This document shows, in pieces, positions 1-64,000 of a stretch of DNA of 64,000 nt. Source of the DNA: Affinundibacterium baiyunense (GTDB lineage: Bacteria; Pseudomonadota; Gammaproteobacteria; Burkholderiales; Burkholderiaceae_D); the NCBI RefSeq assembly GCF_018139645.1, contig NZ_JAGSPM010000002.1, positions 310,001-374,000 of the forward strand, in the 5' to 3' direction. Position numbers and translations under genes: made by a program. The notes beneath the pieces are model-generated. The model was not told the origin of the DNA and did no database searches. It saw only the letters and a program-made list of their open reading frames with translations. Position 1 is the stretch's first letter. Every line of letters begins with the position of its first letter.

Positions 1-1
1 C

Positions 2-928
2 TCCATCCGGCGCACACAAACGCCTACTGAAAGTCAGCAAGGAATCAGCTTGCGTCTGGCATATCGACCACCGTATGCATGGAATCAGCTATTAGCCTAT
101 TTGCATGGGCGCGCGATGTTAGGTTTAGAACAGGTCGATCTGCAACAAGCTTGTTACCGTCGTAGCGTGCAGCTAGATGGAAAAACTGGCTGGGTTGAGG
201 TAAGTCACGCGGCCGATAAACAGCAGTTACTTTTGCACATCGCACCTAGTTTGAGTTCGGTTCTTTTGCCTTTGCTTGCAAGGATTCGTCAACAATTCGA
301 TGTCGAAGCAAACCCGATCGTGATCGCACAACATTTGCAACAAGATCTACTACTGGCACAGCAAATGAGTCGTACCCCAGGTTTACGGGTACCCGGAAGT
401 TTTGATGCATTCGAATTAGCGATTCGCGCAATTCTTGGGCAACAAGTCAGTGTCGCTGGCGCGACCACGGTTGCCGGGCGTTTGGTGCAGAAATTTGGTG
501 TGTCTATGCAGAGCCCTTGGCAGGGTATTTCGCATCACTTTCCCAGCCCCGACTGTTTAGCGCAATTGAGCGTAGAACAGATCGCGACCATAGGGGTACC
601 GAAGACACGCGCTGCGACGATACAGCAGTTCGCTGCATTTACAGCAGCGGGTGGTTTGCAATTTAAGCCTGGTATTAGCTTACACGAGGTAATTCGAATA
701 TTAAAGGCATTGCCAGGGATTGGTGAATGGACTGCCCAATACATCGCCATGCGCGCTTTGCGTTTTTCTAATGCTTTTCCGGCCGGTGATCTTGGTTTAC
801 AAAAGGCGGTCAGTCATGATCCATCGCAGACTGCCTTGCGTTGCACGGAAAAGCAACTACTTCAACGTGCGGAAGCGTGGTCACCGTGGCGTAGCTATGC
901 TGCCCTCTTACTTTGGCAATCTTTATAA
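2..928 (+). CDS. alkA: Ada/AlkA-type DNA-3-methyladenine glycosylase II, 5' end outside window
   Basis: Removes alkylated bases (3-methyladenine and relatives) from DNA to start base-excision repair. The frame is open to the left edge with no stop, and the codons before the first possible start (TTG at 50) still read like protein (IRRTQTPTESQQGISLRLAY). That matches the junction between an AraC-type Ada regulatory module and an AlkA domain, so this is probably the C-terminal part of a larger Ada-AlkA fusion. Visible parts are the AlkA N-terminal domain starting LRLAYRPPYAW, the hairpin-helix-hairpin LPGIGEWTAQYIAMRAL, and the catalytic Asp in FPAGDLGLQ. The ogt gene follows after 21 bases, so both probably belong to one adaptive-response operon. 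The glycosylase assignment is firm; the Ada fusion is inferred because its N-terminus is not in the window. Confidence 0.87.
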   Translation, partial: SIRRTQTPTESQQGISLRLAYRPPYAWNQLLAYLHGRAMLGLEQVDLQQACYRRSVQLDGKTGWVEVSHAADKQQLLLHIAPSLSSVLLPLLARIRQQFDVEANPIVIAQHLQQDLLLAQQMSRTPGLRVPGSFDAFELAIRAILGQQVSVAGATTVAGRLVQKFGVSMQSPWQGISHHFPSPDCLAQLSVEQIATIGVPKTRAATIQQFAAFTAAGGLQFKPGISLHEVIRILKALPGIGEWTAQYIAMRALRFSNAFPAGDLGLQKAVSHDPSQTALRCTEKQLLQRAEAWSPWRSYAALLLWQSL

Positions 929-949
929 AATTGTTTTAGCGAATAAATT

Positions 950-1432
950 ATGCTTAAAAAATATCTGATTCATCCCTCGCCATACGGAGCATTGCGTTTG
1001 CTGGCGAGTGAGCTAGGCTTGGCGGGTATCTATTTTTCTGAACACAAACATTTGCAGCTCGATAGTGCTTGGCAAGCAGATTCGAATGATGCTTTGCTAA
1101 AAGATGCTGCACAACAGTTAGATGCGTATTTTGCTGGTCAGTTACGTGAGTTTGATTTGCCTTTAGATTGCACCCAAGGTACGCCATTTCAGCAAGAGGT
1201 TTGGCGAGCCTTGCAAACGATACCTTACGGCGAAGTGCGTAGTTATTCTGCAGTGGCGCAGCAAATAGGCAGGCCTAACGCAATTCGTGCCGTAGGTGCG
1301 GCAAACGGGCGTAATCCCTTATCGATCGTAATTCCTTGTCATCGAGTCATTGCCGCCAATGGTGATTTACAAGGCTATGCAGGCGGTTTAGAAAATAAAC
1401 GGCGCTTATTGTTACTAGAAAGTCGTCAATAA
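950..1432 (+). CDS. ogt: Methylated-DNA--[protein]-cysteine S-methyltransferase
   Basis: Suicide repair protein that takes the methyl group from O6-methylguanine (and O4-methylthymine) onto its own cysteine. At 160 residues it has the usual Ogt/MGMT length. The active-site motif IPCHRVI lies near residue 131, preceded by the DNA-binding helix-turn-helix and arginine finger region (YGEVRSYSAVAQQIGRPNAI, then RAVGAANGRNP). It ends with the family-typical GYAGGLENKRRLLLLE. It starts 21 bases after the AlkA-type gene and is probably cotranscribed with it, giving a compact alkylation-damage module. The ATG has no strong Shine-Dalgarno sequence, consistent with coupling to the upstream gene. Confidence 0.93.
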   Translation: MLKKYLIHPSPYGALRLLASELGLAGIYFSEHKHLQLDSAWQADSNDALLKDAAQQLDAYFAGQLREFDLPLDCTQGTPFQQEVWRALQTIPYGEVRSYSAVAQQIGRPNAIRAVGAANGRNPLSIVIPCHRVIAANGDLQGYAGGLENKRRLLLLESRQ

Positions 1433-1612
1433 AAATCAGCAACAGAAAATGGGCATTAAATCGTCAAATGATGATTAAATTTTACTCACTTAATACGACC
1501 AGCCATATTTTGAAACAATCGGCTAAATCCTTGAAAAACAAAAGAAAATTATCGTAAAGCAAATAAAAATACCCTCTCCGATAACTATTTTGATGCGATG
1601 CACAAAAAAAGC

Positions 1613-1640
1613 TTGACGCTTAAAAAATAGTCAGTAGAAT
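1613..1640 (+). promoter_or_regulatory. Sigma-70-type promoter of the phasin gene
   Basis: TTGACG (1613-1618) and TAGAAT (1635-1640) are separated by 16 bases, near consensus, about 90 bases before the phasin ATG. The surrounding 1433-1729 region is AT-rich and carries no gene. A strong Shine-Dalgarno GGAGA sits at 1720-1724. Phasins are usually abundant, which fits a near-consensus promoter. Read from sequence only. Confidence 0.6.
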
Positions 1641-1729
1641 GCGAATTGTTGCGGTGCACCATGTTTAAGATTTTTTGGACTCACTGCCGTTTTGATTCAA
1701 ACTAAATCCTCAACTTATCGGAGAATTCC

Positions 1730-2296
1730 ATGTACACAACACCAGAACAATTTATCGCTGCTACTAAGACAAACTTAGAAGCGCAATTCGCTGCAATCAC
1801 CGCATTGAACCAAAAAGCATTTGAAGGTTTGGAACAATTCGTGTCCTTGAACGTGAACGCTGCTAAAGCAACTTTCGAAGAAGGCACAGCAGCAACACAA
1901 CAGTTGTTGAAAGCAAAAGACGCACAAGAATTGATCGCTTTGGCTTCTGCACAAGCAAAACCAAATGCAGAGAAAGCATTGGCATATGGCCGTCACTTGG
2001 CAAGCATCACTTCAGCAACACAACAAGAATTCACTAAAGCAGTGGAATCTCATATCGCTGACACTAATGCAAAAGTTGTTTCTTTAATCGACGAAGTAAC
2101 AAAAAATGCACCAGCAGGTTCCGAGCAAGCAGTAACTGCATTGAAAACAGTGGTTGGTAACATCAACGCTGGTTACGAACAATTGTCTAAAACAACCAAA
2201 CAAGCTGTGGCAACTTTGGAAGACAACTTGGCGAATGCAACCAAGCAATTCACACAAGCTGCTGAAAAAGCAACCACAACTGCAAAAAAGAAGTAA
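1730..2296 (+). CDS. phaP: Phasin family protein (PHB granule coat)
   Basis: Small amphipathic helical protein that coats polyhydroxyalkanoate granules and controls their size and number. The 188-residue sequence is almost all Ala/Gln/Lys/Thr/Glu helix. It opens with the phasin signature (TPEQFIAATKTNLEAQFAAI, then ALNQKAFEGLEQFVSLNVNA) and ends in a lysine-rich tail AEKATTTAKKK. There is no signal peptide, as expected for a cytoplasmic granule protein. It has its own near-consensus promoter and a strong ribosome-binding site (GGAGA). Two hairpins follow, the second a good terminator. The next gene is the PHB thiolase, supporting a role in PHB metabolism. Codons look strongly biased (GAA, AAA, GCA, CAA), as in a highly expressed gene. 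Confidence 0.92.
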   Translation: MYTTPEQFIAATKTNLEAQFAAITALNQKAFEGLEQFVSLNVNAAKATFEEGTAATQQLLKAKDAQELIALASAQAKPNAEKALAYGRHLASITSATQQEFTKAVESHIADTNAKVVSLIDEVTKNAPAGSEQAVTALKTVVGNINAGYEQLSKTTKQAVATLEDNLANATKQFTQAAEKATTTAKKK

Positions 2297-2307
2297 TTTA
2301 GCCGATC

Positions 2308-2330
2308 AGGGCGTGCTTAAACCACGCCCT
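2308..2330 (+). terminator. GC-rich hairpin behind phasin gene
   Basis: AGGGCGTG (2308-2315) pairs perfectly with CACGCCCT (2323-2330) around a 7-base loop, 12 bases after the phasin stop. No T-run follows, so it may be an mRNA-stabilising 3' hairpin rather than a terminator. Confidence 0.45.
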
Positions 2331-2402
2331 AAACGACTAAGAAGCCGCCGCTCTCGACCACAAGTCCAATTGAACTTGTTCGAATCCTAGAAGTGGCAGC
2401 GC

Positions 2403-2434
2403 AAAAAAGCTTTCTGAAAAGAAGGCTTTTTTTT
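2403..2434 (+). terminator. Rho-independent terminator after phasin
   Basis: An A-rich arm starting AAAAAAGCTTTCT pairs with AGAAGGCTTTTTT around GAAA, including one G-T pair, and runs directly into a T tract. It sits about 110 bases after the phasin stop and would separate phasin from phaA. Confidence 0.72.
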
Positions 2435-2592
2435 CGTCCGTAATTTTTATAAAAACCAGATTAGTTGCATAAAAAATCAGCAATTCTGACGCAATGCAAT
2501 ATTTTCCTAGCCAATTGCGTACGAAGCCGAACAGACTGGTGTACTCTTATGAATTCCCCCCAACTTTGACTTAATTCTTTAGGGAGTTACAC

Positions 2593-3768
2593 ATGCAAGA
2601 AGTCGTAATCGTTGCCGCTGGACGTACCGCGGTTGGTAAATTCGGTGGTTCCTTGGCTAAAGTCGCCGCATCTGATTTAGGCGCGCATGTGATTAAAGCC
2701 TTATTAGCAAAAACTGGCTTGAGCGGAGAAGCCGTCAATGAAGTGATTTTGGGGCAAGTATTGACTGCAGGTGTGGGACAAAATGCCGCGCGCCAAGCGG
2801 TGATTCGTGCCGGCTTACCGAATATGGTCCCTGCCATGACGATTAATAAAGTGTGTGGTAGCGGTTTGAAAGCAACGCACTTAGCAGCACAGGCAATCAT
2901 GGCGGGCGATGCAGATATCGTGATCGCAGGTGGCCAAGAAAACATGAGTGCCTCCCCACACGTGTTAGCGGGTTCGCGTGATGGTTTCCGTATGGGCGAT
3001 GCAAAACTCGTCGATACGATGATTGTTGACGGCTTGTGGGATGTCTATAACCAATATCACATGGGTATTACGGCTGAGAACGTCGCAAAAAAACATGGCA
3101 TTACGCGTGAAGAGCAAGATGCCTTTGCCTTAGCTTCACAAAACAAAGCTGAGACCGCACAAAAGGCTGGTAAGTTTGTTGATGAAATTATTCCTTACGA
3201 AATCGTCAGCAAAAAAGGAACGACCGTGTTCGATACGGATGAATTTATCAAACACGGTTGCACCTTAGAATCCTTGGCGGCATTACGCCCAGCCTTTGAT
3301 AAAGCAGGTACAGTCACCGCAGGAAATGCCTCTGGTTTGAATGATGGTGCCGCAGCAGTAATTATGATGTCCGCCAAAAAAGCAGCCGAATTGGGTTTGC
3401 CAGTGTTAGCAAAAATCAAGGCATATTCATCCGCCGGTATCGATCCAACGATCATGGGCTTAGGCCCAGTACCAGCAGCACAATTGTGTTTGAAAAAAGC
3501 TGGTTGGACGCATGAAGAAGTCGACTTGATGGAAATCAATGAAGCCTTTGCTGCACAAGCAATCGGTGTCAATCGTGAAATGGGCTGGGATACCAATAAG
3601 ATCAACGTGAATGGCGGTGCGATTGCGATTGGTCATCCTATCGGTGCATCAGGTTGCCGTATTCTGGTGAGCTTGATTCACGAAATGATACGCCGCGATG
3701 CCAAAAAAGGTTTGGCGAGTTTGTGTATCGGTGGCGGTATGGGTGTTGCGCTGGCGATTGAGCGTTAA
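2593..3768 (+). CDS. phaA: Acetyl-CoA C-acetyltransferase (beta-ketothiolase)
   Basis: Condenses two acetyl-CoA to acetoacetyl-CoA, the first step of PHB synthesis, or the reverse in fatty-acid breakdown. At 391 residues it has the standard thiolase length. The catalytic set is intact: nucleophile Cys88 in KVCGSGLKA, His348 in GHPIGASG, and Cys378 in LCIGGGMG. The acyl-CoA-binding [20 protein letters not shown] and NEAFAAQA motifs are also present. The Shine-Dalgarno sequence AGGGAG precedes the ATG. It lies 296 bases after the phasin gene, separated by a terminator, so it is probably transcribed independently. It is followed by a strong bidirectional terminator. phaA rather than atoB is inferred from the phasin neighbour. 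Confidence 0.94.
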
Positions 3769-3840
3769 TGCGATGATGGTTTAGTGCCTTAGTATCTTAA
3801 TACATTAATCAGATGCGTTGATTATATGTATTGACCATAA

Positions 3841-3875
3841 AAAAAACCTGCAAGCTCCAACTTGCAGGTTTTTTT
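3841..3875. terminator. Bidirectional terminator between phaA and M48 gene
   Basis: A perfect 14-bp stem (AAAAAACCTGCAAG with CTTGCAGGTTTTTT) closes a 6-base loop. The A-tract on one side and T-tract on the other let it work for both convergent genes. Confidence 0.88.
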
Positions 3876-3934
3876 GTGCCGATTTAAGCGGGCAATGATT
3901 TTGCGCAATGATTTAGCACGCTTATTTAGTGCAT

Positions 3935-4849
3935 TTATTTCGACGCTACTTTTAAGCGGCCAATCATTTTTTCAAAGCGCCCTGGTAGTGCAGGCAAATT
4001 GTCGTAGCGATCAAAATCTTTACCCATGATTTGATCTAGTTGTGCCAATCGATCATTCGGTTTTGGATGTGTCTCTAGCATCAATTGCAAGCTAGAGCTG
4101 TCCGCAGTGATACTTTGCAAGGTCTGTAGCGCCGCAGGCAAACCGTATGGATCATAACCAGCTCTAGCCGCCAGTACGATACCAACACGGTCAGAATCAA
4201 ACTCATCTTCTTTATCTAAGCCTTTGCCGTAAATTTCTGTACCAGCACTGATTGCAGTTAGCAAACGTTGATCCGTCTTGCCTTTTGCGTCCATGAGCAG
4301 ACTCGCACCTTCTTTAAGTGCAAGTTTGCCACTGCTACTTTGAATCGCATTTAAATGATGCTTGCGTACAATGTGGGCAATCTCATGCGCTAACACACCG
4401 GCTAACTCCGCTTCGTTTCGCAATTTGAGCAGCATTCCTTTGGTAAGCACCACATAACCACCGGGCGCGGCAAAGGCATTGACATCGTCATGATCGAGCA
4501 CGGCAAATGTCCAAGGTAAGTCGGGGCGTTCGCTATGTAAACTGATCCAACGTCCGACTCGATTCACGTACTGCTGGACTTCCTTGTCAGCGACCAAAGG
4601 CGCTAGATTCATCAAATTGCTGGCCACACCTTGACCCAAAGCGATCTCTTCTTGTTCGGTTAACGGAACGACCGCACTCTTGGTGTTTTTTAGTGCAGAA
4701 AAAGCTTTGCCTATGTCCAATTTAAATTGTGGCTCTGCAGAAATTTGCGTAGCAAATAGCAGGCTGGCTAACAGGATACTGATACGAATGGGAGAACGTA
4801 GGCGGGAACGCACTGCTGAACCCACAGATGAACGCATGATTGGCTTCAT
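3935..4849 (-). CDS. M48 family zinc metalloprotease, exported
   Basis: Probable periplasmic metalloprotease related to LoiP/BepA-type quality-control proteases. An Arg-rich N-region and hydrophobic segment (ISILLASLLFATQISA, about residues 23-38) form a signal peptide. The zinc motif HEIAH is at residues 155-159 with the following VRKHH. The downstream segment EDEFDSDRVGIVLAARAGYD occupies the third-ligand position. Family members usually show E-A-D-R there, whereas this protein reads D-S-D-R, so the expected ligand Glu appears to be Asp218. No C-terminal TPR domain is present (304 residues). Last gene of the operon: its ATG overlaps the stop of the SH3-domain gene by four bases (ATGA), implying translational coupling. 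Confidence 0.88.
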   Translation of the reverse strand: MKPIMRSSVGSAVRSRLRSPIRISILLASLLFATQISAEPQFKLDIGKAFSALKNTKSAVVPLTEQEEIALGQGVASNLMNLAPLVADKEVQQYVNRVGRWISLHSERPDLPWTFAVLDHDDVNAFAAPGGYVVLTKGMLLKLRNEAELAGVLAHEIAHIVRKHHLNAIQSSSGKLALKEGASLLMDAKGKTDQRLLTAISAGTEIYGKGLDKEDEFDSDRVGIVLAARAGYDPYGLPAALQTLQSITADSSSLQLMLETHPKPNDRLAQLDQIMGKDFDRYDNLPALPGRFEKMIGRLKVASK

Positions 4850-5379
4850 GGTTGCTCTCCCTTGGTTTTTAGATAGGCTTGTTCTTGCTCTTTTAAGTTC
4901 TCTTGTTTTGCAAAACTAATCGCATCAGATTTATCGCTATACAATAACTTCATTTTTTCGAACGCATCAGGGTTTGGTGTGAGGTTCGCAAAACTTTCTT
5001 TGCTCCAGCCTTTTGCCCCAGTGGTAGTGGTACTGCCGCTAGAACCTGTTTTTACAAAGCTCAACAGGCTTTTGACGGTATCACCGGTTTTGCTGCTGGT
5101 TTCCGCGCCCTTACTTTCAAAACGCAAACTAAGCATTTTGACCCAGCCTGTTTGTGCTTGATCTCGCACTTCCATCCAGCTAGCTTTGCGTGAGAGTACG
5201 TCCAGTTTTTGATTTTCTGCCAGCATTTTTACCGTCGCGGCATCACTAAAAGGTTGGGCTTTGAGCTCGGCGCTACGGGCTACCGTAGCTTGTCCAGTAT
5301 TTTGTGCATTTGCATGTAATGGACTGTTGGATAAGCCAATTACGCAAGCAAGTGCTAAGACTTTTTGCTGATGATTCAT
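4846..5379 (-). CDS. Exported bacterial SH3 domain protein
   Basis: 177 residues with an N-terminal signal peptide (VLALACVIGLSNSPLHANA). A compact SH3b fold follows at about residues 30-90: TVARSAELKAQPFSDAATVK, then WMEVRDQAQTGWVKMLSLRF. Next come a Ser/Thr/Gly-rich linker (about 95-125) and a charged helical C-terminal segment starting KGWSKESFANLTPNPDAFE. SH3b domains generally bind cell-wall or peptide ligands. The gene overlaps both neighbours by ATGA, the cyclase upstream and the M48 protease downstream. I infer that it works with the protease in the periplasm, perhaps as a targeting partner. No enzymatic motif is visible. Confidence 0.78.
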   Translation of the reverse strand: MNHQQKVLALACVIGLSNSPLHANAQNTGQATVARSAELKAQPFSDAATVKMLAENQKLDVLSRKASWMEVRDQAQTGWVKMLSLRFESKGAETSSKTGDTVKSLLSFVKTGSSGSTTTTGAKGWSKESFANLTPNPDAFEKMKLLYSDKSDAISFAKQENLKEQEQAYLKTKGEQP

Positions 5380-7250
5380 ATTGCATCCTTATCGTTTTGT
5401 GGCGAGGGAGGACAAATTGGAGCGAGTGGTGAAAACAAAATGACTTCTTGTTCACGTCCTTTTACCTTATAGGAGCCAACCGGGTGAAAGTCAAGCGCGT
5501 CACCACATAGTCGCATCGTTTCGGCGGATACCAAGATACGCGACACGCCTTTGGTTAAGCCTTCGATTCGACTAGCGAGATTAACGGTGTCGCCAATTGC
5601 GGTAAATTCTTTTCGCTCAGCAGAACCAATCGAACCGACCACCGCAGGCCCGGAATGCAGACCGATACCAACATCAAAATCGAGGTTCGTATCCTCAAGC
5701 TCTGCTTTAAATTTCTCCAATACTTTAGACATTTCAATTGCCGCCATCACCGCATCGCGCGCATGTTGCGGGTTATCCAGTGGCGCACCCCAAAATGCCA
5801 TAATGCAATCGCCTATAAATTTATCAACGGTGCCGTTGAAGCGGAATATCACTTCGACTTGTAGCGTGAAATAGCGATTGAGTAATGCTACTACTTCTTC
5901 AGGGCTGCGATTTTCCGAGAGACTAGTGAAGCCGCGAATATCTGAAAACAGGACAGTGATGTTGCGACTTTCGGCTTTCTCACCGACATGCTCAGAGCCT
6001 TCTTTTGCGATCCAATCTTTGACTACATGGGGATTGACGTAACGTCCAAATTCTTTGATGGTTGCTTGATAAGAGCGATGAACTATCCAATACTCACGCA
6101 AGGCTAAACTGAAGTAATACGTCCACACGATCAACAGCGGCGTGATGATGTGAATGATCCACAATTGCGATAAGGCTAGATAGGCAAGCACGATACTTAG
6201 CGGTGTGATCATGCTGAGTGCCACCGCAGGAATGAGTGCATTGATGCGTTTCACAAAGCAAATGTAAATGGCAGCAATCGCCATCAAAGTGACTAACAAG
6301 AATGGCCATTGCGAAGGCATCTGCATGGCACGCTGATTCTTTAGATTGTCCATCGCGGTCGCCAGAATATCGAGGCCGGAGTATTCGTTATCAATTGGTG
6401 TTGGACGAATATCGTGTAAAGACGAGGCATCAGCACCAATGATCACGATCTTATTGTGGAATTCATTGGCTGGGCGTAAAGACTTAGCGCGGTCGATATC
6501 TGCATATAGTTCGCTATAAGAAATACGCTTGTATGGATATTTGCTACCACGCCACGATAACAAGATCTCAGCTTGCTGCGGTACTGGATAACCCAGGCTT
6601 TGCATCACTTTGGCGGGCAAGGAAGGCATTAACCAGCCCGATAAATTGCTATATAAATCGTAGCTGCGACCGATGCCGCGATCATGATTAAAATTGATGG
6701 TACCGACCTGCCAAGATGCCATGTCAATCGCCAGCGGCGGTAGAAAACCACCGCGCGCTTCAGGATCTGCTTGTGCGGTTTTGATCAAGCCAAGTGCTTG
6801 TTGCAGATCGCTTAAACGTCCCACATAGGCGTCGTTATTTAATGAGCGTAAGGTAATCGGAAAATAAACATGTTGCTTGCCACGAATTGCCTCATTAAAT
6901 AATTGATCGCTTTCGGGACGATCTTTATCTTTTTCATTGAAAGTTAAATCAAAGACGATGGCTTTGGGCTGTTGTTGGTAGATTGCTTCAAGTATTTCAG
7001 CGTGCACTGAGCGTGGCCATACCCATTTCCCTACTTTTGCTTCCATTTCCGCCAAACTTGCGTCGTCGATCGTGATGATCACGATATCGGGATCTGCTTG
7101 CAATTTTTCTGCATGTGTTTTGACCAGAAAGTCGGACAGTAAATGATCCAATCGTTGTAGCTTGTGCAGCCATACGATTTCGGCAGTCGCGATCAATACA
7201 AATATCAAGCTGAATAAGGGAATAAACCCGAAGCGTCGTTTCATGATCAT
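5376..7250 (-). CDS. CHASE2-sensor adenylate cyclase (class III)
   Basis: Membrane receptor expected to make cAMP in response to an extracytoplasmic signal. Order: an N-terminal membrane segment (about 8-26), a large CHASE2 sensor domain (about 30-310, with DPDIVIITIDDASLAEME and FHNKIVIIGADASSLHDIRP), then about three membrane helices (roughly 320-395). A class III cyclase domain covers about 430-600. The metal ligands are Asp437 (LFSDIRGFTS) and Asp481 (KFIGDCIMAFWG). The purine-selecting pair is Lys477 and Asp554 (FTAIGDTVNLASR), which favours ATP over GTP. The start overlaps nothing; 27 bases separate it from the upstream HD-GYP gene. Its stop overlaps the SH3 gene start by ATGA. The catalytic set is complete, so an active enzyme is expected. 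Confidence 0.92.
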   Translation of the reverse strand: MIMKRRFGFIPLFSLIFVLIATAEIVWLHKLQRLDHLLSDFLVKTHAEKLQADPDIVIITIDDASLAEMEAKVGKWVWPRSVHAEILEAIYQQQPKAIVFDLTFNEKDKDRPESDQLFNEAIRGKQHVYFPITLRSLNNDAYVGRLSDLQQALGLIKTAQADPEARGGFLPPLAIDMASWQVGTINFNHDRGIGRSYDLYSNLSGWLMPSLPAKVMQSLGYPVPQQAEILLSWRGSKYPYKRISYSELYADIDRAKSLRPANEFHNKIVIIGADASSLHDIRPTPIDNEYSGLDILATAMDNLKNQRAMQMPSQWPFLLVTLMAIAAIYICFVKRINALIPAVALSMITPLSIVLAYLALSQLWIIHIITPLLIVWTYYFSLALREYWIVHRSYQATIKEFGRYVNPHVVKDWIAKEGSEHVGEKAESRNITVLFSDIRGFTSLSENRSPEEVVALLNRYFTLQVEVIFRFNGTVDKFIGDCIMAFWGAPLDNPQHARDAVMAAIEMSKVLEKFKAELEDTNLDFDVGIGLHSGPAVVGSIGSAERKEFTAIGDTVNLASRIEGLTKGVSRILVSAETMRLCGDALDFHPVGSYKVKGREQEVILFSPLAPICPPSPQNDKDAI

Positions 7251-7277
7251 GCTTGATGTTGACGGATAAGTTCTGAC

Positions 7278-8909
7278 TTAAGTGGGAATCGCTAGGTGGT
7301 AACCGGGAATTTTGCTTTCATCGACTTCGTCAATTTGTGCGCTATCCATGAATTTTTTCGCATATTCCAAATACACTTTTTCTTTGACAAAAACGTGAAA
7401 CAGATCAGGGTCGATGTGTCCATTTAGGCTAAATTTGCCAAGAATATCTAAAGATTCAGTCAGAGTTTTTCCAGTTTTATAAGGACGGTCTTTGGCGGAC
7501 AAGGCTTCAAAAATATCAGCGATCGCCATAATTCGGGCTTGTACGGACATTTGTTCGCCAGTTAAGCCGCGCGGATATCCTTTGCCATCCATGCGTTCAT
7601 GATGGCCACCCGCAAACTCGGGTACATTTTTTAAATGTTTAGGCCAAGGCAACGCTTCTAACATTCGGATCGTGACGGCGATGTGGTTATTGATAATCTT
7701 GCGTTCTTCTGAGGTTAAGGTTCCCGCTTTGATGGTGAGATTCTCAACTTCATCATTGTTGAGTAAATGCTGTTGTACGCCATGACTATCGATCCAACTT
7801 TGTTTGGCTATCTCTTGTACCCGCTCTTGATCTTCATCGCGCATGCGTTCACCACCAATATTGGCATGACGCAAAAAGGCGCGGTCGAGTTCGACTTGTG
7901 CCAAGGCTTGCTGCATTTCGGTCATGAACTTATGTTGATTGCCAGGCTGTTCCGCAGCCATTTTGAGATAACGAATTTCTATATCGCGTCTTAGAATCTC
8001 AAAGCGCGCATCGATCAAGTGAATGCGGTCAAAAATGGTTTCTAATTTGGTGGATTTTTCAATCACATGAACCGGCGTTGTGATTTTTCCGCAATCGTGC
8101 AATAGGCCTGCCATCCATAATTCGCGACGATCGCGTTCACTCATCTTAAAATCTTTGAACACGGCCAATTCGCTACGATGCACAGCTTCGGCTAGCATCA
8201 TGGTTAGCTCGGGTACATGTTGGCAATGGCGTCCGGTATTCGGTGACTTTTCGTCGATCCCAATATTGATCAAATTGACCAAGGATTCAAACAAGTTTTC
8301 TAGCTGATAAATTAATTCTTGGTTGCTCAGTGCAATCGCGGCTTGTGAGGCGAGTGCCTCAATAAAGCTTTGATCGGTTTCACTAAACGGAATGATTTGC
8401 TGGTTTGTCGGGTCAGTAGCATTGATTAACTGTAAAACCCCAATTAATTCAGATTCGTGATTGAGCATAGGCACCGTCAATAAGGATTGACAGTGATAGT
8501 GATTGCGTTCGTCAAAGCGTCGCATCTCAGAAAAACTAAATAAATCCGCCGCATAGACATCCGCAATACGTATTGATTGCTTCAAGTTCGCTGCATAGGC
8601 GACCACCGCTTGCAAGTTTTGTTGGCCGTTTTCATCGAATAACGGGATCGCCCGCATATCGGTACTACGCGGCTGCGAACCGCCGACATGAATATGCAAA
8701 CTGTCATTGATCGCGATGTCAAAATCAAGCTGTGTTTTCGTTTTGTCTATGCGATACAGGGTGCCGCCGTCCGCATTGGTCAACTTTTTTGCAGTTTGCA
8801 GAATTCGCTCCAGTAAGGAATTCGTATCTGCCAGACCATTCAGAGCTAGACTGAGTTCGGTCAAGTGCTGCAATCTTTGCGCGATTTGTAACTGAGTGAG
8901 TTCAGACAT
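7278..8909 (-). CDS. GAF-HD-GYP protein, probable c-di-GMP phosphodiesterase
   Basis: Cytoplasmic enzyme expected to hydrolyse c-di-GMP. I place the start at the ATG at 8909 (MSELTQLQIAQ); a longer frame needs a TTG at 8930. A GAF domain spans about residues 25-195 (ILQTAKKLTNADGGTLYRID, then SLLTVPMLNHESELIGVLQL). The HD domain has the metal pair His271-Asp272 (LLHDCGKI). The signature HHERMDGKGYPRGL lies around 436-449. The spacing between HD and HHE is about 165 residues against about 60 in compact HD-GYP domains, so roughly 100 extra helical residues (about 290-395) are inserted. First gene of a minus-strand operon with the cyclase, SH3 and M48 genes. Confidence 0.9.
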   Translation of the reverse strand: MSELTQLQIAQRLQHLTELSLALNGLADTNSLLERILQTAKKLTNADGGTLYRIDKTKTQLDFDIAINDSLHIHVGGSQPRSTDMRAIPLFDENGQQNLQAVVAYAANLKQSIRIADVYAADLFSFSEMRRFDERNHYHCQSLLTVPMLNHESELIGVLQLINATDPTNQQIIPFSETDQSFIEALASQAAIALSNQELIYQLENLFESLVNLINIGIDEKSPNTGRHCQHVPELTMMLAEAVHRSELAVFKDFKMSERDRRELWMAGLLHDCGKITTPVHVIEKSTKLETIFDRIHLIDARFEILRRDIEIRYLKMAAEQPGNQHKFMTEMQQALAQVELDRAFLRHANIGGERMRDEDQERVQEIAKQSWIDSHGVQQHLLNNDEVENLTIKAGTLTSEERKIINNHIAVTIRMLEALPWPKHLKNVPEFAGGHHERMDGKGYPRGLTGEQMSVQARIMAIADIFEALSAKDRPYKTGKTLTESLDILGKFSLNGHIDPDLFHVFVKEKVYLEYAKKFMDSAQIDEVDESKIPGYHLAIPT

Positions 8910-9252
8910 GATTTCTATCGTCTTGGGCAAATGCTCGCCCTTTTTGCATGGTTAATCAGCGTTCTAGTCTACTTTGGAAATGCCAATAAAGCATTTCAAA
9001 GAGCGTATTTTCGTCTTGGAATTCATCGCAAAACAACAGACTGTCTGCGTTTTTGTGCGTTTAATAAGTATAGGAAATAGGGATGTAGAAAATGAAATTT
9101 TTAATGTGCTAGGGATTTCCCGCTGACCGCTAGTTCGCCCACCCTGCGAGAATATGCCTGCTTTTGTCTTTATAATGCCTGCTTTTCGGTATGTAGCGCG
9201 AATGTGAAGGAACGCCGCATACGCTATTTGATGAATTCATAAGGACGAAGTC
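8910..9252. other. Divergent intergenic region, HD-GYP operon / S9 peptidase
   Basis: 343 bases with no gene. It must hold promoters for both directions. On the plus side a good Shine-Dalgarno AAGGACG (9241-9247) precedes the peptidase ATG. A short direct repeat, two copies of TGCCTGCTTTT near 9153-9186, is visible. No promoter pair close enough to consensus to claim. Confidence 0.5.
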
Positions 9253-11736
9253 ATGTCGTCAAGATTTACCCAGCGTGGCGGTGTGTTTGCTAGCAACTCA
9301 CTTGTTGGTTTGCTTGTCAGCCTAGGAATCAGTTTCAGCCTTGGTTTGCTTGCCCCCGCTATTGCCAGCGATAGTCGCTATCAATTGCCATCTGCTGAAC
9401 TGCAATCTTTGGTGGATGCACCGCGTGGTCCCGAGTTTCGGCTTGGGCCAAAAAATAAGACGGGTTTGTTAGTCAATATTCCTGGCCTACCAAGTATTGC
9501 CGAGATTGCGCAACCCGAATTAAAGCTAGCAGGACTGCGCATACATCCCAAATTGCGTGCTGCATCGCGTAGTGGTTTTAGTGACGGTTTGAGTTTATTA
9601 GATATCCCTAGCGGCAAAATTCGTAAGGTGACGGGTTTGCCAAGCAAGATCAAAATTGCCGATATGGCTTGGTCTGCTGACGAGAAATGGTTGGCATTTA
9701 GCGTCTGGGCGCGCAATGGCGTGGAGTTGTGGTTGCTCGATGTGAAACAAGCGACGGCTCGTCCATTGATTTACGAGAAACTGAATGCAGTAATGGGCGC
9801 CGGTTTTTCATGGTTAAACGGCAGTGATCAATTACTGGTTAGACTATTACCACGCTCGCAAAAGCCAGCACCGATTGAACCTCGCGTGCCGATTGGCCCA
9901 AATATGCAAGAAACCCGTGGCGGCAAATTGGCGCAGACACGTACTTATCCAGATTTGTTAAAAAATGCGCATGATGCCGATATGCTGGATTGGCAATTGC
10001 AAACCCAATTAGCCGTGGTACATATCGATGGATCGGTACGTCGTTTTGGTCCTGTTATGACTTTATCCAAAGTCCTAGCATCACCAGATGGCAAGTGGGT
10101 ACTTACAACGCAATTGAAACGCCCGTACTCCTATCAATTGCCGTGGGAGCGATTTGGTCACTTGATTGAAGTTTGGAGCATCGACGGCAAGAAACTCAAA
10201 ACCGTCGCCGATGTGGTGATGCGTGAACGTCTACCAAGCGCTAGCGATGCAGTACAAGCCGGTCCACGTAATTTTGCTTGGCGTAATGATCAGCCTGCGA
10301 CCTTGTATTGGCTTGAAGCACATGGTGTAGAAGCCGACGCGAATGCTCGCATTTCTGACGTATTGTGGCAGCACGGTGTTCCGTTTGGCGGTGCTCCACA
10401 AAAGTTGATGGAAATGCCTTGGCGCTTTAACCAAGTTTTGTGGGGTAATGATCATGTCGCTTTGGTCACCGAGAGTTCCGCTAAAACCCGAGAAACGCGC
10501 ACTTGGCGGATACAACCGGGTGCGCCTTTTACCAAGCCAGACTTATTGTTTCACCGAAAAACCGAAGATCAGTACAGCAATCCTGGCTCACCGGTAATGG
10601 AATTAAATCAATATGGTCGCTCGGTAATTCGCCTCACCTCTGATGAGCAATCGATGTTTTTGACGGGTGTTGGTGCTAGCCCAGAAGGTGATCGACCATT
10701 CCTTGATCGTTACTATATTCCTACAGAAAAAGTGATTCGTTTATGGCGTTCGAAAGCGCCCTATTACGAAGAAGTATTAGGCGTGTTAGATGATCAAGGT
10801 CATCAAATCATTACCAGTCGCGAAGCAGCAGATGAAAGACCGAATCTATTCTTGCGTAATTTGGCAGGCACCGCTGCGCCGAAAGCATTGACCAATTATC
10901 CGCATCCAACACCTAAATTTCGTGGCATCCAGAAACGCCAAATTCATTACGAACGCGAAGACGGCGTGAGTCTAAGCGCAACACTTTATTTACCGCCAGG
11001 TTACGATGAAAAACGTGATGGCCCTCGACCGATGTTGATGTGGGCGTATCCACGCGAATTCAAATCTGCCGAAAGTGCTGGTCAGGTTAGCGGCTCCATG
11101 TATAAATTTAATCGTATCAATGTGCAAGGTCCACAAGTGATGCTGGCACGTGGATACACGGTTTTAGATGGTTTTTCTATGCCGATTATTGGTGAAGGGC
11201 GCAAAGAACCAAACGATACCTTTATCGAACAACTCAAAATGAACGCCCAAGCAGCGGTGGATGAAGTAGTGAAATTGGGGGTCGCTGATCGTCATCGGAT
11301 CGCGATTGGCGGTCATAGTTATGGTGCTTTCATGGCGGCCAATTTGTTGGCGCATACCAGTTTGTTCAAAGCCGGCATTGCGCGTTCTGGCGCTTATAAC
11401 CGCAGTTTGACGCCATTTGGCTTTCAATCAGAAGATCGTAATTATTGGCGCGCATTTAACACCTATAAAGAAATGTCACCGTTTAATTATGCCGACGATA
11501 TTGATGCGCCTTTGCTCTTGATTCATGGCGAAGACGATAATAATCCCGGTACTTTCCCGATGCAGAGTGAGCGTATGTATCAAGCTTTGCAAGGTTTGGG
11601 AACGCCATCACGCTTGGTCATGCTACCGCACGAGAGTCATTTTTATCGATCGAGAGAATCCTTAATGCACATGCTTTGGGAACAAGACCAATGGCTCAAT
11701 CGTTATGTAAAGAACGCAAAGCCAGCCGCAAAATAA
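9253..11736 (+). CDS. S9 family serine peptidase (glutamyl-endopeptidase-like prolyl oligopeptidase)
   Basis: Exported alpha/beta-hydrolase peptidase of the prolyl-oligopeptidase clan. A signal peptide covers about 1-38 (LVSLGISFSLGLLAPAIA). A beta-propeller gating domain occupies about 45-560 and contains PIGPNMQETRGGKLAQTRTY, a segment I associate with the S9D glutamyl endopeptidase group. The catalytic domain has Ser689 (GGHSYGAF), an Asp near 761 in HGEDDN, and His796 (PHESHFY). At 827 residues it fits S9D enzymes. Substrate preference after Glu is inferred only from that resemblance. It stands alone, divergent from the HD-GYP operon, with a weak 8-bp inverted repeat after the stop. Confidence 0.88.
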   Translation: MSSRFTQRGGVFASNSLVGLLVSLGISFSLGLLAPAIASDSRYQLPSAELQSLVDAPRGPEFRLGPKNKTGLLVNIPGLPSIAEIAQPELKLAGLRIHPKLRAASRSGFSDGLSLLDIPSGKIRKVTGLPSKIKIADMAWSADEKWLAFSVWARNGVELWLLDVKQATARPLIYEKLNAVMGAGFSWLNGSDQLLVRLLPRSQKPAPIEPRVPIGPNMQETRGGKLAQTRTYPDLLKNAHDADMLDWQLQTQLAVVHIDGSVRRFGPVMTLSKVLASPDGKWVLTTQLKRPYSYQLPWERFGHLIEVWSIDGKKLKTVADVVMRERLPSASDAVQAGPRNFAWRNDQPATLYWLEAHGVEADANARISDVLWQHGVPFGGAPQKLMEMPWRFNQVLWGNDHVALVTESSAKTRETRTWRIQPGAPFTKPDLLFHRKTEDQYSNPGSPVMELNQYGRSVIRLTSDEQSMFLTGVGASPEGDRPFLDRYYIPTEKVIRLWRSKAPYYEEVLGVLDDQGHQIITSREAADERPNLFLRNLAGTAAPKALTNYPHPTPKFRGIQKRQIHYEREDGVSLSATLYLPPGYDEKRDGPRPMLMWAYPREFKSAESAGQVSGSMYKFNRINVQGPQVMLARGYTVLDGFSMPIIGEGRKEPNDTFIEQLKMNAQAAVDEVVKLGVADRHRIAIGGHSYGAFMAANLLAHTSLFKAGIARSGAYNRSLTPFGFQSEDRNYWRAFNTYKEMSPFNYADDIDAPLLLIHGEDDNNPGTFPMQSERMYQALQGLGTPSRLVMLPHESHFYRSRESLMHMLWEQDQWLNRYVKNAKPAAK

Positions 11737-11737
11737 T

Positions 11738-11786
11738 GAAATCCTCGGAGGCTTGTGGTGAAGCTTGTTGCGAATCTTAGGATTTC
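11738..11786 (+). terminator. Long-loop inverted repeat after S9 peptidase
   Basis: GAAATCCT (11738-11745) and AGGATTTC (11779-11786) are perfect complements separated by 33 bases, followed by a short T-containing stretch. Weak support for a terminator. Confidence 0.3.
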
Positions 11787-11857
11787 GCCGCTTTTGTGAA
11801 TACAAGCACGAGGTTTTCCATTATGATGAACTCAACTTATTCTCTCTTTAGTTCACC

Positions 11858-12307
11858 ATGTTAAAAGTTTATATTCTCGACAATCAAGCCGTTGCGCGCA
11901 ATTTGTTGAGCTCGGTGCTGATGAATGGCGGGCATGAAGTCATTGGTGATGGCAATCATAGTTCAGTCAATCTCGCCAAAATGGTGAAACTGCAACCGCA
12001 AATTGTCTGTATGGATATCGGTGAAGCAGATCAAACCGGACTTGCCTTGTTAGACAATGTGCGAGCGCAATTACCAAAAGCTCTGATTTTTCTGGTGTCC
12101 GCAAAGATGGATGCAGAAATGATCACTGCCGCACAAAGTCGCGGCGTTGTTGGTTTTATTGTGAAACCATTCAATACTACAGCGGTGCTAACATCCATTC
12201 GTAATACGATATTGCGTATCGCTGGCCAGGCTCGTTCAAAGCAGCAAGCCGAATCAAGTTCAGAGACACCGGCTAGCGCTGGTGATCCACCAAGTAGTCC
12301 AGCTTAA
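11858..12307 (+). CDS. Stand-alone response-regulator receiver protein
   Basis: A CheY-like receiver domain (residues 1-122) with a low-complexity Ser/Ala/Pro tail (about 123-149) and no output domain. The phospho-acceptor Asp lies in VCMDIGEADQTGLALL, followed by the Ser of FLVSAK and the Lys of VKPFN. The usual acidic pair at the end of strand 1 reads ILDNQ, so one of the two Mg-binding acids is Asn. Phosphorylation may therefore be weakened or altered. Such proteins act by protein-protein contact. It is 120 bases after the S9 gene and 163 bases before the LytS-type kinase; its partner is not evident. Confidence 0.82.
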   Translation: MLKVYILDNQAVARNLLSSVLMNGGHEVIGDGNHSSVNLAKMVKLQPQIVCMDIGEADQTGLALLDNVRAQLPKALIFLVSAKMDAEMITAAQSRGVVGFIVKPFNTTAVLTSIRNTILRIAGQARSKQQAESSSETPASAGDPPSSPA

Positions 12308-12470
12308 ATGGGCTTTGTTTGGTCTGAACTAGCACTTTGTTTAGTTCGATTTGAACTTTTGATTTCATCTTCCGAACGGCAGCTTTTGTCTAGCCATAAT
12401 CGATTTCATCGCAACTTTACTTCTGCATTCAGCACTCACTTATAGTAGATGTTATCAATAAGGAGGCGTC

Positions 12471-13880
12471 ATGAATCCGTCATCAATTCCCACCCAACCT
12501 GCTATGTCTGAACAAGCTCTACCGTCAGAAGTATCGATTCAAAGTGATACTTGGTTAAATCGCTATCGTAACTTCCCGGTCTTTTCGAAGACGTGGTTTC
12601 GCTATCGTACCGTTGCCTTTGTTGGCGTCTATATTTTTATCGCCGCTTTGGTGACGGTGATTGCTGCGGTCACCAAGGGGGATTGGAAAGTCTATGCCGT
12701 TACCATGGTACCAGTGATGTTGGCGGCGCTTAGCTTGACGACCGTTGGTCAAGCAATGGCGGTGTGGGTGAGACAAAAGAATTTTGCGAGTCGTAAAGAG
12801 ACGATCTTATTGTGCGTAGCCTTGCTTTCAGGCGTCGCGATTAGTTATGGCGTTGCGCAGGCGACAGATAACTTGGCAAAGTTTGTGATCTATGGCGATG
12901 CGAATTACAAAGTCGTTTCAAAAAACAAAAAGAGCAACGCGGATCATCAACAACCAAGTGCATCAGCGACGGCGGATGCGGCTTCAGCTTCAGCGCAAAC
13001 ACCTGCCTCCGTTCCAGCTGAAACTTCTGCAGCTTCCTCGACAAAGAGCGAGGCAAATTCAGCGAGCGTGGCAAAGCCTGAAACTAAGGAAAAACCCGTG
13101 GACAACGACAGTGTCAAGCTGGACAAGTTAATTCAATTGATCATTGGTTCCTTCCCTATCGCATTTTTAATTATTTATACCGCGAGTGGTTTCGACTTAT
13201 GGTTTTTCTTCCGCCAACGTAAGCGTCTTGCAGAGGCATTACGTCAACAAGAATTAAAACGCGCGCAAGACGCGCGTCGCGAAGCCGAGTTGCGCTTATC
13301 CGTATTGGTTGCCCAAGTCGAACCACATTTCTTATTCAATACTTTGGCAGGCGTACGCTCAGCGATCTTGACGGAACCGTTGCGTGCTACCGCGATCGTC
13401 GATCATTTGGTGGATTATTTACGTTCAACCATTCCACAAATGCGCGGTGATGGCACAAGCGAACAAGGTCGCTTAGCCAAACAACTAGAGGCTGCGCGCG
13501 CCTATCTAGGCTTAATGCAGGCCAGAATCCCGCGCCTTAGTTATAGCGTTGAATCAGAATTAAAAGACGCGGCCTTCCCACCTTTGCTTTTGATCTCTTT
13601 AGTTGAAAACGCGATTAAACATGGCATAGAACCAAAAATTGGCCCGGTTCATGTTGCTGTCAATGCGCGCTATTTTGACGATGGTGATGAAGAAAAATTA
13701 GAAGTATCAGTGAGCGATAACGGTGTGGGTTTTGGCGGCACTACTTCTGGTTCCGGTATCGGTCTAGCCAATATCCGTGAACGTCTAGAATCCATGTATG
13801 GCGATAAAGCGAAGCTCACTTTAAAAGCACGACCTGAAGGTGGTGTGATTGCCAGCATTGTTATTCCTTTGATCGCTTAG
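12471..13880 (+). CDS. LytS/YehU-type membrane sensor histidine kinase
   Basis: 469 residues. Two or three membrane helices occupy about 45-145 (VAFVGVYIFIAALVTVIAAV and others). A periplasmic Ala/Ser/Glu/Lys-rich linker (about 160-215) is followed by another helix (LIIGSFPIAFLIIYTASGF). Then comes the His_kinase domain, with phospho-accepting His in VEPHFLFNTLAGVRSAI, and a GHKL ATPase (LLISLVENAIKHGIEPKIG, VSDNGVGFGG, GIGLANIRERL). This architecture pairs with LytTR regulators, and one follows 148 bases downstream. The RBS AGGAGG lies just before the ATG. The signal is unknown; the low-complexity linker is unusual for the family. Confidence 0.92.
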   Translation: MNPSSIPTQPAMSEQALPSEVSIQSDTWLNRYRNFPVFSKTWFRYRTVAFVGVYIFIAALVTVIAAVTKGDWKVYAVTMVPVMLAALSLTTVGQAMAVWVRQKNFASRKETILLCVALLSGVAISYGVAQATDNLAKFVIYGDANYKVVSKNKKSNADHQQPSASATADAASASAQTPASVPAETSAASSTKSEANSASVAKPETKEKPVDNDSVKLDKLIQLIIGSFPIAFLIIYTASGFDLWFFFRQRKRLAEALRQQELKRAQDARREAELRLSVLVAQVEPHFLFNTLAGVRSAILTEPLRATAIVDHLVDYLRSTIPQMRGDGTSEQGRLAKQLEAARAYLGLMQARIPRLSYSVESELKDAAFPPLLLISLVENAIKHGIEPKIGPVHVAVNARYFDDGDEEKLEVSVSDNGVGFGGTTSGSGIGLANIRERLESMYGDKAKLTLKARPEGGVIASIVIPLIA

Positions 13881-14028
13881 CGGTAACTTCATTGAGTTTT
13901 TGCGCGACGCTAATTGAGCGCGTCCTTCGCGAAGTATTTAATTGCTTAGGCAGTAGAAATTCATTGATAATGTAAAACGTAAAAAAACTATTTAAAAATA
14001 GCATCGAGATACAAGAATAAGGATAACT

Positions 14029-14784
14029 ATGACCACAGCGATTATTGCCGACGACGAAGATTTACCGCGCAAAGACTTACGCCGCATGCTAAACGACTTG
14101 TGGCCCGAACTCGACATCATCGCCGAATGCGAACATGGCGCCGACGCCTTAGAAGCAATCCATCAGCATCATCCTGACATTGCATTTCTTGATATTCGCA
14201 TGCCAGGCATGACAGGTCTCGATGTTGCCAATGCGACCAAAGGCCGTTGTCATGCGGTGTTTACCACTGCTTACGATAATCATGCGCTGGAGGCATTCTC
14301 GGCAGGCGCGATTGATTATTTGCTCAAACCGATTTCACGAGAACGCCTAGTCGATGCCATCGCAAGGCTCAAAGCCCGCTTAGAAGTCAAAGCCACACCA
14401 ACAGATTTAAGTAGTCTGATGCAAGAATTAGACAAGCGACTACGGCCACAAAATGTCGAACGCATACGTTGGATTAGCGCCAGCGTCGGCGATACGATCA
14501 AGATGTTCCCTATCGATAAAATCCTATTTTTCACCTCGGACGAAAAATATACCCGTGTCGTATGTACCGACGATGAAGCCCATGTGCGCAAGCCCTTAAA
14601 AGAAATTATCGAAGGACTCGATCCAGAGGTGTTCTGGCAAATACACCGCAGCGTCGTCGTCCGCGCCGACGCCATCGCTAAAGCACATCGCGACGAACTA
14701 GGCAAGGTCACGGTTGAATTACGCGGCAGCAAAGAAGTTTTAAAAGTAAGTCAGGCCTATGCTTGGCGGTTTAAGCCTATGTAA
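14029..14784 (+). CDS. LytTR-family response regulator
   Basis: 251 residues. The receiver domain (1-120) has an intact acidic pair (IIADDEDLPRKDL), phospho-acceptor Asp in IAFLDIRMPGMTG, the Thr of FTTAYD and the Lys of YLLKPI. The C-terminal LytTR DNA-binding domain (about 145-250) is recognised by IDKILFFTSDEKYTRV and VFWQIHRSVVVRADAI. Expected to be phosphorylated by the adjacent LytS-type kinase and to bind paired direct repeats at target promoters. The shine-Dalgarno AAGGA lies before the ATG. The TonB-dependent receptor just downstream is a plausible target, but this is an inference from position. Confidence 0.93.
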   Translation: MTTAIIADDEDLPRKDLRRMLNDLWPELDIIAECEHGADALEAIHQHHPDIAFLDIRMPGMTGLDVANATKGRCHAVFTTAYDNHALEAFSAGAIDYLLKPISRERLVDAIARLKARLEVKATPTDLSSLMQELDKRLRPQNVERIRWISASVGDTIKMFPIDKILFFTSDEKYTRVVCTDDEAHVRKPLKEIIEGLDPEVFWQIHRSVVVRADAIAKAHRDELGKVTVELRGSKEVLKVSQAYAWRFKPM

Positions 14785-14845
14785 CAAGCGGAGTTTAGGA
14801 TTTATCCTCGTTGGACGAAGGCAGTTTGTTGAATTCACAATTCTG

Positions 14846-14953
14846 ATGACTTCAAATAAGAAAAACGTTTCGAACTATGCATGGCGTATTTTAGGCGTGA
14901 CTTTTATCGCTCTATATATCGTTTTTCTCGTCATTGGTGCGCAAGGAAAATGA
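14846..14953 (+). CDS. Putative 35-residue single-span membrane protein
   Basis: A short ORF, starting MTSNKKNVSNYAWR, with one clear hydrophobic span (ILGVTFIALYIVFLVIGA) after a positively charged N-terminus, ending QGK. It ends 10 bases before the likely ATG of the TonB-dependent receptor, so it could be a leader or a coupled small membrane protein. The Shine-Dalgarno sequence is weak. I do not recognise a family. The hydrophobicity could be chance, but the composition and the close spacing make it worth listing. Confidence 0.4.
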   Translation: MTSNKKNVSNYAWRILGVTFIALYIVFLVIGAQGK

Positions 14954-14963
14954 GCTTGATCAG

Positions 14964-17144
14964 ATGAAAAAAACTCTTGGTACAAACCAGCTTCCAGTCA
15001 ATCTTGTTTGCGCTCTACTAGCGGGTTTCAGTTCGAACATTCAAGCCCAAAACCTCGAGCAAAAAGTTCAACAAGCTCAGCAAGTTGAGGTAAAAGCCAA
15101 GTCAGCTACTGAAAATGCAAAGCGCGATGCTTCGTCAAAGCTGGTTGTGGAAAATGCCGAATTGATGCGTTTTGGTGATACCACTGTTACCGATGCGATC
15201 AAACGTGTACCCGGTGTGATTGTGAATAACGGCGCGATACAATTGACCGGCATGGGTGGACAGTACACGCAAATTTTGCTCGATGGTGAGCCGCTACGCG
15301 GTACAAATATCGACCATATTCCGATGAGTATGATTGACCGCGTTGAAATCTATCGACTCGGTAATGCGGAATTCAGTAGTGCTGCAATCGCAGGAACGAT
15401 CAACATTATTTTGAAAAAAGTTCCGCGTGAAGCACAGCAACAAATCAAGTTAAGCGCAAGTGATGCGTATTTGCCTGCGGCTAAACTGGATTGGCGAGGA
15501 TCGGCAACGCATGACAAGTTGTCATATGCCTTATCGATTGCAGCAGGAATTGATCGTAACGCCTTCGGCCCACCGAAACGCTCTTCAGTTCGCACACGTG
15601 ATTCTGACAATATCGTTGTCAGCGAGTATGACACACGCTTTGAAAGCAAATTTAAAAGCAAGATGATCAGTATCTATCCAAAAATCCAATATAAAGCACC
15701 CGATGGTTTTTATGTTGGTTTGGATTCTGGATTCGCGTTTTACAATTTTCCGGTTGAGATTACTGAGGACTATCGCTTTCTAAAAGACCCTGCTTTTCTG
15801 GTTACTCATGAAAACGTGCGCGTCAACGACTATACAAAATCAGCGAATAGCGTATTAAGAATCGGTGATCGCATTTGGAAGGATGTGAATATTGATTTGA
15901 CCTTGGGTTTGAATGGCGGCTACACAAAAAATTATTTGAACCAACTGCACTTTACCGACGATGCGGCCTTAGTTTTGGATCGAGATATCAAGCGAGTTCG
16001 TCGCAGTGGTGGTGTCGATAGTACTCTGAAATTAAGGGCGCCCGGATTTGAAAATCATGATGTCGTAGCTGGGTGGAATGCCAGCAGTCAGGTAGTGAAT
16101 GAGCGCAGCTTGAGTGTCGATAGTAAGCTTGGTAGTAGTGGCACTGTGACGCAGTTAGTCAATGATCAGCGTACTCGCTCGGTCGTGTCGCGCTTAGCAT
16201 TTTTTGCCCAAGATGATTGGCGTTTTCAAAAAACATCTTCCGCATCTATCGGTTTGCGTTGGGAGACGGTGCAGGTAGAGACCGCTGGAAATCAATTGAT
16301 TTCTGGCCGTTTTAACGCCCATGTTTGGAGTCCGATTGTACAAACTTTATGGCAGTTACCTCGATCAAATTCTGAAAATACTGATCGCATACGTATTGGT
16401 GTTGCGCGAACTTATAACGCGCCAACGAACTTTCAATTGGTCAATCCAGGATTCAAGCTCATTAATAATTCAATAGAAAATCCTAGTGATCTAGCTAACC
16501 CGCGTCTCAGACCGGAGTTGGCGTGGTCATTTGAAGCTGCGTATGAGCATAACGGTGCCGATAAATGGAACTATAACTTACGGACAGTCTTTCGTAAGAT
16601 CGATGATTTACACCGACAAGATATACTTAAAATTGGCAATGATTGGTGGAAGCAATACGTGAATGCTGGGCATGCAATTAGTAAGAGCCTCAGTTTCGAT
16701 ACGCAGTTTCCTTTGAAGCGATTTGTTGCTAACGCACCTGAATTGAATTTCAGTTTTGCCGTGTCGAAGAACTGGACTTCGCTCTCGAATTTACCACCAC
16801 CAGACAATCGTCTCACACCAATCAGTTTGAGCGCAAACACAAATATCGACTACACCGCGAAAGATATTCCCTTAAGCCTAGGCGCTAGTTTGCGTTACCG
16901 TGACGGCAATCCACTCATGGTCAGTTTGAGTCAACGTCAATTACATCAGGCCCAAACTTATCTTGATATGTATGGGGTCTGGAAGTTTGATAAGAAAACG
17001 CAATTGCGCTTTAGCATTGATAACGCATTAAAGCGCGCTTACGCCGATGGTTTTGAGTTTTATGACCGAAGATTCACCACTACTAAGTTAGAAACAAAGG
17101 CCGCGTATCGCACGATGCGGCTGAATTTTGAACACAATTTTTAA
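14964..17144 (+). CDS. TonB-dependent outer-membrane receptor
   Basis: Energy-coupled outer-membrane importer. I choose the ATG at 14964 (MKKTLGTNQLPVNL), which yields a signal peptide ending SSNIQAQ; the longer frame starts at a TTG. The plug domain covers about 40-150 (DAIKRVPGVIVNNGAIQLTG, QILLDGEPLRGTNIDHIPMS, MIDRVEIYRLGNAEFSSAA, GTINIILKK). The rest is a 22-strand-type barrel ending in aromatic LNFEHNF, with a C-terminal Phe as outer-membrane proteins require. Length 726 residues. The ligand cannot be read from sequence; the LytS/LytTR pair upstream and several secreted peptidases nearby make peptides or metal-peptide complexes possible. Confidence 0.92.
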   Translation: MKKTLGTNQLPVNLVCALLAGFSSNIQAQNLEQKVQQAQQVEVKAKSATENAKRDASSKLVVENAELMRFGDTTVTDAIKRVPGVIVNNGAIQLTGMGGQYTQILLDGEPLRGTNIDHIPMSMIDRVEIYRLGNAEFSSAAIAGTINIILKKVPREAQQQIKLSASDAYLPAAKLDWRGSATHDKLSYALSIAAGIDRNAFGPPKRSSVRTRDSDNIVVSEYDTRFESKFKSKMISIYPKIQYKAPDGFYVGLDSGFAFYNFPVEITEDYRFLKDPAFLVTHENVRVNDYTKSANSVLRIGDRIWKDVNIDLTLGLNGGYTKNYLNQLHFTDDAALVLDRDIKRVRRSGGVDSTLKLRAPGFENHDVVAGWNASSQVVNERSLSVDSKLGSSGTVTQLVNDQRTRSVVSRLAFFAQDDWRFQKTSSASIGLRWETVQVETAGNQLISGRFNAHVWSPIVQTLWQLPRSNSENTDRIRIGVARTYNAPTNFQLVNPGFKLINNSIENPSDLANPRLRPELAWSFEAAYEHNGADKWNYNLRTVFRKIDDLHRQDILKIGNDWWKQYVNAGHAISKSLSFDTQFPLKRFVANAPELNFSFAVSKNWTSLSNLPPPDNRLTPISLSANTNIDYTAKDIPLSLGASLRYRDGNPLMVSLSQRQLHQAQTYLDMYGVWKFDKKTQLRFSIDNALKRAYADGFEFYDRRFTTTKLETKAAYRTMRLNFEHNF

Positions 17145-17183
17145 GCTGTGGTGTTGGTGTGTGCTGTTGCATTTGTTCCCGGC

Positions 17184-17300
17184 TTATTTCACAAATTCTG
17201 TCAGCTTCTTTTTTCTGACGGGTAAATACAATTTGCCTTGGTGTACAAAAGAACAGAGTTCGACAAGTGTTTCGTGATTGTTCAAATAGTTCAAAGCAAA
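17184..17300 (-). pseudogene. Broken 3' fragment of the PD40 propeller gene
   Basis: The stretch 17196-17272 matches the 3' part of the intact PD40 gene at 18571-18648 at roughly 80 % of bases by eye. In translation it shares ELCSFVHQGKLY against EFCPFVHQGKLY. One base is missing just after the GKLY codons, shifting the frame so the proteins diverge. The fragment is on the same strand as the intact copy and lacks the rest of the gene. It is the scar of a duplication or of an insertion that split an older locus. The small ORF covering it (17184-17369) is probably not a real gene. Confidence 0.65.
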
Positions 17301-17390
17301 TTCAAAACTACTAGGAACCAACTGCGCCTGTAAATCAATCGATTTAGAGCGCACCCATTCGCGCGTCATTTTCTAAAGTCATGCTATTCC

Positions 17391-17726
17391 TTATTCGTCA
17401 ACCGCGAGAACTTCGGGAACGAAGCGTTTCAGCACATCAAGTTCCGAAGCTGATACTTTTGATACATTTAGAATCAACGATTGCAATCCTGGAATTTGAG
17501 CAATTCGTTCAAGCGCAAGGAAAGACAACAGTGAGGCGTCGAGTGCTATCTGTTGAACACCAACAAGCTCACAAAGGATTGCCGCGTCTGCATCCTCGAC
17601 TGTAACGTTCATCAGTGTTACTGCAAAATTTTCGGCATCCCAGCAGTATCCACCACCAAGGTCTTCGATCTTAGCAAGAAGGCGTTCGTTGTTTTCGGTA
17701 GTAGAGGTCGCGACAGTTTCTGTCAT
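17391..17726 (-). CDS. Hypothetical protein, downstream cassette-type gene
   Basis: 111 residues from the ATG at 17726 (MTETVATSTTENNERLLAKI). No signal peptide or membrane span. The C-terminal half is a run of short Leu/Ile-rich beta-alpha units (IALDASLLSFLALERIAQI, GLQSLILNVSKVSASEL), reminiscent of leucine-rich-repeat-like folds, but no named family is recognised. The ATG is only three bases beyond the R' box of the attC-like site at 17729-17808, the position typical of the next gene in an integron cassette array. No second attC is visible after its stop. A longer frame reaching 17753 would start inside the attC and is unlikely. Confidence 0.6.
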   Translation of the reverse strand: MTETVATSTTENNERLLAKIEDLGGGYCWDAENFAVTLMNVTVEDADAAILCELVGVQQIALDASLLSFLALERIAQIPGLQSLILNVSKVSASELDVLKRFVPEVLAVDE

Positions 17727-17728
17727 AA

Positions 17729-17808
17729 GGCGTAACGCAAAATTGAGCGGCACGCGCCTGCAAGTCCGTGGGGACGAAGTGGAGTGAACTCGAATGTTTT
17801 GTTATGCA
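17729..17808 (-). other. Integron-type attC recombination site
   Basis: On the minus strand, R'' reads GCATAAC (17807-17801) and R' reads GTTACGC (17736-17730), fitting RYYYAAC/GTTRRRY almost fully and complementary except for one base. Inside them AACATTCGAG and CTCAATTTT can pair except for one mismatch and one unpaired C, like the L''/L' boxes with their extrahelical base. A central GTCC/GGAC stem is visible. The stop codon of the upstream DUF4375 gene lies inside R'' and the next gene starts three bases after R', both hallmarks of cassettes. No integrase gene is in the window. Confidence 0.68.
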
Positions 17809-18350
17809 TATACAGATGCCTCTTTATTAGAGCGAACAAAGTTATGTAATAATTCCGCCAAATTATCCTCATACTTGTAAAATTCTTTATCAAGGTCATC
17901 TAATCCTGATTCATAATTCTCATCATCCTCATATTGCTCTAGTTGTTTCCATCTTGTTTCTCGGTCACTGGAAGGCATAGATTCGGGAAACCAGCTTAGT
18001 GCCTTTTCAAGTAGTTCCGTTGATTTATTGGCGCGTATTCTTCGCAAACCCTCTAGTATTTCGAGACAATGATCGCCTAGAGAGTTAAAGAATAACTGAT
18101 CAAAACCTCCATTGTGAACTTCGCCATCAAAGCACCACAACAAATATACAAGTCTCGCTTCTAGTCCGATTCGTTCTAAATACTCCGTGCTTCCATTACT
18201 TTCAGCGAATACAATCTGATGACAAGCATTAAAAACATCGTACGCTGGCTCATCATTTTCAAAAAAATCAGCGAATCTCAATCTTGATCTCCTCAATGCA
18301 CAACGTGTTTTCCGTGACAGTTCGTAGAATAAACCCGAAGCAGTTCGCAT
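17802..18350 (-). CDS. DUF4375 (DMP19-like) protein, probable gene cassette
   Basis: 182 residues. The core starting DGEVHNGGFDQLFFNSLGDH and continuing through EILEGLRRIRANKSTELLEK is the DUF4375/DMP19 pattern. Neisseria DMP19 is an acidic DNA-mimic protein. The C-terminal third here is also strongly acidic (QLEQYEDDENYESGLDDLDK). The basic N-terminal stretch (KTRCALRRSRLRF) is atypical and the true start may differ, since no Shine-Dalgarno sequence is seen. Local GC is about 32-38 % in sampled lines, well under the neighbours. Its TAA stop lies in the R'' box of the attC-like site, so it is best read as a laterally acquired integron cassette. Function unknown; DNA mimicry is inference. Confidence 0.75.
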   Translation of the reverse strand: MRTASGLFYELSRKTRCALRRSRLRFADFFENDEPAYDVFNACHQIVFAESNGSTEYLERIGLEARLVYLLWCFDGEVHNGGFDQLFFNSLGDHCLEILEGLRRIRANKSTELLEKALSWFPESMPSSDRETRWKQLEQYEDDENYESGLDDLDKEFYKYEDNLAELLHNFVRSNKEASVYA

Positions 18351-18508
18351 AAAAATTTCTTAAAACCCTTTTGTAGTAAGGATCTTCATGAATGTACTGC
18401 GTATTTAATTAGTGTTAAATTTTCTATGAAAACCGTCACTGTAATCATTTTGCATTCTACCAAGCTTCAAGATCGCGTCAAGGACGCGATTCGGTATAAG
18501 CACTATAT

Positions 18509-19432
18509 TTATCTCACCAGCGCTTTGTAGGAATAAGGATCAAAATCGACCACGTAAACATCCTCAATCATTCTGTCTGCTTCTTTTTTCTGGCGAGTGA
18601 AATACAATTTTCCTTGATGTACAAACGGACAGAACTCGGCGAATGTTGAGTTGATCGGTAAACCTAAATTGACTGGTTTTGACCATCGTCCTTTTTCATT
18701 GAAGCTGATGTAGAGATCTACCTCGCCATGGCCAGCGGTGTCAGAAGAAAAATAGATGAGATAGTCTTCATCAGGCGAGATAAATGGATTGGATTCTCTG
18801 AACTGCTCGGTGTTGATTGGTGCGCCTAGATTGACTGGTTTTTGGTATCTTCCATCAATTAGCTTGGCGACGAATAGATCAGAATTGCCAGCTTGGCTTT
18901 CATGGTCTTTCATAAAGTAGATGTTGCCATTGTTTGCGATAGATGCGTACGATTCTGAGGCTTGGGTATTGATCACATCACCCATGTGAAAAGCCTCGCT
19001 CCAGCCTATGGCGTTTCGTTTTACCGCCCAGATATCAAAATCTTTTTTTGGTTCTTGTTTGCTTGTTTGGTTTGCTGGATAGGCTGAATTGGTGTTCACA
19101 GGGCGGTTTGACTGAAATAGTACGGTTTGTCCATCGGGACTAAAGATAGGGTCGATGTCTTTCCATTCTCCCTTGTCAGTTGAGAATGGCGCGACTTTGG
19201 GTTGCGACCATTGACCGTTTTGAAGATGCGATTCCATGATCACGAGTTTTTCTCGTTTGCCTTGGGATTCTACCCATAATGCAGTCTTGCCATCAGGTGA
19301 GAGCGTAAAGCCGAATACACCGCCATTCGATATCAGACCGGGCTGGAACTTTTCGGGAAGCGCTTGCGCTGCGATAGCATGCGTAAAAATAAGCATCCAT
19401 AGATAGAATCCATATCGAACTAGTTTGATCAT
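18509..19432 (-). CDS. Exported PD40 beta-propeller (TolB-like) protein
   Basis: 307 residues from the ATG at 19432, chosen because GAGGTG lies just upstream and the signal peptide (YGFYLWMLIFTHAIAAQA) then sits at the N-terminus. The body is a run of PD40/WD40-like blades: FTLSPDGKTALWVESQGKRE, IDPIFSPDGQTVLFQSNR, ESYASIANNGNIYFMKD, ESNPFISPDEDYLIYFSSD, and the C-terminal FCPFVHQGKLYFTRQKK. No peptidase domain is attached, so it is probably a periplasmic binding or scaffold protein. A truncated copy of its 3' end lies at 17184-17300. The next gene on the plus strand is a penicillin-acylase family enzyme, divergently transcribed. Confidence 0.82.
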   Translation of the reverse strand: MIKLVRYGFYLWMLIFTHAIAAQALPEKFQPGLISNGGVFGFTLSPDGKTALWVESQGKREKLVIMESHLQNGQWSQPKVAPFSTDKGEWKDIDPIFSPDGQTVLFQSNRPVNTNSAYPANQTSKQEPKKDFDIWAVKRNAIGWSEAFHMGDVINTQASESYASIANNGNIYFMKDHESQAGNSDLFVAKLIDGRYQKPVNLGAPINTEQFRESNPFISPDEDYLIYFSSDTAGHGEVDLYISFNEKGRWSKPVNLGLPINSTFAEFCPFVHQGKLYFTRQKKEADRMIEDVYVVDFDPYSYKALVR

Positions 19433-19756
19433 GATGCACCTCGTTTCGCCTTGATTACGTGTTTCGGTTGAATGCCCTTGTTCAGTTTGTTTCCCGATCT
19501 GCTCAGTAACCTGCCCAGTCATCTTCTTTTTTTATCTATTTAGACTATCGCGTTACGCATGCGATGTACTTTATGCAGTTTGGGAACTTCATCTATCCTC
19601 GGTGAGTCTCTAACTTATTCGTGCTTCATCATGCAATGGCGGTAGTTAATTGAGACAAGACTGTTCTATGAGCTCGCCTTATTCTGCTGCATTGCATGTT
19701 AGCTGTGTTAGTCTTTCACGCAGAATATTTCTGCTTAACTTGAATACGGACAAGAT
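19433..19756. other. Divergent intergenic region, PD40 / acylase
   Basis: 324 bases without a gene. The first part encodes only the unlikely N-terminal extension of the PD40 frame (Gln/Thr/Glu-rich), with imperfect short repeats of a TTCAGTTTGTT / CAGTAACCTGCCCAG kind. Promoters for both genes must be here, but I see no convincing -35/-10 pair. Confidence 0.4.
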
Positions 19757-22015
19757 ATGCGCTTACATGTTTTAAACAATTCTCAGACAGGCTTGAAGAC
19801 CTTTTTGTTCCACAAAAAAATGTTGGCAATCTGCTTGTTGCTGGGCTCAGGTTTTAGTAGTTTGGCCGTTGCGCATAGTGCCCCAATGGCGCCAATTGCC
19901 CCAGCTGCGGATGCAAAAGACCGCGCTCGTTGGCAAGCGACTGCAAAAAAGGTGACGATTTCTCGCGATCAGTGGGGGATTCCGCATGTGCAGGGCAAGA
20001 GTGATGCAGATGCGGTGTTTGGTCTTTTGTACGCGCAGGCGGAGGATGACTTTAAGCGCATCGAGCTCAATTACATCAATGCTCTCGGGCGTCTGGCAGA
20101 GGTTGAAGGTGAAGTTGAAATTTGGCGTGATTTGCGGATGAAGTTATTTATCCAGCCCGCGCAGCTAAAGCAGCAATACGCGAAAAGTCCTGCATGGCTA
20201 AAGCAGCTGATGATCGCCTTTGCCGATGGTTTGAATTATTACCTGCATACCCATCCTGAAGTAAAGCCACGTTTGATCAGCCATTTTGAACCGTGGATGG
20301 CCTTAGCGTTTAGTGAGGGTAGTATTGGCGGCGATATTGAGTCGATCAACTTGAAAGATTTGGAGGCTTTATACGGTGATAAGCCGGAATTGTTAGCGCA
20401 ACAAGAGCCAGTAAGCTTACCTGAGCCGCGCGGTTCTAACGGTTTTGCGATTGCGCCATCGCGTACCGCGAATGGGCAAGCGATGCTCATGATTAATCCA
20501 CACACCTCATTTTATTTCCGCCCAGAAGTGCATGTCATGAGTGGGCAAGGTTTGAATGCCTATGGTGCCGTGACGTGGGGACAGTTTTTCGTGTACCAAG
20601 GTTTTAATCAATACAACGGTTGGATGCACACGTCAAATGCGGCGGATGTGATTGATGAGTTTGCTTTGAATGTAACGCAAAAGGGCGATAAGTATTTTTA
20701 TCTGTATGAAGGGCAATTACGCCCACTCAAAGTAGTCGAGCAGACGCTGCCTTTTAAAGCATTTAATGGCATGGTGAACCGTAAGATTAAAACTTACTTT
20801 AGTCATCATGGTCCGGTGGTGCGTTCAGCAAATGGAAAGTGGATCGCGGTGCAATTGATGAATGAGCCGACCAAGGCTTTAATGCAATCATATTTGCGTA
20901 CGAAGACGCGCGATTATGCGGGTTTTGCCAAAGTGATGGAGTTGCGTGCGAACTCATCGAACAACACGGTGTACGCTGATCGAGATGGCAATATCGCCTA
21001 CTTCCACGGCAATTTTGTGCCGCGCCGCAACCCGCAGCTTGATTGGACCAAACCAGTTGATGGCAGTTTGCGTTCTGCAGATTGGCAGGGATTGCATCCC
21101 GTTAAAGAGATTATTCAGATTTTCAATCCAGCAACCGGATGGATACAAAATACCAATAACTGGCCATTCTCGGCTTCTGGTGTTGGGGCAGAAAGCAGTA
21201 GCCCTCGTGTGCAAGATTTTCCGCGCTATATGTGGAGTAACGGCGAAAATGCGCGCGGCTTACATGCTGTGAAGATGTTAAAGGACGCGAAAAATCTCGA
21301 CTTGAACGGTTTAATCAAACTGGCGTACGACAGCGAATTAACTGCATTCGAATCATTGTTACCGCCTTTGTTTAAAGCGTATGAAGCCAAACCAGATCCG
21401 ATGCTTGCGGAACAAATTCAAGCACTGCGTAGCTGGGACATGCGTGCTACCTTAAATTCAAGCGCGACTTCGCTCGCCATTTACTGGGCACAAGACCTAG
21501 TATTGCAGCATGGCGGTGAAGCAAAGCATAAAAACATTCCTATCGTTGATTACTTGCCTAGCGTTTCGGCACCTGCTCTGCTGGCAGCATTGAAGCGCGC
21601 AAGCCAGCGTTTGCAAGATGATTTCGGACAATGGCAAACGCCGTGGGGCGAAATCAATCGCTTTCAGCGCCTATCTGGCGATACTCAGGCAACTTATGAC
21701 GACAACAAACCAAGTTGGCCAGTGGCGTTTGCTTCGGGTAACTGGGGATCGTTAGCCGCATTTGGTATGGTCGGCAAGCAAACCACCAAGCGCATTTATG
21801 GTGATCGTGGGAATAGCTTTGTTGCCGCGGTGTCATTTGGTCCGCGGGTGCAGGCTAAGAGTATTTTGGCAGGTGGCAATAGCGGTGATCCAGCGTCGCC
21901 GCATTTTAATGACCAAGGCGAGATGTACAGCAAAGGCGAATTTAAAGACGTGTTGTTTTATCCAGAAGACATCGCCAAGCATACGAAGCGTCGTTATCAC
22001 CCTGGGCAAAAATAG
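19757..22015 (+). CDS. Penicillin acylase family N-terminal-nucleophile hydrolase
   Basis: Exported amidase of the Ntn-hydrolase superfamily (penicillin G acylase, aculeacin or acyl-homoserine-lactone acylases). A signal peptide covers about 1-40 (MLAICLLLGSGFSSLAVAHS). The small subunit follows, then a linker and the autocatalytic cleavage point Gly226-Ser227 in EPRGSNGFAIAPSR. Ser227 becomes the free nucleophile of the large subunit. Further conserved motifs are MLMINPHTSFYFRPEVH, YGAVTWGQFFVYQGFN and WMHTSNAADVIDEF. Length 752 fits the family. The natural substrate (beta-lactam, AHL or other N-acyl amide) cannot be decided by reading. The divergent PD40 gene and the downstream AraC regulator are the nearest partners. 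Confidence 0.9.
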   Translation: MRLHVLNNSQTGLKTFLFHKKMLAICLLLGSGFSSLAVAHSAPMAPIAPAADAKDRARWQATAKKVTISRDQWGIPHVQGKSDADAVFGLLYAQAEDDFKRIELNYINALGRLAEVEGEVEIWRDLRMKLFIQPAQLKQQYAKSPAWLKQLMIAFADGLNYYLHTHPEVKPRLISHFEPWMALAFSEGSIGGDIESINLKDLEALYGDKPELLAQQEPVSLPEPRGSNGFAIAPSRTANGQAMLMINPHTSFYFRPEVHVMSGQGLNAYGAVTWGQFFVYQGFNQYNGWMHTSNAADVIDEFALNVTQKGDKYFYLYEGQLRPLKVVEQTLPFKAFNGMVNRKIKTYFSHHGPVVRSANGKWIAVQLMNEPTKALMQSYLRTKTRDYAGFAKVMELRANSSNNTVYADRDGNIAYFHGNFVPRRNPQLDWTKPVDGSLRSADWQGLHPVKEIIQIFNPATGWIQNTNNWPFSASGVGAESSSPRVQDFPRYMWSNGENARGLHAVKMLKDAKNLDLNGLIKLAYDSELTAFESLLPPLFKAYEAKPDPMLAEQIQALRSWDMRATLNSSATSLAIYWAQDLVLQHGGEAKHKNIPIVDYLPSVSAPALLAALKRASQRLQDDFGQWQTPWGEINRFQRLSGDTQATYDDNKPSWPVAFASGNWGSLAAFGMVGKQTTKRIYGDRGNSFVAAVSFGPRVQAKSILAGGNSGDPASPHFNDQGEMYSKGEFKDVLFYPEDIAKHTKRRYHPGQK

Positions 22016-22045
22016 GCTGCTTTGAAATAGCCTGCGCCACTGAAT

Positions 22046-23164
22046 TTAGGCAGGTTCGTGTGGCGCAGTCGATGCAGCTTGTCTGTGCATGTCGCGATAT
22101 GCGGAAGGTGAAGTGCCACAAACGCGCAAAAACTCTTTATTGAAATTGGATTTACTACTAAAGCCAGATGCTTGCATGACATCGATGATGCTCATGTCGG
22201 GATGTTCAATTAAGCGTTTTTGCGCTTCTTGTATGCGTTGATCATTCAAATACACCGAAAAGCTGTGACCGTAAATTTGGTTGATCGCATTCGATAATTG
22301 GCGTGCTGGCACTTGTAACTTTTTTGCTGCTTGCGCCAAAGTAATGCCAAATTCAAGTTGATGTAGTCGTTCGGTTTTGACTAGATTTTGCCAGCGTTCA
22401 AAGGTCTGTTGAGCAAGCTCCGGGTCAATCGCACTAGGGTTTGCTTGGATCGTGGCTTGCAGAGTTTGTTGTCCAAATTGATACATCCATTCTAGCCACG
22501 CACTGCGGCGGAGTGCCGCCACGATCATTGTGATATTGATGAGAAAGAAAGCAAGACTGGCAATTAGCAAGGAAGTTGATTCGGGTAATTTGACACCCCC
22601 ACGCATTTCTAAATTCACCGCTAATTCAAGCGTGATGTTAATCAATGCCATGATCATCAAACATACCAACCAGCGATAGGCTGGATCGGCATAACTATCT
22701 AGGTGAGCAAGCGCTCGCTTTCCAGCACGCATTCGTAGCGCGATCAAGCAAAAATAGATCACAAAGCTGCTCGTAATTGCAAGATCAATAAAGGCGCGCA
22801 AAGGTTTGATCCAAACCAAAAGGGCAAAAATGAGAATGCCAATCAAGAAGTGGATTGCATCACTTAGCTTGATTTGCGAAGGCTGGCGATGCACACAAGA
22901 AAAATAGAGATACAAGGCAGGACCGAGTAGCATGGCAAATAGTGGTCGGGTGAAACCAAATCCACTTAAGCTGTGGCCTATGTTGCTGTTGAAGATAATT
23001 ACCAAGGCCAAACTTTGATGTGCATATAGCAAGCAATTGAGCGCAAGTAAGCGTTTTGGCGTTGGGCGCATCGCCGACATGCTGAGTAATTGCACTGCCA
23101 TTAATAAGCATAAAACGGCGTTGGCAGTTTGAATGTGGCTGATAATTGATGTCATATTGATCAT
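22046..23164 (-). CDS. Membrane-anchored AraC-family transcriptional regulator
   Basis: 372 residues. The N-terminal two thirds (about 1-215) is a membrane domain with about seven hydrophobic helices (LCLLMAVQLLSMSA, LLGPALYLYFSCVH, FLIGILIFALLVWI, SSFVIYFCLIALRM, LIASLAFFLINITMIVAAL). The C-terminal domain is a standard AraC helix-turn-helix pair (GITLAQAAKKLQVPARQLSN, SIIDVMQASGFSSKSNFNKE). This architecture couples membrane sensing directly to DNA binding. It is convergent with the acylase gene and divergent from the amidohydrolase gene 198 bases away, so that gene is the obvious candidate target. Confidence 0.9.
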   Translation of the reverse strand: MINMTSIISHIQTANAVLCLLMAVQLLSMSAMRPTPKRLLALNCLLYAHQSLALVIIFNSNIGHSLSGFGFTRPLFAMLLGPALYLYFSCVHRQPSQIKLSDAIHFLIGILIFALLVWIKPLRAFIDLAITSSFVIYFCLIALRMRAGKRALAHLDSYADPAYRWLVCLMIMALINITLELAVNLEMRGGVKLPESTSLLIASLAFFLINITMIVAALRRSAWLEWMYQFGQQTLQATIQANPSAIDPELAQQTFERWQNLVKTERLHQLEFGITLAQAAKKLQVPARQLSNAINQIYGHSFSVYLNDQRIQEAQKRLIEHPDMSIIDVMQASGFSSKSNFNKEFLRVCGTSPSAYRDMHRQAASTAPHEPA

Positions 23165-23365
23165 GATAAACGATCTGCCATCGATGCATGTGCGATTTTC
23201 TTCACATCATCAAAAAAACATCTCAAACCTGATTTTGTTAAATAAAACATATTTTTACTGCGTTTTTAAGTGTTTTCTAGCTACTTTTCTGACCTTAATC
23301 GCGTTTTAGGTCGAAAATGTGCGAGCGCATCAGCACACTGACTTCTTTTTTATGGAGGACAGATG

Positions 23366-24916
23366 ATGTTTCAAGCGCTACTTTATTCATCCACTTTACG
23401 TTTTTCTAGCCTACTTAGTTTGATCAGTCTGGCAACACTGCATGGCACCGATGCGCACGCTGATACTTTATTGATTAAGCAAGTACAAATCATTAGCGGT
23501 GATCAAACGAAAGTTTCTGCGCCGACCGATGTGTTAATTCGCGACGGTAAAATCGACCGGATTACGAAAAATCTAAGCAAGTCGGCCGCCGTAGCGGCAA
23601 TCAAAATCGATCAAGAAATTGATGCGCGTGGGCAATTCTTGATACCTGGTTTGATCGATAGCCATGTTCATCTTGATGGTATTCCCGGTTATCGAGCGGG
23701 GCAGGAAAAAGATCTTGTCATGCTCAATCAGGCGCAACAACAAATGCCTCGGAGTTATGCCTACTTTGGTTTTACCACTGTACTGGATTTGACAGGCGAT
23801 CCAACATTTATCGCGAATTGGAATAAGCAAGCGCTTGCGCCCACCGCACATTTTTGCGCACCTGTGACCATACCCAATGGCTATCCGGCGGTTTGGATCG
23901 GAAAAGAATTGCAGTTCCAAGTCGCTGGTACTAAGTACATGCTATTTGACCCCGCCCAAGCGCAAGTTTATCCAGCCAGCTTCGAGCCCGCGCAGCATAC
24001 AGCCGAAGCCGTGGTGACCAATGCTAAAAATGACGGTGCTCAGTGCATCAAGGTATTTTATGAAACCGGATTTGGTGCACAAAAGAACTTGCCCGTGCCT
24101 TCGGTCGAATTGATTCAAAAGGTCGTGGCACAGGCGAAAAGTTTGCAGATGCCTGTCTACTTGCATGGCAATTCACAAGCGGCGTATGAATTTGCTTTAA
24201 AAACGGGTGTTACAACTTTGGTGCATGGATTGTGGCATGAAACAAAAAATGTCGAGCAATTTGCTAACCAGCAAAGGCTTGCACAGATTGCCGATGAACT
24301 TAAACGCGCTGGAATTTCGGTGCAGCCAACCATACAAGTTCTCTACGGCGAACAAGAAATGCTGAATCCAGATTTCTTTCAACAAGCCGCTGTCTCGCAT
24401 GCGATTCCCGCACGATTGGCGGCGTGGTATCAAACGGAGTCTGGTCAATGGATGAGAAATTTGTTGGCGCAAGAAGTTGTCAAAGAAAATCAATCTCCCG
24501 CCGTGATGTATCAGGCTATCAAGAATAGTTACGCCAAGCCTTTGGCAACTGTGGTGAATATGACGAAAAAGCTGAATCAGCGTGATGTGCCACTGTTGTT
24601 CGGCAGTGACACACCAAGTGGTCCGTTTTACACCCAATTTCCGGGCTTGAATGGGCGCTGGGAAATGGATCGCTGGTTAGAAGCGGGGATTGGTTTGCCA
24701 CAGCTATTTCGCGCATTGACGATACAGAATGCTCGTGCACTCGGTATGCAAGATAGTATCGGTAGCGTTGAGATTGGCAAGCAGGCTGATTTGCTCTTGC
24801 TTAAGCGTAATCCATTACGCGAAATAAGCGCATACGACACCATTAGCCATGTGATTCTGCGTGGAAAAGCTTATTCGCGGGACCGTTTGTCGGCGCTAAA
24901 CATAGCGGTTGAGTAA
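23366..24916 (+). CDS. Exported amidohydrolase family protein
   Basis: Metal-dependent hydrolase of the amidohydrolase superfamily (imidazolonepropionase/prolidase-like branch). GGAGG at 23354-23358 is seven bases from the ATG at 23366, which I prefer to the ATG three bases earlier. A signal peptide covers about 1-32 (SLLSLISLATLHGTDAHA). Metal-site motifs are FLIPGLIDSHVHLD, VYLHGNSQ, TTLVHGLWHE and LLFGSDTPSG, with the small beta-sandwich domain split between both ends (LLIKQVQIISGDQ and GSVEIGKQADLLLLKRNP). Length 516. Periplasmic amidohydrolases of this type often cleave dipeptides or cyclic amides; the substrate here is unknown. Divergent from the AraC-type membrane regulator. Confidence 0.87.
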   Translation: MFQALLYSSTLRFSSLLSLISLATLHGTDAHADTLLIKQVQIISGDQTKVSAPTDVLIRDGKIDRITKNLSKSAAVAAIKIDQEIDARGQFLIPGLIDSHVHLDGIPGYRAGQEKDLVMLNQAQQQMPRSYAYFGFTTVLDLTGDPTFIANWNKQALAPTAHFCAPVTIPNGYPAVWIGKELQFQVAGTKYMLFDPAQAQVYPASFEPAQHTAEAVVTNAKNDGAQCIKVFYETGFGAQKNLPVPSVELIQKVVAQAKSLQMPVYLHGNSQAAYEFALKTGVTTLVHGLWHETKNVEQFANQQRLAQIADELKRAGISVQPTIQVLYGEQEMLNPDFFQQAAVSHAIPARLAAWYQTESGQWMRNLLAQEVVKENQSPAVMYQAIKNSYAKPLATVVNMTKKLNQRDVPLLFGSDTPSGPFYTQFPGLNGRWEMDRWLEAGIGLPQLFRALTIQNARALGMQDSIGSVEIGKQADLLLLKRNPLREISAYDTISHVILRGKAYSRDRLSALNIAVE

Positions 24917-25026
24917 AGTGTTTCCCCCGTTATGCATTGGTTGATAAAATTGAATGTCTATGCAGATTTTCGGATAAATCTGATTGCAACAAAACGATAA
25001 AAACCAAAGCAAGTAATGGGGGACAA

Positions 25027-25719
25027 ATGGACGATTTTATTGAAGTGTATGACGGGGCCTTGAGCCCCGAATTTTGTCAGCAGATGATCGCCGTATTTGA
25101 ACAAAGCCCGCATTTAATCCAAGGTAAGGCGGGTGGTTTGGTGGACACCAGTAAAAAAATCAGTCAAGACCTACTGCTGAATTCGCATCCTGAATACGCA
25201 CAATTATTGCAGCACATTTCTAGCGTGACGGCAGAATATCTTACTGCCTATATGGAGAAATATCGGTTTGCACTGATCGCTCCATTGGCACTCACTTTGC
25301 CTCATCCGTTGACTGGGCAAGCGACCCCTTTAACGATTGAGAATTATGACGAGTTAGCTAGCGGTAAGACGGCAGATTTAATGAAGTATCTGTATCGTCT
25401 GGGAAATGTACAAGCGCAAAAATATCCGCAAGGTTTAGGTAATTATCGTTATTGGCATTGTGAAGTGTTCCCCATGGCACCACATAATGAACAGTTGCAC
25501 CGTAGTTTGCTATTTATGTTTTATCTAAATGATGTTGAACAAGGCGGTGAGACCGAGTTCTATTATCAAAAGAAGTCGATCACGCCGCGCATGGGACGTA
25601 TGGTAATCGCGCCTGCCTATTTCACACATACCCATCGTGGGTGTGTGCCGGTTTCAGGCGACAAATACATTTTGACGAGTTGGGTTTTGTTGCAAAGAGC
25701 AGAGAATCTATACGCTTGA
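25027..25719 (+). CDS. 2OG-Fe(II) oxygenase family protein
   Basis: I place the start at the ATG at 25027 (MDDFIEVYDGALSPEFC), directly after GGGGGA; the longer frame has no support. The 230-residue protein has the prolyl-4-hydroxylase-like fold. The first iron ligands lie in YRYWHCEVFP (His-x-Glu rather than the commoner His-x-Asp). QLHRSLLFMFYLNDVEQGGE is the core strand, followed by the distal His and the 2-oxoglutarate-binding Arg in PAYFTHTHRG. Expected to hydroxylate a protein or small molecule in the cytoplasm; substrate unknown. It follows the amidohydrolase by 110 bases and is closed by a good terminator. Confidence 0.85.
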   Translation: MDDFIEVYDGALSPEFCQQMIAVFEQSPHLIQGKAGGLVDTSKKISQDLLLNSHPEYAQLLQHISSVTAEYLTAYMEKYRFALIAPLALTLPHPLTGQATPLTIENYDELASGKTADLMKYLYRLGNVQAQKYPQGLGNYRYWHCEVFPMAPHNEQLHRSLLFMFYLNDVEQGGETEFYYQKKSITPRMGRMVIAPAYFTHTHRGCVPVSGDKYILTSWVLLQRAENLYA

Positions 25720-25732
25720 TTGATCAGTAAAG

Positions 25733-25766
25733 AAAAAGCCGCTGATATCAGAGTCAGCGGCTTTTT
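25733..25766 (+). terminator. Rho-independent terminator after 2OG oxygenase
   Basis: A 13-bp perfect stem (AAAAAGCCGCTGA with TCAGCGGCTTTTT) with an 8-base loop, 14 bases after the stop. The symmetrical A/T tracts could also serve the convergent S8 gene. Confidence 0.88.
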
Positions 25767-25931
25767 GTTGGTGAGATTTTTCTCGTTTTATGGAGATCAA
25801 TCTCACGCAGTCTCAGGCAATTTCAGGCATTCACATCAACTAGTTAGTGCCACCCCATCGACTTGGTCTCGATGGGAATTGGTCCATTGGTTCATTGGTT
25901 TGATAAATCGTTGATGACCTGAGTTAACAAC

Positions 25932-27764
25932 TTATTGCACGACCGCTTTCACGCTTGCACCATTCACAGCAGCGTATGCGTTGACTAGCAGGTAGTAAGT
26001 ACCTGCAGTTGGCGCACTAAATGTAATGGTTTCGGTGTTAGTGGAACCATCCGATTTCTTCGTGTAGCTGGTTGTGGTTGGTGCGGTTGTCATACGTGCA
26101 TACAAATCGCCATCACCGGTGCCGCCAGACAAAGTAAATGTCAGGCTGGTTTTACCAGATGGCACTGTGATGTAGTACAGCTTCGATGCATTAGTCGCCA
26201 ATGTCACACCTTGCGCCGTGCCACTTACCAATGCTGTGCCAGTCGGTGGTGTCGTGCCGGTTTGATAGCTGGCCACGATTGATGCGCCATTGACTGCGGC
26301 ATAAGCATTCGCCAATAGATGGTAAGTACCTGCGGCTGGTGCTGCAATCGTGATGGTCTCGGTATTGGTAGAGCCATCTGATTTCGCCAAATAAGAAGTA
26401 GTAGTTGGTGCTGAGCCTAACTTGGTGTACAAGTCGCCATCACCAGTACCACCTGACATTTTGAAAGTCAGATTGCTTGCGCCACTGGGTACGACGAAAG
26501 TATAAGCTGCACTTTGACCAGCTGCGGCAGAGAAGGATTTCGCCACATCTTTAGTTAATTCGCCACCTGTTGGCGGAGTCACCACGTCACCATTCAAGAA
26601 CTGAATGTTGACGAATTTATTCACACCCGATGGGATGCCAGTGATTTTGCCAGTCAAAGAATTATTGACAATAGCAGTTGTCACTTGTGATGGCGTAGCG
26701 TTAGGATTGGCTGCCAAATACAATGCTGCAACACCAGCTAAATGTGGTGATGCCATCGAAGTACCTGACATGGATGTGGAGCCAGTGTTGGAGCTATAAG
26801 ACGCAGATGTGATATTGGAACCTGGGCCATAGACATCAACGCAAGAACCATAGTTCGAGAAGCTAGACATCGCATCGCTGCTAGTGGTGGAACCGACGGT
26901 GATGGCGCTCGGTGCGCGTGCTGGTGAATAGTTACATGCATTGCTTGAGTCGTTACCTGCTGCAACCACTGTGGTAATCCCCGCATTAGTCATGCGCGCA
27001 ATCGCATCATCGGTTGCCTGAGAAGCACCGCCACCCAAAGACATATTAGCAACTGCTGGCTTTACTGCATTGGCAGTAACCCAGTCCATCCCCGCGATCA
27101 CGCCAGAATTTGAACCGCTACCATCACAACCCAATACGCGTACTGGATGCAAAGTAACGTTTTTAGCGACGCCCCAAGTGGTGCCGCCAACCGTACCCGC
27201 AACGTGTGTGCCGTGACCTTGGCAATCGTTTGTGCCTTGACCATCATTGACTGCTGTGTAGCCGTTACCCATACGGCCAGTGAAGTCATTGTGCGTACCG
27301 CGAATACCAGTGTCCAAAATGTAAGCGTGTACGCCGCTGCTCGATGGATAAGTGAAAGAACCATTCAAAGGTAAGTTGGTTTGATCAATGCGATCAAGAC
27401 CCCAAGTTGCGCTGGTTTGTGTGCCGCTGATACGCATAATTTGATCAGCTTCTACATACGCAACTTCTGGATCATCCGCCATGCGCTTCGCGTTTTCTAC
27501 ATCCGTTGTAATTACTGCACCATTTAAAACATGGTTGAATGAGCGTTCGACTTTGGCACCGAAGCGCATACCCACACCCTTGGCAACAATCTCGGATGTT
27601 TGGCGCTCTCCCCTAGCGCTCATCATTGCATTGTCTTTGAACACCACAATGTAACGATTTGGAATCACATTTGAAGCATTGATTCCACGGATTTCACCAG
27701 CTTGTGCTGCAAAGCAAGACATCACGGCAGATGCAGCCAATGTAAGTTTTACTAATTTTTTCAT
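25932..27764 (-). CDS. Secreted subtilisin-like (S8) protease with two PPC domains
   Basis: 610 residues. A signal peptide covers 1-22 ([16 protein letters not shown]). An inhibitor I9 propeptide follows at about 35-105 ([40 protein letters not shown]). The S8 catalytic domain covers about 120-390: Asp in [14 protein letters not shown], His in [12 protein letters not shown], oxyanion Asn in [10 protein letters not shown], and Ser in [17 protein letters not shown]. Two tandem pre-peptidase C-terminal (PPC) domains follow, each with GGTGDGDLY and a [22 protein letters not shown] end. PPC domains are usually removed after secretion. Expected extracellular, probably type II secreted. Divergent from the BlaI/M56 pair across a 437-base region. 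Confidence 0.94.
25944..26520 (-). repeat. Tandem PPC-domain coding repeat
   Basis: Two units of about 230-240 bases inside the S8 gene (roughly 25944-26180 and 26283-26520) are alike at both DNA and protein level, each encoding GGTGDGDLY and [13 protein letters not shown] recent internal domain duplication. Confidence 0.7.
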
Positions 27765-28131
27765 TATAATTTTGCCTCCCCAGGTTTGGCATTAAAAGTA
27801 AGTTGAATTGCATGAACTGTCGATAAATTGACACGTTCTAACTCCAATTATGTATCAACTGTTTTTAATTTAAATCAATTAATCAAAACCAACAGTCTTT
27901 TCATAATTGTTCATCTGATACTAAGGATTTGATTTATATCAAACTCAGCATCAAATCGAAGTATGTATTCAACAACTAAGTTAAACAAACAGATTTTCAG
28001 AAAATTGTATTAATTTGTATGAAAACTGTTGTTTTTTGTTGCCTTTAAGTGATGATTAATGACTATTGCTAAGTGGCAAATATTGAGTCGTCTAGTTTGG
28101 TCTCGACGGCTTCTCGAAAGATTTCAATCTA
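27765..28131. other. AT-rich divergent region, S8 protease / BlaI
   Basis: 367 bases, very AT-rich between 27840 and 28030, with no gene. The S8 Shine-Dalgarno (GGGAGG on the minus strand, near 27775-27780) is clear. Promoters cannot be fixed against this AT-rich background. The BlaI operator lies at its right end and is listed separately. Confidence 0.5.
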
Positions 28132-28165
28132 TCTAGAAAAATTTTTCTAGAAAAAATTTTCTAGA
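28132..28165. promoter_or_regulatory. Overlapping palindromic operator upstream of BlaI-type gene
   Basis: An 18-bp perfect palindrome CTAGAAAAATTTTTCTAG (28133-28150) shares its last CTAG with a second palindrome CTAGAAAA-AA-TTTTCTAG (28147-28164). The pair sits 38 bases before the likely ATG (28202) of the BlaI-type repressor. BlaI/MecI proteins bind dyads as dimers and regulate their own operons, so this is the likely autoregulatory operator. The bases differ from the TACA-N2-TGTA dyads of the classical system. Confidence 0.65.
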
Positions 28166-28201
28166 TGTTCTATGCTGACGATATTCAGAAAAGGAAACTG
28201 T

Positions 28202-28660
28202 ATGTCGATCGCAAAAAAAGCCAATCACTCCGCAACGCAAAATAAAGCAACAACGCCCGAAACGAGTGCTATCACTTCGCCGGTTCGTAAGCCGACAGCG
28301 GCAGAATTAGCCTTATTGCGCGTGTTGTGGCAACAAGGTCCAGCAACGGCAAAACAAGTTTTCGAGCGGGTGCAGGCAGATCGGCCAGAGATCAATCAAG
28401 CGACAGTTTTGCGCCAGCTACAAATTATGCATGCCGATAATTTGCTTACGCGGGATGAAAGTGCGCGTTCGCATGTGTACGCCGCAGCGCAGCCGCAAGA
28501 GAAATTACAAACCAACTTGCTCAAGGATTTTATACAGCGAGCTTTTTCCGGCTCGGGCAAAGAATTAATCATGGCGGCTTTGAAGGAGCATGTTAGCGAT
28601 AAAGATCGTGCCGAAATTCAAGCTTTCTTGCACGAAGACAAAAACGGGGACAACAAATGA
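28202..28660 (+). CDS. BlaI/MecI/CopY family transcriptional repressor
   Basis: A winged-helix repressor, 152 residues from the ATG at 28202, chosen because AAGGAAA lies five bases upstream; an earlier ATG (28172) has none. A low-complexity Lys/Thr/Ser tail covers about 1-32. The winged-helix domain (about 35-110) shows PTAAELALLRVLWQQGPATA, NQATVLRQLQIMHADNLLTR and SHVYAAAQ. The dimerisation end has LLKDFIQRAFSGSGKELIMA and LKEHVSDKDRAEIQAFL, as in BlaI. In the classical system the partner M56 protease cleaves or triggers loss of the repressor. Here the partner gene overlaps its stop by ATGA, so the two are translationally coupled. Confidence 0.93.
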   Translation: MSIAKKANHSATQNKATTPETSAITSPVRKPTAAELALLRVLWQQGPATAKQVFERVQADRPEINQATVLRQLQIMHADNLLTRDESARSHVYAAAQPQEKLQTNLLKDFIQRAFSGSGKELIMAALKEHVSDKDRAEIQAFLHEDKNGDNK

Positions 28661-30657
28661 GTGCCAATTTCGACGCATGGATCATGCTGGGCGCCACTGC
28701 CTTACTCCACTTTGTCTGGCAAGGCGTGGTGATCGCCGTTGTTGTCGCTGGCTTGCTGCGCTTATTACGTCAAGCGTCGGCGCAGTCGCGTTATCTGTTG
28801 AACTGCATCGCGCTCAGTTTTTGCTTACTGCTTCCAATTAATTACCTGATTCAAAATGCGCCTGCTCAAGCTAGCGCACAAACGACTTCGCAGACACATA
28901 TCAAGGACTCATCACTGGTTCCTGCGAACAGCGTCTTGCAAGCGGTCGATCCAGTGGAGCAAATGGACGTGTCACATTTCGCCCATCAGCAGTGGGTTGC
29001 ACTTCAGCCTGTGTTGCCGTATTTGGCGGTGATGTGGGCAATCGGTGTCGCTGTTTTGATCTTGCGACTGTTGCTGGGTTTGCGTTGGGTATCGCAACAA
29101 GTGAAGAGTGCGAAACAGTTCAGTGATCCGATTTGGCAAGCCAAGCTGCAACAGATGGCGACCGCAATGGGAGTGAAATCGGTTCTACGTTTGGGAATCT
29201 CAACGCAGTTGCCGTTTCCGGTTACGGCTGGTTGGTGGCGACCAATTGTGATAGTGCCCGCCTCACTATTGAGTGGTATGCCCCCGCACTTGGTGGAAGC
29301 CTTATTGGCGCATGAAGTCGCACATATAAAACGTTTTGATTATCTGATTAATTTGTTGCAGAGCTTGATTGAAATTGTCTTGTTTTATCACCCTGTTGTT
29401 TGGTGGTTATCCAAGCAAATTCGACAAGAGCGAGAACAAATTGCAGATGATTTAGCTGCAAGTCTGTTAGGCGAACCGCGGCGTCTAGCACTTGCATTAT
29501 CCGAGCTGGAGCAATTCCAGTTTATTCAACCTCAACTCGCCCAAGGGGCACATGGAGGAAATCTTATGTTACGTATTAAACGATTGATACAAACCGATGC
29601 AACAATCAAGACCGCGGGCTGGAAACTGGTGCTGCCAAGTTTTGGGCTGGGAGCCACTTGCCTCGCATTATTTGCGCAGGCCAATGTATTGAGTCCGGCG
29701 ACACCGATTTCGTCGCCACATTCTGTACCAGCCGTCGCTGCTGAGGCAATCTCTAACATTGGCTCGACTACGATTGCTAGTACAACTTCTAATACAAGCG
29801 CTAGCACCATGGTGACCACCACTTCAGCTAACACTTCAACTAACACATCACTGACAACCAGCGTCGCCGCGATGTCACCACTAGTGCAAAGTAAAAGCGA
29901 AAAAAATGTGATGCAGTTTGCCTTGGTTAAGCCCGATCGCAGCGCTACGACTTTCGTGCGTAGTGACGGCAAAGGAATGGCTGAAATTGAAAAGCTCAAG
30001 CGCGAGAATTCGCAAGAATTTCTGTGGTTTGTCGAGAAAGGGCAGTCATATTTAATCAAAGACCAGGCCATATTGGAGCAAGCCAACGCTGCATATAAAC
30101 CGATGCAGGACTTGGGCGAGCAGATGGAAGCGCAAGGCAAAAAGATGGAAGCGCATGGCGCAGTGATGGAAAGATTGGGCGAACAAATGCAAACATTGAG
30201 CGATGTGCAGCCAGGATTTGATGAAAAAATCAGTGCTCAGTTCGATGCAAAAATGCGCGCCCATGAAGCAAAAATGGCTGCGTTTGAATTGAAAATGCAA
30301 GCGGCAGCTGCAAAAGTCGAAAACGCTAAAGATGCACAAGCACGTCAAGATGCTTTGAGCGCACTACAGAAAGAGCAATCAAAGTATCAGCATCTAATGC
30401 AAGATTTCCAAAAAAATGCGCAGGTCTTTCAACAACAGCAACAACAATTAAGTCAACAATACGAGAAATCGCTTGAGCCACTAAAAGCCTTAGAGAAACA
30501 AATGGCGGATGCGGCTAAGCCAATGGAAGCCCTCGGTAGGCAAATGGACCAGATGGGCAAACAGATGGATAAAATGTCGCAACAAGCAGAGCAGCAAATC
30601 TGGAGCTTGATACAGACCGCCAAGCAAAAGGGTTTGGTCACGCCAATCAAGAGTTGA
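28657..30657 (+). CDS. M56 family (BlaR1-like) membrane metalloprotease with coiled-coil C-terminus
   Basis: 666 residues. Membrane helices near 10-70 and 115-150 enclose the M56 domain. Zinc motif HEVAH lies in ALLAHEVAHIKRFDYLIN, with IVLFYHPVVWWLSKQIRQER and the third-ligand segment EREQIADDLA (usually EREHCCDD). A further helix near 325-345 is followed by a Ser/Thr-rich segment (about 365-405). The last 200-odd residues form a Met/Gln/Glu/Lys-rich coiled coil (QDLGEQMEAQGKKMEAHGAV, RQMDQMGKQMDKMSQQAEQQ). There is no penicillin-binding sensor domain as in BlaR1/MecR1, so the stimulus is probably not a beta-lactam. Coupled to the BlaI-type repressor. Confidence 0.88.
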   Translation: MSANFDAWIMLGATALLHFVWQGVVIAVVVAGLLRLLRQASAQSRYLLNCIALSFCLLLPINYLIQNAPAQASAQTTSQTHIKDSSLVPANSVLQAVDPVEQMDVSHFAHQQWVALQPVLPYLAVMWAIGVAVLILRLLLGLRWVSQQVKSAKQFSDPIWQAKLQQMATAMGVKSVLRLGISTQLPFPVTAGWWRPIVIVPASLLSGMPPHLVEALLAHEVAHIKRFDYLINLLQSLIEIVLFYHPVVWWLSKQIRQEREQIADDLAASLLGEPRRLALALSELEQFQFIQPQLAQGAHGGNLMLRIKRLIQTDATIKTAGWKLVLPSFGLGATCLALFAQANVLSPATPISSPHSVPAVAAEAISNIGSTTIASTTSNTSASTMVTTTSANTSTNTSLTTSVAAMSPLVQSKSEKNVMQFALVKPDRSATTFVRSDGKGMAEIEKLKRENSQEFLWFVEKGQSYLIKDQAILEQANAAYKPMQDLGEQMEAQGKKMEAHGAVMERLGEQMQTLSDVQPGFDEKISAQFDAKMRAHEAKMAAFELKMQAAAAKVENAKDAQARQDALSALQKEQSKYQHLMQDFQKNAQVFQQQQQQLSQQYEKSLEPLKALEKQMADAAKPMEALGRQMDQMGKQMDKMSQQAEQQIWSLIQTAKQKGLVTPIKS

Positions 30658-30740
30658 GGCTAGAATCTGAGATAAACAGCTTGAGCTTAGTTAAGTAAGT
30701 TAAGTTAGCTAAGCTAAGTTGATTGAAGTAAGCTGCAATG

Positions 30741-30776
30741 GTGTGAGATCGACCACAACAAGAAGTCGATCTCACA
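30741..30776. terminator. Long hairpin between convergent genes
   Basis: GTGTGAGATCGA (30741-30752) and TCGATCTCACAC (30765-30776) are perfect complements around 12 bases. No T-run follows, so it may be a factor-dependent or mRNA-protecting hairpin. Just before it (30663-30735) is a low-complexity run of TTAAGTTAGCTAAG-like repeats. Confidence 0.5.
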
Positions 30777-30853
30777 CGTCAATAAAGTGTTTGGATTGTT
30801 TATATTTCTTGAATTATTTTGTTGATGCATCTTTACAGCGTTTTTTGCACCAC

Positions 30854-33800
30854 CTAAGTCACATTAAGCGGCAGTTCTAAACGGAACGTCGTGCCCTCGC
30901 CCATCACACTCTTAACAAAAATTTGCCCGCCCAATAGCGAGGTCACGATATTGTAAGTGACGTTTAAGCCCAATCCGGAGCCGCCGTGACCGAGCTTGGT
31001 GGTAAAGAATGGTTCAAAAATACGGTGCAGAAAATCTTCAGGAATGCCGACGCCATTATCTTTAAATGTGATTTGCACTTGATCATTACCTAAGCTTTGC
31101 GCGCTAATCGTCATCTGTCCATGCTTGCGACCATCAAATGCATGCAGCATGGCGTTTTGCAATAAATTAATCAGCACTTGTCCGTAAGGGCCGGGGTAAC
31201 TGTGCATCGCAATTTTTTCAGGAATATCGACGACCAGTTGGTGTTCTGCATGCCGCACTTGATTCATCATGGTGGCGATGATTTCGGCGGTAGTTTGTTT
31301 TAAATCGAAATGTCTTAGCTGTGCACTGGCTTGATCGACAGCGACTTGCTTAAAACTACTAACCAAATTGGCACTGATGTTTAAGCTACGTAGCAGCATC
31401 GTGACCGCTTCTTGGCAGCGTTCAGCAAAATTTTTGAAATCAGAACGTTTCACTGGACCCGATTCAATTTTTTCCGAAATCTGTTGCACATTGTCTTCAA
31501 TTGAACTGGCGATGAGCAAGCTATTGCCGAGTGGTGTATTTAACTCATGCGCAACACCTGCAACTAGAGATCCTAGCGCTGCCAGTTTCTCGCGTTCGAC
31601 CAATTGCGCCTGCGTTTCTTGTAGCCGTTGATAGGCTTCTGCATTATCCATCGCAATTCCCACGTACGATGCCAATGTGCGTAGCACGTCGAGATCGGTC
31701 GTTTCATAGGCATGTGTCTGGTAGCTTTGCACACAGATGATGCCGCGAATTTCTGATTTGACGAAAAATGGTACGTATAAGACAGAAAGTGGTGTTCCAG
31801 AAGGACTGCCATCTTCTAACACCGCGCCCCAAGTTTCTGGATTAATCGTGAATGACAAGTCTTGAATATAGTTTTGATACTCTTGGTACAAGTCTGCGAT
31901 AAAAATCTCACGCTTATGCTCAATACACCAGACCGGCAGTTGATTTTTATTGTTGAAATCGCGCACGTATGGAGCGTATGGTTTTCCATCTTCAATCACG
32001 AATGGAAATTCAATTAGTTGTCGGTCTCTATCATAGAAACCGATCCCAAACACAGTCGCGTCCATCAAATTATTTACATTGCGGTACAGTAAATCAATAA
32101 TCGCTTCGGTGTTGAGTGTGGCGGTGATTCGTTTTCCTATCTCGCTTAATAGCGAGATATTTCTGTGCGCATGTTCGAGTGTTTCTTTTTGTTTTTCGAC
32201 CGCTACTTTTTGGTTTTGTAATTCTTGCGTGCGGTGTACGACTTGCTCTTCCAGCAAAAGTTTTTGCTGCATCAGTTGACGAACTCTGAGTAAGAAGATG
32301 GCATAGGTCAGCCCGATCAAGAAAACCAGTACCAAAATTCTGAACCACCAAGTTTTCCAAAACGGTGGTGCGATATAAATCACTAATTCCTGCGCTTGCT
32401 CACTCCACACATCATTTTTATTGCTGGCCTTTACCCTAAATACATAACGACCTGGATCAAGATTGGTATACGTCGCAAAACGTTTCTTGGCATCCGTTTC
32501 AACCCAATTTTGATCAAATCCTTCTAGCTGATAGGCATAGCGATTTTCGTTGGGATCGGCGTAATGCAGCGCGGAAAATTCGATAGAAAAAATCGAATCA
32601 AGGTAGCTTAAATAAATATCTTTGACTTCGTGTATCGAAGTTTGCAGACGCGGCTCACCATCTTTATGCAATTTGCTAAGCGATTGATTCGAGATTAGAA
32701 AGTCCGTGATCAGAACTTTAGGAGGGACGGGGTTATCTGAAATTTCTTCCGGTTTGAATCGAGTCAAACCTGTCCAGCCTCCGAAATTCATAATGCCATC
32801 TTCGGACTGATACACCGCACCGATTAAAAACGAACCTTGTATCATGCCGTCTTTATCTGTGAAATTTTTGAACTTACCAGTGTTGATATCCAAGCGCGAA
32901 ATCCCTGCCGTACTGCTGATCCAAATATTGCCAGATTTGTCCTCTAAGATTCCGCCCACTGATTCGGCAGACCCATCGGCACGTGTAGGGAAAAATTGAA
33001 ACTGCATACGCCCATCGGCGCCTTGTTTCATTTGATTCAAACCGCCTGAGGTGCCTATCCACAAATGACTTTTGCTATCAACGAATAAACTGTGCACACG
33101 ATTGTGGCTTAGACTACGCGTATCTTTCTCATCATGGCGGAAATGCACAAAGCGCTCGGTTTGTTTATCAAAATAATCTAAGCCATTCATGGTGCCAATC
33201 CAGATTCCACCATGATGATCTTCCACTAAAGCCAACGCCCAATTGTTGGCTAGGCTATGTGGATCATCCGCATCATGTCGGAATGTGGTGAAGTGATTTT
33301 GACCCGGCAGTTTTCGGTGTAGGCCGCCACGGCTAGAAACCCACAAGGTGCCGGTGCGATCGAGTATCGAACGTTCAATATAATTATCGTTCGCATCATG
33401 GCTGATAAATACGGGCGTAAAGGTGTTTTTTGCTGGATCAAAAAAAGTCAGACCGGTTCGTGTTCCTATCCACATCCTGCCGTTTTTCTCCGCCAAAAAG
33501 CTAACGATTTGATTATCTTGTAGCGCGAGTTTTTTTCCAGGCTGTTTTTGCCAGACTTCGACCTTGCGATTGTTTAAGTTCATTTTTAACAAACCGCCAG
33601 AGTAAGTGCCTAGCCATAAATGATCGGGATCCGCTGCTGTGATCGCACGAATCCGATTGTCGCTGGTGCCGGTGGCGTCATCTTGTAGTTGAACATAGCG
33701 ATGAAAGCCACCACTCGCCAGATCGACACGACTTAAACCGGATGATCTTGTCCCTATCCACAGTACACCAGTTTGACCTTGCAGAATTTTACTGACATGG

Positions 33801-34792
33801 TTATGGAGCAGGCTGTTAGGATCGAGTGGGCGATGTCGAAATTGCTCAAATTTTTCACTTGCTTGATTGAGTCGAAACAATCCTTGATTCACCGTGCCTA
33901 CCCAAAGCGTATCGTTTTTATCGTGATACAGGGTTTGAATATGTGCAAGCTCAAAACCTTCAGCATCGCCAAATGCTTGAACTTGTTTGTTTTCACTAGT
34001 GAGTGCGATTTTGCTTAAACCTGCATCGCTAGCTATCCACAAGACTTGTTGGCGGTGGATAGACAGGGAAATAATGCTATTTTGGCTTAACTTAGAGCGA
34101 TTATTTAAGTCGAGTTGGATGTGCGTAAATTTCTTGGTGACTGGATTAAATTGATCTAAACCGACTGGCGTGCCTATCCATAAATTGCGCTGACCATCAC
34201 TGACTATGTCGGTGATTAGATTGTTACGCAAACTTGTGGGATCGTCTTTGTCGTGTTGATAGTCCTCAAACTGATGGCTGCGCATATCAAAATGCATTAA
34301 GCCATAATCGGTTGCCAGCCACAGGCCTTCGGCACCATCGTTGACGATGGCATAGACTTTGTAATTACCCGATAAGACAGCGTCTTTTCCACCCCGCAGA
34401 AAGTTGGTAAAACTATTGCTGTGGCGATCGTAAACACTTAAACCAGATTGCGTGCCTACCCATAGATTGCCGTCACGGTGAACGTAAAGCGCAGAAGTAA
34501 AATTGTCACTCAATGTTTTCGGGTTGAGCGGATCACTGCGAAACACTGTGCTGCGATAACCATCAAATTTAATCAAGCCTGCTTGCGTACCAAACCACAT
34601 AAAACCTTGCTGATCTTGTGTAATTGCAGTAATCGATTGATAGCTAAAGCCTTGGTCAGGGTTAATGTGATCGAAACGTAGCGAGTCTAAATTAGCGGCT
34701 AAAGTAGCGGGAAATATCGCGTAGCATAGCAGCATACTTAGCGTATATCGCCAAGTTCCTAGCAATCGTAACAGCGTAAAACCAATCTTCAT
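30854..34792 (-). CDS. Giant beta-propeller sensor histidine kinase (Reg_prop, Y_Y_Y, GAF, HATPase)
   Basis: 1312 residues. The signal/anchor covers about 1-32. About 700 residues of two-component-regulator propeller repeats follow (GFMWFGTQAGLIKFDGYRST, NLWVGTQSGLSVYDR, GGIWIGTMNGLDYFDKQTER), making two seven-bladed propellers. A Y_Y_Y domain (YAYQLEGFDQNWVETDAKKR) and one transmembrane helix (WWFRILVLVFLIGLTYAIFL) come next. Then a coiled coil, a GAF domain (about 880-1045), HisKA with His1082 in GVAHELNTPLG, and HATPase motifs (NLLQNAMLHA, DNGVGIPEDF, FFTTKLGHGGSGLGLN). No receiver or output domain is fused and no regulator gene is adjacent. Expected to sense polymers or oligomers in the periplasm; its regulator is unknown. 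Confidence 0.92.
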   Translation of the reverse strand: MKIGFTLLRLLGTWRYTLSMLLCYAIFPATLAANLDSLRFDHINPDQGFSYQSITAITQDQQGFMWFGTQAGLIKFDGYRSTVFRSDPLNPKTLSDNFTSALYVHRDGNLWVGTQSGLSVYDRHSNSFTNFLRGGKDAVLSGNYKVYAIVNDGAEGLWLATDYGLMHFDMRSHQFEDYQHDKDDPTSLRNNLITDIVSDGQRNLWIGTPVGLDQFNPVTKKFTHIQLDLNNRSKLSQNSIISLSIHRQQVLWIASDAGLSKIALTSENKQVQAFGDAEGFELAHIQTLYHDKNDTLWVGTVNQGLFRLNQASEKFEQFRHRPLDPNSLLHNHVSKILQGQTGVLWIGTRSSGLSRVDLASGGFHRYVQLQDDATGTSDNRIRAITAADPDHLWLGTYSGGLLKMNLNNRKVEVWQKQPGKKLALQDNQIVSFLAEKNGRMWIGTRTGLTFFDPAKNTFTPVFISHDANDNYIERSILDRTGTLWVSSRGGLHRKLPGQNHFTTFRHDADDPHSLANNWALALVEDHHGGIWIGTMNGLDYFDKQTERFVHFRHDEKDTRSLSHNRVHSLFVDSKSHLWIGTSGGLNQMKQGADGRMQFQFFPTRADGSAESVGGILEDKSGNIWISSTAGISRLDINTGKFKNFTDKDGMIQGSFLIGAVYQSEDGIMNFGGWTGLTRFKPEEISDNPVPPKVLITDFLISNQSLSKLHKDGEPRLQTSIHEVKDIYLSYLDSIFSIEFSALHYADPNENRYAYQLEGFDQNWVETDAKKRFATYTNLDPGRYVFRVKASNKNDVWSEQAQELVIYIAPPFWKTWWFRILVLVFLIGLTYAIFLLRVRQLMQQKLLLEEQVVHRTQELQNQKVAVEKQKETLEHAHRNISLLSEIGKRITATLNTEAIIDLLYRNVNNLMDATVFGIGFYDRDRQLIEFPFVIEDGKPYAPYVRDFNNKNQLPVWCIEHKREIFIADLYQEYQNYIQDLSFTINPETWGAVLEDGSPSGTPLSVLYVPFFVKSEIRGIICVQSYQTHAYETTDLDVLRTLASYVGIAMDNAEAYQRLQETQAQLVEREKLAALGSLVAGVAHELNTPLGNSLLIASSIEDNVQQISEKIESGPVKRSDFKNFAERCQEAVTMLLRSLNISANLVSSFKQVAVDQASAQLRHFDLKQTTAEIIATMMNQVRHAEHQLVVDIPEKIAMHSYPGPYGQVLINLLQNAMLHAFDGRKHGQMTISAQSLGNDQVQITFKDNGVGIPEDFLHRIFEPFFTTKLGHGGSGLGLNVTYNIVTSLLGGQIFVKSVMGEGTTFRLELPLNVT

Positions 34793-35118
34793 GAAAAGTT
34801 CAGCTTACTCGATAATGGAATGCAAATCGGTAGGCGCGAAAACGATGCGATTTGTGCGAACTAGGGTGAACTTGTGTCCACAAATTGTTCGACAATATTT
34901 GTCTCCGAGTAATCTTAGACCACATTTATAGAGTATGCATCTGCAATTGATGTTTCGTGGTTTTTCGGCGGCTTATATGAAAATGTTTATGAAAATTTAT
35001 GTGTTAGTGATCGCTGAAAATAGCGACACTTACTCCTAAGAATGAAATGCTTTATCGCATGGATGGCGGCTAGCCTAAGATGAGCACTAGCCGCGTTTTT
35101 TGATGAATTGTTGATGAC
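34793..35118. other. Intergenic region, CreD / sensor kinase
   Basis: 326 bases between two minus-strand genes. It is the presumed promoter region of the sensor kinase. Near 35030-35095 there are several small inverted repeats such as AGCCTAAG... in front of the CreD stop side. I see no convincing promoter or full terminator. Confidence 0.4.
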
Positions 35119-36543
35119 TTAAGCTGTCGTCGTTGGATTATTGCTTAGGGATTGTTTGCCGATTTGATACCAATCGACTTTGCGAGTGATCAACATGATG
35201 GCTGCCAGCACGCTAAACAGTAAGATACTTCCCATGACCAAGGCATTATTCTCAGATTGAAGCAGGCCGAAGAGCACGCCATACAAGAGCGTGAGTGCGA
35301 CACCAAAGCCGACCCCGCGTTTCCAACTTCTTAATGCATAGCTGAGATAAAAGCTGATCAAGGATAAACAAGCGGTGCTCGCAATGATATAAGCCCAAAC
35401 AAATTGTAGATGTTCAGACAAACTCACCAACAGCAGGAAAAACAGAACCAATGCTAGTCCAACTAAAGCATATTGAATTGGATGGATAGGCAATTGCTTT
35501 AATAGCTCAAACAGAAAGAAAGCAGCAAAACTCAGCGCGACAAATAACAGACCATATTTAATGGCGCGATCAGATTGTGAGTAGATATTAATCGGCTCAA
35601 TAAAGGCAACGCCAAAGCTATCGATGCTTGCCACACTTTGTGCGGCGGCTTCGACGCCGTTCGGAGCGCTAGTCATTACTCTCGTCTCTTGTTGACCGTA
35701 TTCGTTCGCCAAAAATTGTTGTTGTGCATTGCTAGACAAGGAAGAAATTTTCCAAGTAGCCTGAAAGCCGCTGGCATCGATTTTACGCTCTTTAGGCGAT
35801 GGTAAGAAGCGACCATAAAACTGTGGATGTTCCCATTTAGAACGTATCGTCACTTGATTATTTTTTGCGATTGGAACCAAGGAGAACTGTTCGATACCAT
35901 CGATATGTAAGCTGAGTGTGAAGGCGATTGTTTCGTTGTTGTCGCTTGAGATTTTTCCGATAGGCGCGTGCAAACCTTGCTTGATATAGTTGAGTTGGCT
36001 ATTTTGTTGGAATTCGATTTCTTGACCATCCCAACGCATGCTGGGCACATTTTTCAAACCACGCGTATCACTGATCCCGATACTGACAAACGCATTTCCA
36101 AGCACGATCGTTGAGCCGGATTTTTCGCGTTGAAATGCACTTTGGTTTGGCAAATGAAAGCTACCATTGATATCGTTTTGGCCGCTGTAAACTAACACTT
36201 TGTGAATTCCACGATAGCGTTGATCGGTATCAATCGTCGATTGCATTTTTAGATCGTCTGGAAACACATATAAGCGTTTTTGCAAACTACGCTGCCGTTT
36301 GATCGTGAGTTTTGTGACGGCATTTACTACTTCTTCTTCCTCGTATTGTTCGCTGTAAGGAATTACCAAAATCGGTCCGAGTAATGTTTGCTGCCCGACT
36401 GAATCAGCTGCAATACTACGCACCGCCTCGTTACGAAAATTGCTACGTGCTTTGATTGTGTCTTCAATCATCATTAATGGAATGCCAATAATCAGCATTA
36501 ATAGCCCGACGGTCAGGGATTTGATAAATAAAGTTTTTTGCAT
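35119..36543 (-). CDS. creD: CreD-family inner membrane protein
   Basis: 474 residues from the ATG at 36543 (MQKTLFIKSLTVGLL), with GGAG just upstream on the minus strand. One N-terminal membrane helix (LTVGLLMLIIGIPLMMIE), then a large periplasmic domain (ADSVGQQTLLGPILVIPYSE, NGSFHLPNQSAFQREKSGS, FIEPINIYSQSDRAIKYGLL), then five C-terminal helices (LFVALSFAAFFLFELLKQLP and on). This is the full CreD architecture. In enterics CreD belongs to the CreBC regulon and affects colicin E2 tolerance and envelope integrity. No creBC genes are next to it. The large sensor kinase downstream is on the same strand but 326 bases away. Confidence 0.92.
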   Translation of the reverse strand: MQKTLFIKSLTVGLLMLIIGIPLMMIEDTIKARSNFRNEAVRSIAADSVGQQTLLGPILVIPYSEQYEEEEVVNAVTKLTIKRQRSLQKRLYVFPDDLKMQSTIDTDQRYRGIHKVLVYSGQNDINGSFHLPNQSAFQREKSGSTIVLGNAFVSIGISDTRGLKNVPSMRWDGQEIEFQQNSQLNYIKQGLHAPIGKISSDNNETIAFTLSLHIDGIEQFSLVPIAKNNQVTIRSKWEHPQFYGRFLPSPKERKIDASGFQATWKISSLSSNAQQQFLANEYGQQETRVMTSAPNGVEAAAQSVASIDSFGVAFIEPINIYSQSDRAIKYGLLFVALSFAAFFLFELLKQLPIHPIQYALVGLALVLFFLLLVSLSEHLQFVWAYIIASTACLSLISFYLSYALRSWKRGVGFGVALTLLYGVLFGLLQSENNALVMGSILLFSVLAAIMLITRKVDWYQIGKQSLSNNPTTTA

Positions 36544-36832
36544 TTTTTCGACTCCAAGTTGAAGAGTCTGCACTGTAGCCGTGCTGTATGAAGTGAGAAT
36601 GAAGCACAAATTAGCTTATGTGTGCTGAGTGTGAATTGACAACATGCTTGTGAAAATCCAAGCTTGATGCCAGAATTGCACGCTGTGTATGCGCTTCTGC
36701 CTTATCGATGTGGAATGGACGTATGCATAGACACCAGCCAAGCGTCGCGGTGTCGCACCGTAGTGCTGATCGTGCAGCGGTGCCGCCAATCATGGCTGAT
36801 GTCTTTACTTGTTACTCGAAAAATCGCCTTGT

Positions 36833-37114
36833 ATGCAAAGTGCTCAATTTAAACCCGACCCACAATTTCAATATCCACCGATCTGGCGTCGTGTGCTGTG
36901 TACGCTAGGCTATTCTGTCGGTGCTTTTGCAGGCATTTCTATACTGGGTGTCTTACTAGTGCATGTCGATTGCCAACTAGAAGATAAATGCAGTACCAGC
37001 GATAGAATTATCGATAGCTTACTGAGTGCAGTTTGGCTTGTTGCGACGTTGTTCGCGGCTTTTAAAGCTTGGCGCGGCGAATTGCCTGGTTGCCGTAAAC
37101 AACTGCGCACCTAA
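36833..37114 (+). CDS. Small two-span membrane protein, hypothetical
   Basis: 93 residues from the ATG at 36833 (MQSAQFKPDPQFQYPPIWRR). Two hydrophobic segments (LGYSVGAFAGISILGVLLVH and LLSAVWLVATLFAAFKAW) flank a short loop with two Cys (CQLEDKC). Family not recognised. The longer frame would need a TTG start. It is divergent from creD and convergent with the DUF2062 gene, 19 bases away. Confidence 0.55.
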   Translation: MQSAQFKPDPQFQYPPIWRRVLCTLGYSVGAFAGISILGVLLVHVDCQLEDKCSTSDRIIDSLLSAVWLVATLFAAFKAWRGELPGCRKQLRT

Positions 37115-37133
37115 TTCGCCTGATGCTGCGCAT

Positions 37134-37700
37134 TTAATCTAGCCTGCTGGCTCTCGCTTGTCTCTGTCTTAGTCGATTACGCATCATCATATATTGACTA
37201 ACACGCCAAATTATCTGCATGCCGCAATACGCCAGCGCCGCCATGGCGCAAGAAAGAATCAGCATACCGACCAACCAAGGCGCGCCCAAGTCGCCGATCC
37301 AGCTAGTCCAATTTTGAATAGCCGTAATTGGTGCGGTCCAATCTGCCACTGGTAATGCGGGTAATGCCTGCCAGTTTGATTCGCCCAAAATACTTTGTCC
37401 TACCATATAGGCAAGCATGTATAAGGGCACGATGGTCAGCGGATTGGTCAAAAACGTTCCGACTAAAGCCATCGGCAAATTGACTCGCAATAAAATCGTT
37501 AGCGCGAGCGCTGAAATCATTTGCAAGGGGCCGGGAATCATTCCACAAAAAACGCCGATAGCCAAACCGATTGCGATTTTATCGCGTTGCACTTCCCATA
37601 ATTCTGGAATATCTAGCCGGCCGGTAAAGCGCCGGCTCACTGAGAACTGCTGTATGCTTTGTTGATTGGGTAATACACGGCGCAAAAACTTTTTTGGCAT
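37134..37700 (-). CDS. DUF2062 family membrane protein
   Basis: 188 residues. The DUF2062 core is clear: IAIGLAIGVFCGMIPGPLQM, LPMALVGTFLTNPLTIVPLY, then YMVGQSILG, with three to four membrane helices and a basic C-terminus (RLRQRQARASR). The family is an integral membrane protein of unknown function, often near glycosyltransferases or lipid genes. It starts 14 bases after the TerB-like gene and is probably cotranscribed with it. Confidence 0.9.
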   Translation of the reverse strand: MPKKFLRRVLPNQQSIQQFSVSRRFTGRLDIPELWEVQRDKIAIGLAIGVFCGMIPGPLQMISALALTILLRVNLPMALVGTFLTNPLTIVPLYMLAYMVGQSILGESNWQALPALPVADWTAPITAIQNWTSWIGDLGAPWLVGMLILSCAMAALAYCGMQIIWRVSQYMMMRNRLRQRQARASRLD

Positions 37701-37714
37701 GGTTAAACTGACGG

Positions 37715-38206
37715 TTAAAAATGCATTTCAATGATTGAAGGTGGGCGTGCATTAGATTGCTGCGTAAGCATATCGCTCGGGTTGTGAGATTGTTTGGTTT
37801 CTCTAGTCAATTCCAGATCCCAAATTTGCATAGCACGAGATAGTAAAATCGTCTCACTGTCACTTAAGTAGTTGTCCGCATCAACCACTGCCAGCATCAT
37901 ACGCAGTAAGAACTTGCGATGCTGTGGGTCTTGGATTTCTGTCAGCATGGCATCAATGCTGCGCTCAGTCAGTTCGTCATCAAGGTCAATTCGTCCAAGG
38001 TGATATCCAGGCATCGATTGCAGCATGTCTTCACATAATTCTTGAACGATATCGTTAAATGTGGCGGTCGAGACGCCGATATGTTCTAACACGCTGTGAT
38101 GGTGAATCACATCCAATTCCGTTTTATCTAAACCACCATCAACCAGCATCGATAAAGCGATGATTCTTGCCATGGCTTCTGGACTATCTGTGCGATATTG
38201 CCTCAT
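37715..38206 (-). CDS. TerB-like (tellurite resistance TerB fold) protein
   Basis: 163 residues, all helical. The TerB-type pattern is a pair of helical units rich in Asp: ARIIALSMLVDGGLDKTELD and RKFLLRMMLAVVDADNYLSD, then SETILLSRAMQIWDLE. TerB-fold proteins bind metal through such Asp residues and are linked to stress responses. A good Shine-Dalgarno (AAGGAG) precedes the ATG. Placed between HPF and DUF2062 genes on the same strand. The Ser/Gln-rich C-terminal tail is not part of the fold. No other ter genes are nearby. Confidence 0.82.
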   Translation of the reverse strand: MRQYRTDSPEAMARIIALSMLVDGGLDKTELDVIHHHSVLEHIGVSTATFNDIVQELCEDMLQSMPGYHLGRIDLDDELTERSIDAMLTEIQDPQHRKFLLRMMLAVVDADNYLSDSETILLSRAMQIWDLELTRETKQSHNPSDMLTQQSNARPPSIIEMHF

Positions 38207-38304
38207 TGCTCAACTCCTTAATTGGATTACGATAAAGTGTGAAATTTTCTTGAAACATTTTGATGTTTATGATCAGACCTTAGGCCTGCACCAGCAAAGC
38301 TCTG

Positions 38305-38679
38305 TTAATTTGCATCGTCGGTTAGCGCTTCTGCCGCGTTGTCTGTGTGATGCTTTTTGAGGCTCGCATGCGGATGTTCACGAGCACGTTCTATTCGTTT
38401 GCTTAACACGCGTTCCATACGATTTGCCGCTTTGTCGATGGCGACATAGAGATCGGATTCCAGTTCGTCGATCACGATGTCTTGCATGCCAACCAGCGGA
38501 ATTTGGATCAAGCAGCGTTTGTCTTCGCCACCACGTGGACCATTGACGTCAGACAATCTGACATGAATCGTGCGCAGTTCATCATGTGCCCAATCGGTCG
38601 CAAAACTTAGACGCTTTTTGGTATGTTCGCGTAAGCCATCGGTTAATTCAAAACCACGTGCTTGAATATCGATTTGCAT
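38305..38679 (-). CDS. hpf: Ribosome hibernation promoting factor (HPF/RaiA family)
   Basis: 124 residues, beginning MQIDIQARGFELTDGLREHT, the typical HPF/RaiA start, with the ribosome-binding core (VRLSDVNGPRGGEDKRCLIQ, DIVIDELESDLYVAIDKAAN, RMERVLSKRIERAREH). Binds the 30S subunit and inactivates ribosomes under stress or starvation. A strong Shine-Dalgarno (AAGGAG) is seen. It has a short, acidic-ended C-terminus and no dimerisation domain, so it is the short form. 98 bases separate it from the TerB-like gene on the same strand; the link may be general stress. Confidence 0.9.
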   Translation of the reverse strand: MQIDIQARGFELTDGLREHTKKRLSFATDWAHDELRTIHVRLSDVNGPRGGEDKRCLIQIPLVGMQDIVIDELESDLYVAIDKAANRMERVLSKRIERAREHPHASLKKHHTDNAAEALTDDAN

Positions 38680-39001
38680 ATTATTTCTCCTTGTCGTTGT
38701 GTGACGTTCAGCGCCACAACACTAATCTATGGGTGATTGATGCTTCTTTCAAATCGAATATAAATGACATTTACTTCGAAAAAACCGATCTATTAAATTG
38801 CACTGATTTTCGGCAGGTAATTGATAGATGATTATTCGCTATCACTTTAGATGGTGCTCTCAAACCGGATAAAGCAATTTCGATTATGATGCGACGCTAG
38901 CTATTGCAAGGACGAATAAGCGCAGTTAGTAAAAGACAATTCGTAAATCCAGCATCTCAGCACGATGGGTGCAGTATTTCTAATCACAGAGGGAGCAATT
39001 G
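38680..39001. other. Divergent intergenic region, HPF / MAPEG
   Basis: 322 bases with no gene. Shine-Dalgarno sequences for both genes lie at its ends (AAGGAG on minus, GGGAG on plus near 38991-38995). No clear promoter or repeat. Confidence 0.4.
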
Positions 39002-39391
39002 ATGACTATCGCAAATTGGTGTGTATTAGCAGCCTGTTTTTTGCCGGTGATTACGGTCGGTTTTGCCAAGGCCAGTAGAGCCAAATTATCGCGTCGCAAT
39101 GGCGGTTACGATAACGACCATCCACGTGAATGGGAAGCCAAACTCACAGGCTGGCCGCAGCGAGCAATCGCTGCACAAAAAAATGGTTTTGAAGCCTTGC
39201 CTTTGTTTATTGCTGGCGTAGTGTTGGCGCAGCAAGCACAAGCCAATCAAGCGAATATTGATGGTCTGGCCATCGGTTTTATTATTTTGCGCAGCCTCTA
39301 TGTTGCCGCGTATTTACTCAATCGCAGCACGTTGCGTTCCTTGATTTGGTTCGGCGGCGTAGGTGTTAGCGTTGCTCTATTTTTTCAATAA
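39002..39391 (+). CDS. MAPEG family membrane protein
   Basis: 129 residues from the ATG at 39002 (MTIANWCVLAACFLPVITV), with GGGAG upstream. Four membrane helices. MAPEG features include WPQRAIAAQKNGFEALPLFI, then the NQANIDGLAIGFIILRSLYV and AAYLLNRSTLRSLIWFGGVG helices. Eukaryotic MAPEG enzymes act in glutathione and eicosanoid metabolism; the bacterial members are mostly uncharacterised. The DUF2798 membrane protein gene follows 18 bases later, so the two are probably cotranscribed. Confidence 0.9.
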   Translation: MTIANWCVLAACFLPVITVGFAKASRAKLSRRNGGYDNDHPREWEAKLTGWPQRAIAAQKNGFEALPLFIAGVVLAQQAQANQANIDGLAIGFIILRSLYVAAYLLNRSTLRSLIWFGGVGVSVALFFQ

Positions 39392-39409
39392 AACAAATTT
39401 TAGTTACTT

Positions 39410-39631
39410 ATGACCAAAGAAAAGAAACAACAACTAACGTTTGCCTTCATCATGTCGATGTTAATGGCATTTTGTATGTCAGGTATCTTAACAGCGCTAA
39501 ACACAGGTTTGGATAGTGGATTTATATCACGCTGGTTGCACGCCTTTTTGGTAGCATGGGCTTGTGCCTTCCCACTAGTTTTATTATTTGCACCGATCAC
39601 GCGCAAATTGGTAGCACGCATTGTTGCTTGA
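39410..39631 (+). CDS. DUF2798 family small membrane protein
   Basis: 73 residues with two membrane helices. Typical DUF2798 sequence: TFAFIMSMLMAFCMSGILTA, NTGLDSGFISRWLHAFLVAW, FPLVLLFAPITRKLVARIV. Function unknown. Probably in one transcript with the MAPEG gene. It is convergent with the TPR-methyltransferase gene, whose stop is eight bases away, so the two must share a terminator region or overlap transcripts. Confidence 0.88.
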   Translation: MTKEKKQQLTFAFIMSMLMAFCMSGILTALNTGLDSGFISRWLHAFLVAWACAFPLVLLFAPITRKLVARIVA

Positions 39632-39639
39632 ACTTGAAT

Positions 39640-41196
39640 TTAATTTTTCTGTAGAACCAAAATTAAACTAGTAAGGTCTTGTTGTCCATCGCGCCGACCA
39701 AAGTGTCGGCTGCAATGTGATAAGTGGAATCCATATTGATCAGCGAGCCTTGTAAGATAGGCCGCTGAATGGGCATAGCGCTGCGATGCCTGCAGACAGA
39801 TTTCGGCTGAGTCGGATTCTTCGACTGAAAAAGCCACATAGCCACCAGTCTGTAAGCGATCACGGAACAAAGCGAACAAGCGTTCTAGGTCGCCTAAATA
39901 CACGAACACGTCGGCTGCGATTAGTAAGTCGGCTGTGTTGGATTGTTGTGCAAGATAATGCAAAATTTCATCGCATACCAAGTCATCATAGACCGCTCTT
40001 GCTCGCGCTTTTGCTAGCATCTTTTCAGATAAATCGACCCCGGTCACACGCGTGGCAATCGCCGCGAGAAAATCTCCGCATAAGCCCGTGCCACAACCAA
40101 GATCAATCGCATGGCTTAATGGTTTATCTTGCCCTATCTTCAAGTCCTGCAAGGCAGTCTGTAAGAGTTGTGGCACTTGATATGCCAACTGTTCTTGCAA
40201 ATGCGTATCGAAGTGATCTGCATATTGATCAAATAGCTCTTTGACGTAACTAGCAGGCGCTGCTGCTGGGGTTGGCGCTGCCCCTAACGCAGCCAGATGA
40301 TAGGCAATTTGCTGTTGTAATGACTCGTCGGGTTTGCTGTCGCTGTGCGTTGCTGCTAGAGCCGCTTGATAATGTTCAAGCGCTGCTTCTTTTTGTTGTA
40401 GACGCAGATACACATGCGCTGCATGCAAATACGCTTTGGCAAATTGGGGACGCAAGCTGATTGCGTGTTGAATATCTTCTAGCGCTGCGATATCGCGCTG
40501 CAATTTTGTCGAAACCATGCCGCGATTACAGTACATCGCCGCAATTTTCTCTGGGTTCGTATGACGGCCATCTGCTGTCAGTGTCAACTCTAGGGCGCGG
40601 GTATAGGCGGCATACGCCTCATCGTATAGACGCAATTGTTGCAAACTAAATGCACGAGCAAATTCTGCTTCGATATAGTTGTGCTTGAGTTTGAGTGCAT
40701 CATCAAAATCCTGTATCGCTTGGCTGTGCTGCTCTAGTGCCTGCAAACAAATCCCACGGTTTAAAAAGGCTTCGGGGTAATTAATTTGTAGTTCTAGCGC
40801 CTTAGTAAAACTTTCCAAGGCTTCTGGATAGCGTTCTAAGGCCCGCAAACTATTGCCACGATTATTCCAAGCTAAGACGTAGTCTGCTTTGATCGTGAGT
40901 GCCAAATCGTAGCAAGCAAGTGCTTGTTTGGAATTGCCAATTTGCTGCAATGTCGCACCCAAATTGCAATGCACTCTAGCGTCGCGCGGATTGCTTTGAA
41001 TTGCTTTGGCAAAGAAATTCAGCGCACTTTGCGTATCACCGCGCTGTTTCGCGATCAAACCTATCATGTGCAAAGCATCAAATTGCTGTGCATCGATTTG
41101 CAAAACCTGTACGTAGAGATCTTCGGCTTGTTGCAGAAAACCTTGTTGATGTTTGACGATCGCTTGTTGTAGCAATGTGGGAATGTGGTGAGACAT
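39640..41196 (-). CDS. TPR-repeat / SAM-dependent methyltransferase fusion
   Basis: 518 residues. At least seven tetratricopeptide repeats cover about 1-300 (AEDLYVQVLQIDAQQFDALH, AWNNRGNSLRALERYPEALE, AFLNRGICLQALEQHSQAIQ). A class I methyltransferase domain follows at about 335-515, with SAM motif I AIDLGCGTGLCGDFLAAI, motif II VTGVDLSEKMLAKARA and DLLIAADVFVYLGDLE. Probably a cytoplasmic methyltransferase that docks to a protein partner through the TPRs. Paralogous TPRs occur in the glycosyltransferase-type protein at 59001-60485. The target is unknown. Confidence 0.9.
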   Translation of the reverse strand: MSHHIPTLLQQAIVKHQQGFLQQAEDLYVQVLQIDAQQFDALHMIGLIAKQRGDTQSALNFFAKAIQSNPRDARVHCNLGATLQQIGNSKQALACYDLALTIKADYVLAWNNRGNSLRALERYPEALESFTKALELQINYPEAFLNRGICLQALEQHSQAIQDFDDALKLKHNYIEAEFARAFSLQQLRLYDEAYAAYTRALELTLTADGRHTNPEKIAAMYCNRGMVSTKLQRDIAALEDIQHAISLRPQFAKAYLHAAHVYLRLQQKEAALEHYQAALAATHSDSKPDESLQQQIAYHLAALGAAPTPAAAPASYVKELFDQYADHFDTHLQEQLAYQVPQLLQTALQDLKIGQDKPLSHAIDLGCGTGLCGDFLAAIATRVTGVDLSEKMLAKARARAVYDDLVCDEILHYLAQQSNTADLLIAADVFVYLGDLERLFALFRDRLQTGGYVAFSVEESDSAEICLQASQRYAHSAAYLTRLADQYGFHLSHCSRHFGRRDGQQDLTSLILVLQKN

Positions 41197-41328
41197 ACTG
41201 GTTGGAGATATGAGTCGGGTGCGGCGAGGTCGCTATTAAAACATACCATGACGGCTAAGGCTATGCTGGCGATAGGCTTGTGTGATCTCTGGTTATAATT
41301 GGCGTTCTACAAGATGGGGGCGCTAATC

Positions 41329-41811
41329 ATGAATCCGCACAAAACGACTTCGATTTTATTTGTTTGCATGGGAAACATTTGTCGTTCGCCAACTGCTGAG
41401 GGTGTGTTTCGCGGTAAAGCCGACGCGGCTGACATGCTCAAGCAATTGCAGATTGATTCGGCCGGAACCCATGCCTATCATGTTGGCGAGCAACCCGATC
41501 CGCGATCTCAAGAATATGCTCTGAAGCGCGGTTATGATTTGTCGCCACAGCGAGCGCGCCAAGTGTGTGAGGCTGATTTTCAACAGTTTGATTTGATCCT
41601 TGCCATGGACAAAGAAAACCTACGGCAATTACAAAATCAATGTCCGGCGAAGTATCAACATAAACTCAAGTTGATGATGTCGTATGCCAGCCATAGCCCA
41701 TCCGATGTGGTGCCCGACCCATACTACGGTGGCGCTCGTGGTTTTGATATGGTGTTAGATTACATCGAAGATGCCGCCGATGGTCTATTGGCGGCATTGC
41801 AGAAATCTTGA
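41329..41811 (+). CDS. Low-molecular-weight protein-tyrosine phosphatase
   Basis: 160 residues from the ATG at 41329 (MNPHKTTSILFVCMGN), with a G-rich Shine-Dalgarno at 41316-41320; longer frames start at a TTG or an unsupported ATG. The catalytic loop CMGNICRSPTAEG (C-x5-R-S) and the general-acid Asp in VPDPYYGGARGFD are intact. Dephosphorylates tyrosine-phosphorylated proteins, in bacteria often linked to exopolysaccharide export kinases. No kinase gene is adjacent. Confidence 0.94.
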   Translation: MNPHKTTSILFVCMGNICRSPTAEGVFRGKADAADMLKQLQIDSAGTHAYHVGEQPDPRSQEYALKRGYDLSPQRARQVCEADFQQFDLILAMDKENLRQLQNQCPAKYQHKLKLMMSYASHSPSDVVPDPYYGGARGFDMVLDYIEDAADGLLAALQKS

Positions 41812-41846
41812 AGATGCTTACTTCCTAGAGTTTATCGTCTCCGCTT

Positions 41847-44183
41847 CTATTCAGGGATGTCGACTAATGTAATTGTTTGTGCGGCAAAATCGACCGATGC
41901 AGGAAGCGCCACATGACTAAGCTTGTTCGGTAAAGCATAGAAAGTATCTGTCACGCGTATCTTCCCATTTTTGCCAACCAGATCTTTGGCGAGCCGAATG
42001 CGCAAAGTGACGCCAGTTTTTGGCATCGCATATACACTGGTCATCCACTTTTCTTTCGCTGTTTTGCTCAAAACCTGATCCTGAACACTAGCAAATAAAA
42101 CGCTCACGCCTTCAATTTGAATCCGCGTATTGCTAGCCGAATCTGTGCTGGTAATATGAATGACCATCTCGCGTTGATTATCGATGAGTTGATCTGACTG
42201 TATCGAAACTGTCGGAGCCGCGATTCCCGCATCTGGTGCGGGCGCACTCCAATAAGTCCAAACGCTACGAGCATGCTCTTTGCCAAATAGCTCAGGCAAG
42301 GTTTTTTGTACGCTTGATTCGCCGAACATACTCAGTGTTTTTCGATCGAGATGGCGCTGTGGTGTGAGCCAGAGCGATACATTTTTTTGAGGCATCGCAA
42401 CATAGCTTAATTGGGTTGGGATTGGATGTGCTTCATGAAAATTCGCGGTAGCAAACGCGCCTAAACTGATTGCAACGAGGCCACCCAAGAGCACAATGCG
42501 AGCACGAATTTCATGCAAGATCCACACGAGCAAAGGTGTTAATAGGCCTAATAGTAGCGTGAACAAAATCACCGGCACACCTAATGAATGAAAACCTAAA
42601 GCGATGTTGAATAATAAAATCAGTGGTGAAAATAAGAGGATAGAAAATCCGGCACCCGCTAGCAAAATCCAAGCGTAAGCGGAGGATGTGTCAGGTACTT
42701 TTTTAAGCGCTAGATAACAGTAAGAAAGCAGCACAAACAAGAGGGGCCAAGCGAACAGAAAGCTGGCACCTGGGAAGCGCGCACTAACAAATACTAAGAT
42801 CGCGACCCATACCAACACAGCGCCAAAAGCCAGTTCTTTCACATGAACCCAGCGCGTCAGTAATTTTTGAGTGAGACCAAAAGCGAGAGCTGTAATGATT
42901 AGTATTCCCAGCAAATAAAAATGTCCGGTGTCTTGATCATGCATTTCCAAGTAGGCCGGATAAAACTTAAATACGAGATTCCAAGCTTGTTGTGATAAAA
43001 ATCCAATAGCGACGATCGCCACGATAAAACTGCATGCACTGGCGATGGTAGCCAAGAGACGTAATCTCATCGTTCTTGCCGACAGCCAAAAAGCAGTGAT
43101 CGCTAATCCGGTCAGGAGCAGGGCAAGTGGTAAGGCAAGCGTAGTCGGATAGTGAATCAGGCCGACCAGTGGAAAGCTGAAATACACACTGTCTTCCGCA
43201 TTTACCGGGGCAGCCATCGACGCCCCCATCGACACATTGAGCGTACGCAAATCTTGTTCGCCAAAATGCCGAACCAGTTGCAACATCATCTGTCCCTGTT
43301 GCTGTTGTGATGCTGGATTGATCAGATCATGACGATCGTAACGCGTGTGATAGCTAGAAATATTTTGTATCATCGCAAAATTGAGTCCAGCGACACCTTG
43401 CTTACGAAATACCGTGAAGTCGGTGTCATTTGGTAAGGCTTTATAGACCTCATACATCAATGAATTGCTGATCACTTCCGGTACTGCTTTTGCTAAGCCT
43501 GTAATCAGATGACGGTTGCCGGCAGAGGGTTCGAACATCATGATCGGTCCCGCGTTCCCTCGATTGTCAAAATTGAGCAGCATGCCGACATCCTTCATCC
43601 ACGGATGGGATTGTGCAAATGCTGAGGCGCCTAATAGACCAACTTCTTCGCCATCACTGAATAAGAAAATTACATCGTTCGCTAGTGGTGCTTGCGCTTT
43701 TAATGCTCGCAAGCTTTGTAACATCGACACGACAGAAACGCCATCGTCTGCAGCACCAAAACTGTTTGGCACCGCATCATAATGTGCCATCAGTAGTAAA
43801 GCTTTTTTGTCTTGATTTTGCTGACTATTCCGCCCCGCTAATCGCACCACAATGTTTTGCACCTGTCCACTTGCGTGACCTCTTTCTGAACTTGCGAAAC
43901 TTGTTTGTAGTTGTGGCTGTAAGCCCAGTGCTTTTAATTCCGCCAGCAGATAGTCGCGCACTTGGCTATGCCCGGCGCTGCCGATAGGATGTTTGTATTG
44001 CGTGATCTTTTGTAATTGGATTTGCGCCGCTGATAGTGAAAATTCAGTGGCTGCGTTGGTAGGGTTTTGCTTCAGCTTGGGTTGTATCTGCAATAAAGAA
44101 AAATAAATCAGCAATACCAAAGACAGTAACAGCGCGATCAAACTCCAACGGTGCTTGGCTTGAGCAGGAAAGAAAAAATGCAT
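41847..44183 (-). CDS. M28 family membrane-bound aminopeptidase
   Basis: 778 residues from the ATG at 44183 (MHFFFPAQAKHRWSLIALLL), with GGAG upstream on the minus strand. One N-terminal helix anchors the M28 domain (about 55-310). Di-zinc ligands are His and Asp of LMAHYDAVPN and GAADDGVSV, Glu-Glu of FSDGEEVGLLG, Asp of LLNFDNRGN and His of SYHTRYD. About eight membrane helices follow (about 330-600), then a beta-rich C-terminal domain with no catalytic motif. This is the architecture of ERMP1 and fungal vacuolar membrane proteases, here in a bacterium. The peptidase would face the periplasm. Confidence 0.9.
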   Translation of the reverse strand: MHFFFPAQAKHRWSLIALLLSLVLLIYFSLLQIQPKLKQNPTNAATEFSLSAAQIQLQKITQYKHPIGSAGHSQVRDYLLAELKALGLQPQLQTSFASSERGHASGQVQNIVVRLAGRNSQQNQDKKALLLMAHYDAVPNSFGAADDGVSVVSMLQSLRALKAQAPLANDVIFLFSDGEEVGLLGASAFAQSHPWMKDVGMLLNFDNRGNAGPIMMFEPSAGNRHLITGLAKAVPEVISNSLMYEVYKALPNDTDFTVFRKQGVAGLNFAMIQNISSYHTRYDRHDLINPASQQQQGQMMLQLVRHFGEQDLRTLNVSMGASMAAPVNAEDSVYFSFPLVGLIHYPTTLALPLALLLTGLAITAFWLSARTMRLRLLATIASACSFIVAIVAIGFLSQQAWNLVFKFYPAYLEMHDQDTGHFYLLGILIITALAFGLTQKLLTRWVHVKELAFGAVLVWVAILVFVSARFPGASFLFAWPLLFVLLSYCYLALKKVPDTSSAYAWILLAGAGFSILLFSPLILLFNIALGFHSLGVPVILFTLLLGLLTPLLVWILHEIRARIVLLGGLVAISLGAFATANFHEAHPIPTQLSYVAMPQKNVSLWLTPQRHLDRKTLSMFGESSVQKTLPELFGKEHARSVWTYWSAPAPDAGIAAPTVSIQSDQLIDNQREMVIHITSTDSASNTRIQIEGVSVLFASVQDQVLSKTAKEKWMTSVYAMPKTGVTLRIRLAKDLVGKNGKIRVTDTFYALPNKLSHVALPASVDFAAQTITLVDIPE

Positions 44184-44371
44184 GACAACTCCAAAGAAGG
44201 TGATCATGCATTTTGATTGATTTAAGTGCGCCTGCAAACGTACTGGTCACACATAGCGCAATTTGACGTGTTTAAAACAACATTCGCCTTGATAAAGCCT
44301 ATCGTGGATTCACACCAACCAAGCTAAACTTCTCTGTGTACTTGATTGGTGTGTCTTTAGGCTTGCGTATT

Positions 44372-45715
44372 TTATGCAGATAATTGATCCGCAGCTGGCG
44401 CTGACATTGATGCTGTGGCTGTTGTTGCAGTGTTTGCGCTCGCGCTTGATTTGGCTGTGGCGACAGGTTTGCCCAATTCTTTGTGCATGACATCGTGGTT
44501 CAATTCACCTTCCCAATGCGAGACCACGACCGTTGCTACACCATTGCCAATAAAGTTGGTTAAGGCGCGTGCTTCAGACATAAAACGGTCGATGCCGAGG
44601 ATTAATGCCAACCCAGCCACAGGAATTGTTGGAATCACTGCCAGTGTCGCTGCCAAAGTGATAAAGCCCGCGCCCGTCACGCCAGAGGCTCCTTTGGAAG
44701 TCAACATCGCAACTGCCAACATTGTTAATTCTTGCGTTAAAGTTAGATCAATATTTAAGGCTTGCGCAACAAAGATCGCTGCCATCGTCATATAGATATT
44801 GGTGCCGTCAAGATTAAAAGAATAGCCTGAAGGAACCACCAAACCGACGACCGATTTTGAGCAACCCATTTTTTCTAACTTGCTCATCAAAGGCACCAAG
44901 GCGGATTCCGAAGAGGAGGTGCCAAGCACGGTCAATAACTCTTCTTTGATATAAGCGATAAAGCGGAAAATACTAAAGCCGACAAATTTAGCAATTAAGC
45001 CCAACACCACTACCACAAACAAAGTACAAGTCAGATAAAAGCTACCCATTAAAGCGGCCAAAGGTTTTAAGGAGGCGAGACCATACTTACCGATAGTGAA
45101 CGCCATCGCAGCACCAGCACCAATTGGTGCTAACTTCATAATCACATTCATCATGCCGAAGAAAATATGTGATGCTTCTTCGATAAACATGTGCACAGCT
45201 TGGCCTGTTTTACCCATGCGCATCATGGCATAGCCGAACAAAACGGCGACTAACAAAACCTGTAATAAATCGCCAGATCCAGTGAATGCGTCAGTGAAGG
45301 TTTTTGGAATGATGTGCAGTAAAAAATCGACCGTACTTTGATCATGTGCTGCTTTCGCGTAGCTAGCGACCGCCTTACCATCTAAGGTCGCAGGATCGAC
45401 ATTAAAGCCTGCACCAGGTTTCAAAATATTTACCACGATCAAACCAATCGCGAGCGCTAGCGTCGACACTACTTCAAAATAGATCAGCGCTTTGCCACCA
45501 ACCCGACCGACTTTTTTCATATCGCCAGCGCCTGCAATCCCAAGCACCACGGTACAGAAAATAATCGGGCTGATGAGCATTTTGACTAAGGCAATAAAGC
45601 CATCGCCAAGTGGTTTTAATTTAACCGCATTTGCAGCGTCGAGAAATCCGAACAAGCCGCCACAGAATATGGCAACAAGAACCCAGAAATACAGATGTCC
45701 AGTAAGGCGTTTCAT
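44372..45715 (-). CDS. dctA: C4-dicarboxylate:cation symporter DctA
   Basis: 447 residues, DAACS family. Imports succinate, fumarate and malate (with protons or Na+). Typical sequence: [40 protein letters not shown], and the substrate/ion-binding region [40 protein letters not shown] and [14 protein letters not shown]. Eight helices plus hairpins HP1 and HP2. The C-terminal tail is unusually Ala/Thr/Ser-rich (after GKPVATAKS). No DctBD sensor pair lies beside it. Preceded by a 411-base region with a repeat element. Confidence 0.94.
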
Positions 45716-46126
45716 GTTAGTCCCCTGATAATTATAAGTTGCTTAGGACTCGCTCAAGACTGTCGCTAGTGCCGTTTCTGTCAGTTAGCTAGCGCGATTT
45801 TGCATAAGTCCTATAGGTATCACCGTGCTTAGTTCTATGGTTTACTAAGGTGGGTGATTCGAGGATAGACAGCGACGCTTTATTTGATGGCTGAGTGATC
45901 CTTGCAAACATTATCGATAGGCAGACAAACAGCGTCTATTGTGGATAACCGCAATAGCCCCGCCTTTTAGACCGCGATTTATACGCTTCAGACCATTTTC
46001 TCGTCAGTTCATCGCTTGGTGCTAGAGCGAGCAAGCGAGTTTCGATACAGTGCGTCTGTGGCTGAAGCCGTTACGCTTATTGATGGCAAGTTCAGCGCCT
46101 GATTAACTTTTATTGGAAAAATTATT
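45716..46126. other. Divergent intergenic region, dctA / DUF2807
   Basis: 411 bases without a gene. It holds the degenerate palindromic element at 45744-45813 (listed separately). The rest has no recognisable promoter or RNA gene. A sigma-54 site for dctA was looked for and not convincingly seen. Confidence 0.45.
45744..45813. repeat. Degenerate copy of palindromic repeat (see 53170)
   Basis: Ends TAGGACT (45744-45750) and AGTCCTA (45807-45813) are inverted. The right half, ending TTTTGCATAAGTCCTA, resembles TTTTGCGTAAGTCCTA of the element at 53170-53272. The left half also shares GGACT and a GCTAG-x-G-x-CGTT core. It is about 30 bases shorter, as if internally deleted. Confidence 0.6.
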
Positions 46127-46987
46127 ATGCGTACTATTGTTGCCCTGTGTTCTATTCTTGCCTTTTCAGGTTGTGCCATCATCATCGCTCCCGATGGTAA
46201 TGACGCGCGTTTTGAATCCTCTTGGAGTAGCAATGCGATTAAAGGTAATGGCGATTTGCAATTAGATAAACGTCAGGTCAATGGCGCATCTGCATTGAAT
46301 GTTAGTGGTCCTATGCAAGTGGAAGTGCGTGTTGGTGGTACTGCAGGATTAGAAATCAGTGGCGATAGCAATCTGCTCAATTTGGTGCAAACACAAATGA
46401 ATGGCGATACGCAAAAGATCTGGATTGATGAAAAGTTCAATAGCAGCAATCCAATTCGTGTCGTATACACCGTACCAGCATTAACCGAGGTGACATCGAA
46501 TGGTTCTGGTCGCATGATGATTAGTGGCTTAAATGGCGGTAACTTAGCAGTGAAAAATTATGGCTCACGTAGCATCAACTTAGATGGTCGTGTAATGCGT
46601 CTCGAAGTCGTCAATAGTGGTTCGGGCAGTATTAATGCGCTTGGCTTGATGAGCAATGACGCGAGAGTCAATGTACAAGGATCTGGCTCTTTGAGTTTGG
46701 GCGCTGTTAATGGCAATGAATTATCGGTTTCTGTGAATGGTTCTGGCTCGGTCAATGCGAGTGGCAGTGTACGTAATTTAGTCGCTAATACACATGGATC
46801 AGGCTCTGCACAATTGTCTTCTGTAAAAAGTTTGAGTGCGGATTTAAGTAGCTACGGCTCCGGTTCTGTGTATGCTGCAGTGTCACAAAACGTCAACGCA
46901 CAAAGTAATGGCTCAGGCAGCGTTACCGTGTACGGTAATCCGGCGCAACGTAACGTGAATGGTCGTCGTGTGAATTTTGTGAATTAA
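46127..46987 (+). CDS. DUF2807 (head GIN domain) lipoprotein
   Basis: 286 residues. A lipoprotein signal with lipobox (ILAFSGC, Cys at about 16) indicates membrane anchoring. The DUF2807 body (about 45-280) is a repetitive beta-helix with recurring Gly-Ser-Gly turns: NGSGRM, NSGSGSINA, QGSGSLSL, NGSGSVNA, HGSGSAQL, YGSGSVYA, NGSGSVTV, spaced about 20-24 residues. Putative adhesin-like envelope protein of unknown function. It ends in a strong bidirectional hairpin terminator. Confidence 0.87.
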   Translation: MRTIVALCSILAFSGCAIIIAPDGNDARFESSWSSNAIKGNGDLQLDKRQVNGASALNVSGPMQVEVRVGGTAGLEISGDSNLLNLVQTQMNGDTQKIWIDEKFNSSNPIRVVYTVPALTEVTSNGSGRMMISGLNGGNLAVKNYGSRSINLDGRVMRLEVVNSGSGSINALGLMSNDARVNVQGSGSLSLGAVNGNELSVSVNGSGSVNASGSVRNLVANTHGSGSAQLSSVKSLSADLSSYGSGSVYAAVSQNVNAQSNGSGSVTVYGNPAQRNVNGRRVNFVN

Positions 46988-47010
46988 TTCATCACCGAGT
47001 AGGTCGTTTT

Positions 47011-47048
47011 AAAAAAATAACGATAGTTTTCACTATCGTTATTTTTTT
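47011..47048. terminator. Strong bidirectional terminator after DUF2807
   Basis: A 17-bp stem (arms AAAAAAATAACGATAGT and ACTATCGTTATTTTTTT) with a 4-base loop TTTC, 24 bases after the stop, followed by T-rich sequence. Confidence 0.9.
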
Positions 47049-47222
47049 ATTTTCTTTTATGCACGTTGTATGTCGCAGAAGCGTGCTCGGTTTCTGTTAC
47101 AAGTTCTTACCAGCTTGCGCCTAAAGTTACGAAATACTCCGTGCATTTTAGAGGGCAAAGATTTATTCTGAAGACTTCGTATTTTGTCATTGTTGAACTT
47201 TGTTCAAAATGGAAAGTGTTCT

Positions 47223-48803
47223 ATGTCTAAACTGTCTTCGATTCTGTCCCCGAGTCTATTCGTGCTGAGCGCACTATGTGGGCTTTCTGCTTGCAATAAT
47301 CAATCGCTTCAGCCACCATCTCAGACGCAAACGCTGCGTGTTTCCGACTATTTTCAACAAGCACAAGTCAATTCTTATGCCTTGAGCAATCGTTTGACTT
47401 GGGGCGCAAACAAGACCAGTGAGCAACAATTGCGTGCGTTGGGACCGGATGCCTACTTATCGCAGCAACTTCAGGCGCAATCAGCGCAAGTTCCAGCGCA
47501 AATTCAAAGTCAGATTGATGCGATGACGATTTCGCAAAAACCTTTTGTCGAAATGATGCAAGCCCTTGATCAACAGCGTGAAGAATCGGCCAAGATGCGA
47601 GGCACCGACGATAGCTTGCGCCAAGCATATCAACAAGAATTAAACCGAATTGCGCGCGAAGCAGCATCACGTTCTTTGTTACGTTCGATCTATTCTTCGA
47701 ATCAATTGCTAGAGCAAATGAATTGGTTTTGGATGAACCATTTCAACATTTCGAATCGCAAAGACAATGTAAGAGCGATGTTAGCTGATTTTGAAGAAAC
47801 CGCGATTCGTCCACATGCGCTTGGAAACTTCCGTGCGCTCTTAAAAGCGACGATGTTACATCCAGCGATGTTGCGCTATCTGGATAATGAGCACAATGCG
47901 GTGAATAAGTTCAATGAAAATTATGCACGTGAATTATTAGAGCTACATACCATGGGGGTTGGTAGTGGCTATAGTCAAACTGACGTGCAAGAATTAGCGC
48001 GTGTGTTAACTGGATTGGGGATTCGCGTCAAAGCCGATAACCCACGTCCCAACCAAGCGCAGTTAGCCGGCTATCAACGATTTGGCCTAACTGAATTTCA
48101 TCCAAGGCGGCATGATTTTGGTGAGAAAAAATTATTAGGTACCACAATCAAAGGGCAAGGGCTTAGTGAGATTGATCAGGTCTTAGATTTGCTAATGCGC
48201 CAGCCTGCTACCGCCAAGTTTATCAGCCAAAAATTAGCGCAGTTCTTTGTTTCAGATGCGCCTTCTGATGCTTTGGTACAAATCATGGCGGAACAATTTT
48301 TGCAGAGTAAAGGTGATATTCCGCGGGTACTGCGAACCATGTTCGAATCCTCGGAATTTGTCGCTTCTTTAGGTAAGAAATTCAAAGACCCTATGCATTA
48401 CGTCATTTCATCAGTACGACTTGCGTATGAAGATAAGATGATCGTGAATACTGGCCCGATCTTGAGTTGGATTAATAGTTTGGGGCAACAAGCAAATGGG
48501 CATCAAACGCCTGATGGCTATTCTATGAAGGAAATGGCATGGGCAAGTCCAGCACAAATGACCGCACGCTTTGATGTTGCACGATTGATCGCACGTGGTG
48601 CGCCGAATTTGTTTAAAACAGAGATGGAAGAAACTACTGCGCAACATCGGGAAGCCGCTCGTCCTGCGTTGGCGCAGAATGCTTACGTTAAGGAGCTTAG
48701 TCAACAATTTAGCCAGAGTTCTCGCGATGCATTGAGTCAATCAGGTTCAGCGCCAGAATGGAATGCATTTTTTCTTTCAACACCAGAAATGATGCGTCGA
48801 TAG
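47223..48803 (+). CDS. DUF1800 family exported lipoprotein
   Basis: 526 residues from the ATG at 47223 (MSKLSSILSPSLFVLSALCG); the longer frame lacks support. A lipoprotein signal with lipobox LSAC near 25. The DUF1800 body shows LTWGANKTSEQQLRALGPDA, EQMNWFWMNHFNISNRKDNV, YARELLELHTMGVGSGYSQT and DVQELARVLTGLGI. FHPRRHDFGEKKLLGTTIKG and FISQKLAQFFVSDAPSD follow. The DUF1501 gene comes 77 bases later, the classic pairing for this family, so the two proteins probably act together in the periplasm. Function of the pair is not established. Confidence 0.9.
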   Translation: MSKLSSILSPSLFVLSALCGLSACNNQSLQPPSQTQTLRVSDYFQQAQVNSYALSNRLTWGANKTSEQQLRALGPDAYLSQQLQAQSAQVPAQIQSQIDAMTISQKPFVEMMQALDQQREESAKMRGTDDSLRQAYQQELNRIAREAASRSLLRSIYSSNQLLEQMNWFWMNHFNISNRKDNVRAMLADFEETAIRPHALGNFRALLKATMLHPAMLRYLDNEHNAVNKFNENYARELLELHTMGVGSGYSQTDVQELARVLTGLGIRVKADNPRPNQAQLAGYQRFGLTEFHPRRHDFGEKKLLGTTIKGQGLSEIDQVLDLLMRQPATAKFISQKLAQFFVSDAPSDALVQIMAEQFLQSKGDIPRVLRTMFESSEFVASLGKKFKDPMHYVISSVRLAYEDKMIVNTGPILSWINSLGQQANGHQTPDGYSMKEMAWASPAQMTARFDVARLIARGAPNLFKTEMEETTAQHREAARPALAQNAYVKELSQQFSQSSRDALSQSGSAPEWNAFFLSTPEMMRR

Positions 48804-48880
48804 ATTTGTTCATCTTGAACACATCTGCTCAATTTCATTTTCAATTTCAATTACTTCTTTAGCCATCTTAGGTGAATACG

Positions 48881-50089
48881 ATGAATCGTCGAGACTTATT
48901 AAAATCATTTGCCGTCGCAGCGACGAGCTTGAGCGCAACGGGTTTTAGCACACAGCTATTGGCTGCGCCAGCGGTTCAACAGCGTTGTTTGGTGGTGTTT
49001 TTGCGCGGTGCATATGATGCGAGTAATTTATTGGTGCCTATTAGTAGTAGCTTTTATTATGAGTCGCGGCCAAATATCGCCATCGCCAAACCGAGTGCTG
49101 ATCCGCTGTCGGCGCTTGCATTGAATGCGGATTGGGGATTGCATCCGGCGCTGCGTGATTCGATTTATCCGATGTTTCAAGCAGGTGAAGCGGCGTTTAT
49201 TCCTTTTGCAGGAACCCATGATTTGTCGCGTAGTCATTTCGAAACGCAAGATAGTATCGAGATGGGGCAAGAGCTTGGCGGCAGTCGTAACTTTCAATCT
49301 GGATTTATGAATCGTTTAGCCGCGCAATTGAATGGGACAAGTGCGATGTCATTCACGGAACAACTTCCTATCATCATGCGAGGCGAAACGAAAGTTGCCA
49401 ATGTCGCTCTGCAAAAAGCCAGCAAAAATAGTTTAGACGACCGACAAAGCAAGATCATCGCCCAGATGTATGGCAAAACAGCTTTGGAGAAACAAGTCGA
49501 AGATGGTTTTGCGGTGCGTGGTGAAGTAGTTCAAAACATGAAAGCAGAAGAAGTCACGCTCAATAATGATGGTAATCGTGACGCTATCTCAACCAAAGGC
49601 TTCGCACTAGAAGCCAAGCGCATAGGCAAAATGATGCGCGATAAATATGCGCTAGGATTTATTGACGTCGGAGGCTGGGATACCCATGTCAATCAAGGTG
49701 GCGCCAATGGCGTGTTAGCTAATAAGTTAGAAGAATTGGGGCGCGGATTATTGGCATATAAAGCTGAAATGGGCAGTATGTGGAAGAACACCACCGTGGT
49801 GGTGATTAGTGAGTTTGGACGGACTTTCCGTGAAAACGGCAAACGCGGCACGGATCATGGGCATGGCAGTGTTTACTGGGTGTTGGGGGGCGGCGTTAAA
49901 GGTGGTCGCATTGTCGGCGAACAAATTGCCTTGACTGCCAATAGTCTGTTTCAAAATCGCGACTATCCGGTATTGAATGAATACCGTGCTGTCCTTGGTG
50001 GCGTATTCGCACGCAGTTATGGACTGAGCGCGAGTCAAATGCAGCAGGTTTTTGCTGGTGTGACGCCGTTAGATCTAGGATTGGTTTAA
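48881..50089 (+). CDS. DUF1501 family Tat-exported protein
   Basis: 402 residues from the ATG at 48881, with AGGTGA just before it; the longer frame starts at a GTG. A Tat signal MNRRDLLKSFAVAATSLS (twin Arg at 3-4) is followed by a hydrophobic stretch and an AxA-like cleavage site. The core has the alkaline-phosphatase-like sulfatase fold of DUF1501: VVFLRGAYDASNLLVPISSS, GTHDLSRSHFETQDSIEMG, ALGFIDVGGWDTHVNQGGAN, TVVVISEFGRTFRENGKRGT and DHGHGSVYWVLGGGVKGGRI. The metal-binding-like Asp/His residues are present. Tat export implies folding, perhaps with metal, before transport. Coupled to the DUF1800 gene. Confidence 0.92.
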   Translation: MNRRDLLKSFAVAATSLSATGFSTQLLAAPAVQQRCLVVFLRGAYDASNLLVPISSSFYYESRPNIAIAKPSADPLSALALNADWGLHPALRDSIYPMFQAGEAAFIPFAGTHDLSRSHFETQDSIEMGQELGGSRNFQSGFMNRLAAQLNGTSAMSFTEQLPIIMRGETKVANVALQKASKNSLDDRQSKIIAQMYGKTALEKQVEDGFAVRGEVVQNMKAEEVTLNNDGNRDAISTKGFALEAKRIGKMMRDKYALGFIDVGGWDTHVNQGGANGVLANKLEELGRGLLAYKAEMGSMWKNTTVVVISEFGRTFRENGKRGTDHGHGSVYWVLGGGVKGGRIVGEQIALTANSLFQNRDYPVLNEYRAVLGGVFARSYGLSASQMQQVFAGVTPLDLGLV

Positions 50090-50155
50090 CTTCACCTATT
50101 TTTTGCTGTTGTCTTTTTGCTTATCATTTAGCGACTAGTCTGTGAAGCTGTTAAG

Positions 50156-50662
50156 ATGGAAGCGCTACAAGTATTCAGTGTTCTCCTTAGTATCGGCTAT
50201 AAGCGCATGAAAAACGACCACGTTCTAACTTATCGAAAGCTAACCGCCTTGGTGAATATCCTCGCATTAAGCACTTTAGGGCCAATCGTCATGTCAGCCT
50301 CGGCACAACAGAAAATGCCTACGGAATTGCCTATCGATGTATCGCTGGGCACGCCAGCTGATACCAAAGATCAACATCCTCTGGTCAAAGTTTTTCAGCC
50401 TTGCGTTAATGCGACTGGCCTGGTTGTCGATTTGCCTTTAGCAGATCCGGTGCCTGCCTACGAGTCCAGCGGCCATCTATATCAATTAAATGAACTCGGG
50501 CGCATTGCGGATGGCTACAAGCATTTTTTACATATCCGCGCAGATGGCAAACAGTTTTTTATTGTGCAAACTGGCGGCATCGCTGGTATGCAAAAGGTGT
50601 ATGGTCCGCTAGATCCTAAAAATCCCTGCCCTACTAAGCGGAACAAGAAACCCAAAAAATAG
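50156..50662 (+). CDS. Hypothetical exported protein
   Basis: 168 residues with the ATG at 50156; an alternative ATG at 50207 (MKNDHVLTYRKLTALVNIL) gives a better-shaped signal peptide ending MSASAQ. The mature part is about 120 residues (KMPTELPIDVSLGTPADTKD) with two Cys (FQPCVNATG and NPCPTKRN) and a Lys-rich tail (KRNKKPKK). No known family recognised. It follows the DUF1501 gene by 66 bases on the same strand and may be in the same transcript. Confidence 0.6.
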   Translation: MEALQVFSVLLSIGYKRMKNDHVLTYRKLTALVNILALSTLGPIVMSASAQQKMPTELPIDVSLGTPADTKDQHPLVKVFQPCVNATGLVVDLPLADPVPAYESSGHLYQLNELGRIADGYKHFLHIRADGKQFFIVQTGGIAGMQKVYGPLDPKNPCPTKRNKKPKK

Positions 50663-50767
50663 CACTCGTACACACTAGGATATTCGCTAGCTTTCAGTGC
50701 AGCTGTCCACGACATAAAACACGTGACGTAGTGACGCTAAGATAATTCCGTTTCCATTGACATTTTT

Positions 50768-51295
50768 ATGCACTCTCCAGCACCACTGCAATTTCGACTT
50801 GCCAAGCAAGAAGATGCCTCAGCTTTAGCTAATTTAGCACGGCAAACCTTTATTGAAACCTATGCCGAACAAAATGACGCAGAGCAGATTCGCACCCACT
50901 GCGATAAAAACTTCGGCGTCGCGCAGCAAAGTAAAGAGATTGCCGATTCAAATTATGTGGTGATTTTGGCTTACCACGATGAGGCTTTGGTTGGTTTCGC
51001 GCAAGTGGTGAACAATCCAGCTCCACCTTCGATTGAAGCAGAGAATGCAGTTGCCTTATATCGTTACTACGTAAAAAAAGAATGGCATGGAAAAGGCATC
51101 GCACAACCTTTATTGGCAGAAGCAGAAAAAGCGGCAAAAACTTTTGGTGCTAATCAATTGTGGTTAGGCATGTGGGAACATAATGCGCGCGCTCTAGCTT
51201 ATTACCAAAAAGTCGGCTTTCAACATGTGGGTTGGATGGATTATCAGTTCGGCGACATTATCGAACGCGATTATGTGTTGTTGAAGCGGCTTTGA
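50768..51295 (+). CDS. GNAT family N-acetyltransferase
   Basis: 175 residues. GNAT motif A lies in YRYYVKKEWHGKGIAQPLLA (the Q/RxxGxG/A acetyl-CoA loop is WHGKGIA), followed by AEKAAKTFGANQLWLGMWEH and ARALAYYQKVGFQHVGWMDY. The N-terminal start LQFRLAKQEDASALANLARQ is typical of RimI-like members. Acceptor substrate unknown. Alone between a hypothetical gene and a convergent small membrane gene. Confidence 0.92.
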   Translation: MHSPAPLQFRLAKQEDASALANLARQTFIETYAEQNDAEQIRTHCDKNFGVAQQSKEIADSNYVVILAYHDEALVGFAQVVNNPAPPSIEAENAVALYRYYVKKEWHGKGIAQPLLAEAEKAAKTFGANQLWLGMWEHNARALAYYQKVGFQHVGWMDYQFGDIIERDYVLLKRL

Positions 51296-51372
51296 AACTA
51301 GTTGAAAGATATACTAGTTTCGCAGCAATATAACTTGGTATTGGAATCAATAAGTCGCTTTACTCTAGCGGC

Positions 51373-51669
51373 TTAGCGCTTGATCGACACCCCATTCTTC
51401 TTAAAGTACCACCACATCAGTGGAATCTCGACAGCGGTATAAATCGCTAAGGTGTACCAAAACCAGTTGACCTCAGCGAACAATAAGTCAAATTGATAGT
51501 CGCTACCCCAGTAATGGTAACCAACAATCGCCAGTGCAATCGCTGATGTAAAAATATCGTAGAACGCTATCTTGTTGAAATCATTGCCCGCCAGTGTTGG
51601 ATACACAGAAAGATAAGCAAGTAAGGCGATAACGATGTTGAGTAAGATGATGCTGAGTTCTGGTGACAT
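51373..51669 (-). CDS. Small three-span membrane protein, hypothetical
   Basis: 98 residues from the ATG at 51669 (MSPELSIILLNIVIALLAYL); a longer upstream frame (to 51804) is unlikely to be coding. Hydrophobic segments near 4-22, 35-52 and 65-85, with Trp/Tyr-rich ends (NWFWYTLAIYTAVEIPLMWW). No family recognised. It faces the GNAT gene convergently, with inverted repeats between (GAAACTAGT/ACTAGTTTC near 51294-51321). Confidence 0.6.
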   Translation of the reverse strand: MSPELSIILLNIVIALLAYLSVYPTLAGNDFNKIAFYDIFTSAIALAIVGYHYWGSDYQFDLLFAEVNWFWYTLAIYTAVEIPLMWWYFKKNGVSIKR

Positions 51670-51857
51670 AGATTTAAGCTGAGATTCAATCGGGGTTATT
51701 GATATGTACTGATATGTGGAGATATGTAGATAGCATATCAATTTGGTCGAGAACATTGTAGTGAATTTGCTTATCTTGCCCAATAAGACAAGTAAGCTAT
51801 TCAAGTAATTTATCTCAGCAATCTATTGACTTGCAATGTTGATTTAAAATAATTTAT

Positions 51858-52547
51858 CTAAGGTAGCAGTCGCTGTACGATATAAATTCCTTTAATACTA
51901 GGAAGCACAGTAATTGCAACGACGACAGTTCTTGCAAGATAAGTCCAAAAGCGATGGGAGGTATTCGTCGCCGATTTCCATACTAAGAGCGCTGCTAACA
52001 AATGCAGGGTGATAGGAATCGCCAATCCAATTGGAATCAAAATTAGACCTGCTAGCCCATGCATAGATATGAGTTCTGAGAACGCAGCAATCAATCTACT
52101 TGCAATGATTTGCACCGCTAGTAGCAAAATCACGTAGCAGCCCCAGAAGATTTTCCATAGCTCGATTTTTCCAGCCAAGGCACGGTCGATCGTATTTTCT
52201 GATTGTGGATTGATCTCAACTTGCTGTGTAGAGATGATTTGTCGATATAAGGCGATTGCCACGAGTCCAATTAATGATGCCCAGATGATGACGAAGGACA
52301 ATCCCCACCCGGCTAATCGATCCGCGCTGTCTCGAAGTTCTGTAGCTAAAGTAACGAAAGGTAAAAAGAAGCTTTTGATGACGTTGATATCTTGAATATT
52401 GCTGATCTCAGCGAGCATTTCAGGCGATATTTGATTGACTGCTTTAACCGCAAACAAGCGGTAAAGACCAAGCGAGATGAGAGCGGAAATAAACGCACAT
52501 GCGCACAGTGCGAGTAGTAATTGTGTGAGTCGACGGATGCGTAGCAT
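51858..52547 (-). CDS. Four-span membrane protein, hypothetical
   Basis: 229 residues. Membrane helices near 8-28 (LLLALCACAFISALISLGLY), 80-102, 132-155 and 165-190, with a periplasmic-sized loop of about 50 residues after the first helix. A hydrophobic C-terminal stretch (ARTVVVAITVLPSIKGIYIV) may be a fifth. I do not recognise a family. It stands between two small hypothetical genes on the same strand, with a 161-base gap upstream. Confidence 0.65.
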   Translation of the reverse strand: MLRIRRLTQLLLALCACAFISALISLGLYRLFAVKAVNQISPEMLAEISNIQDINVIKSFFLPFVTLATELRDSADRLAGWGLSFVIIWASLIGLVAIALYRQIISTQQVEINPQSENTIDRALAGKIELWKIFWGCYVILLLAVQIIASRLIAAFSELISMHGLAGLILIPIGLAIPITLHLLAALLVWKSATNTSHRFWTYLARTVVVAITVLPSIKGIYIVQRLLP

Positions 52548-52708
52548 TCTATAGATTTACAGTAAATGTAAAAAATTGATATCGACCCGATGATACTAGA
52601 ATTACACTAAAAGCAATGGATGTTATTTTAAGGAAATCGAGCAAAACAGCGCGACAAGACTAAATCGTGTTGCTCTGCTCTTTTTGCGTGATTTGTTCAA
52701 CTAGGATT

Positions 52709-53143
52709 TTATTCGATCAAACTTAGATGGAACTTGCCAGCTTGCGCTGCCGACTTTTCTAAAATGGCGATGCAATTATCTAATTCTTCCATCAGATCGA
52801 CGATTTCATCTGCGTCGAGGCCTGTAATAACGGATGAAGCAACGGCAGTTTTCAATGCTTTAAAACTAGATAAGCCCTCTTGCGAATCAAACCAAGTCAT
52901 GTCGTCAATACCGTATCCAAGGCCAGTCTCAGGGTCTAAGGCAACATCTTCGTCTTCATCGTCAAATTCGTCATAGTTGTATTCTTGATCTGTGTAGTCC
53001 ATAAATTCACTTAAGGATTTCACGCCGATTTTTTTGCAAGTCTCATCGATTGCGTCTAGATGACGGCAAATCTGCGAATGATCATCGCTGTCTTGTGAAT
53101 AGTTTCTTCCTTCTAGTGTGTGAATCCAGATGGTCATGCCCAT
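52709..53143 (-). CDS. Acidic hypothetical protein
   Basis: 144 residues with a strong Shine-Dalgarno (AAGGAG) before the ATG. Begins MGMTIWIHTLEGRNYSQDSD; a Met three residues in is an alternative start. Very acidic middle (DYTDQEYNYDEFDDEDEDVA) and a helical C-terminal half (DADEIVDLMEELDNCIAILE). No membrane segment or signal peptide. This layout resembles small immunity-like or DUF proteins of unknown function seen beside mobile DNA, but no family is named with confidence. The palindromic repeat at 53170-53272 lies just upstream. Confidence 0.7.
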   Translation of the reverse strand: MGMTIWIHTLEGRNYSQDSDDHSQICRHLDAIDETCKKIGVKSLSEFMDYTDQEYNYDEFDDEDEDVALDPETGLGYGIDDMTWFDSQEGLSSFKALKTAVASSVITGLDADEIVDLMEELDNCIAILEKSAAQAGKFHLSLIE

Positions 53144-53169
53144 GTCAAATGTCTCCTTTTATTGTTTCT

Positions 53170-53272
53170 CGGACTTACGCAAAACAGACGCTAGCGTCGT
53201 TGATTCGCCTCGCCGTACAACCGTACTGTCTTCGGCTTCCCGCCTAGCCAGCGCAATTTTGCGTAAGTCCTA
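53170..53272. repeat. Palindromic mobile-type repeat (MITE-like)
   Basis: A perfect 14-bp inverted repeat, GGACTTACGCAAAA (53171-53184) and TTTTGCGTAAGTCC (53257-53270), encloses about 72 bases. The interior has its own short palindrome (GACGCTAGCGTC) and partly mirrors the ends (GCCAGCGCAATTTTGCG). No transposase is encoded. A degenerate copy sits at 45744-45813. Terminal inverted repeats with no gene fit a non-autonomous element. Confidence 0.72.
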
Positions 53273-53323
53273 ATTCATGCTTACTTGAATTACTTGAACG
53301 TAATCGAATCACTCTCCAAATAA

Positions 53324-55543
53324 TCACTCCAAACGCACCCGCAATACATGGTTGCGGTTTGCAATATTCCCCGCATAATCCGCCGCGTGGACGTGAATCA
53401 GGTAATCTCCAGCAGGTAAATCTTTGATTTGCCAGAATTGGATGATCGCATGACCGTCGTGGATTTCGTTGGTGATGTTGTATAAAAATTTGGTCGCAGC
53501 GCTACCGTGTACGGTGATGCCGCTATTTTCCGCATAGGCGACTTTAACGGCTTCTTCATCGGCTGGCAGATGGTTGAAACGTATCGTCATTTTCGGTTTT
53601 TCAAAACCTGGTAGCGGCGTACCATCAGCATTGAGAATTTGGTAGCCGAGTTCATATAAACCCAAACGACGGCGTGCGATATTGCCATCGGCTTGATCGA
53701 AGGCATCGACGATGATGCTGACTTGTTCCAAGCTGCGTGATAGCGTTAATGGCGTGTTACTTGGCGAGACAGCGGCTGGCGCTTTGTCTTTCTTCTTGCC
53801 CTTGGCTTTAGTCGCTGCAATGACAGGTCCGCCCAAAATATTACCGTCTTGATCCGCGATATCGATACGATTGATTTGCGGAATGACGCTATCTTTGAAA
53901 CCGATGAATTGTAGCGACAGCGGATTAACTACATCGCCTTCGGGCGCGTAATTCAAATGAACGTGATACATGCTGTTGATGGTTCCAACTGCTTCACCAA
54001 CTTGAAAGCGCGTACCGCGTTTGACGCGAACTTGTTGTAGCTTGCCGTTGGCATCTTTGATCACGCTAAATTTTTGTGGATCGAGCACGGATTCATTCAG
54101 CTTACGCCCAACTTTCATGTGGATATACGATAGCTTGCTGACCCGCATACCCTCGTTGATGGTGCCAGCCGCCCACGCAGGTACGGGTGAGCTAACTTTT
54201 TCATCTTTGATCGCGACCACAGCTTCGCCCATATTGGCTTGCATATCGACGCCGCGATGAAAATGATGTCGACTGTCGCCACCATATTCGCCACGCACTT
54301 CGCCTATGGTTCCAACGACTTCGTGGGGCTGATCTTGCGGTAACAAAGGCCACAATGATGGTTGAACTACAGGTGCGACCGGCTCGACGATGCGTAAGAC
54401 TTGTGGCGATATGCTCAAGCCTTCTTTGGCATCTCTACGATGAACTTGATGTAAGCGATTCATGCCACTGTCGCTGATCAACAGATTGCCATGCTGATTG
54501 ACGGCGATAGCCATAGGACTGCGCATACGTGGGCTAGTATCGTCACCGGGAATGATATCGATATCCACACCAGTGAGACCACGAGTCTCGCCGCTCGGCG
54601 CTATTTGCATGATGCGACCGTGCGACAGTTCACTGACATAAATATGATCGTCATGCGTGATCGCCAAACCAACTGGGCGACGCAACAAGGCATCTCGATC
54701 TTGCGGATCGCTGTAGAGCAAGGTCGAAACTTCGCCCAATGGATTGATCTTACGCACGGCATTATTACGCGTATCGGCAATGATCAATTCGCCCTTGCTG
54801 TTGATAGCGATGTTACTCGGCGTATCAAATAAGGCCGCTGTGCCGACGCCATCTTGGTAACCAGGCGTCGCGCCACCAGCCACGGTTTGCACCGTGCCAT
54901 CTGGCAAAATTACGCGTATCTTATCGTTATAGGTATCAGCTACATAGACTTTGCCATCCTTAGCTACCGCAACGCCGATCGGGCCATTAAATTGTGCTTG
55001 CTGCGCTACACCATCGCGATAACCAGCAACGCCATTTCCTGCCAAGGTCAACACTTGTCCTTTCGGCGTGATTTTTCGAATCACGTGATTACCAGTATCC
55101 GCTACATAGAGATTGCCCTCCTTATCGAATGCGAGCGCCGACGGTGTATGAAACTTCGCTGACTGCGCGCTGCCTTCAATCGCATCGGCAAAACCTTCGG
55201 TGCTGCCAGCGTAGATGACGGACTCGCCCTTCTTATTGATTTTTATAATTCGATTATGCTCGCCCGCATCGGCAATATAGATATTGCCTTGCGCATCAAA
55301 AGCGATGCCATTTGGATCGCTAAAAGTTTCTGCGCTATTCGGATCTTGGTTCAGCGAATACTGGATCGCAAACGGCGTAATTTGGGCTTCCCATTGCATA
55401 TCGGTGACCAGCGGTTTTTTTGCAAAAACTGTTTTGAGTGGCGTGGGTAACGGTGATTCAGAGCGGAGTATGTAATAGCCAGAAACGGCTAAACCAGAGA
55501 TCAACAAAGTTGCGGATACGAGAAACAAAGAACGGCGTTGCAT
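53324..55543 (-). CDS. NHL-repeat propeller / M23-like peptidase fusion, membrane-anchored
   Basis: 739 residues. An N-terminal signal anchor (LFLVSATLLISGLAVSGYYI) is followed by six or more NHL-type blades (about 75-395). Examples are PNGIAFDAQGNIYIADAGEH, PSALAFDKEGNLYVADTGNH and GPIGVAVAKDGKVYVADTYN. An M23/LytM-like domain covers about 415-560, with HHFHRGVDMQANMGEAVVAI (H-x3-D) and MYHVHLNYAPEGDVVNP (H-x-H), so the zinc ligands are present. A beta-sandwich C-terminal domain follows. M23 enzymes cut peptidoglycan crosslinks; here the propeller may bind the substrate or a partner. The pairing is unusual and is discussed below. Single gene, divergent from the S15 peptidase. Confidence 0.82.
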   Translation of the reverse strand: MQRRSLFLVSATLLISGLAVSGYYILRSESPLPTPLKTVFAKKPLVTDMQWEAQITPFAIQYSLNQDPNSAETFSDPNGIAFDAQGNIYIADAGEHNRIIKINKKGESVIYAGSTEGFADAIEGSAQSAKFHTPSALAFDKEGNLYVADTGNHVIRKITPKGQVLTLAGNGVAGYRDGVAQQAQFNGPIGVAVAKDGKVYVADTYNDKIRVILPDGTVQTVAGGATPGYQDGVGTAALFDTPSNIAINSKGELIIADTRNNAVRKINPLGEVSTLLYSDPQDRDALLRRPVGLAITHDDHIYVSELSHGRIMQIAPSGETRGLTGVDIDIIPGDDTSPRMRSPMAIAVNQHGNLLISDSGMNRLHQVHRRDAKEGLSISPQVLRIVEPVAPVVQPSLWPLLPQDQPHEVVGTIGEVRGEYGGDSRHHFHRGVDMQANMGEAVVAIKDEKVSSPVPAWAAGTINEGMRVSKLSYIHMKVGRKLNESVLDPQKFSVIKDANGKLQQVRVKRGTRFQVGEAVGTINSMYHVHLNYAPEGDVVNPLSLQFIGFKDSVIPQINRIDIADQDGNILGGPVIAATKAKGKKKDKAPAAVSPSNTPLTLSRSLEQVSIIVDAFDQADGNIARRRLGLYELGYQILNADGTPLPGFEKPKMTIRFNHLPADEEAVKVAYAENSGITVHGSAATKFLYNITNEIHDGHAIIQFWQIKDLPAGDYLIHVHAADYAGNIANRNHVLRVRLE

Positions 55544-55689
55544 GAATAAAGAACCTTAAACACTCATCGGGATGCGCAGCATAACAAGCATGCGCTGGGT
55601 TTTGTAGTGTTTTTTGTTGGCAGAAGAAGGTTTTTCAGGCTTCAGATGAGTTCTCTTGGGTTCTCAGTACTGCCGGAGTTCTGATAACA

Positions 55690-55852
55690 CTCCCTCTCCC
55701 GCAAGCGGGAGAGGGTCGGGGTGAGGGCGGCTGGCAAGCGAGAAAACATATCAATTGCATCCGTTCTCAATACAGAACGCAGCATTTAAAGATACATTTT
55801 GTTAGTCTGAACTGCCCTCATCCCTGCCTTCTCCCGCTTGCGGGAGAAGGAG
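55690..55852. repeat. Pair of REP-like palindromes in inverted orientation
   Basis: Copy 1 (55690-55730) has the palindrome CCCTCTCCCGC-AA-GCGGGAGAGGG and continues GGGTGAGGGCGG. Copy 2 (55813-55852) has CCTTCTCCCGC-TT-GCGGGAGAAGG preceded by TGCCCTCATCCCTG. Copy 2 is close to the reverse complement of copy 1, so the two form a larger inverted pair about 80 bases apart. This is the usual REP/BIME arrangement. They lie in the divergent region 55544-56054, which otherwise shows no gene or clear promoter. Confidence 0.85.
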
Positions 55853-56054
55853 TCTTTCACCGAATCTGAACTCGTTCTGCCGTCAAGAGTAAGCACGCGT
55901 TGGTGACGGTTTTAGTCGAAGTAAGCATCTTTTAACCACAAAGCTTCACTAAATTTCAATTTCTTAATATATTTAACCGAAACTTCTGTGCATAATTGTG
56001 GTCTACTTAACCAGTTTCGACCCCTTAATTGATTACTCTTACAGCCAACTCAAT

Positions 56055-57965
56055 ATGAAAACTAGCCACCCGTATTCCAAAACACTGCGCCAACGATCCC
56101 TGCTAAGCCTCGCGCTTATCGCTGCTTTTTCGACAAATAGTACGGCGCAAGATGCCACAGCCAATACGAAGACCGTTCCAGTTTTCTACAACGGACAAGC
56201 CCAGGTCGTGCCGGGTTTTCAAGACAAATCGCAGTGGATTAAACAAGAATTATGGGTAGAGACCGAGTTTGATAGTGATGCCGATGGCAAGCCAGATCGT
56301 GTACACGTTGCTGTCACGCGTCCTAAGCAAACCGAGACGGAAGGTTTAAAAGTGGCGGTGGTTTATGAATCATCGCCCTACTTTGCCGGCACCATGAAAA
56401 ACCAAAAAATGTGGGATGTGAAACACGAATTAGGCAGTGAGCCACCACCGCGTCCAGTCAATGAGCAAGCGAAATTTATCCCAGTACGTCCAGAAATCTC
56501 ACGCACAGAAATTGATACGTGGTTGCCACGTGGATTCGCAGTCGTGCATTCCGAAGCGCCCGGCACTGGCTTGTCACAAGGTTGTCCGACGGTTGGTGGC
56601 GCGCCAGAAGAACTCGCACCAAAAGCCGTAATCGATTGGCTCAATGGCCGCGCTAAAGGCTACACGACCATCGATGGCAATCAAGAAGTCAAAGCAAGCT
56701 GGGCCACAGGCAAAGTCGGCATGACTGGCACTTCATACAATGGCACTATTCCTCTAGCCGCAGCGACCACTGGCGTGGCAGGTTTAGAAGCCATCATCCC
56801 AATTGCACCAAATACGTCTTACTATCATTACTATCGCAGCAATGGCTTGGTTCGTCACCCAGGCGGTTATTTGGGTGAAGACATTGATCAGCTGTATGAC
56901 TTCATCTACAGCGGCGCCCCAGAAAAACGCGACTTCTGCAACAAAACGATACGCGATGGTTTGTACCCCGCCAAGTTTGATCGCAAGCATGGTGACTACA
57001 ACGATTTTTGGGCAGAGCGCGATTTGTTGACCAAGATCAAAGGCGTCAAAGCCGCCACTTTATTGGCACATGGTCAGCAAGACTGGAACGTGATGCCCGA
57101 GCATTCGATACGCATTTACGACGCTTTGAAAAAGCAAGGCGTACCAACCCAGTTGTATCTGCATCAAGGTGGACATGGTGGCGGCACACCACCATTAGAA
57201 ATGCGCAATCGCTGGTTCTCACATTATCTGTACGGTGTCGATAATGGCGTAGAGCGCGATGCGCGTGCCATGATCGTGCGCGAAAACGCAGAACGCGGCA
57301 CGCCACCAACGCCCTACTTAGATTTTCCAAATCCAGAATCCAGTACAGTGAATTTATATTTAGGTGCTGGCGGCAACAAAGCCGGTAGTTTGAGTTTATC
57401 CGCACCAAGTAAAGCGAGCATAGAAAAATTGACAGATGACGTGCAGATCAAAGGCGGTGTTTTAGCGCAAGCCGAACAATCGCCCCATCGCCTCATTTAT
57501 GCGACTCCAGAGTTAAGCGATGCAATGCACTTGTCCGGTACACCTAGCATCAAGCTACGCGTAGCTGCCAGCAAAGCCGCAGCCAATTTGTCGGTATGGC
57601 TAGTGATGTTGCCTTTCGATGGCAAAGTCGTTGGTTCAGCCGGACAAGCAGGCGTGATTTCACGCGGCTGGGCCGATCCACAAAATCATCGCTCATTAAC
57701 TAAAACTGGCAATTACGATTCCAAACTATCAGGCACTCCGCTCGTACCAGGCCAATTTGTTGACTTAACTTTTGACTTGCAGCCTATCGACAGAATCGTC
57801 CCTGCTGGCAAACGATTGGCATTGATGATCATGTCCAGCGATCAAGACTTCACTTTATGGCCAAAAGCAGGTACCGAGCTCAGCGTTGACCTTGCTAAGA
57901 CTTCGTTGAGTCTGCCTGTGGTTGGTGGTGAATTGGGATTGAAGTCAGTGCTTTCACTGAAGTAA
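56055..57965 (+). CDS. Exported S15 family Xaa-Pro dipeptidyl-peptidase-like hydrolase
   Basis: 636 residues from the ATG at 56055 (MKTSHPYSKTLRQRSLLSLA), giving a normal signal peptide ending STAQ; the longer frame adds a hydrophilic extension and is unlikely. The S15 catalytic domain shows KQELWVETEFDSDADGKPDR, nucleophile Ser in GKVGMTGTSYNGTIPLAAA, Asp in LLAHGQQDWNVMPEHS and His in YLHQGGHGGGTPP. The C-terminal PepX_C beta-sandwich covers about 420-630. Removes Xaa-Pro dipeptides or hydrolyses related esters. Followed by a good terminator. The REP pair lies upstream. Confidence 0.92.
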   Translation: MKTSHPYSKTLRQRSLLSLALIAAFSTNSTAQDATANTKTVPVFYNGQAQVVPGFQDKSQWIKQELWVETEFDSDADGKPDRVHVAVTRPKQTETEGLKVAVVYESSPYFAGTMKNQKMWDVKHELGSEPPPRPVNEQAKFIPVRPEISRTEIDTWLPRGFAVVHSEAPGTGLSQGCPTVGGAPEELAPKAVIDWLNGRAKGYTTIDGNQEVKASWATGKVGMTGTSYNGTIPLAAATTGVAGLEAIIPIAPNTSYYHYYRSNGLVRHPGGYLGEDIDQLYDFIYSGAPEKRDFCNKTIRDGLYPAKFDRKHGDYNDFWAERDLLTKIKGVKAATLLAHGQQDWNVMPEHSIRIYDALKKQGVPTQLYLHQGGHGGGTPPLEMRNRWFSHYLYGVDNGVERDARAMIVRENAERGTPPTPYLDFPNPESSTVNLYLGAGGNKAGSLSLSAPSKASIEKLTDDVQIKGGVLAQAEQSPHRLIYATPELSDAMHLSGTPSIKLRVAASKAAANLSVWLVMLPFDGKVVGSAGQAGVISRGWADPQNHRSLTKTGNYDSKLSGTPLVPGQFVDLTFDLQPIDRIVPAGKRLALMIMSSDQDFTLWPKAGTELSVDLAKTSLSLPVVGGELGLKSVLSLK

Positions 57966-57996
57966 AACAGAAGTAAGGTTTAAGTAAGTAGATTCA

Positions 57997-58034
57997 CGTG
58001 CCATGAAAGCGCAATGTTTTTATGGCACGACTTT
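57997..58034 (+). terminator. Rho-independent terminator after S15 peptidase
   Basis: CGTGCCATGAAA (57997-58008) pairs with TTTTATGGCACG (58018-58029), including one G-T pair, then ACTTTTT follows. 31 bases after the stop. Confidence 0.75.
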
Positions 58035-58349
58035 TTAGTAAACCGCAGCAGGAAATCTGCCGACCAAAAAAGTCAGTTAGCTTTCCATATGACTTCTGTT
58101 TTACTGCACATCAGAATATGCGGATAGCAAAGTCAAGCACAAATCTTTATCCCAATCTTCTAGCAATTAATCCCAGCGTCTTGCAATTCATCCCAATGTA
58201 GATTTGCTTTATCACATTGCACTGGTGTGACAAATTTGGCTATGTCAAAGTGAGTTCCGATGAACGCGGTAGATCTAATTTTTGTTGGTAATTGTACAGA
58301 CTAGAACACTCGTTTCTCATCGTAAATATGAAATTGCTTGGAGCTAGCT
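58035..58349. other. Intergenic region before small ORF
   Basis: 315 bases without a gene. It repeats the words CAATTAATCCCAG / CAATTCATCCCAA (58165-58197) as an imperfect direct repeat, and has an inverted ACTTCTGTTTTACTG near 58090-58104 matching the complement of the S15 gene's tail. No clear promoter. Possible binding region for the next gene. Confidence 0.4.
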
Positions 58350-58541
58350 ATGTACAAAAAAAGACGTAATTTGGGTTTGCAAAGAGTGTCGTTTCAGGCT
58401 TTAACCAACAATAATTTGCGTACCGAATCCAAGCTAGAGACAAAGCGCATCAAAGCAGCGTTGCTGCAAACTTCTTCACTATTGAATGGTATGTTTAAAA
58501 GTTCGAAGTCATCGCAAAATGACGAAGGTAGTTGTCGCTAG
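58350..58541 (+). CDS. Small basic hypothetical protein
   Basis: 63 residues, ATG at 58350 (MYKKRRNLGLQRVSFQALTN) with GGAG eight bases upstream. Strongly basic N-terminus, Asn/Leu/Ser/Lys-rich, no membrane segment, and an acidic C-terminus (QNDEGSCR). I do not recognise a family. Moderate support: proper Shine-Dalgarno sequence and reasonable composition, but no homologue could be checked. Confidence 0.5.
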   Translation: MYKKRRNLGLQRVSFQALTNNNLRTESKLETKRIKAALLQTSSLLNGMFKSSKSSQNDEGSCR

Positions 58542-58644
58542 CAATGCAGCAAATAAAATGTGAACATAGACGGGTTTCTGCTAAGCTGATCGTTCTCTAT
58601 AGAGCGGTTTATTTAGCCAAGATCTTTGCTCATTTTTGTTTGCC

Positions 58645-58920
58645 ATGAACGATATAACAGACCTCCGCGGGCTAGGACCAAAGTCAAAAGCGATGTTGCG
58701 CAGCATAGGCGTGACATCGGTAGAACAGTTTATGGCGGCTGACGTGTTTGCACTTTATGCGCGAATACAATCTAAACATCAATCAACAAATCAAGCGACC
58801 AGTTTGAACCTTCTTTACGCGATGATCGGTGCGCAAGAAAATCGGCATTGGCAAGAAATTAAGCGAGAGCGGCGTTTAGAGATATTGCTGCGATTAGAGG
58901 AGCTTGAGCAAACCAAATAG
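58645..58920 (+). CDS. TfoX C-terminal domain protein
   Basis: 91 residues from the ATG at 58645 (MNDITDLRGLGPKSKAMLRS), with the TfoX C-terminal helix-hairpin-helix pattern: LRGLGPKSKAMLRSIGVTSV, EQFMAADVFALYARIQ, LNLLYAMIGAQENRHWQEIK. TfoX/Sxy regulates natural competence in gammaproteobacteria, but the stand-alone C-terminal domain is common in other bacteria with no shown role. No strong Shine-Dalgarno sequence is seen. The TPR-glycosyltransferase gene is convergent, 80 bases away. Confidence 0.85.
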   Translation: MNDITDLRGLGPKSKAMLRSIGVTSVEQFMAADVFALYARIQSKHQSTNQATSLNLLYAMIGAQENRHWQEIKRERRLEILLRLEELEQTK

Positions 58921-59000
58921 GAATGCGTTTGCTTCAAACTACTTATTTTTCATCCTAGAAAACTAACTACGTCTCGATCGAACACTTGGCACACACATTA

Positions 59001-60485
59001 CTAACCCAAAGCGCATTCAATTTTTGCCCCAAGCTTTGATAGTGATGTGTGCCAGTCGTCTATCTTGGTTTGCTTGATTAACTTTAGGCTTGGATACCAT
59101 GGACTATCTTCACGTTCAAGTAGCCAACGCCAATCTGCATTAAATGAAAGTAATAACAGCACGGGTTTGCCTAAACCGCCAGCGAGGTGTGCAACACTAG
59201 TATCGACGCTTACAATCAAATCAAGCGATTGACAAAGCGCGGCGGTGTCAGAAAAGTCATGTAGCTTGTCTGAAAAATCGAGGATTTCTGGGTGTGCTTG
59301 CAGCACTTGATGATCTTGCGGCCTATATTCTTTTTGTAAGCTGACGTATTGAATGTGTTCCTCGTGGGTCGGTAGATAGGCAAGTAAAGTCGCTAAATCG
59401 ATACTGCGCTGTTGGTCATTCTTGTGATTGCTACTTCCACTCCAAACCAATCCAATTTTTCGACCTTTGTACGCAGACAAAGTTTGACGCCAATCTCTTA
59501 ACTTGTTTTCATCTGCTTTCAGATAAGGGATATCGTTTGGAATACTCGCTAGATCCAAGGTTTTACATGCCAATGGTAGGCTCATTAAAGGAATCTGAAA
59601 ATCAAACTGCGGATAATGTTCAGGGCGGACGATACATGCATCGACGCCCTTGAGTGTTTGTAACAGCTGAAGTAAGGGGGCTTGTACTTCAAATATTACA
59701 TATGCCCCCAGCGCTTTTATTAGAGGGATATAACGGCAAAATTGTAAGGTGTCCCCTAAACCCTGCTCACTATACACATAAATGGTTTTCCCAACTAAGT
59801 CAGTCTCCCCTGACCACATTGGTTGGCTAAATTGGCGGCGCTTTTTCGAAGCGCTAATTCCCTCACATTGCCAACGCCATTCGTATGCTGACCACGCTTG
59901 CTCAAATTTACCCAATTGCAGTAGACACAGGCCACGGTTGTATTCTGCATCCGCAAAATTTGGTCTTAAGGAGAGCGCTTGGTCATAACTAGAGAGTGCT
60001 TCTGACACTTGATTCAGTTGACGGAGGGCGATGCCGCGATTGCAGAAAGCTTCTGGATAGTTAGGACGTAGGGTAATGGCCGCGTCGTAGTCTTGCAATG
60101 CTGATGCAAACGATCTTAATTCAGATTTTAAAATACCTCGATTGTAAAACGCGTCAGCCAAGTTGGGGTCAAGTGCGATTGCTTGATCGTAGCTTTTAAG
60201 CGCTTGATCAAATTGACCTAAACTCTTTTGAGCGACGCCAAGGTGACAATAGGTCACAGCAAACTTGGGACGCTGTTGTATCGCATGTTCAAAGTAACGT
60301 ATCGCTAAAGGAGAGTCGCGCATCTGCTGTGCGATTACACCGAGCAATAAGTACGCATCGGTCAAGCTGGGTGACTGCGTGATCGCTTGTTCATAAAGCG
60401 GCTTTGCTTGTTGTATTTTGCCTTGTTGATGAAGCGCGTAGGCTTGTTGGAATAGCGCGTGGGCTAAGGTAGTTTGCGTACTCAT
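59001..60485 (-). CDS. TPR-repeat / glycosyltransferase-9-like protein
   Basis: 494 residues. About six TPRs cover 1-205 (AYALHQQGKIQQAKPLYEQA, AFYNRGILKSELRSFASALQ, AEYNRGLCLLQLGKFEQAWS). A GT-B type transferase domain related to heptosyltransferase/GT9 follows: TIYVYSEQGLGDTLQFCRYI, IGLVWSGSSNHKNDQQRSID and LDLIVSVDTSVAHLAGGLGK, with PVLLLLSFNADWRWLLERED. The donor-binding DTSVAHLAG motif is clear. Such TPR-GT proteins are often linked to flagellin or surface-protein glycosylation. The TPRs resemble those of the methyltransferase fusion at 39640-41196, so a shared origin is likely. Acceptor unknown. Confidence 0.88.
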   Translation of the reverse strand: MSTQTTLAHALFQQAYALHQQGKIQQAKPLYEQAITQSPSLTDAYLLLGVIAQQMRDSPLAIRYFEHAIQQRPKFAVTYCHLGVAQKSLGQFDQALKSYDQAIALDPNLADAFYNRGILKSELRSFASALQDYDAAITLRPNYPEAFCNRGIALRQLNQVSEALSSYDQALSLRPNFADAEYNRGLCLLQLGKFEQAWSAYEWRWQCEGISASKKRRQFSQPMWSGETDLVGKTIYVYSEQGLGDTLQFCRYIPLIKALGAYVIFEVQAPLLQLLQTLKGVDACIVRPEHYPQFDFQIPLMSLPLACKTLDLASIPNDIPYLKADENKLRDWRQTLSAYKGRKIGLVWSGSSNHKNDQQRSIDLATLLAYLPTHEEHIQYVSLQKEYRPQDHQVLQAHPEILDFSDKLHDFSDTAALCQSLDLIVSVDTSVAHLAGGLGKPVLLLLSFNADWRWLLEREDSPWYPSLKLIKQTKIDDWHTSLSKLGAKIECALG

Positions 60486-61042
60486 CTAGTATTTCTGTTT
60501 TTAAAGTGATTTATGCCGCAGTCCAATGACTACAAGAAACTGCAAATTGCGATGGCAAAGCCCCAGCCCGAGCTGCTGCTCCGTAATTGCAATGGTGAAT
60601 TAAGGGCGCGAAGTAACATTTGAAGTCGCATTTGTAGTGGTGTTTGTTGGAGTGAATGAACTGAATTGTTAATAATCCAAGGTCCGTGCTGGCGAAATTT
60701 ATGCCAAATCATGTCTAGATTGTAGTCTTTTCGGCATGTGCGTGGATCGAGAATATGATTTCGAGTCTGCTGCGCTTCGATTATTTTCCAATTGTCTTGA
60801 ATAGCCTGCTAGATTTATCTGACGCTTCTTTGATTTATCTAAAAGTGTGCTTTTGCTGAAATGCTACATTTTCATCATAAACAATGTCACTTCTCCACTC
60901 AAATTAGTGAGTTTATTTAAGTTTGATTGTCAAACAACACCAAGCTAACGCATTGTTGCTACAACAACGCAGCATACGAACTCTTAACTATTCTCTGTTA
61001 TCAGCTCTATTATTTGCCCAACTCTTTTTACAAATAATCGCT
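60486..61042. other. Long divergent intergenic region
   Basis: 557 bases between the TPR-glycosyltransferase and the GGDEF gene. A frame on the plus strand reaches 60923 through a TTG and is not supported as coding. Imperfect ATTGC/GCAAT repeats occur around 60540-60595. No RNA gene, riboswitch or clear promoter is recognised. Confidence 0.4.
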
Positions 61043-62554
61043 ATGCGTAAAGTTCAGGTTTCCACCTTTTATTCCTTATTGAAGCCTGCTTTGCTGCTGT
61101 CGGCGATGATACTTATAAGCGTGTCGGTAAATTCTTTTGCGAGTGCTGCCAACGACGTGCTGATTGCGGCGACGGCTATCGACTTTACGCCAGAAGAACG
61201 CGCCTATATTCAAAAGGCAAAGCCAATCACCATGTGCGTCGACCCAGATTGGGTGCCATTTGAGCGCATCACACCAGATGGCAAGCATGAAGGAATTGGC
61301 GCCGACTTGGTTCAGTTAGTGCTGCAGCGGGTTGGTTTGCAGACGCAATTGGTGCAGACTAAAACTTGGGAAGAAAGTTTGGCTGCATCAAAAGCAGGTC
61401 GTTGCCAGATCACCAGTTTTTTGAATGAAAGCGCTAATCGCGCTGCTTGGTTACAGTTCACTTCGCCAATTTTTTCTGATCCCAATATTCTGGTCGCGCG
61501 AGAAGAGCATGCTTATGTCGGTGATTTGCGTGGCTTAGTGAACGAGGTGTTAGCATTGCCACGTGGCACGATGGTAGAAGAGCGGATTCGACAAGAGTTT
61601 CCCAACTTACGTGTGGTGTTGACCGACACCGAAGAACAAGCGATAGAGCTCGTTTCCACGCGCAAGGCGGATTTGACAGTGCGTTCTTTAATCGTGGCGG
61701 CCTACGCGATCAAAAAAGAAGGCTTGTTTAATTTAAAGATTGCTGGTCAAGTGCCACAGTTCGTCAACCAACTACGTATCGGCGTTCTTAAAGATGAGAC
61801 GCTGCTGCTTAGTATTCTCGACAAGGGCGCGCGCACCATTACACCGCAAGAGCGGGAAATGATCTCGAATCGTCATGTCTCGGTGAAAGTGCAGCAAGGA
61901 ATTGACTATCAATTATTTTGGAAAGTATTGGGTGTCGCGCTTACCTTATTGCTTATTGTTTTTTATTGGAACCGCAAGCTCAGTCATCTCAATCGCAGAT
62001 TGATCCATCTCGCCGAGACCGATCAACTCACCGGTTTATACAACCGCCTTAAAATTGACCACACTCTCAATATCGAAATCCATCGCGCGCAACGTGCAGC
62101 ACAAGCCATGAGTGTGATCATGCTCGATATCGATTTTTTCAAGCGAATCAACGATCTCTACGGACATCAAGCTGGCGATCAATTATTGATTAGTGTGGCA
62201 GAGTTATTACGTCAACGAACACGCGAGATTGACTTAGTCGGTCGTTGGGGTGGTGAAGAATTTATTGTGATTTGCCCCTACACCAACCTCGAAGGCGCGC
62301 TATCACTAGCAGAAAACCTACGCGCCACCGTCGAGCAACAGCAGTTCGTACAAGACCAACACATGACGATCAGTGTTGGCGTATCGACTTATCAAGAAGG
62401 TGATACAGGCAAAGACTTAGTAGCGCGCGCCGATGCTGCGTTATACGCCGCGAAGAATGCGGGTCGCAATCGAGTTCGTGCGCAGATGCTAGAGCAGGTT
62501 GATACGCAGATTGATGGTGTTAAAACAAAGGAGCAATTCCACCACGCTGCATAA
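61043..62554 (+). CDS. Periplasmic-binding-protein sensor diguanylate cyclase
   Basis: 503 residues from the ATG at 61043 (MRKVQVSTFYSLLKPALLLS), which places the signal anchor (ALLLSAMILISVSVNSFASA) at the N-terminus. A SBP_bac_3-type amino-acid-binding sensor covers about 50-295 (ITMCVDPDWVPFERITPDGK, GADLVQLVLQRVGLQTQLVQ). A single membrane helix (KVLGVALTLLLIVFYW) follows, then the GGDEF domain (about 335-485): LAETDQLTGLYNRLKIDHTL, SVIMLDIDFFKRINDLYGHQ and the active-site GRWGGEEFIVI. GGEEF is catalytically competent. Makes c-di-GMP in response to a small ligand. It could oppose the HD-GYP enzyme at 7278-8909, though they are far apart. Confidence 0.92.
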   Translation: MRKVQVSTFYSLLKPALLLSAMILISVSVNSFASAANDVLIAATAIDFTPEERAYIQKAKPITMCVDPDWVPFERITPDGKHEGIGADLVQLVLQRVGLQTQLVQTKTWEESLAASKAGRCQITSFLNESANRAAWLQFTSPIFSDPNILVAREEHAYVGDLRGLVNEVLALPRGTMVEERIRQEFPNLRVVLTDTEEQAIELVSTRKADLTVRSLIVAAYAIKKEGLFNLKIAGQVPQFVNQLRIGVLKDETLLLSILDKGARTITPQEREMISNRHVSVKVQQGIDYQLFWKVLGVALTLLLIVFYWNRKLSHLNRRLIHLAETDQLTGLYNRLKIDHTLNIEIHRAQRAAQAMSVIMLDIDFFKRINDLYGHQAGDQLLISVAELLRQRTREIDLVGRWGGEEFIVICPYTNLEGALSLAENLRATVEQQQFVQDQHMTISVGVSTYQEGDTGKDLVARADAALYAAKNAGRNRVRAQMLEQVDTQIDGVKTKEQFHHAA

Positions 62555-62587
62555 AAAAAATCAGTCGATGCCCGAATACTCTTGCGA

Positions 62588-63997
62588 TCAGTGTTCGCGA
62601 TTCTGGAACTTACGATAATCCTTTAACTGTGCCGTTACTTCTTTCGAGTCGCCTACCACCACGACCGATATTGTGTTCGGATCGAGATATTTGCGGCCCA
62701 TCTTTTGCACTTGCGCCGAGCTAACTGCCCGGATTTTTGGCACGTACTCACCGAGGAACTCCGCTGGCAGGCCGACCAACCAATTATTGGCGAGCGTTGT
62801 GGCGACAGCGCCCTGCATTTGAGTCGAGATAAGGTAACCGCCGGTGACATAGCGTTTGGTGTCTTCCATCTCATGAGTCGGAACGAGTTCTTCGCCCATA
62901 CGACGCAGCTCATTAACGAACTCTTTGAGCGCGGCGCCAGTGACTTCGTTGCGCACATCGGCAGATGCTGTTACGCGGCCGCCAGTACGCAACACATTCA
63001 AGCCGCCACGTGCACTGTAGGTGTAGCCCTTATCCTCGCGAAGGTTCTGCATTAGGCGCGAGCTGAAACTGCCGCCAAGCACCGTGCTGGCAAGTTGTAG
63101 TGGGATGTAGTCGGCGTGGGTAGCGGCGATCGCTGGGCGGCCAAGCCTGATCGTCGATTGGACACTTCCAGGGCGATTGATCAGAACGTAGGTTGGTTGC
63201 ATGGTGCGCACTGCCGTGGCGTTCTCTGCCGGAACTCTAACGCTTGCACGCCAGCTGCCAAAGGCCTCTTCAGCAATGAGCATGGCTTGGGATGTCTCAA
63301 TAGGACCCGTTATGATCAGCAGCGCGCGATCTGGTCGGAAGCGAGTGGCGTGTGCCTGCTGCAGCGCTTGTGGCGTGAGGACACTGATAGCTTCCTCAGA
63401 CAGCGTGATACGGGCGTAGGGATGATCGCCATAAATGACCTGCGTTAGGGCGCGTTCCGCTTTGAAGCTGGGCTGAGCCTCCTGCGCTTTCAAGCCCTGC
63501 AGCGCGTTAGCTTGAGCAAGACGGACTTCCCCTTCCGGGAAACTTGGAGTACGAACAATCTCTGCCAGCAAGTCGAGCAACTGCGGCGTTCGCGATGCTA
63601 GCGCGTTACCGCGTACGTTGATGCCGTCAGCACTAGCGATTGCGTCGATTGAGCCGCCAAAACCCTGTGTTGTTTCGGCGATCTCGCGCGAATTGCGTTT
63701 GGCGGTACCTTCGGTGAGCAGATCGGCGAGTAGACTAGCGAAGCCAGATGTGTTTGCTGTGTCGGCGGCCAAACCCGCTCCGCGTACCGCGAGCACCGCA
63801 TCGACGCGTGGGAGACCCATTTTCGGTATTACCCACACTTCCATTTCGTTCGCGAGTATTCTCTTTTCAATCTGGGGGATCGGCAGTGGCTTGTCTGCCC
63901 CAAACGGCGGTAGGTGCTTTGGTAGCTCGGCCTTAGACCCAGCGAGGGCGGAGCTAGCCAACAGGGTGGCTGCGGTGAATGCGAGAATTGTAGTCAT
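62588..63997 (-). CDS. M16 family peptidase-like protein, inactive-type subunit
   Basis: 469 residues, ATG at 63997 near the window edge, so a longer N-terminus cannot be excluded. Signal peptide MTTILAFTAATLLASSALAG. The two M16 halves are visible: ASLLADLLTEGTAKRNSREI and LQNLREDKGYTYSARGGLNV. The first stands where active M16 peptidases carry HxxEH (HFLEHMLFKGT-like), but here it reads LLADLLTEGT, so the zinc motif is missing. Such proteins are usually the second, non-catalytic subunit of a two-gene M16 pair. The active partner would lie upstream, outside the window. Sampled lines have GC about 53-63 %, higher than the genes before it. Confidence 0.88.
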   Translation of the reverse strand: MTTILAFTAATLLASSALAGSKAELPKHLPPFGADKPLPIPQIEKRILANEMEVWVIPKMGLPRVDAVLAVRGAGLAADTANTSGFASLLADLLTEGTAKRNSREIAETTQGFGGSIDAIASADGINVRGNALASRTPQLLDLLAEIVRTPSFPEGEVRLAQANALQGLKAQEAQPSFKAERALTQVIYGDHPYARITLSEEAISVLTPQALQQAHATRFRPDRALLIITGPIETSQAMLIAEEAFGSWRASVRVPAENATAVRTMQPTYVLINRPGSVQSTIRLGRPAIAATHADYIPLQLASTVLGGSFSSRLMQNLREDKGYTYSARGGLNVLRTGGRVTASADVRNEVTGAALKEFVNELRRMGEELVPTHEMEDTKRYVTGGYLISTQMQGAVATTLANNWLVGLPAEFLGEYVPKIRAVSSAQVQKMGRKYLDPNTISVVVVGDSKEVTAQLKDYRKFQNREH

Positions 63998-64000
63998 GTT

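Follow-up and report, generated by a model that had tools for sequence, protein, structure and literature searches.

A putative integrase-less integron platform with a predicted promoter and a DUF4375 first cassette in Affinundibacterium baiyunense

What is a single integron-type attC site doing at the end of an AT-rich gene, with host genes on both sides and no intact integrase beside it? A sequence-only reading of the window (the whole 64,000-nt stretch that was analysed, whose positions are used throughout) took the site for a lone, integrase-less cassette insertion with a DUF4375 gene that might serve in defence or immunity, and proposed folding of the bottom strand, a covariance-model search, a genome search for intI and further attC sites, and a comparison with relatives for an empty site. 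The analysis described here follows these proposals in the same genome (G000) and its relatives, and it points to a different kind of locus, a truncated integron platform that likely still receives cassettes.

The attC site and its gene cassette

The features of the cassette and its flanks are as follows.

17730..17807, minus strand: attC site, 78 bp, from covariance model R1 (47.9 bits) and homology to an attC of G005
17736..18303, minus strand: gene cassette 1, with its 5' end at G^TTGTGCATTGAGGAG and its 3' end at R'
17802..18281, minus strand: DUF4375/DMP19-like gene, 159 aa, TTG start, from PF14300 and homologue lengths
17391..17726, minus strand: gene B, 111 aa, probable second cassette, ATG 3 bp after R'
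18509..19522, minus strand: flanking PD40 gene (Pfam PD40), 95% identical in G011
17195..17271, minus strand: far flank, partial repeat of the PD40 tail, whose main copy is at 18570-18647

The boxes described in the sequence-only reading are all in place. R'' GCATAAC (17807-17801) and R' GTTACGC (17736-17730) lie on the minus strand with 64 bases between them, and L'' ATT[C]GAG pairs with L' CTCAAT, leaving one extra C in what we take to be the usual place of the extrahelical base. The stop codon of the DUF4375 gene, TAA, falls within R'', and the next ATG follows three bases past R', both as described. Covariance model R1 was built from 26 attC sites of the genus with the window site left out, its training set including a G005 site 85% identical to the window attC and all seven sites of contig C79 of G000; it scores the window attC at 47.9 bits (E 3e-9), the only match at E≤5 within the window. 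Across the whole of G000 the same site has E 2e-7 and is joint third among 15 matches at E≤1, and 66 of its 78 bases are identical to an attC in the complete integron of G005. A second box scanner gives the site 14.9, with 0 matches at 14 or more in ten shuffles (640 kb, one strand); since this scanner was written after integron attC sites had been seen, the covariance model is the better test. The first box scanner does not separate the site from shuffles (12.0 vs a shuffle top of 12.2), an Rfam search of the window returns zero matches, and a DNA search with the attC in G000 yields, besides itself, short matches only (best E 0.047). Single-strand DNA folding, the first of the proposed checks, does not set the site apart from shuffled sequence, with z values of 0.35 and 0.43 for the two strands, so the evidence for the attC consists of boxes and homology and not of free energy. 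By these sequence comparisons the window attC is confirmed as real, beyond chance. The locus has the make-up of a single attC lacking integrase, with one attC and no intact intI nearby; a CALIN under the IntegronFinder 2 default has at least two attC without intI, and the window has one attC match. The G011 allele of the locus has two attC matches, the second weak at E 0.046.

The protein encoded next to this site matches PF14300 at E 4.3e-29. Its 84 homologues at E≤0.001 include 35 of 159 aa, the 14 best among them, and because the best homologues share that length the start is probably the TTG at 18281, which is preceded by AGGAG; the longest open reading frame (to 18350) extends back into attI. 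The gene is AT-rich, as had been noticed, with 37.9% GC vs 45.6% and 46.1% in the flanks, a real but mild contrast. At 13 homologous loci in other organisms, a scored attC lies at the 3' end of the gene in six: L158, L161, L163 and L168 by both R1 and the box scanner, and L162 and L166 by the box scanner. L159 has an R'' box without a scored attC, and the other six show no scored attC at the 3' end by either method. Homologues with an attC end upstream have cassette starts of the form G^TTATGCAT-AAGGAG or a variant, and the window's G^TTGTGCATTGAGGAG is similar; therefore, the cassette spans 18303 to 17736. Judged by these comparisons, the DUF4375 gene is a true cassette gene, in agreement with the initial reading. 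The suggested role in defence or immunity is unsupported: with the two genes of the window array and two from G011, PADLOC returns zero matches (E≤0.1), and the DUF4375 protein matches solved chains only weakly (E 0.054 and 0.059). Plasmid records contain one weak match to DUF4375 and none to gene B. Elsewhere in G000, a weak DUF4375-like match (L002, C47:244805-245053; 39% identity, E 7e-5) lies 5-6 kb from an attC cluster.

A database search with gene B gives 24 proteins at E≤0.001, including its own entry, and there is no match at E≤1e-8 in 398 other genomes of the order. R1 finds no second attC match behind it in the window, and gene B is probably a second cassette without a detectable attC. 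Both G000 and G011 have a second, partial copy of the PD40 tail beyond the array; when copies from opposite sides are compared between the two genomes, they are 82-85% identical over 78 bp.

A truncated platform upstream of the cassette

The sequence directly upstream of the cassette contains the following features.

18302..18492, minus strand: Pc-attI platform with type B attI, crossover G18304^T18303
18397..18412, minus strand: where the complete integron has its LexA-like box; degenerate in the window
18405..18506, plus strand: intI stub, aligning with residues 1-34 of the longest resident IntI frame
18454..18459, minus strand: -10 box TAGAAT of the predicted promoter Pc, 16-bp spacer to the -35 box
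18476..18481, minus strand: -35 box of the predicted Pc, TTGACG, located within the intI stub

The stub is found by tblastn at 65% identity over 34 aa (E 4.8e-8), and its alignment score of 90 compares with a maximum of 41 in 300 shuffles. About 21 of the 34 aligned IntI residues run from the IntI ATG on; this ATG is lost in the stub. The reading direction of the stub leads away from the array, as that of intI does in integrons, and its end lies no more than 3 bases from the PD40 stop codon. A complete type B integron of G018 matches the DNA from stub to cassette with its 5' end, at 83% identity over 216 bp, and the window attI ends GGAAAACACG^TT. The platform profile R2 gives the window copy 130 bits, this copy being one of its 28 training rows. 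The predicted Pc matches 10 of 12 consensus bases, has a 16-bp spacer and points at the cassettes; by consensus match only, the scanned region holds 4 promoter-like sites vs a shuffle mean of 2.9. The LexA-like box reads CTAATTAAATACGCAG in the window vs CTGTACAAATATACAG in the complete integron, and a LexA role for this box is our presumption.

Of the features of a complete integron, attI (by homology) and an attC cassette on the strand leading from intI are present, and in place of an intact adjoining intI there is only the short stub. By homology, the window site is a truncated integron platform composed of an intI stub, a predicted Pc and attI. The locus resembles a sedentary chromosomal integron in its attI, divergent intI, predicted promoter in the 5' end of intI, attC cassettes and G^TT crossover, and differs in that intI is only a stub and that several such platforms occur in one genome. 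Similar to CALINs and single attC sites lacking integrase, it carries an attC cassette without an adjoining integrase; unlike them, it retains attI and a predicted Pc.

Insertion of cassettes at attG sites, which are neither attI nor attC, also places cassettes outside a main integron. The lone insertion of the sequence-only reading implies such an event, a single cassette in a non-integron secondary site, and the one detectable attC and the host genes flanking both sides would suit it. However, attI, the predicted Pc and the intI stub lie directly upstream of the cassette and a second gene follows R', and a lone insertion of this kind is very improbable.

The integrase-less character of the locus holds locally, where no intact intI adjoins, but not genome-wide: the proposed genome search finds an intact intI (465 bits) on contig C79 with seven attC sites alongside. 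This resident IntI is of type A, whereas the window attI is of type B, and no intact type B intI is detected in G000. Further R2 platform matches in this genome lie on C83 and C73, while C79:92842 and C47:207616 give weaker matches of 38.5 and 28 bits, respectively. Clusters of attC sites (L154-L157) are also present at C91:120.2-121.2 kb, C47:231.5-239.4 kb and C87:81.9-82.6 kb; the platform profile has no match in the stretches fetched around them, and they may be arrays with other attI types or true orphan arrays. Related complete integrons in G000, G006, G005 and G038 (L017, L096) adjoin a GroEL-like gene, recognised by eye. G011 keeps the GroEL-like flank, but its IntI has just 61.5% identity, which looks like a replacement of the integron core.

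Platforms and their cassettes in related genomes

For a wider comparison, 35 platforms were hand-picked from search matches and fetched. intI is complete or near-complete in 9 and absent as such in 26, the latter representing about 19 distinct places, with orthologues making up the remainder. The crossover is recognisable in 23 of the 26 integrase-less platforms, and the motif TTGAC[AGT]-16 bp-TAGAAT is exact in 17, as the best of a search close to the expected place. In 17 of the 26, intI homology starts 3-44 bp upstream of the -35 box, including 11 in which it starts 8-12 bp before it (three of these being one orthologous place); more than 100 bp of intI is kept in three (G011:C3a, G001:C23a and G001:C23b), and homology begins inside or downstream of Pc in the remaining six. 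The conserved left border could in part reflect lost homology upstream. A downstream same-strand attC match at E≤0.3 is present in 16 of 22 testable platforms, two of these sites being training sites and one weak (E 0.11); the other six have no match at this threshold. The best LexA-like box matches on average 7.3 of 8 bases where intI is complete or near-complete (n=9) and 5.6 where it is not (n=26); a score of about 5 may be noise level, because it is the best of ~80 positions (hand count).

At a cut-off of E≤1e-3, the profile built from 28 platforms yields 96 matches in 21 of the 43 genomes of the genus, with up to 13 per genome; these include the training copies and are counted regardless of intI. 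Searches for intI at E≤1e-40 in the 43 genomes give just 19 matches; these fall in 14 genomes, 12 of them over cut-off. An intI over cut-off is present in 11 of the 21 genomes with platforms and missing from the other 10, so reloading by the genome's own integrase cannot be current in those 10. In the family sample, 20 of 195 genomes, from 9 of 44 genera including the own genus, contain a platform match, many of them weak. Clustered Pc-attI platforms are found in G007 (G007:C61), G013 and G015 (L201, L203, L205, L207-L210), and no intI match at E≤1e-40 is found in these three genomes.

Comparison with relatives at the window locus itself reveals an exchange of content. In G011 the flanks are ~95% identical and the stub junction is common to both genomes, and the platform there has an attI of type A followed by two cassettes different from those of the window. 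The proposed search for an empty site thus leads to an occupied one, and no empty version of the locus was found among the relatives compared. G001 and G019 were considered as empty sites and rejected, with poor alignment beyond the PD40 gene. Between the window and G011 similarity fades ~90-100 bp before the crossover, with the attI type exchanged, and because the difference precedes the crossover by that distance the swap reflects at least in part homologous recombination. The same caveat applies to G000:C83 and G011:C3b, which share flanks and differ in attI type.

Other platforms have borders at the crossover itself. G011:C2b, G001:C28 and G019:C212 share a platform at 94-96% as far as +3 to +6 and have different first cassettes beyond; in G011:C2b and G001:C28 the next cassette behind the differing first one is again shared, at 93%. 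The C73 platform of G000 is also present in G011 (L216), G006 (L211) and G007:C29, and in each of the five pairs examined homology breaks off at the crossover and returns in the far flank. Similarity stops at +12/+13 between G011:C3a and G001:C23b and at +3 between G001:C1 and G018:C131. Such borders at the crossover favour site-specific recombination. G013 and G015 were tried as a no-integrase control and rejected, being 99-100% identical in the compared stretches. Judged from the aligned sequences, intI has been lost in place at one locus, where G018:C87 holds a whole intI and the orthologous G011:C3a and G001:C23b lack its 3' part. In addition, a cassette of the complete C79 integron of G000 is 89% identical to one at the integrase-less C3b platform of G011.

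Origin and possible refilling of the platforms

The window locus is most plausibly an integrase-less platform with attI and a predicted Pc, carrying DUF4375 as its first cassette, and it has likely been reloaded in trans. Integron platforms would lose intI and retain attI and the predicted promoter; intI would be reduced to a 5' stub, which may have been kept because the predicted promoter lies inside it. This promoter would transcribe the cassettes, and an IntI encoded elsewhere would act in trans to refill the platforms. Cassette contents likely differ between species because an integrase elsewhere refills these stations. Against reloading stand the mismatch between the type A IntI and the type B attI in G000, the exchange of attI type where the window and G011 differ, the 10 genomes with platforms but no intI over cut-off and the six testable platforms with no attC match; the presence of the 85% identical G005 site in the R1 training set also belongs on this side. 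A broader version, in which one trans-acting integrase serves many integrase-free chromosomal attI stations, each with its own cassette promoter, is put forward more tentatively, as a possibility that may well be wrong.

The platform might instead be a frozen relic, inert since intI was lost long ago, with the differences between species arising from differential deletion within a longer array before the loss or from homologous recombination of whole alleles between strains. The attI type swaps at the window locus and C83, the degenerate LexA-like box and the undetected type B intI would all fit a relic, as would the link between intI inactivation and more stable arrays described for Xanthomonas (PMC12444791, in the part available). 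However, at other loci the conservation of a shared truncated platform reaches the crossover and the cassettes beyond it differ, once with a shared cassette behind, and allele exchange alone is not expected to stop at the crossover, which counts against a relic; the promoter motif is also retained although the body of intI is gone. An inert relic is unlikely, if a serious alternative. Somewhat less probable is dispersal of the Pc-attI segment as a unit of its own, copied to new places that never held a whole integrase. Such a unit would account for the up to 13 platform matches per genome, some of them close together in G007:C61, G013 and G015, and for the recurrent start of intI homology 8-12 bp before the -35 box in 11 of 26 platforms, three of which represent one orthologous place. 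It accords poorly with the more than 100 bp of intI kept at G011:C3a, G001:C23a and G001:C23b, and with the locus that is intact in one species and truncated in others.

Loss of intI with later reloading in trans, the reading favoured here, can be set beside several published systems. The IntegronFinder 2.0 census counts 2961 CALINs and 2760 complete integrons, about equally common, and CALINs are proposed there to be degraded integrons; in the sections of that paper available here, the program detects no attI outside class 1 (PMC9024848). Available sections of a study of Xanthomonas describe inactivated or truncated intI, CALINs at conserved secondary loci, more stable arrays, and CALINs that can be mobilised in trans (PMC12444791). 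The truncated intI and the arrays at conserved secondary loci are shared with the platforms described here; unlike Xanthomonas, where inactivation goes with stable arrays, cassettes here differ from the attI crossover onward. Pieces of attI outside their usual place are also known from delta-attI cassettes of class 1 and 2 integrons, recombined by IntI1; in the available part of that report these pieces replace attC downstream of a gene (PMC12901181), whereas in the platforms described here attI stands at the head of the array, together with a predicted promoter. A search of titles and abstract openings within one literature library returned no description of dispersed integrase-less attI platforms.

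Integrase-less loci in this genus have kept attI as well as a predicted promoter, and at several of them it is at the attI crossover that the content changes. Since intact and truncated intI occur at one locus in different species, the origin of integrase-less arrays becomes testable. If the platforms are reloaded in trans, the integron would be a network and not a single locus, with docking sites that standard software overlooks. If one integrase does serve many stations, cassettes may be loaded and expressed at several places simultaneously.
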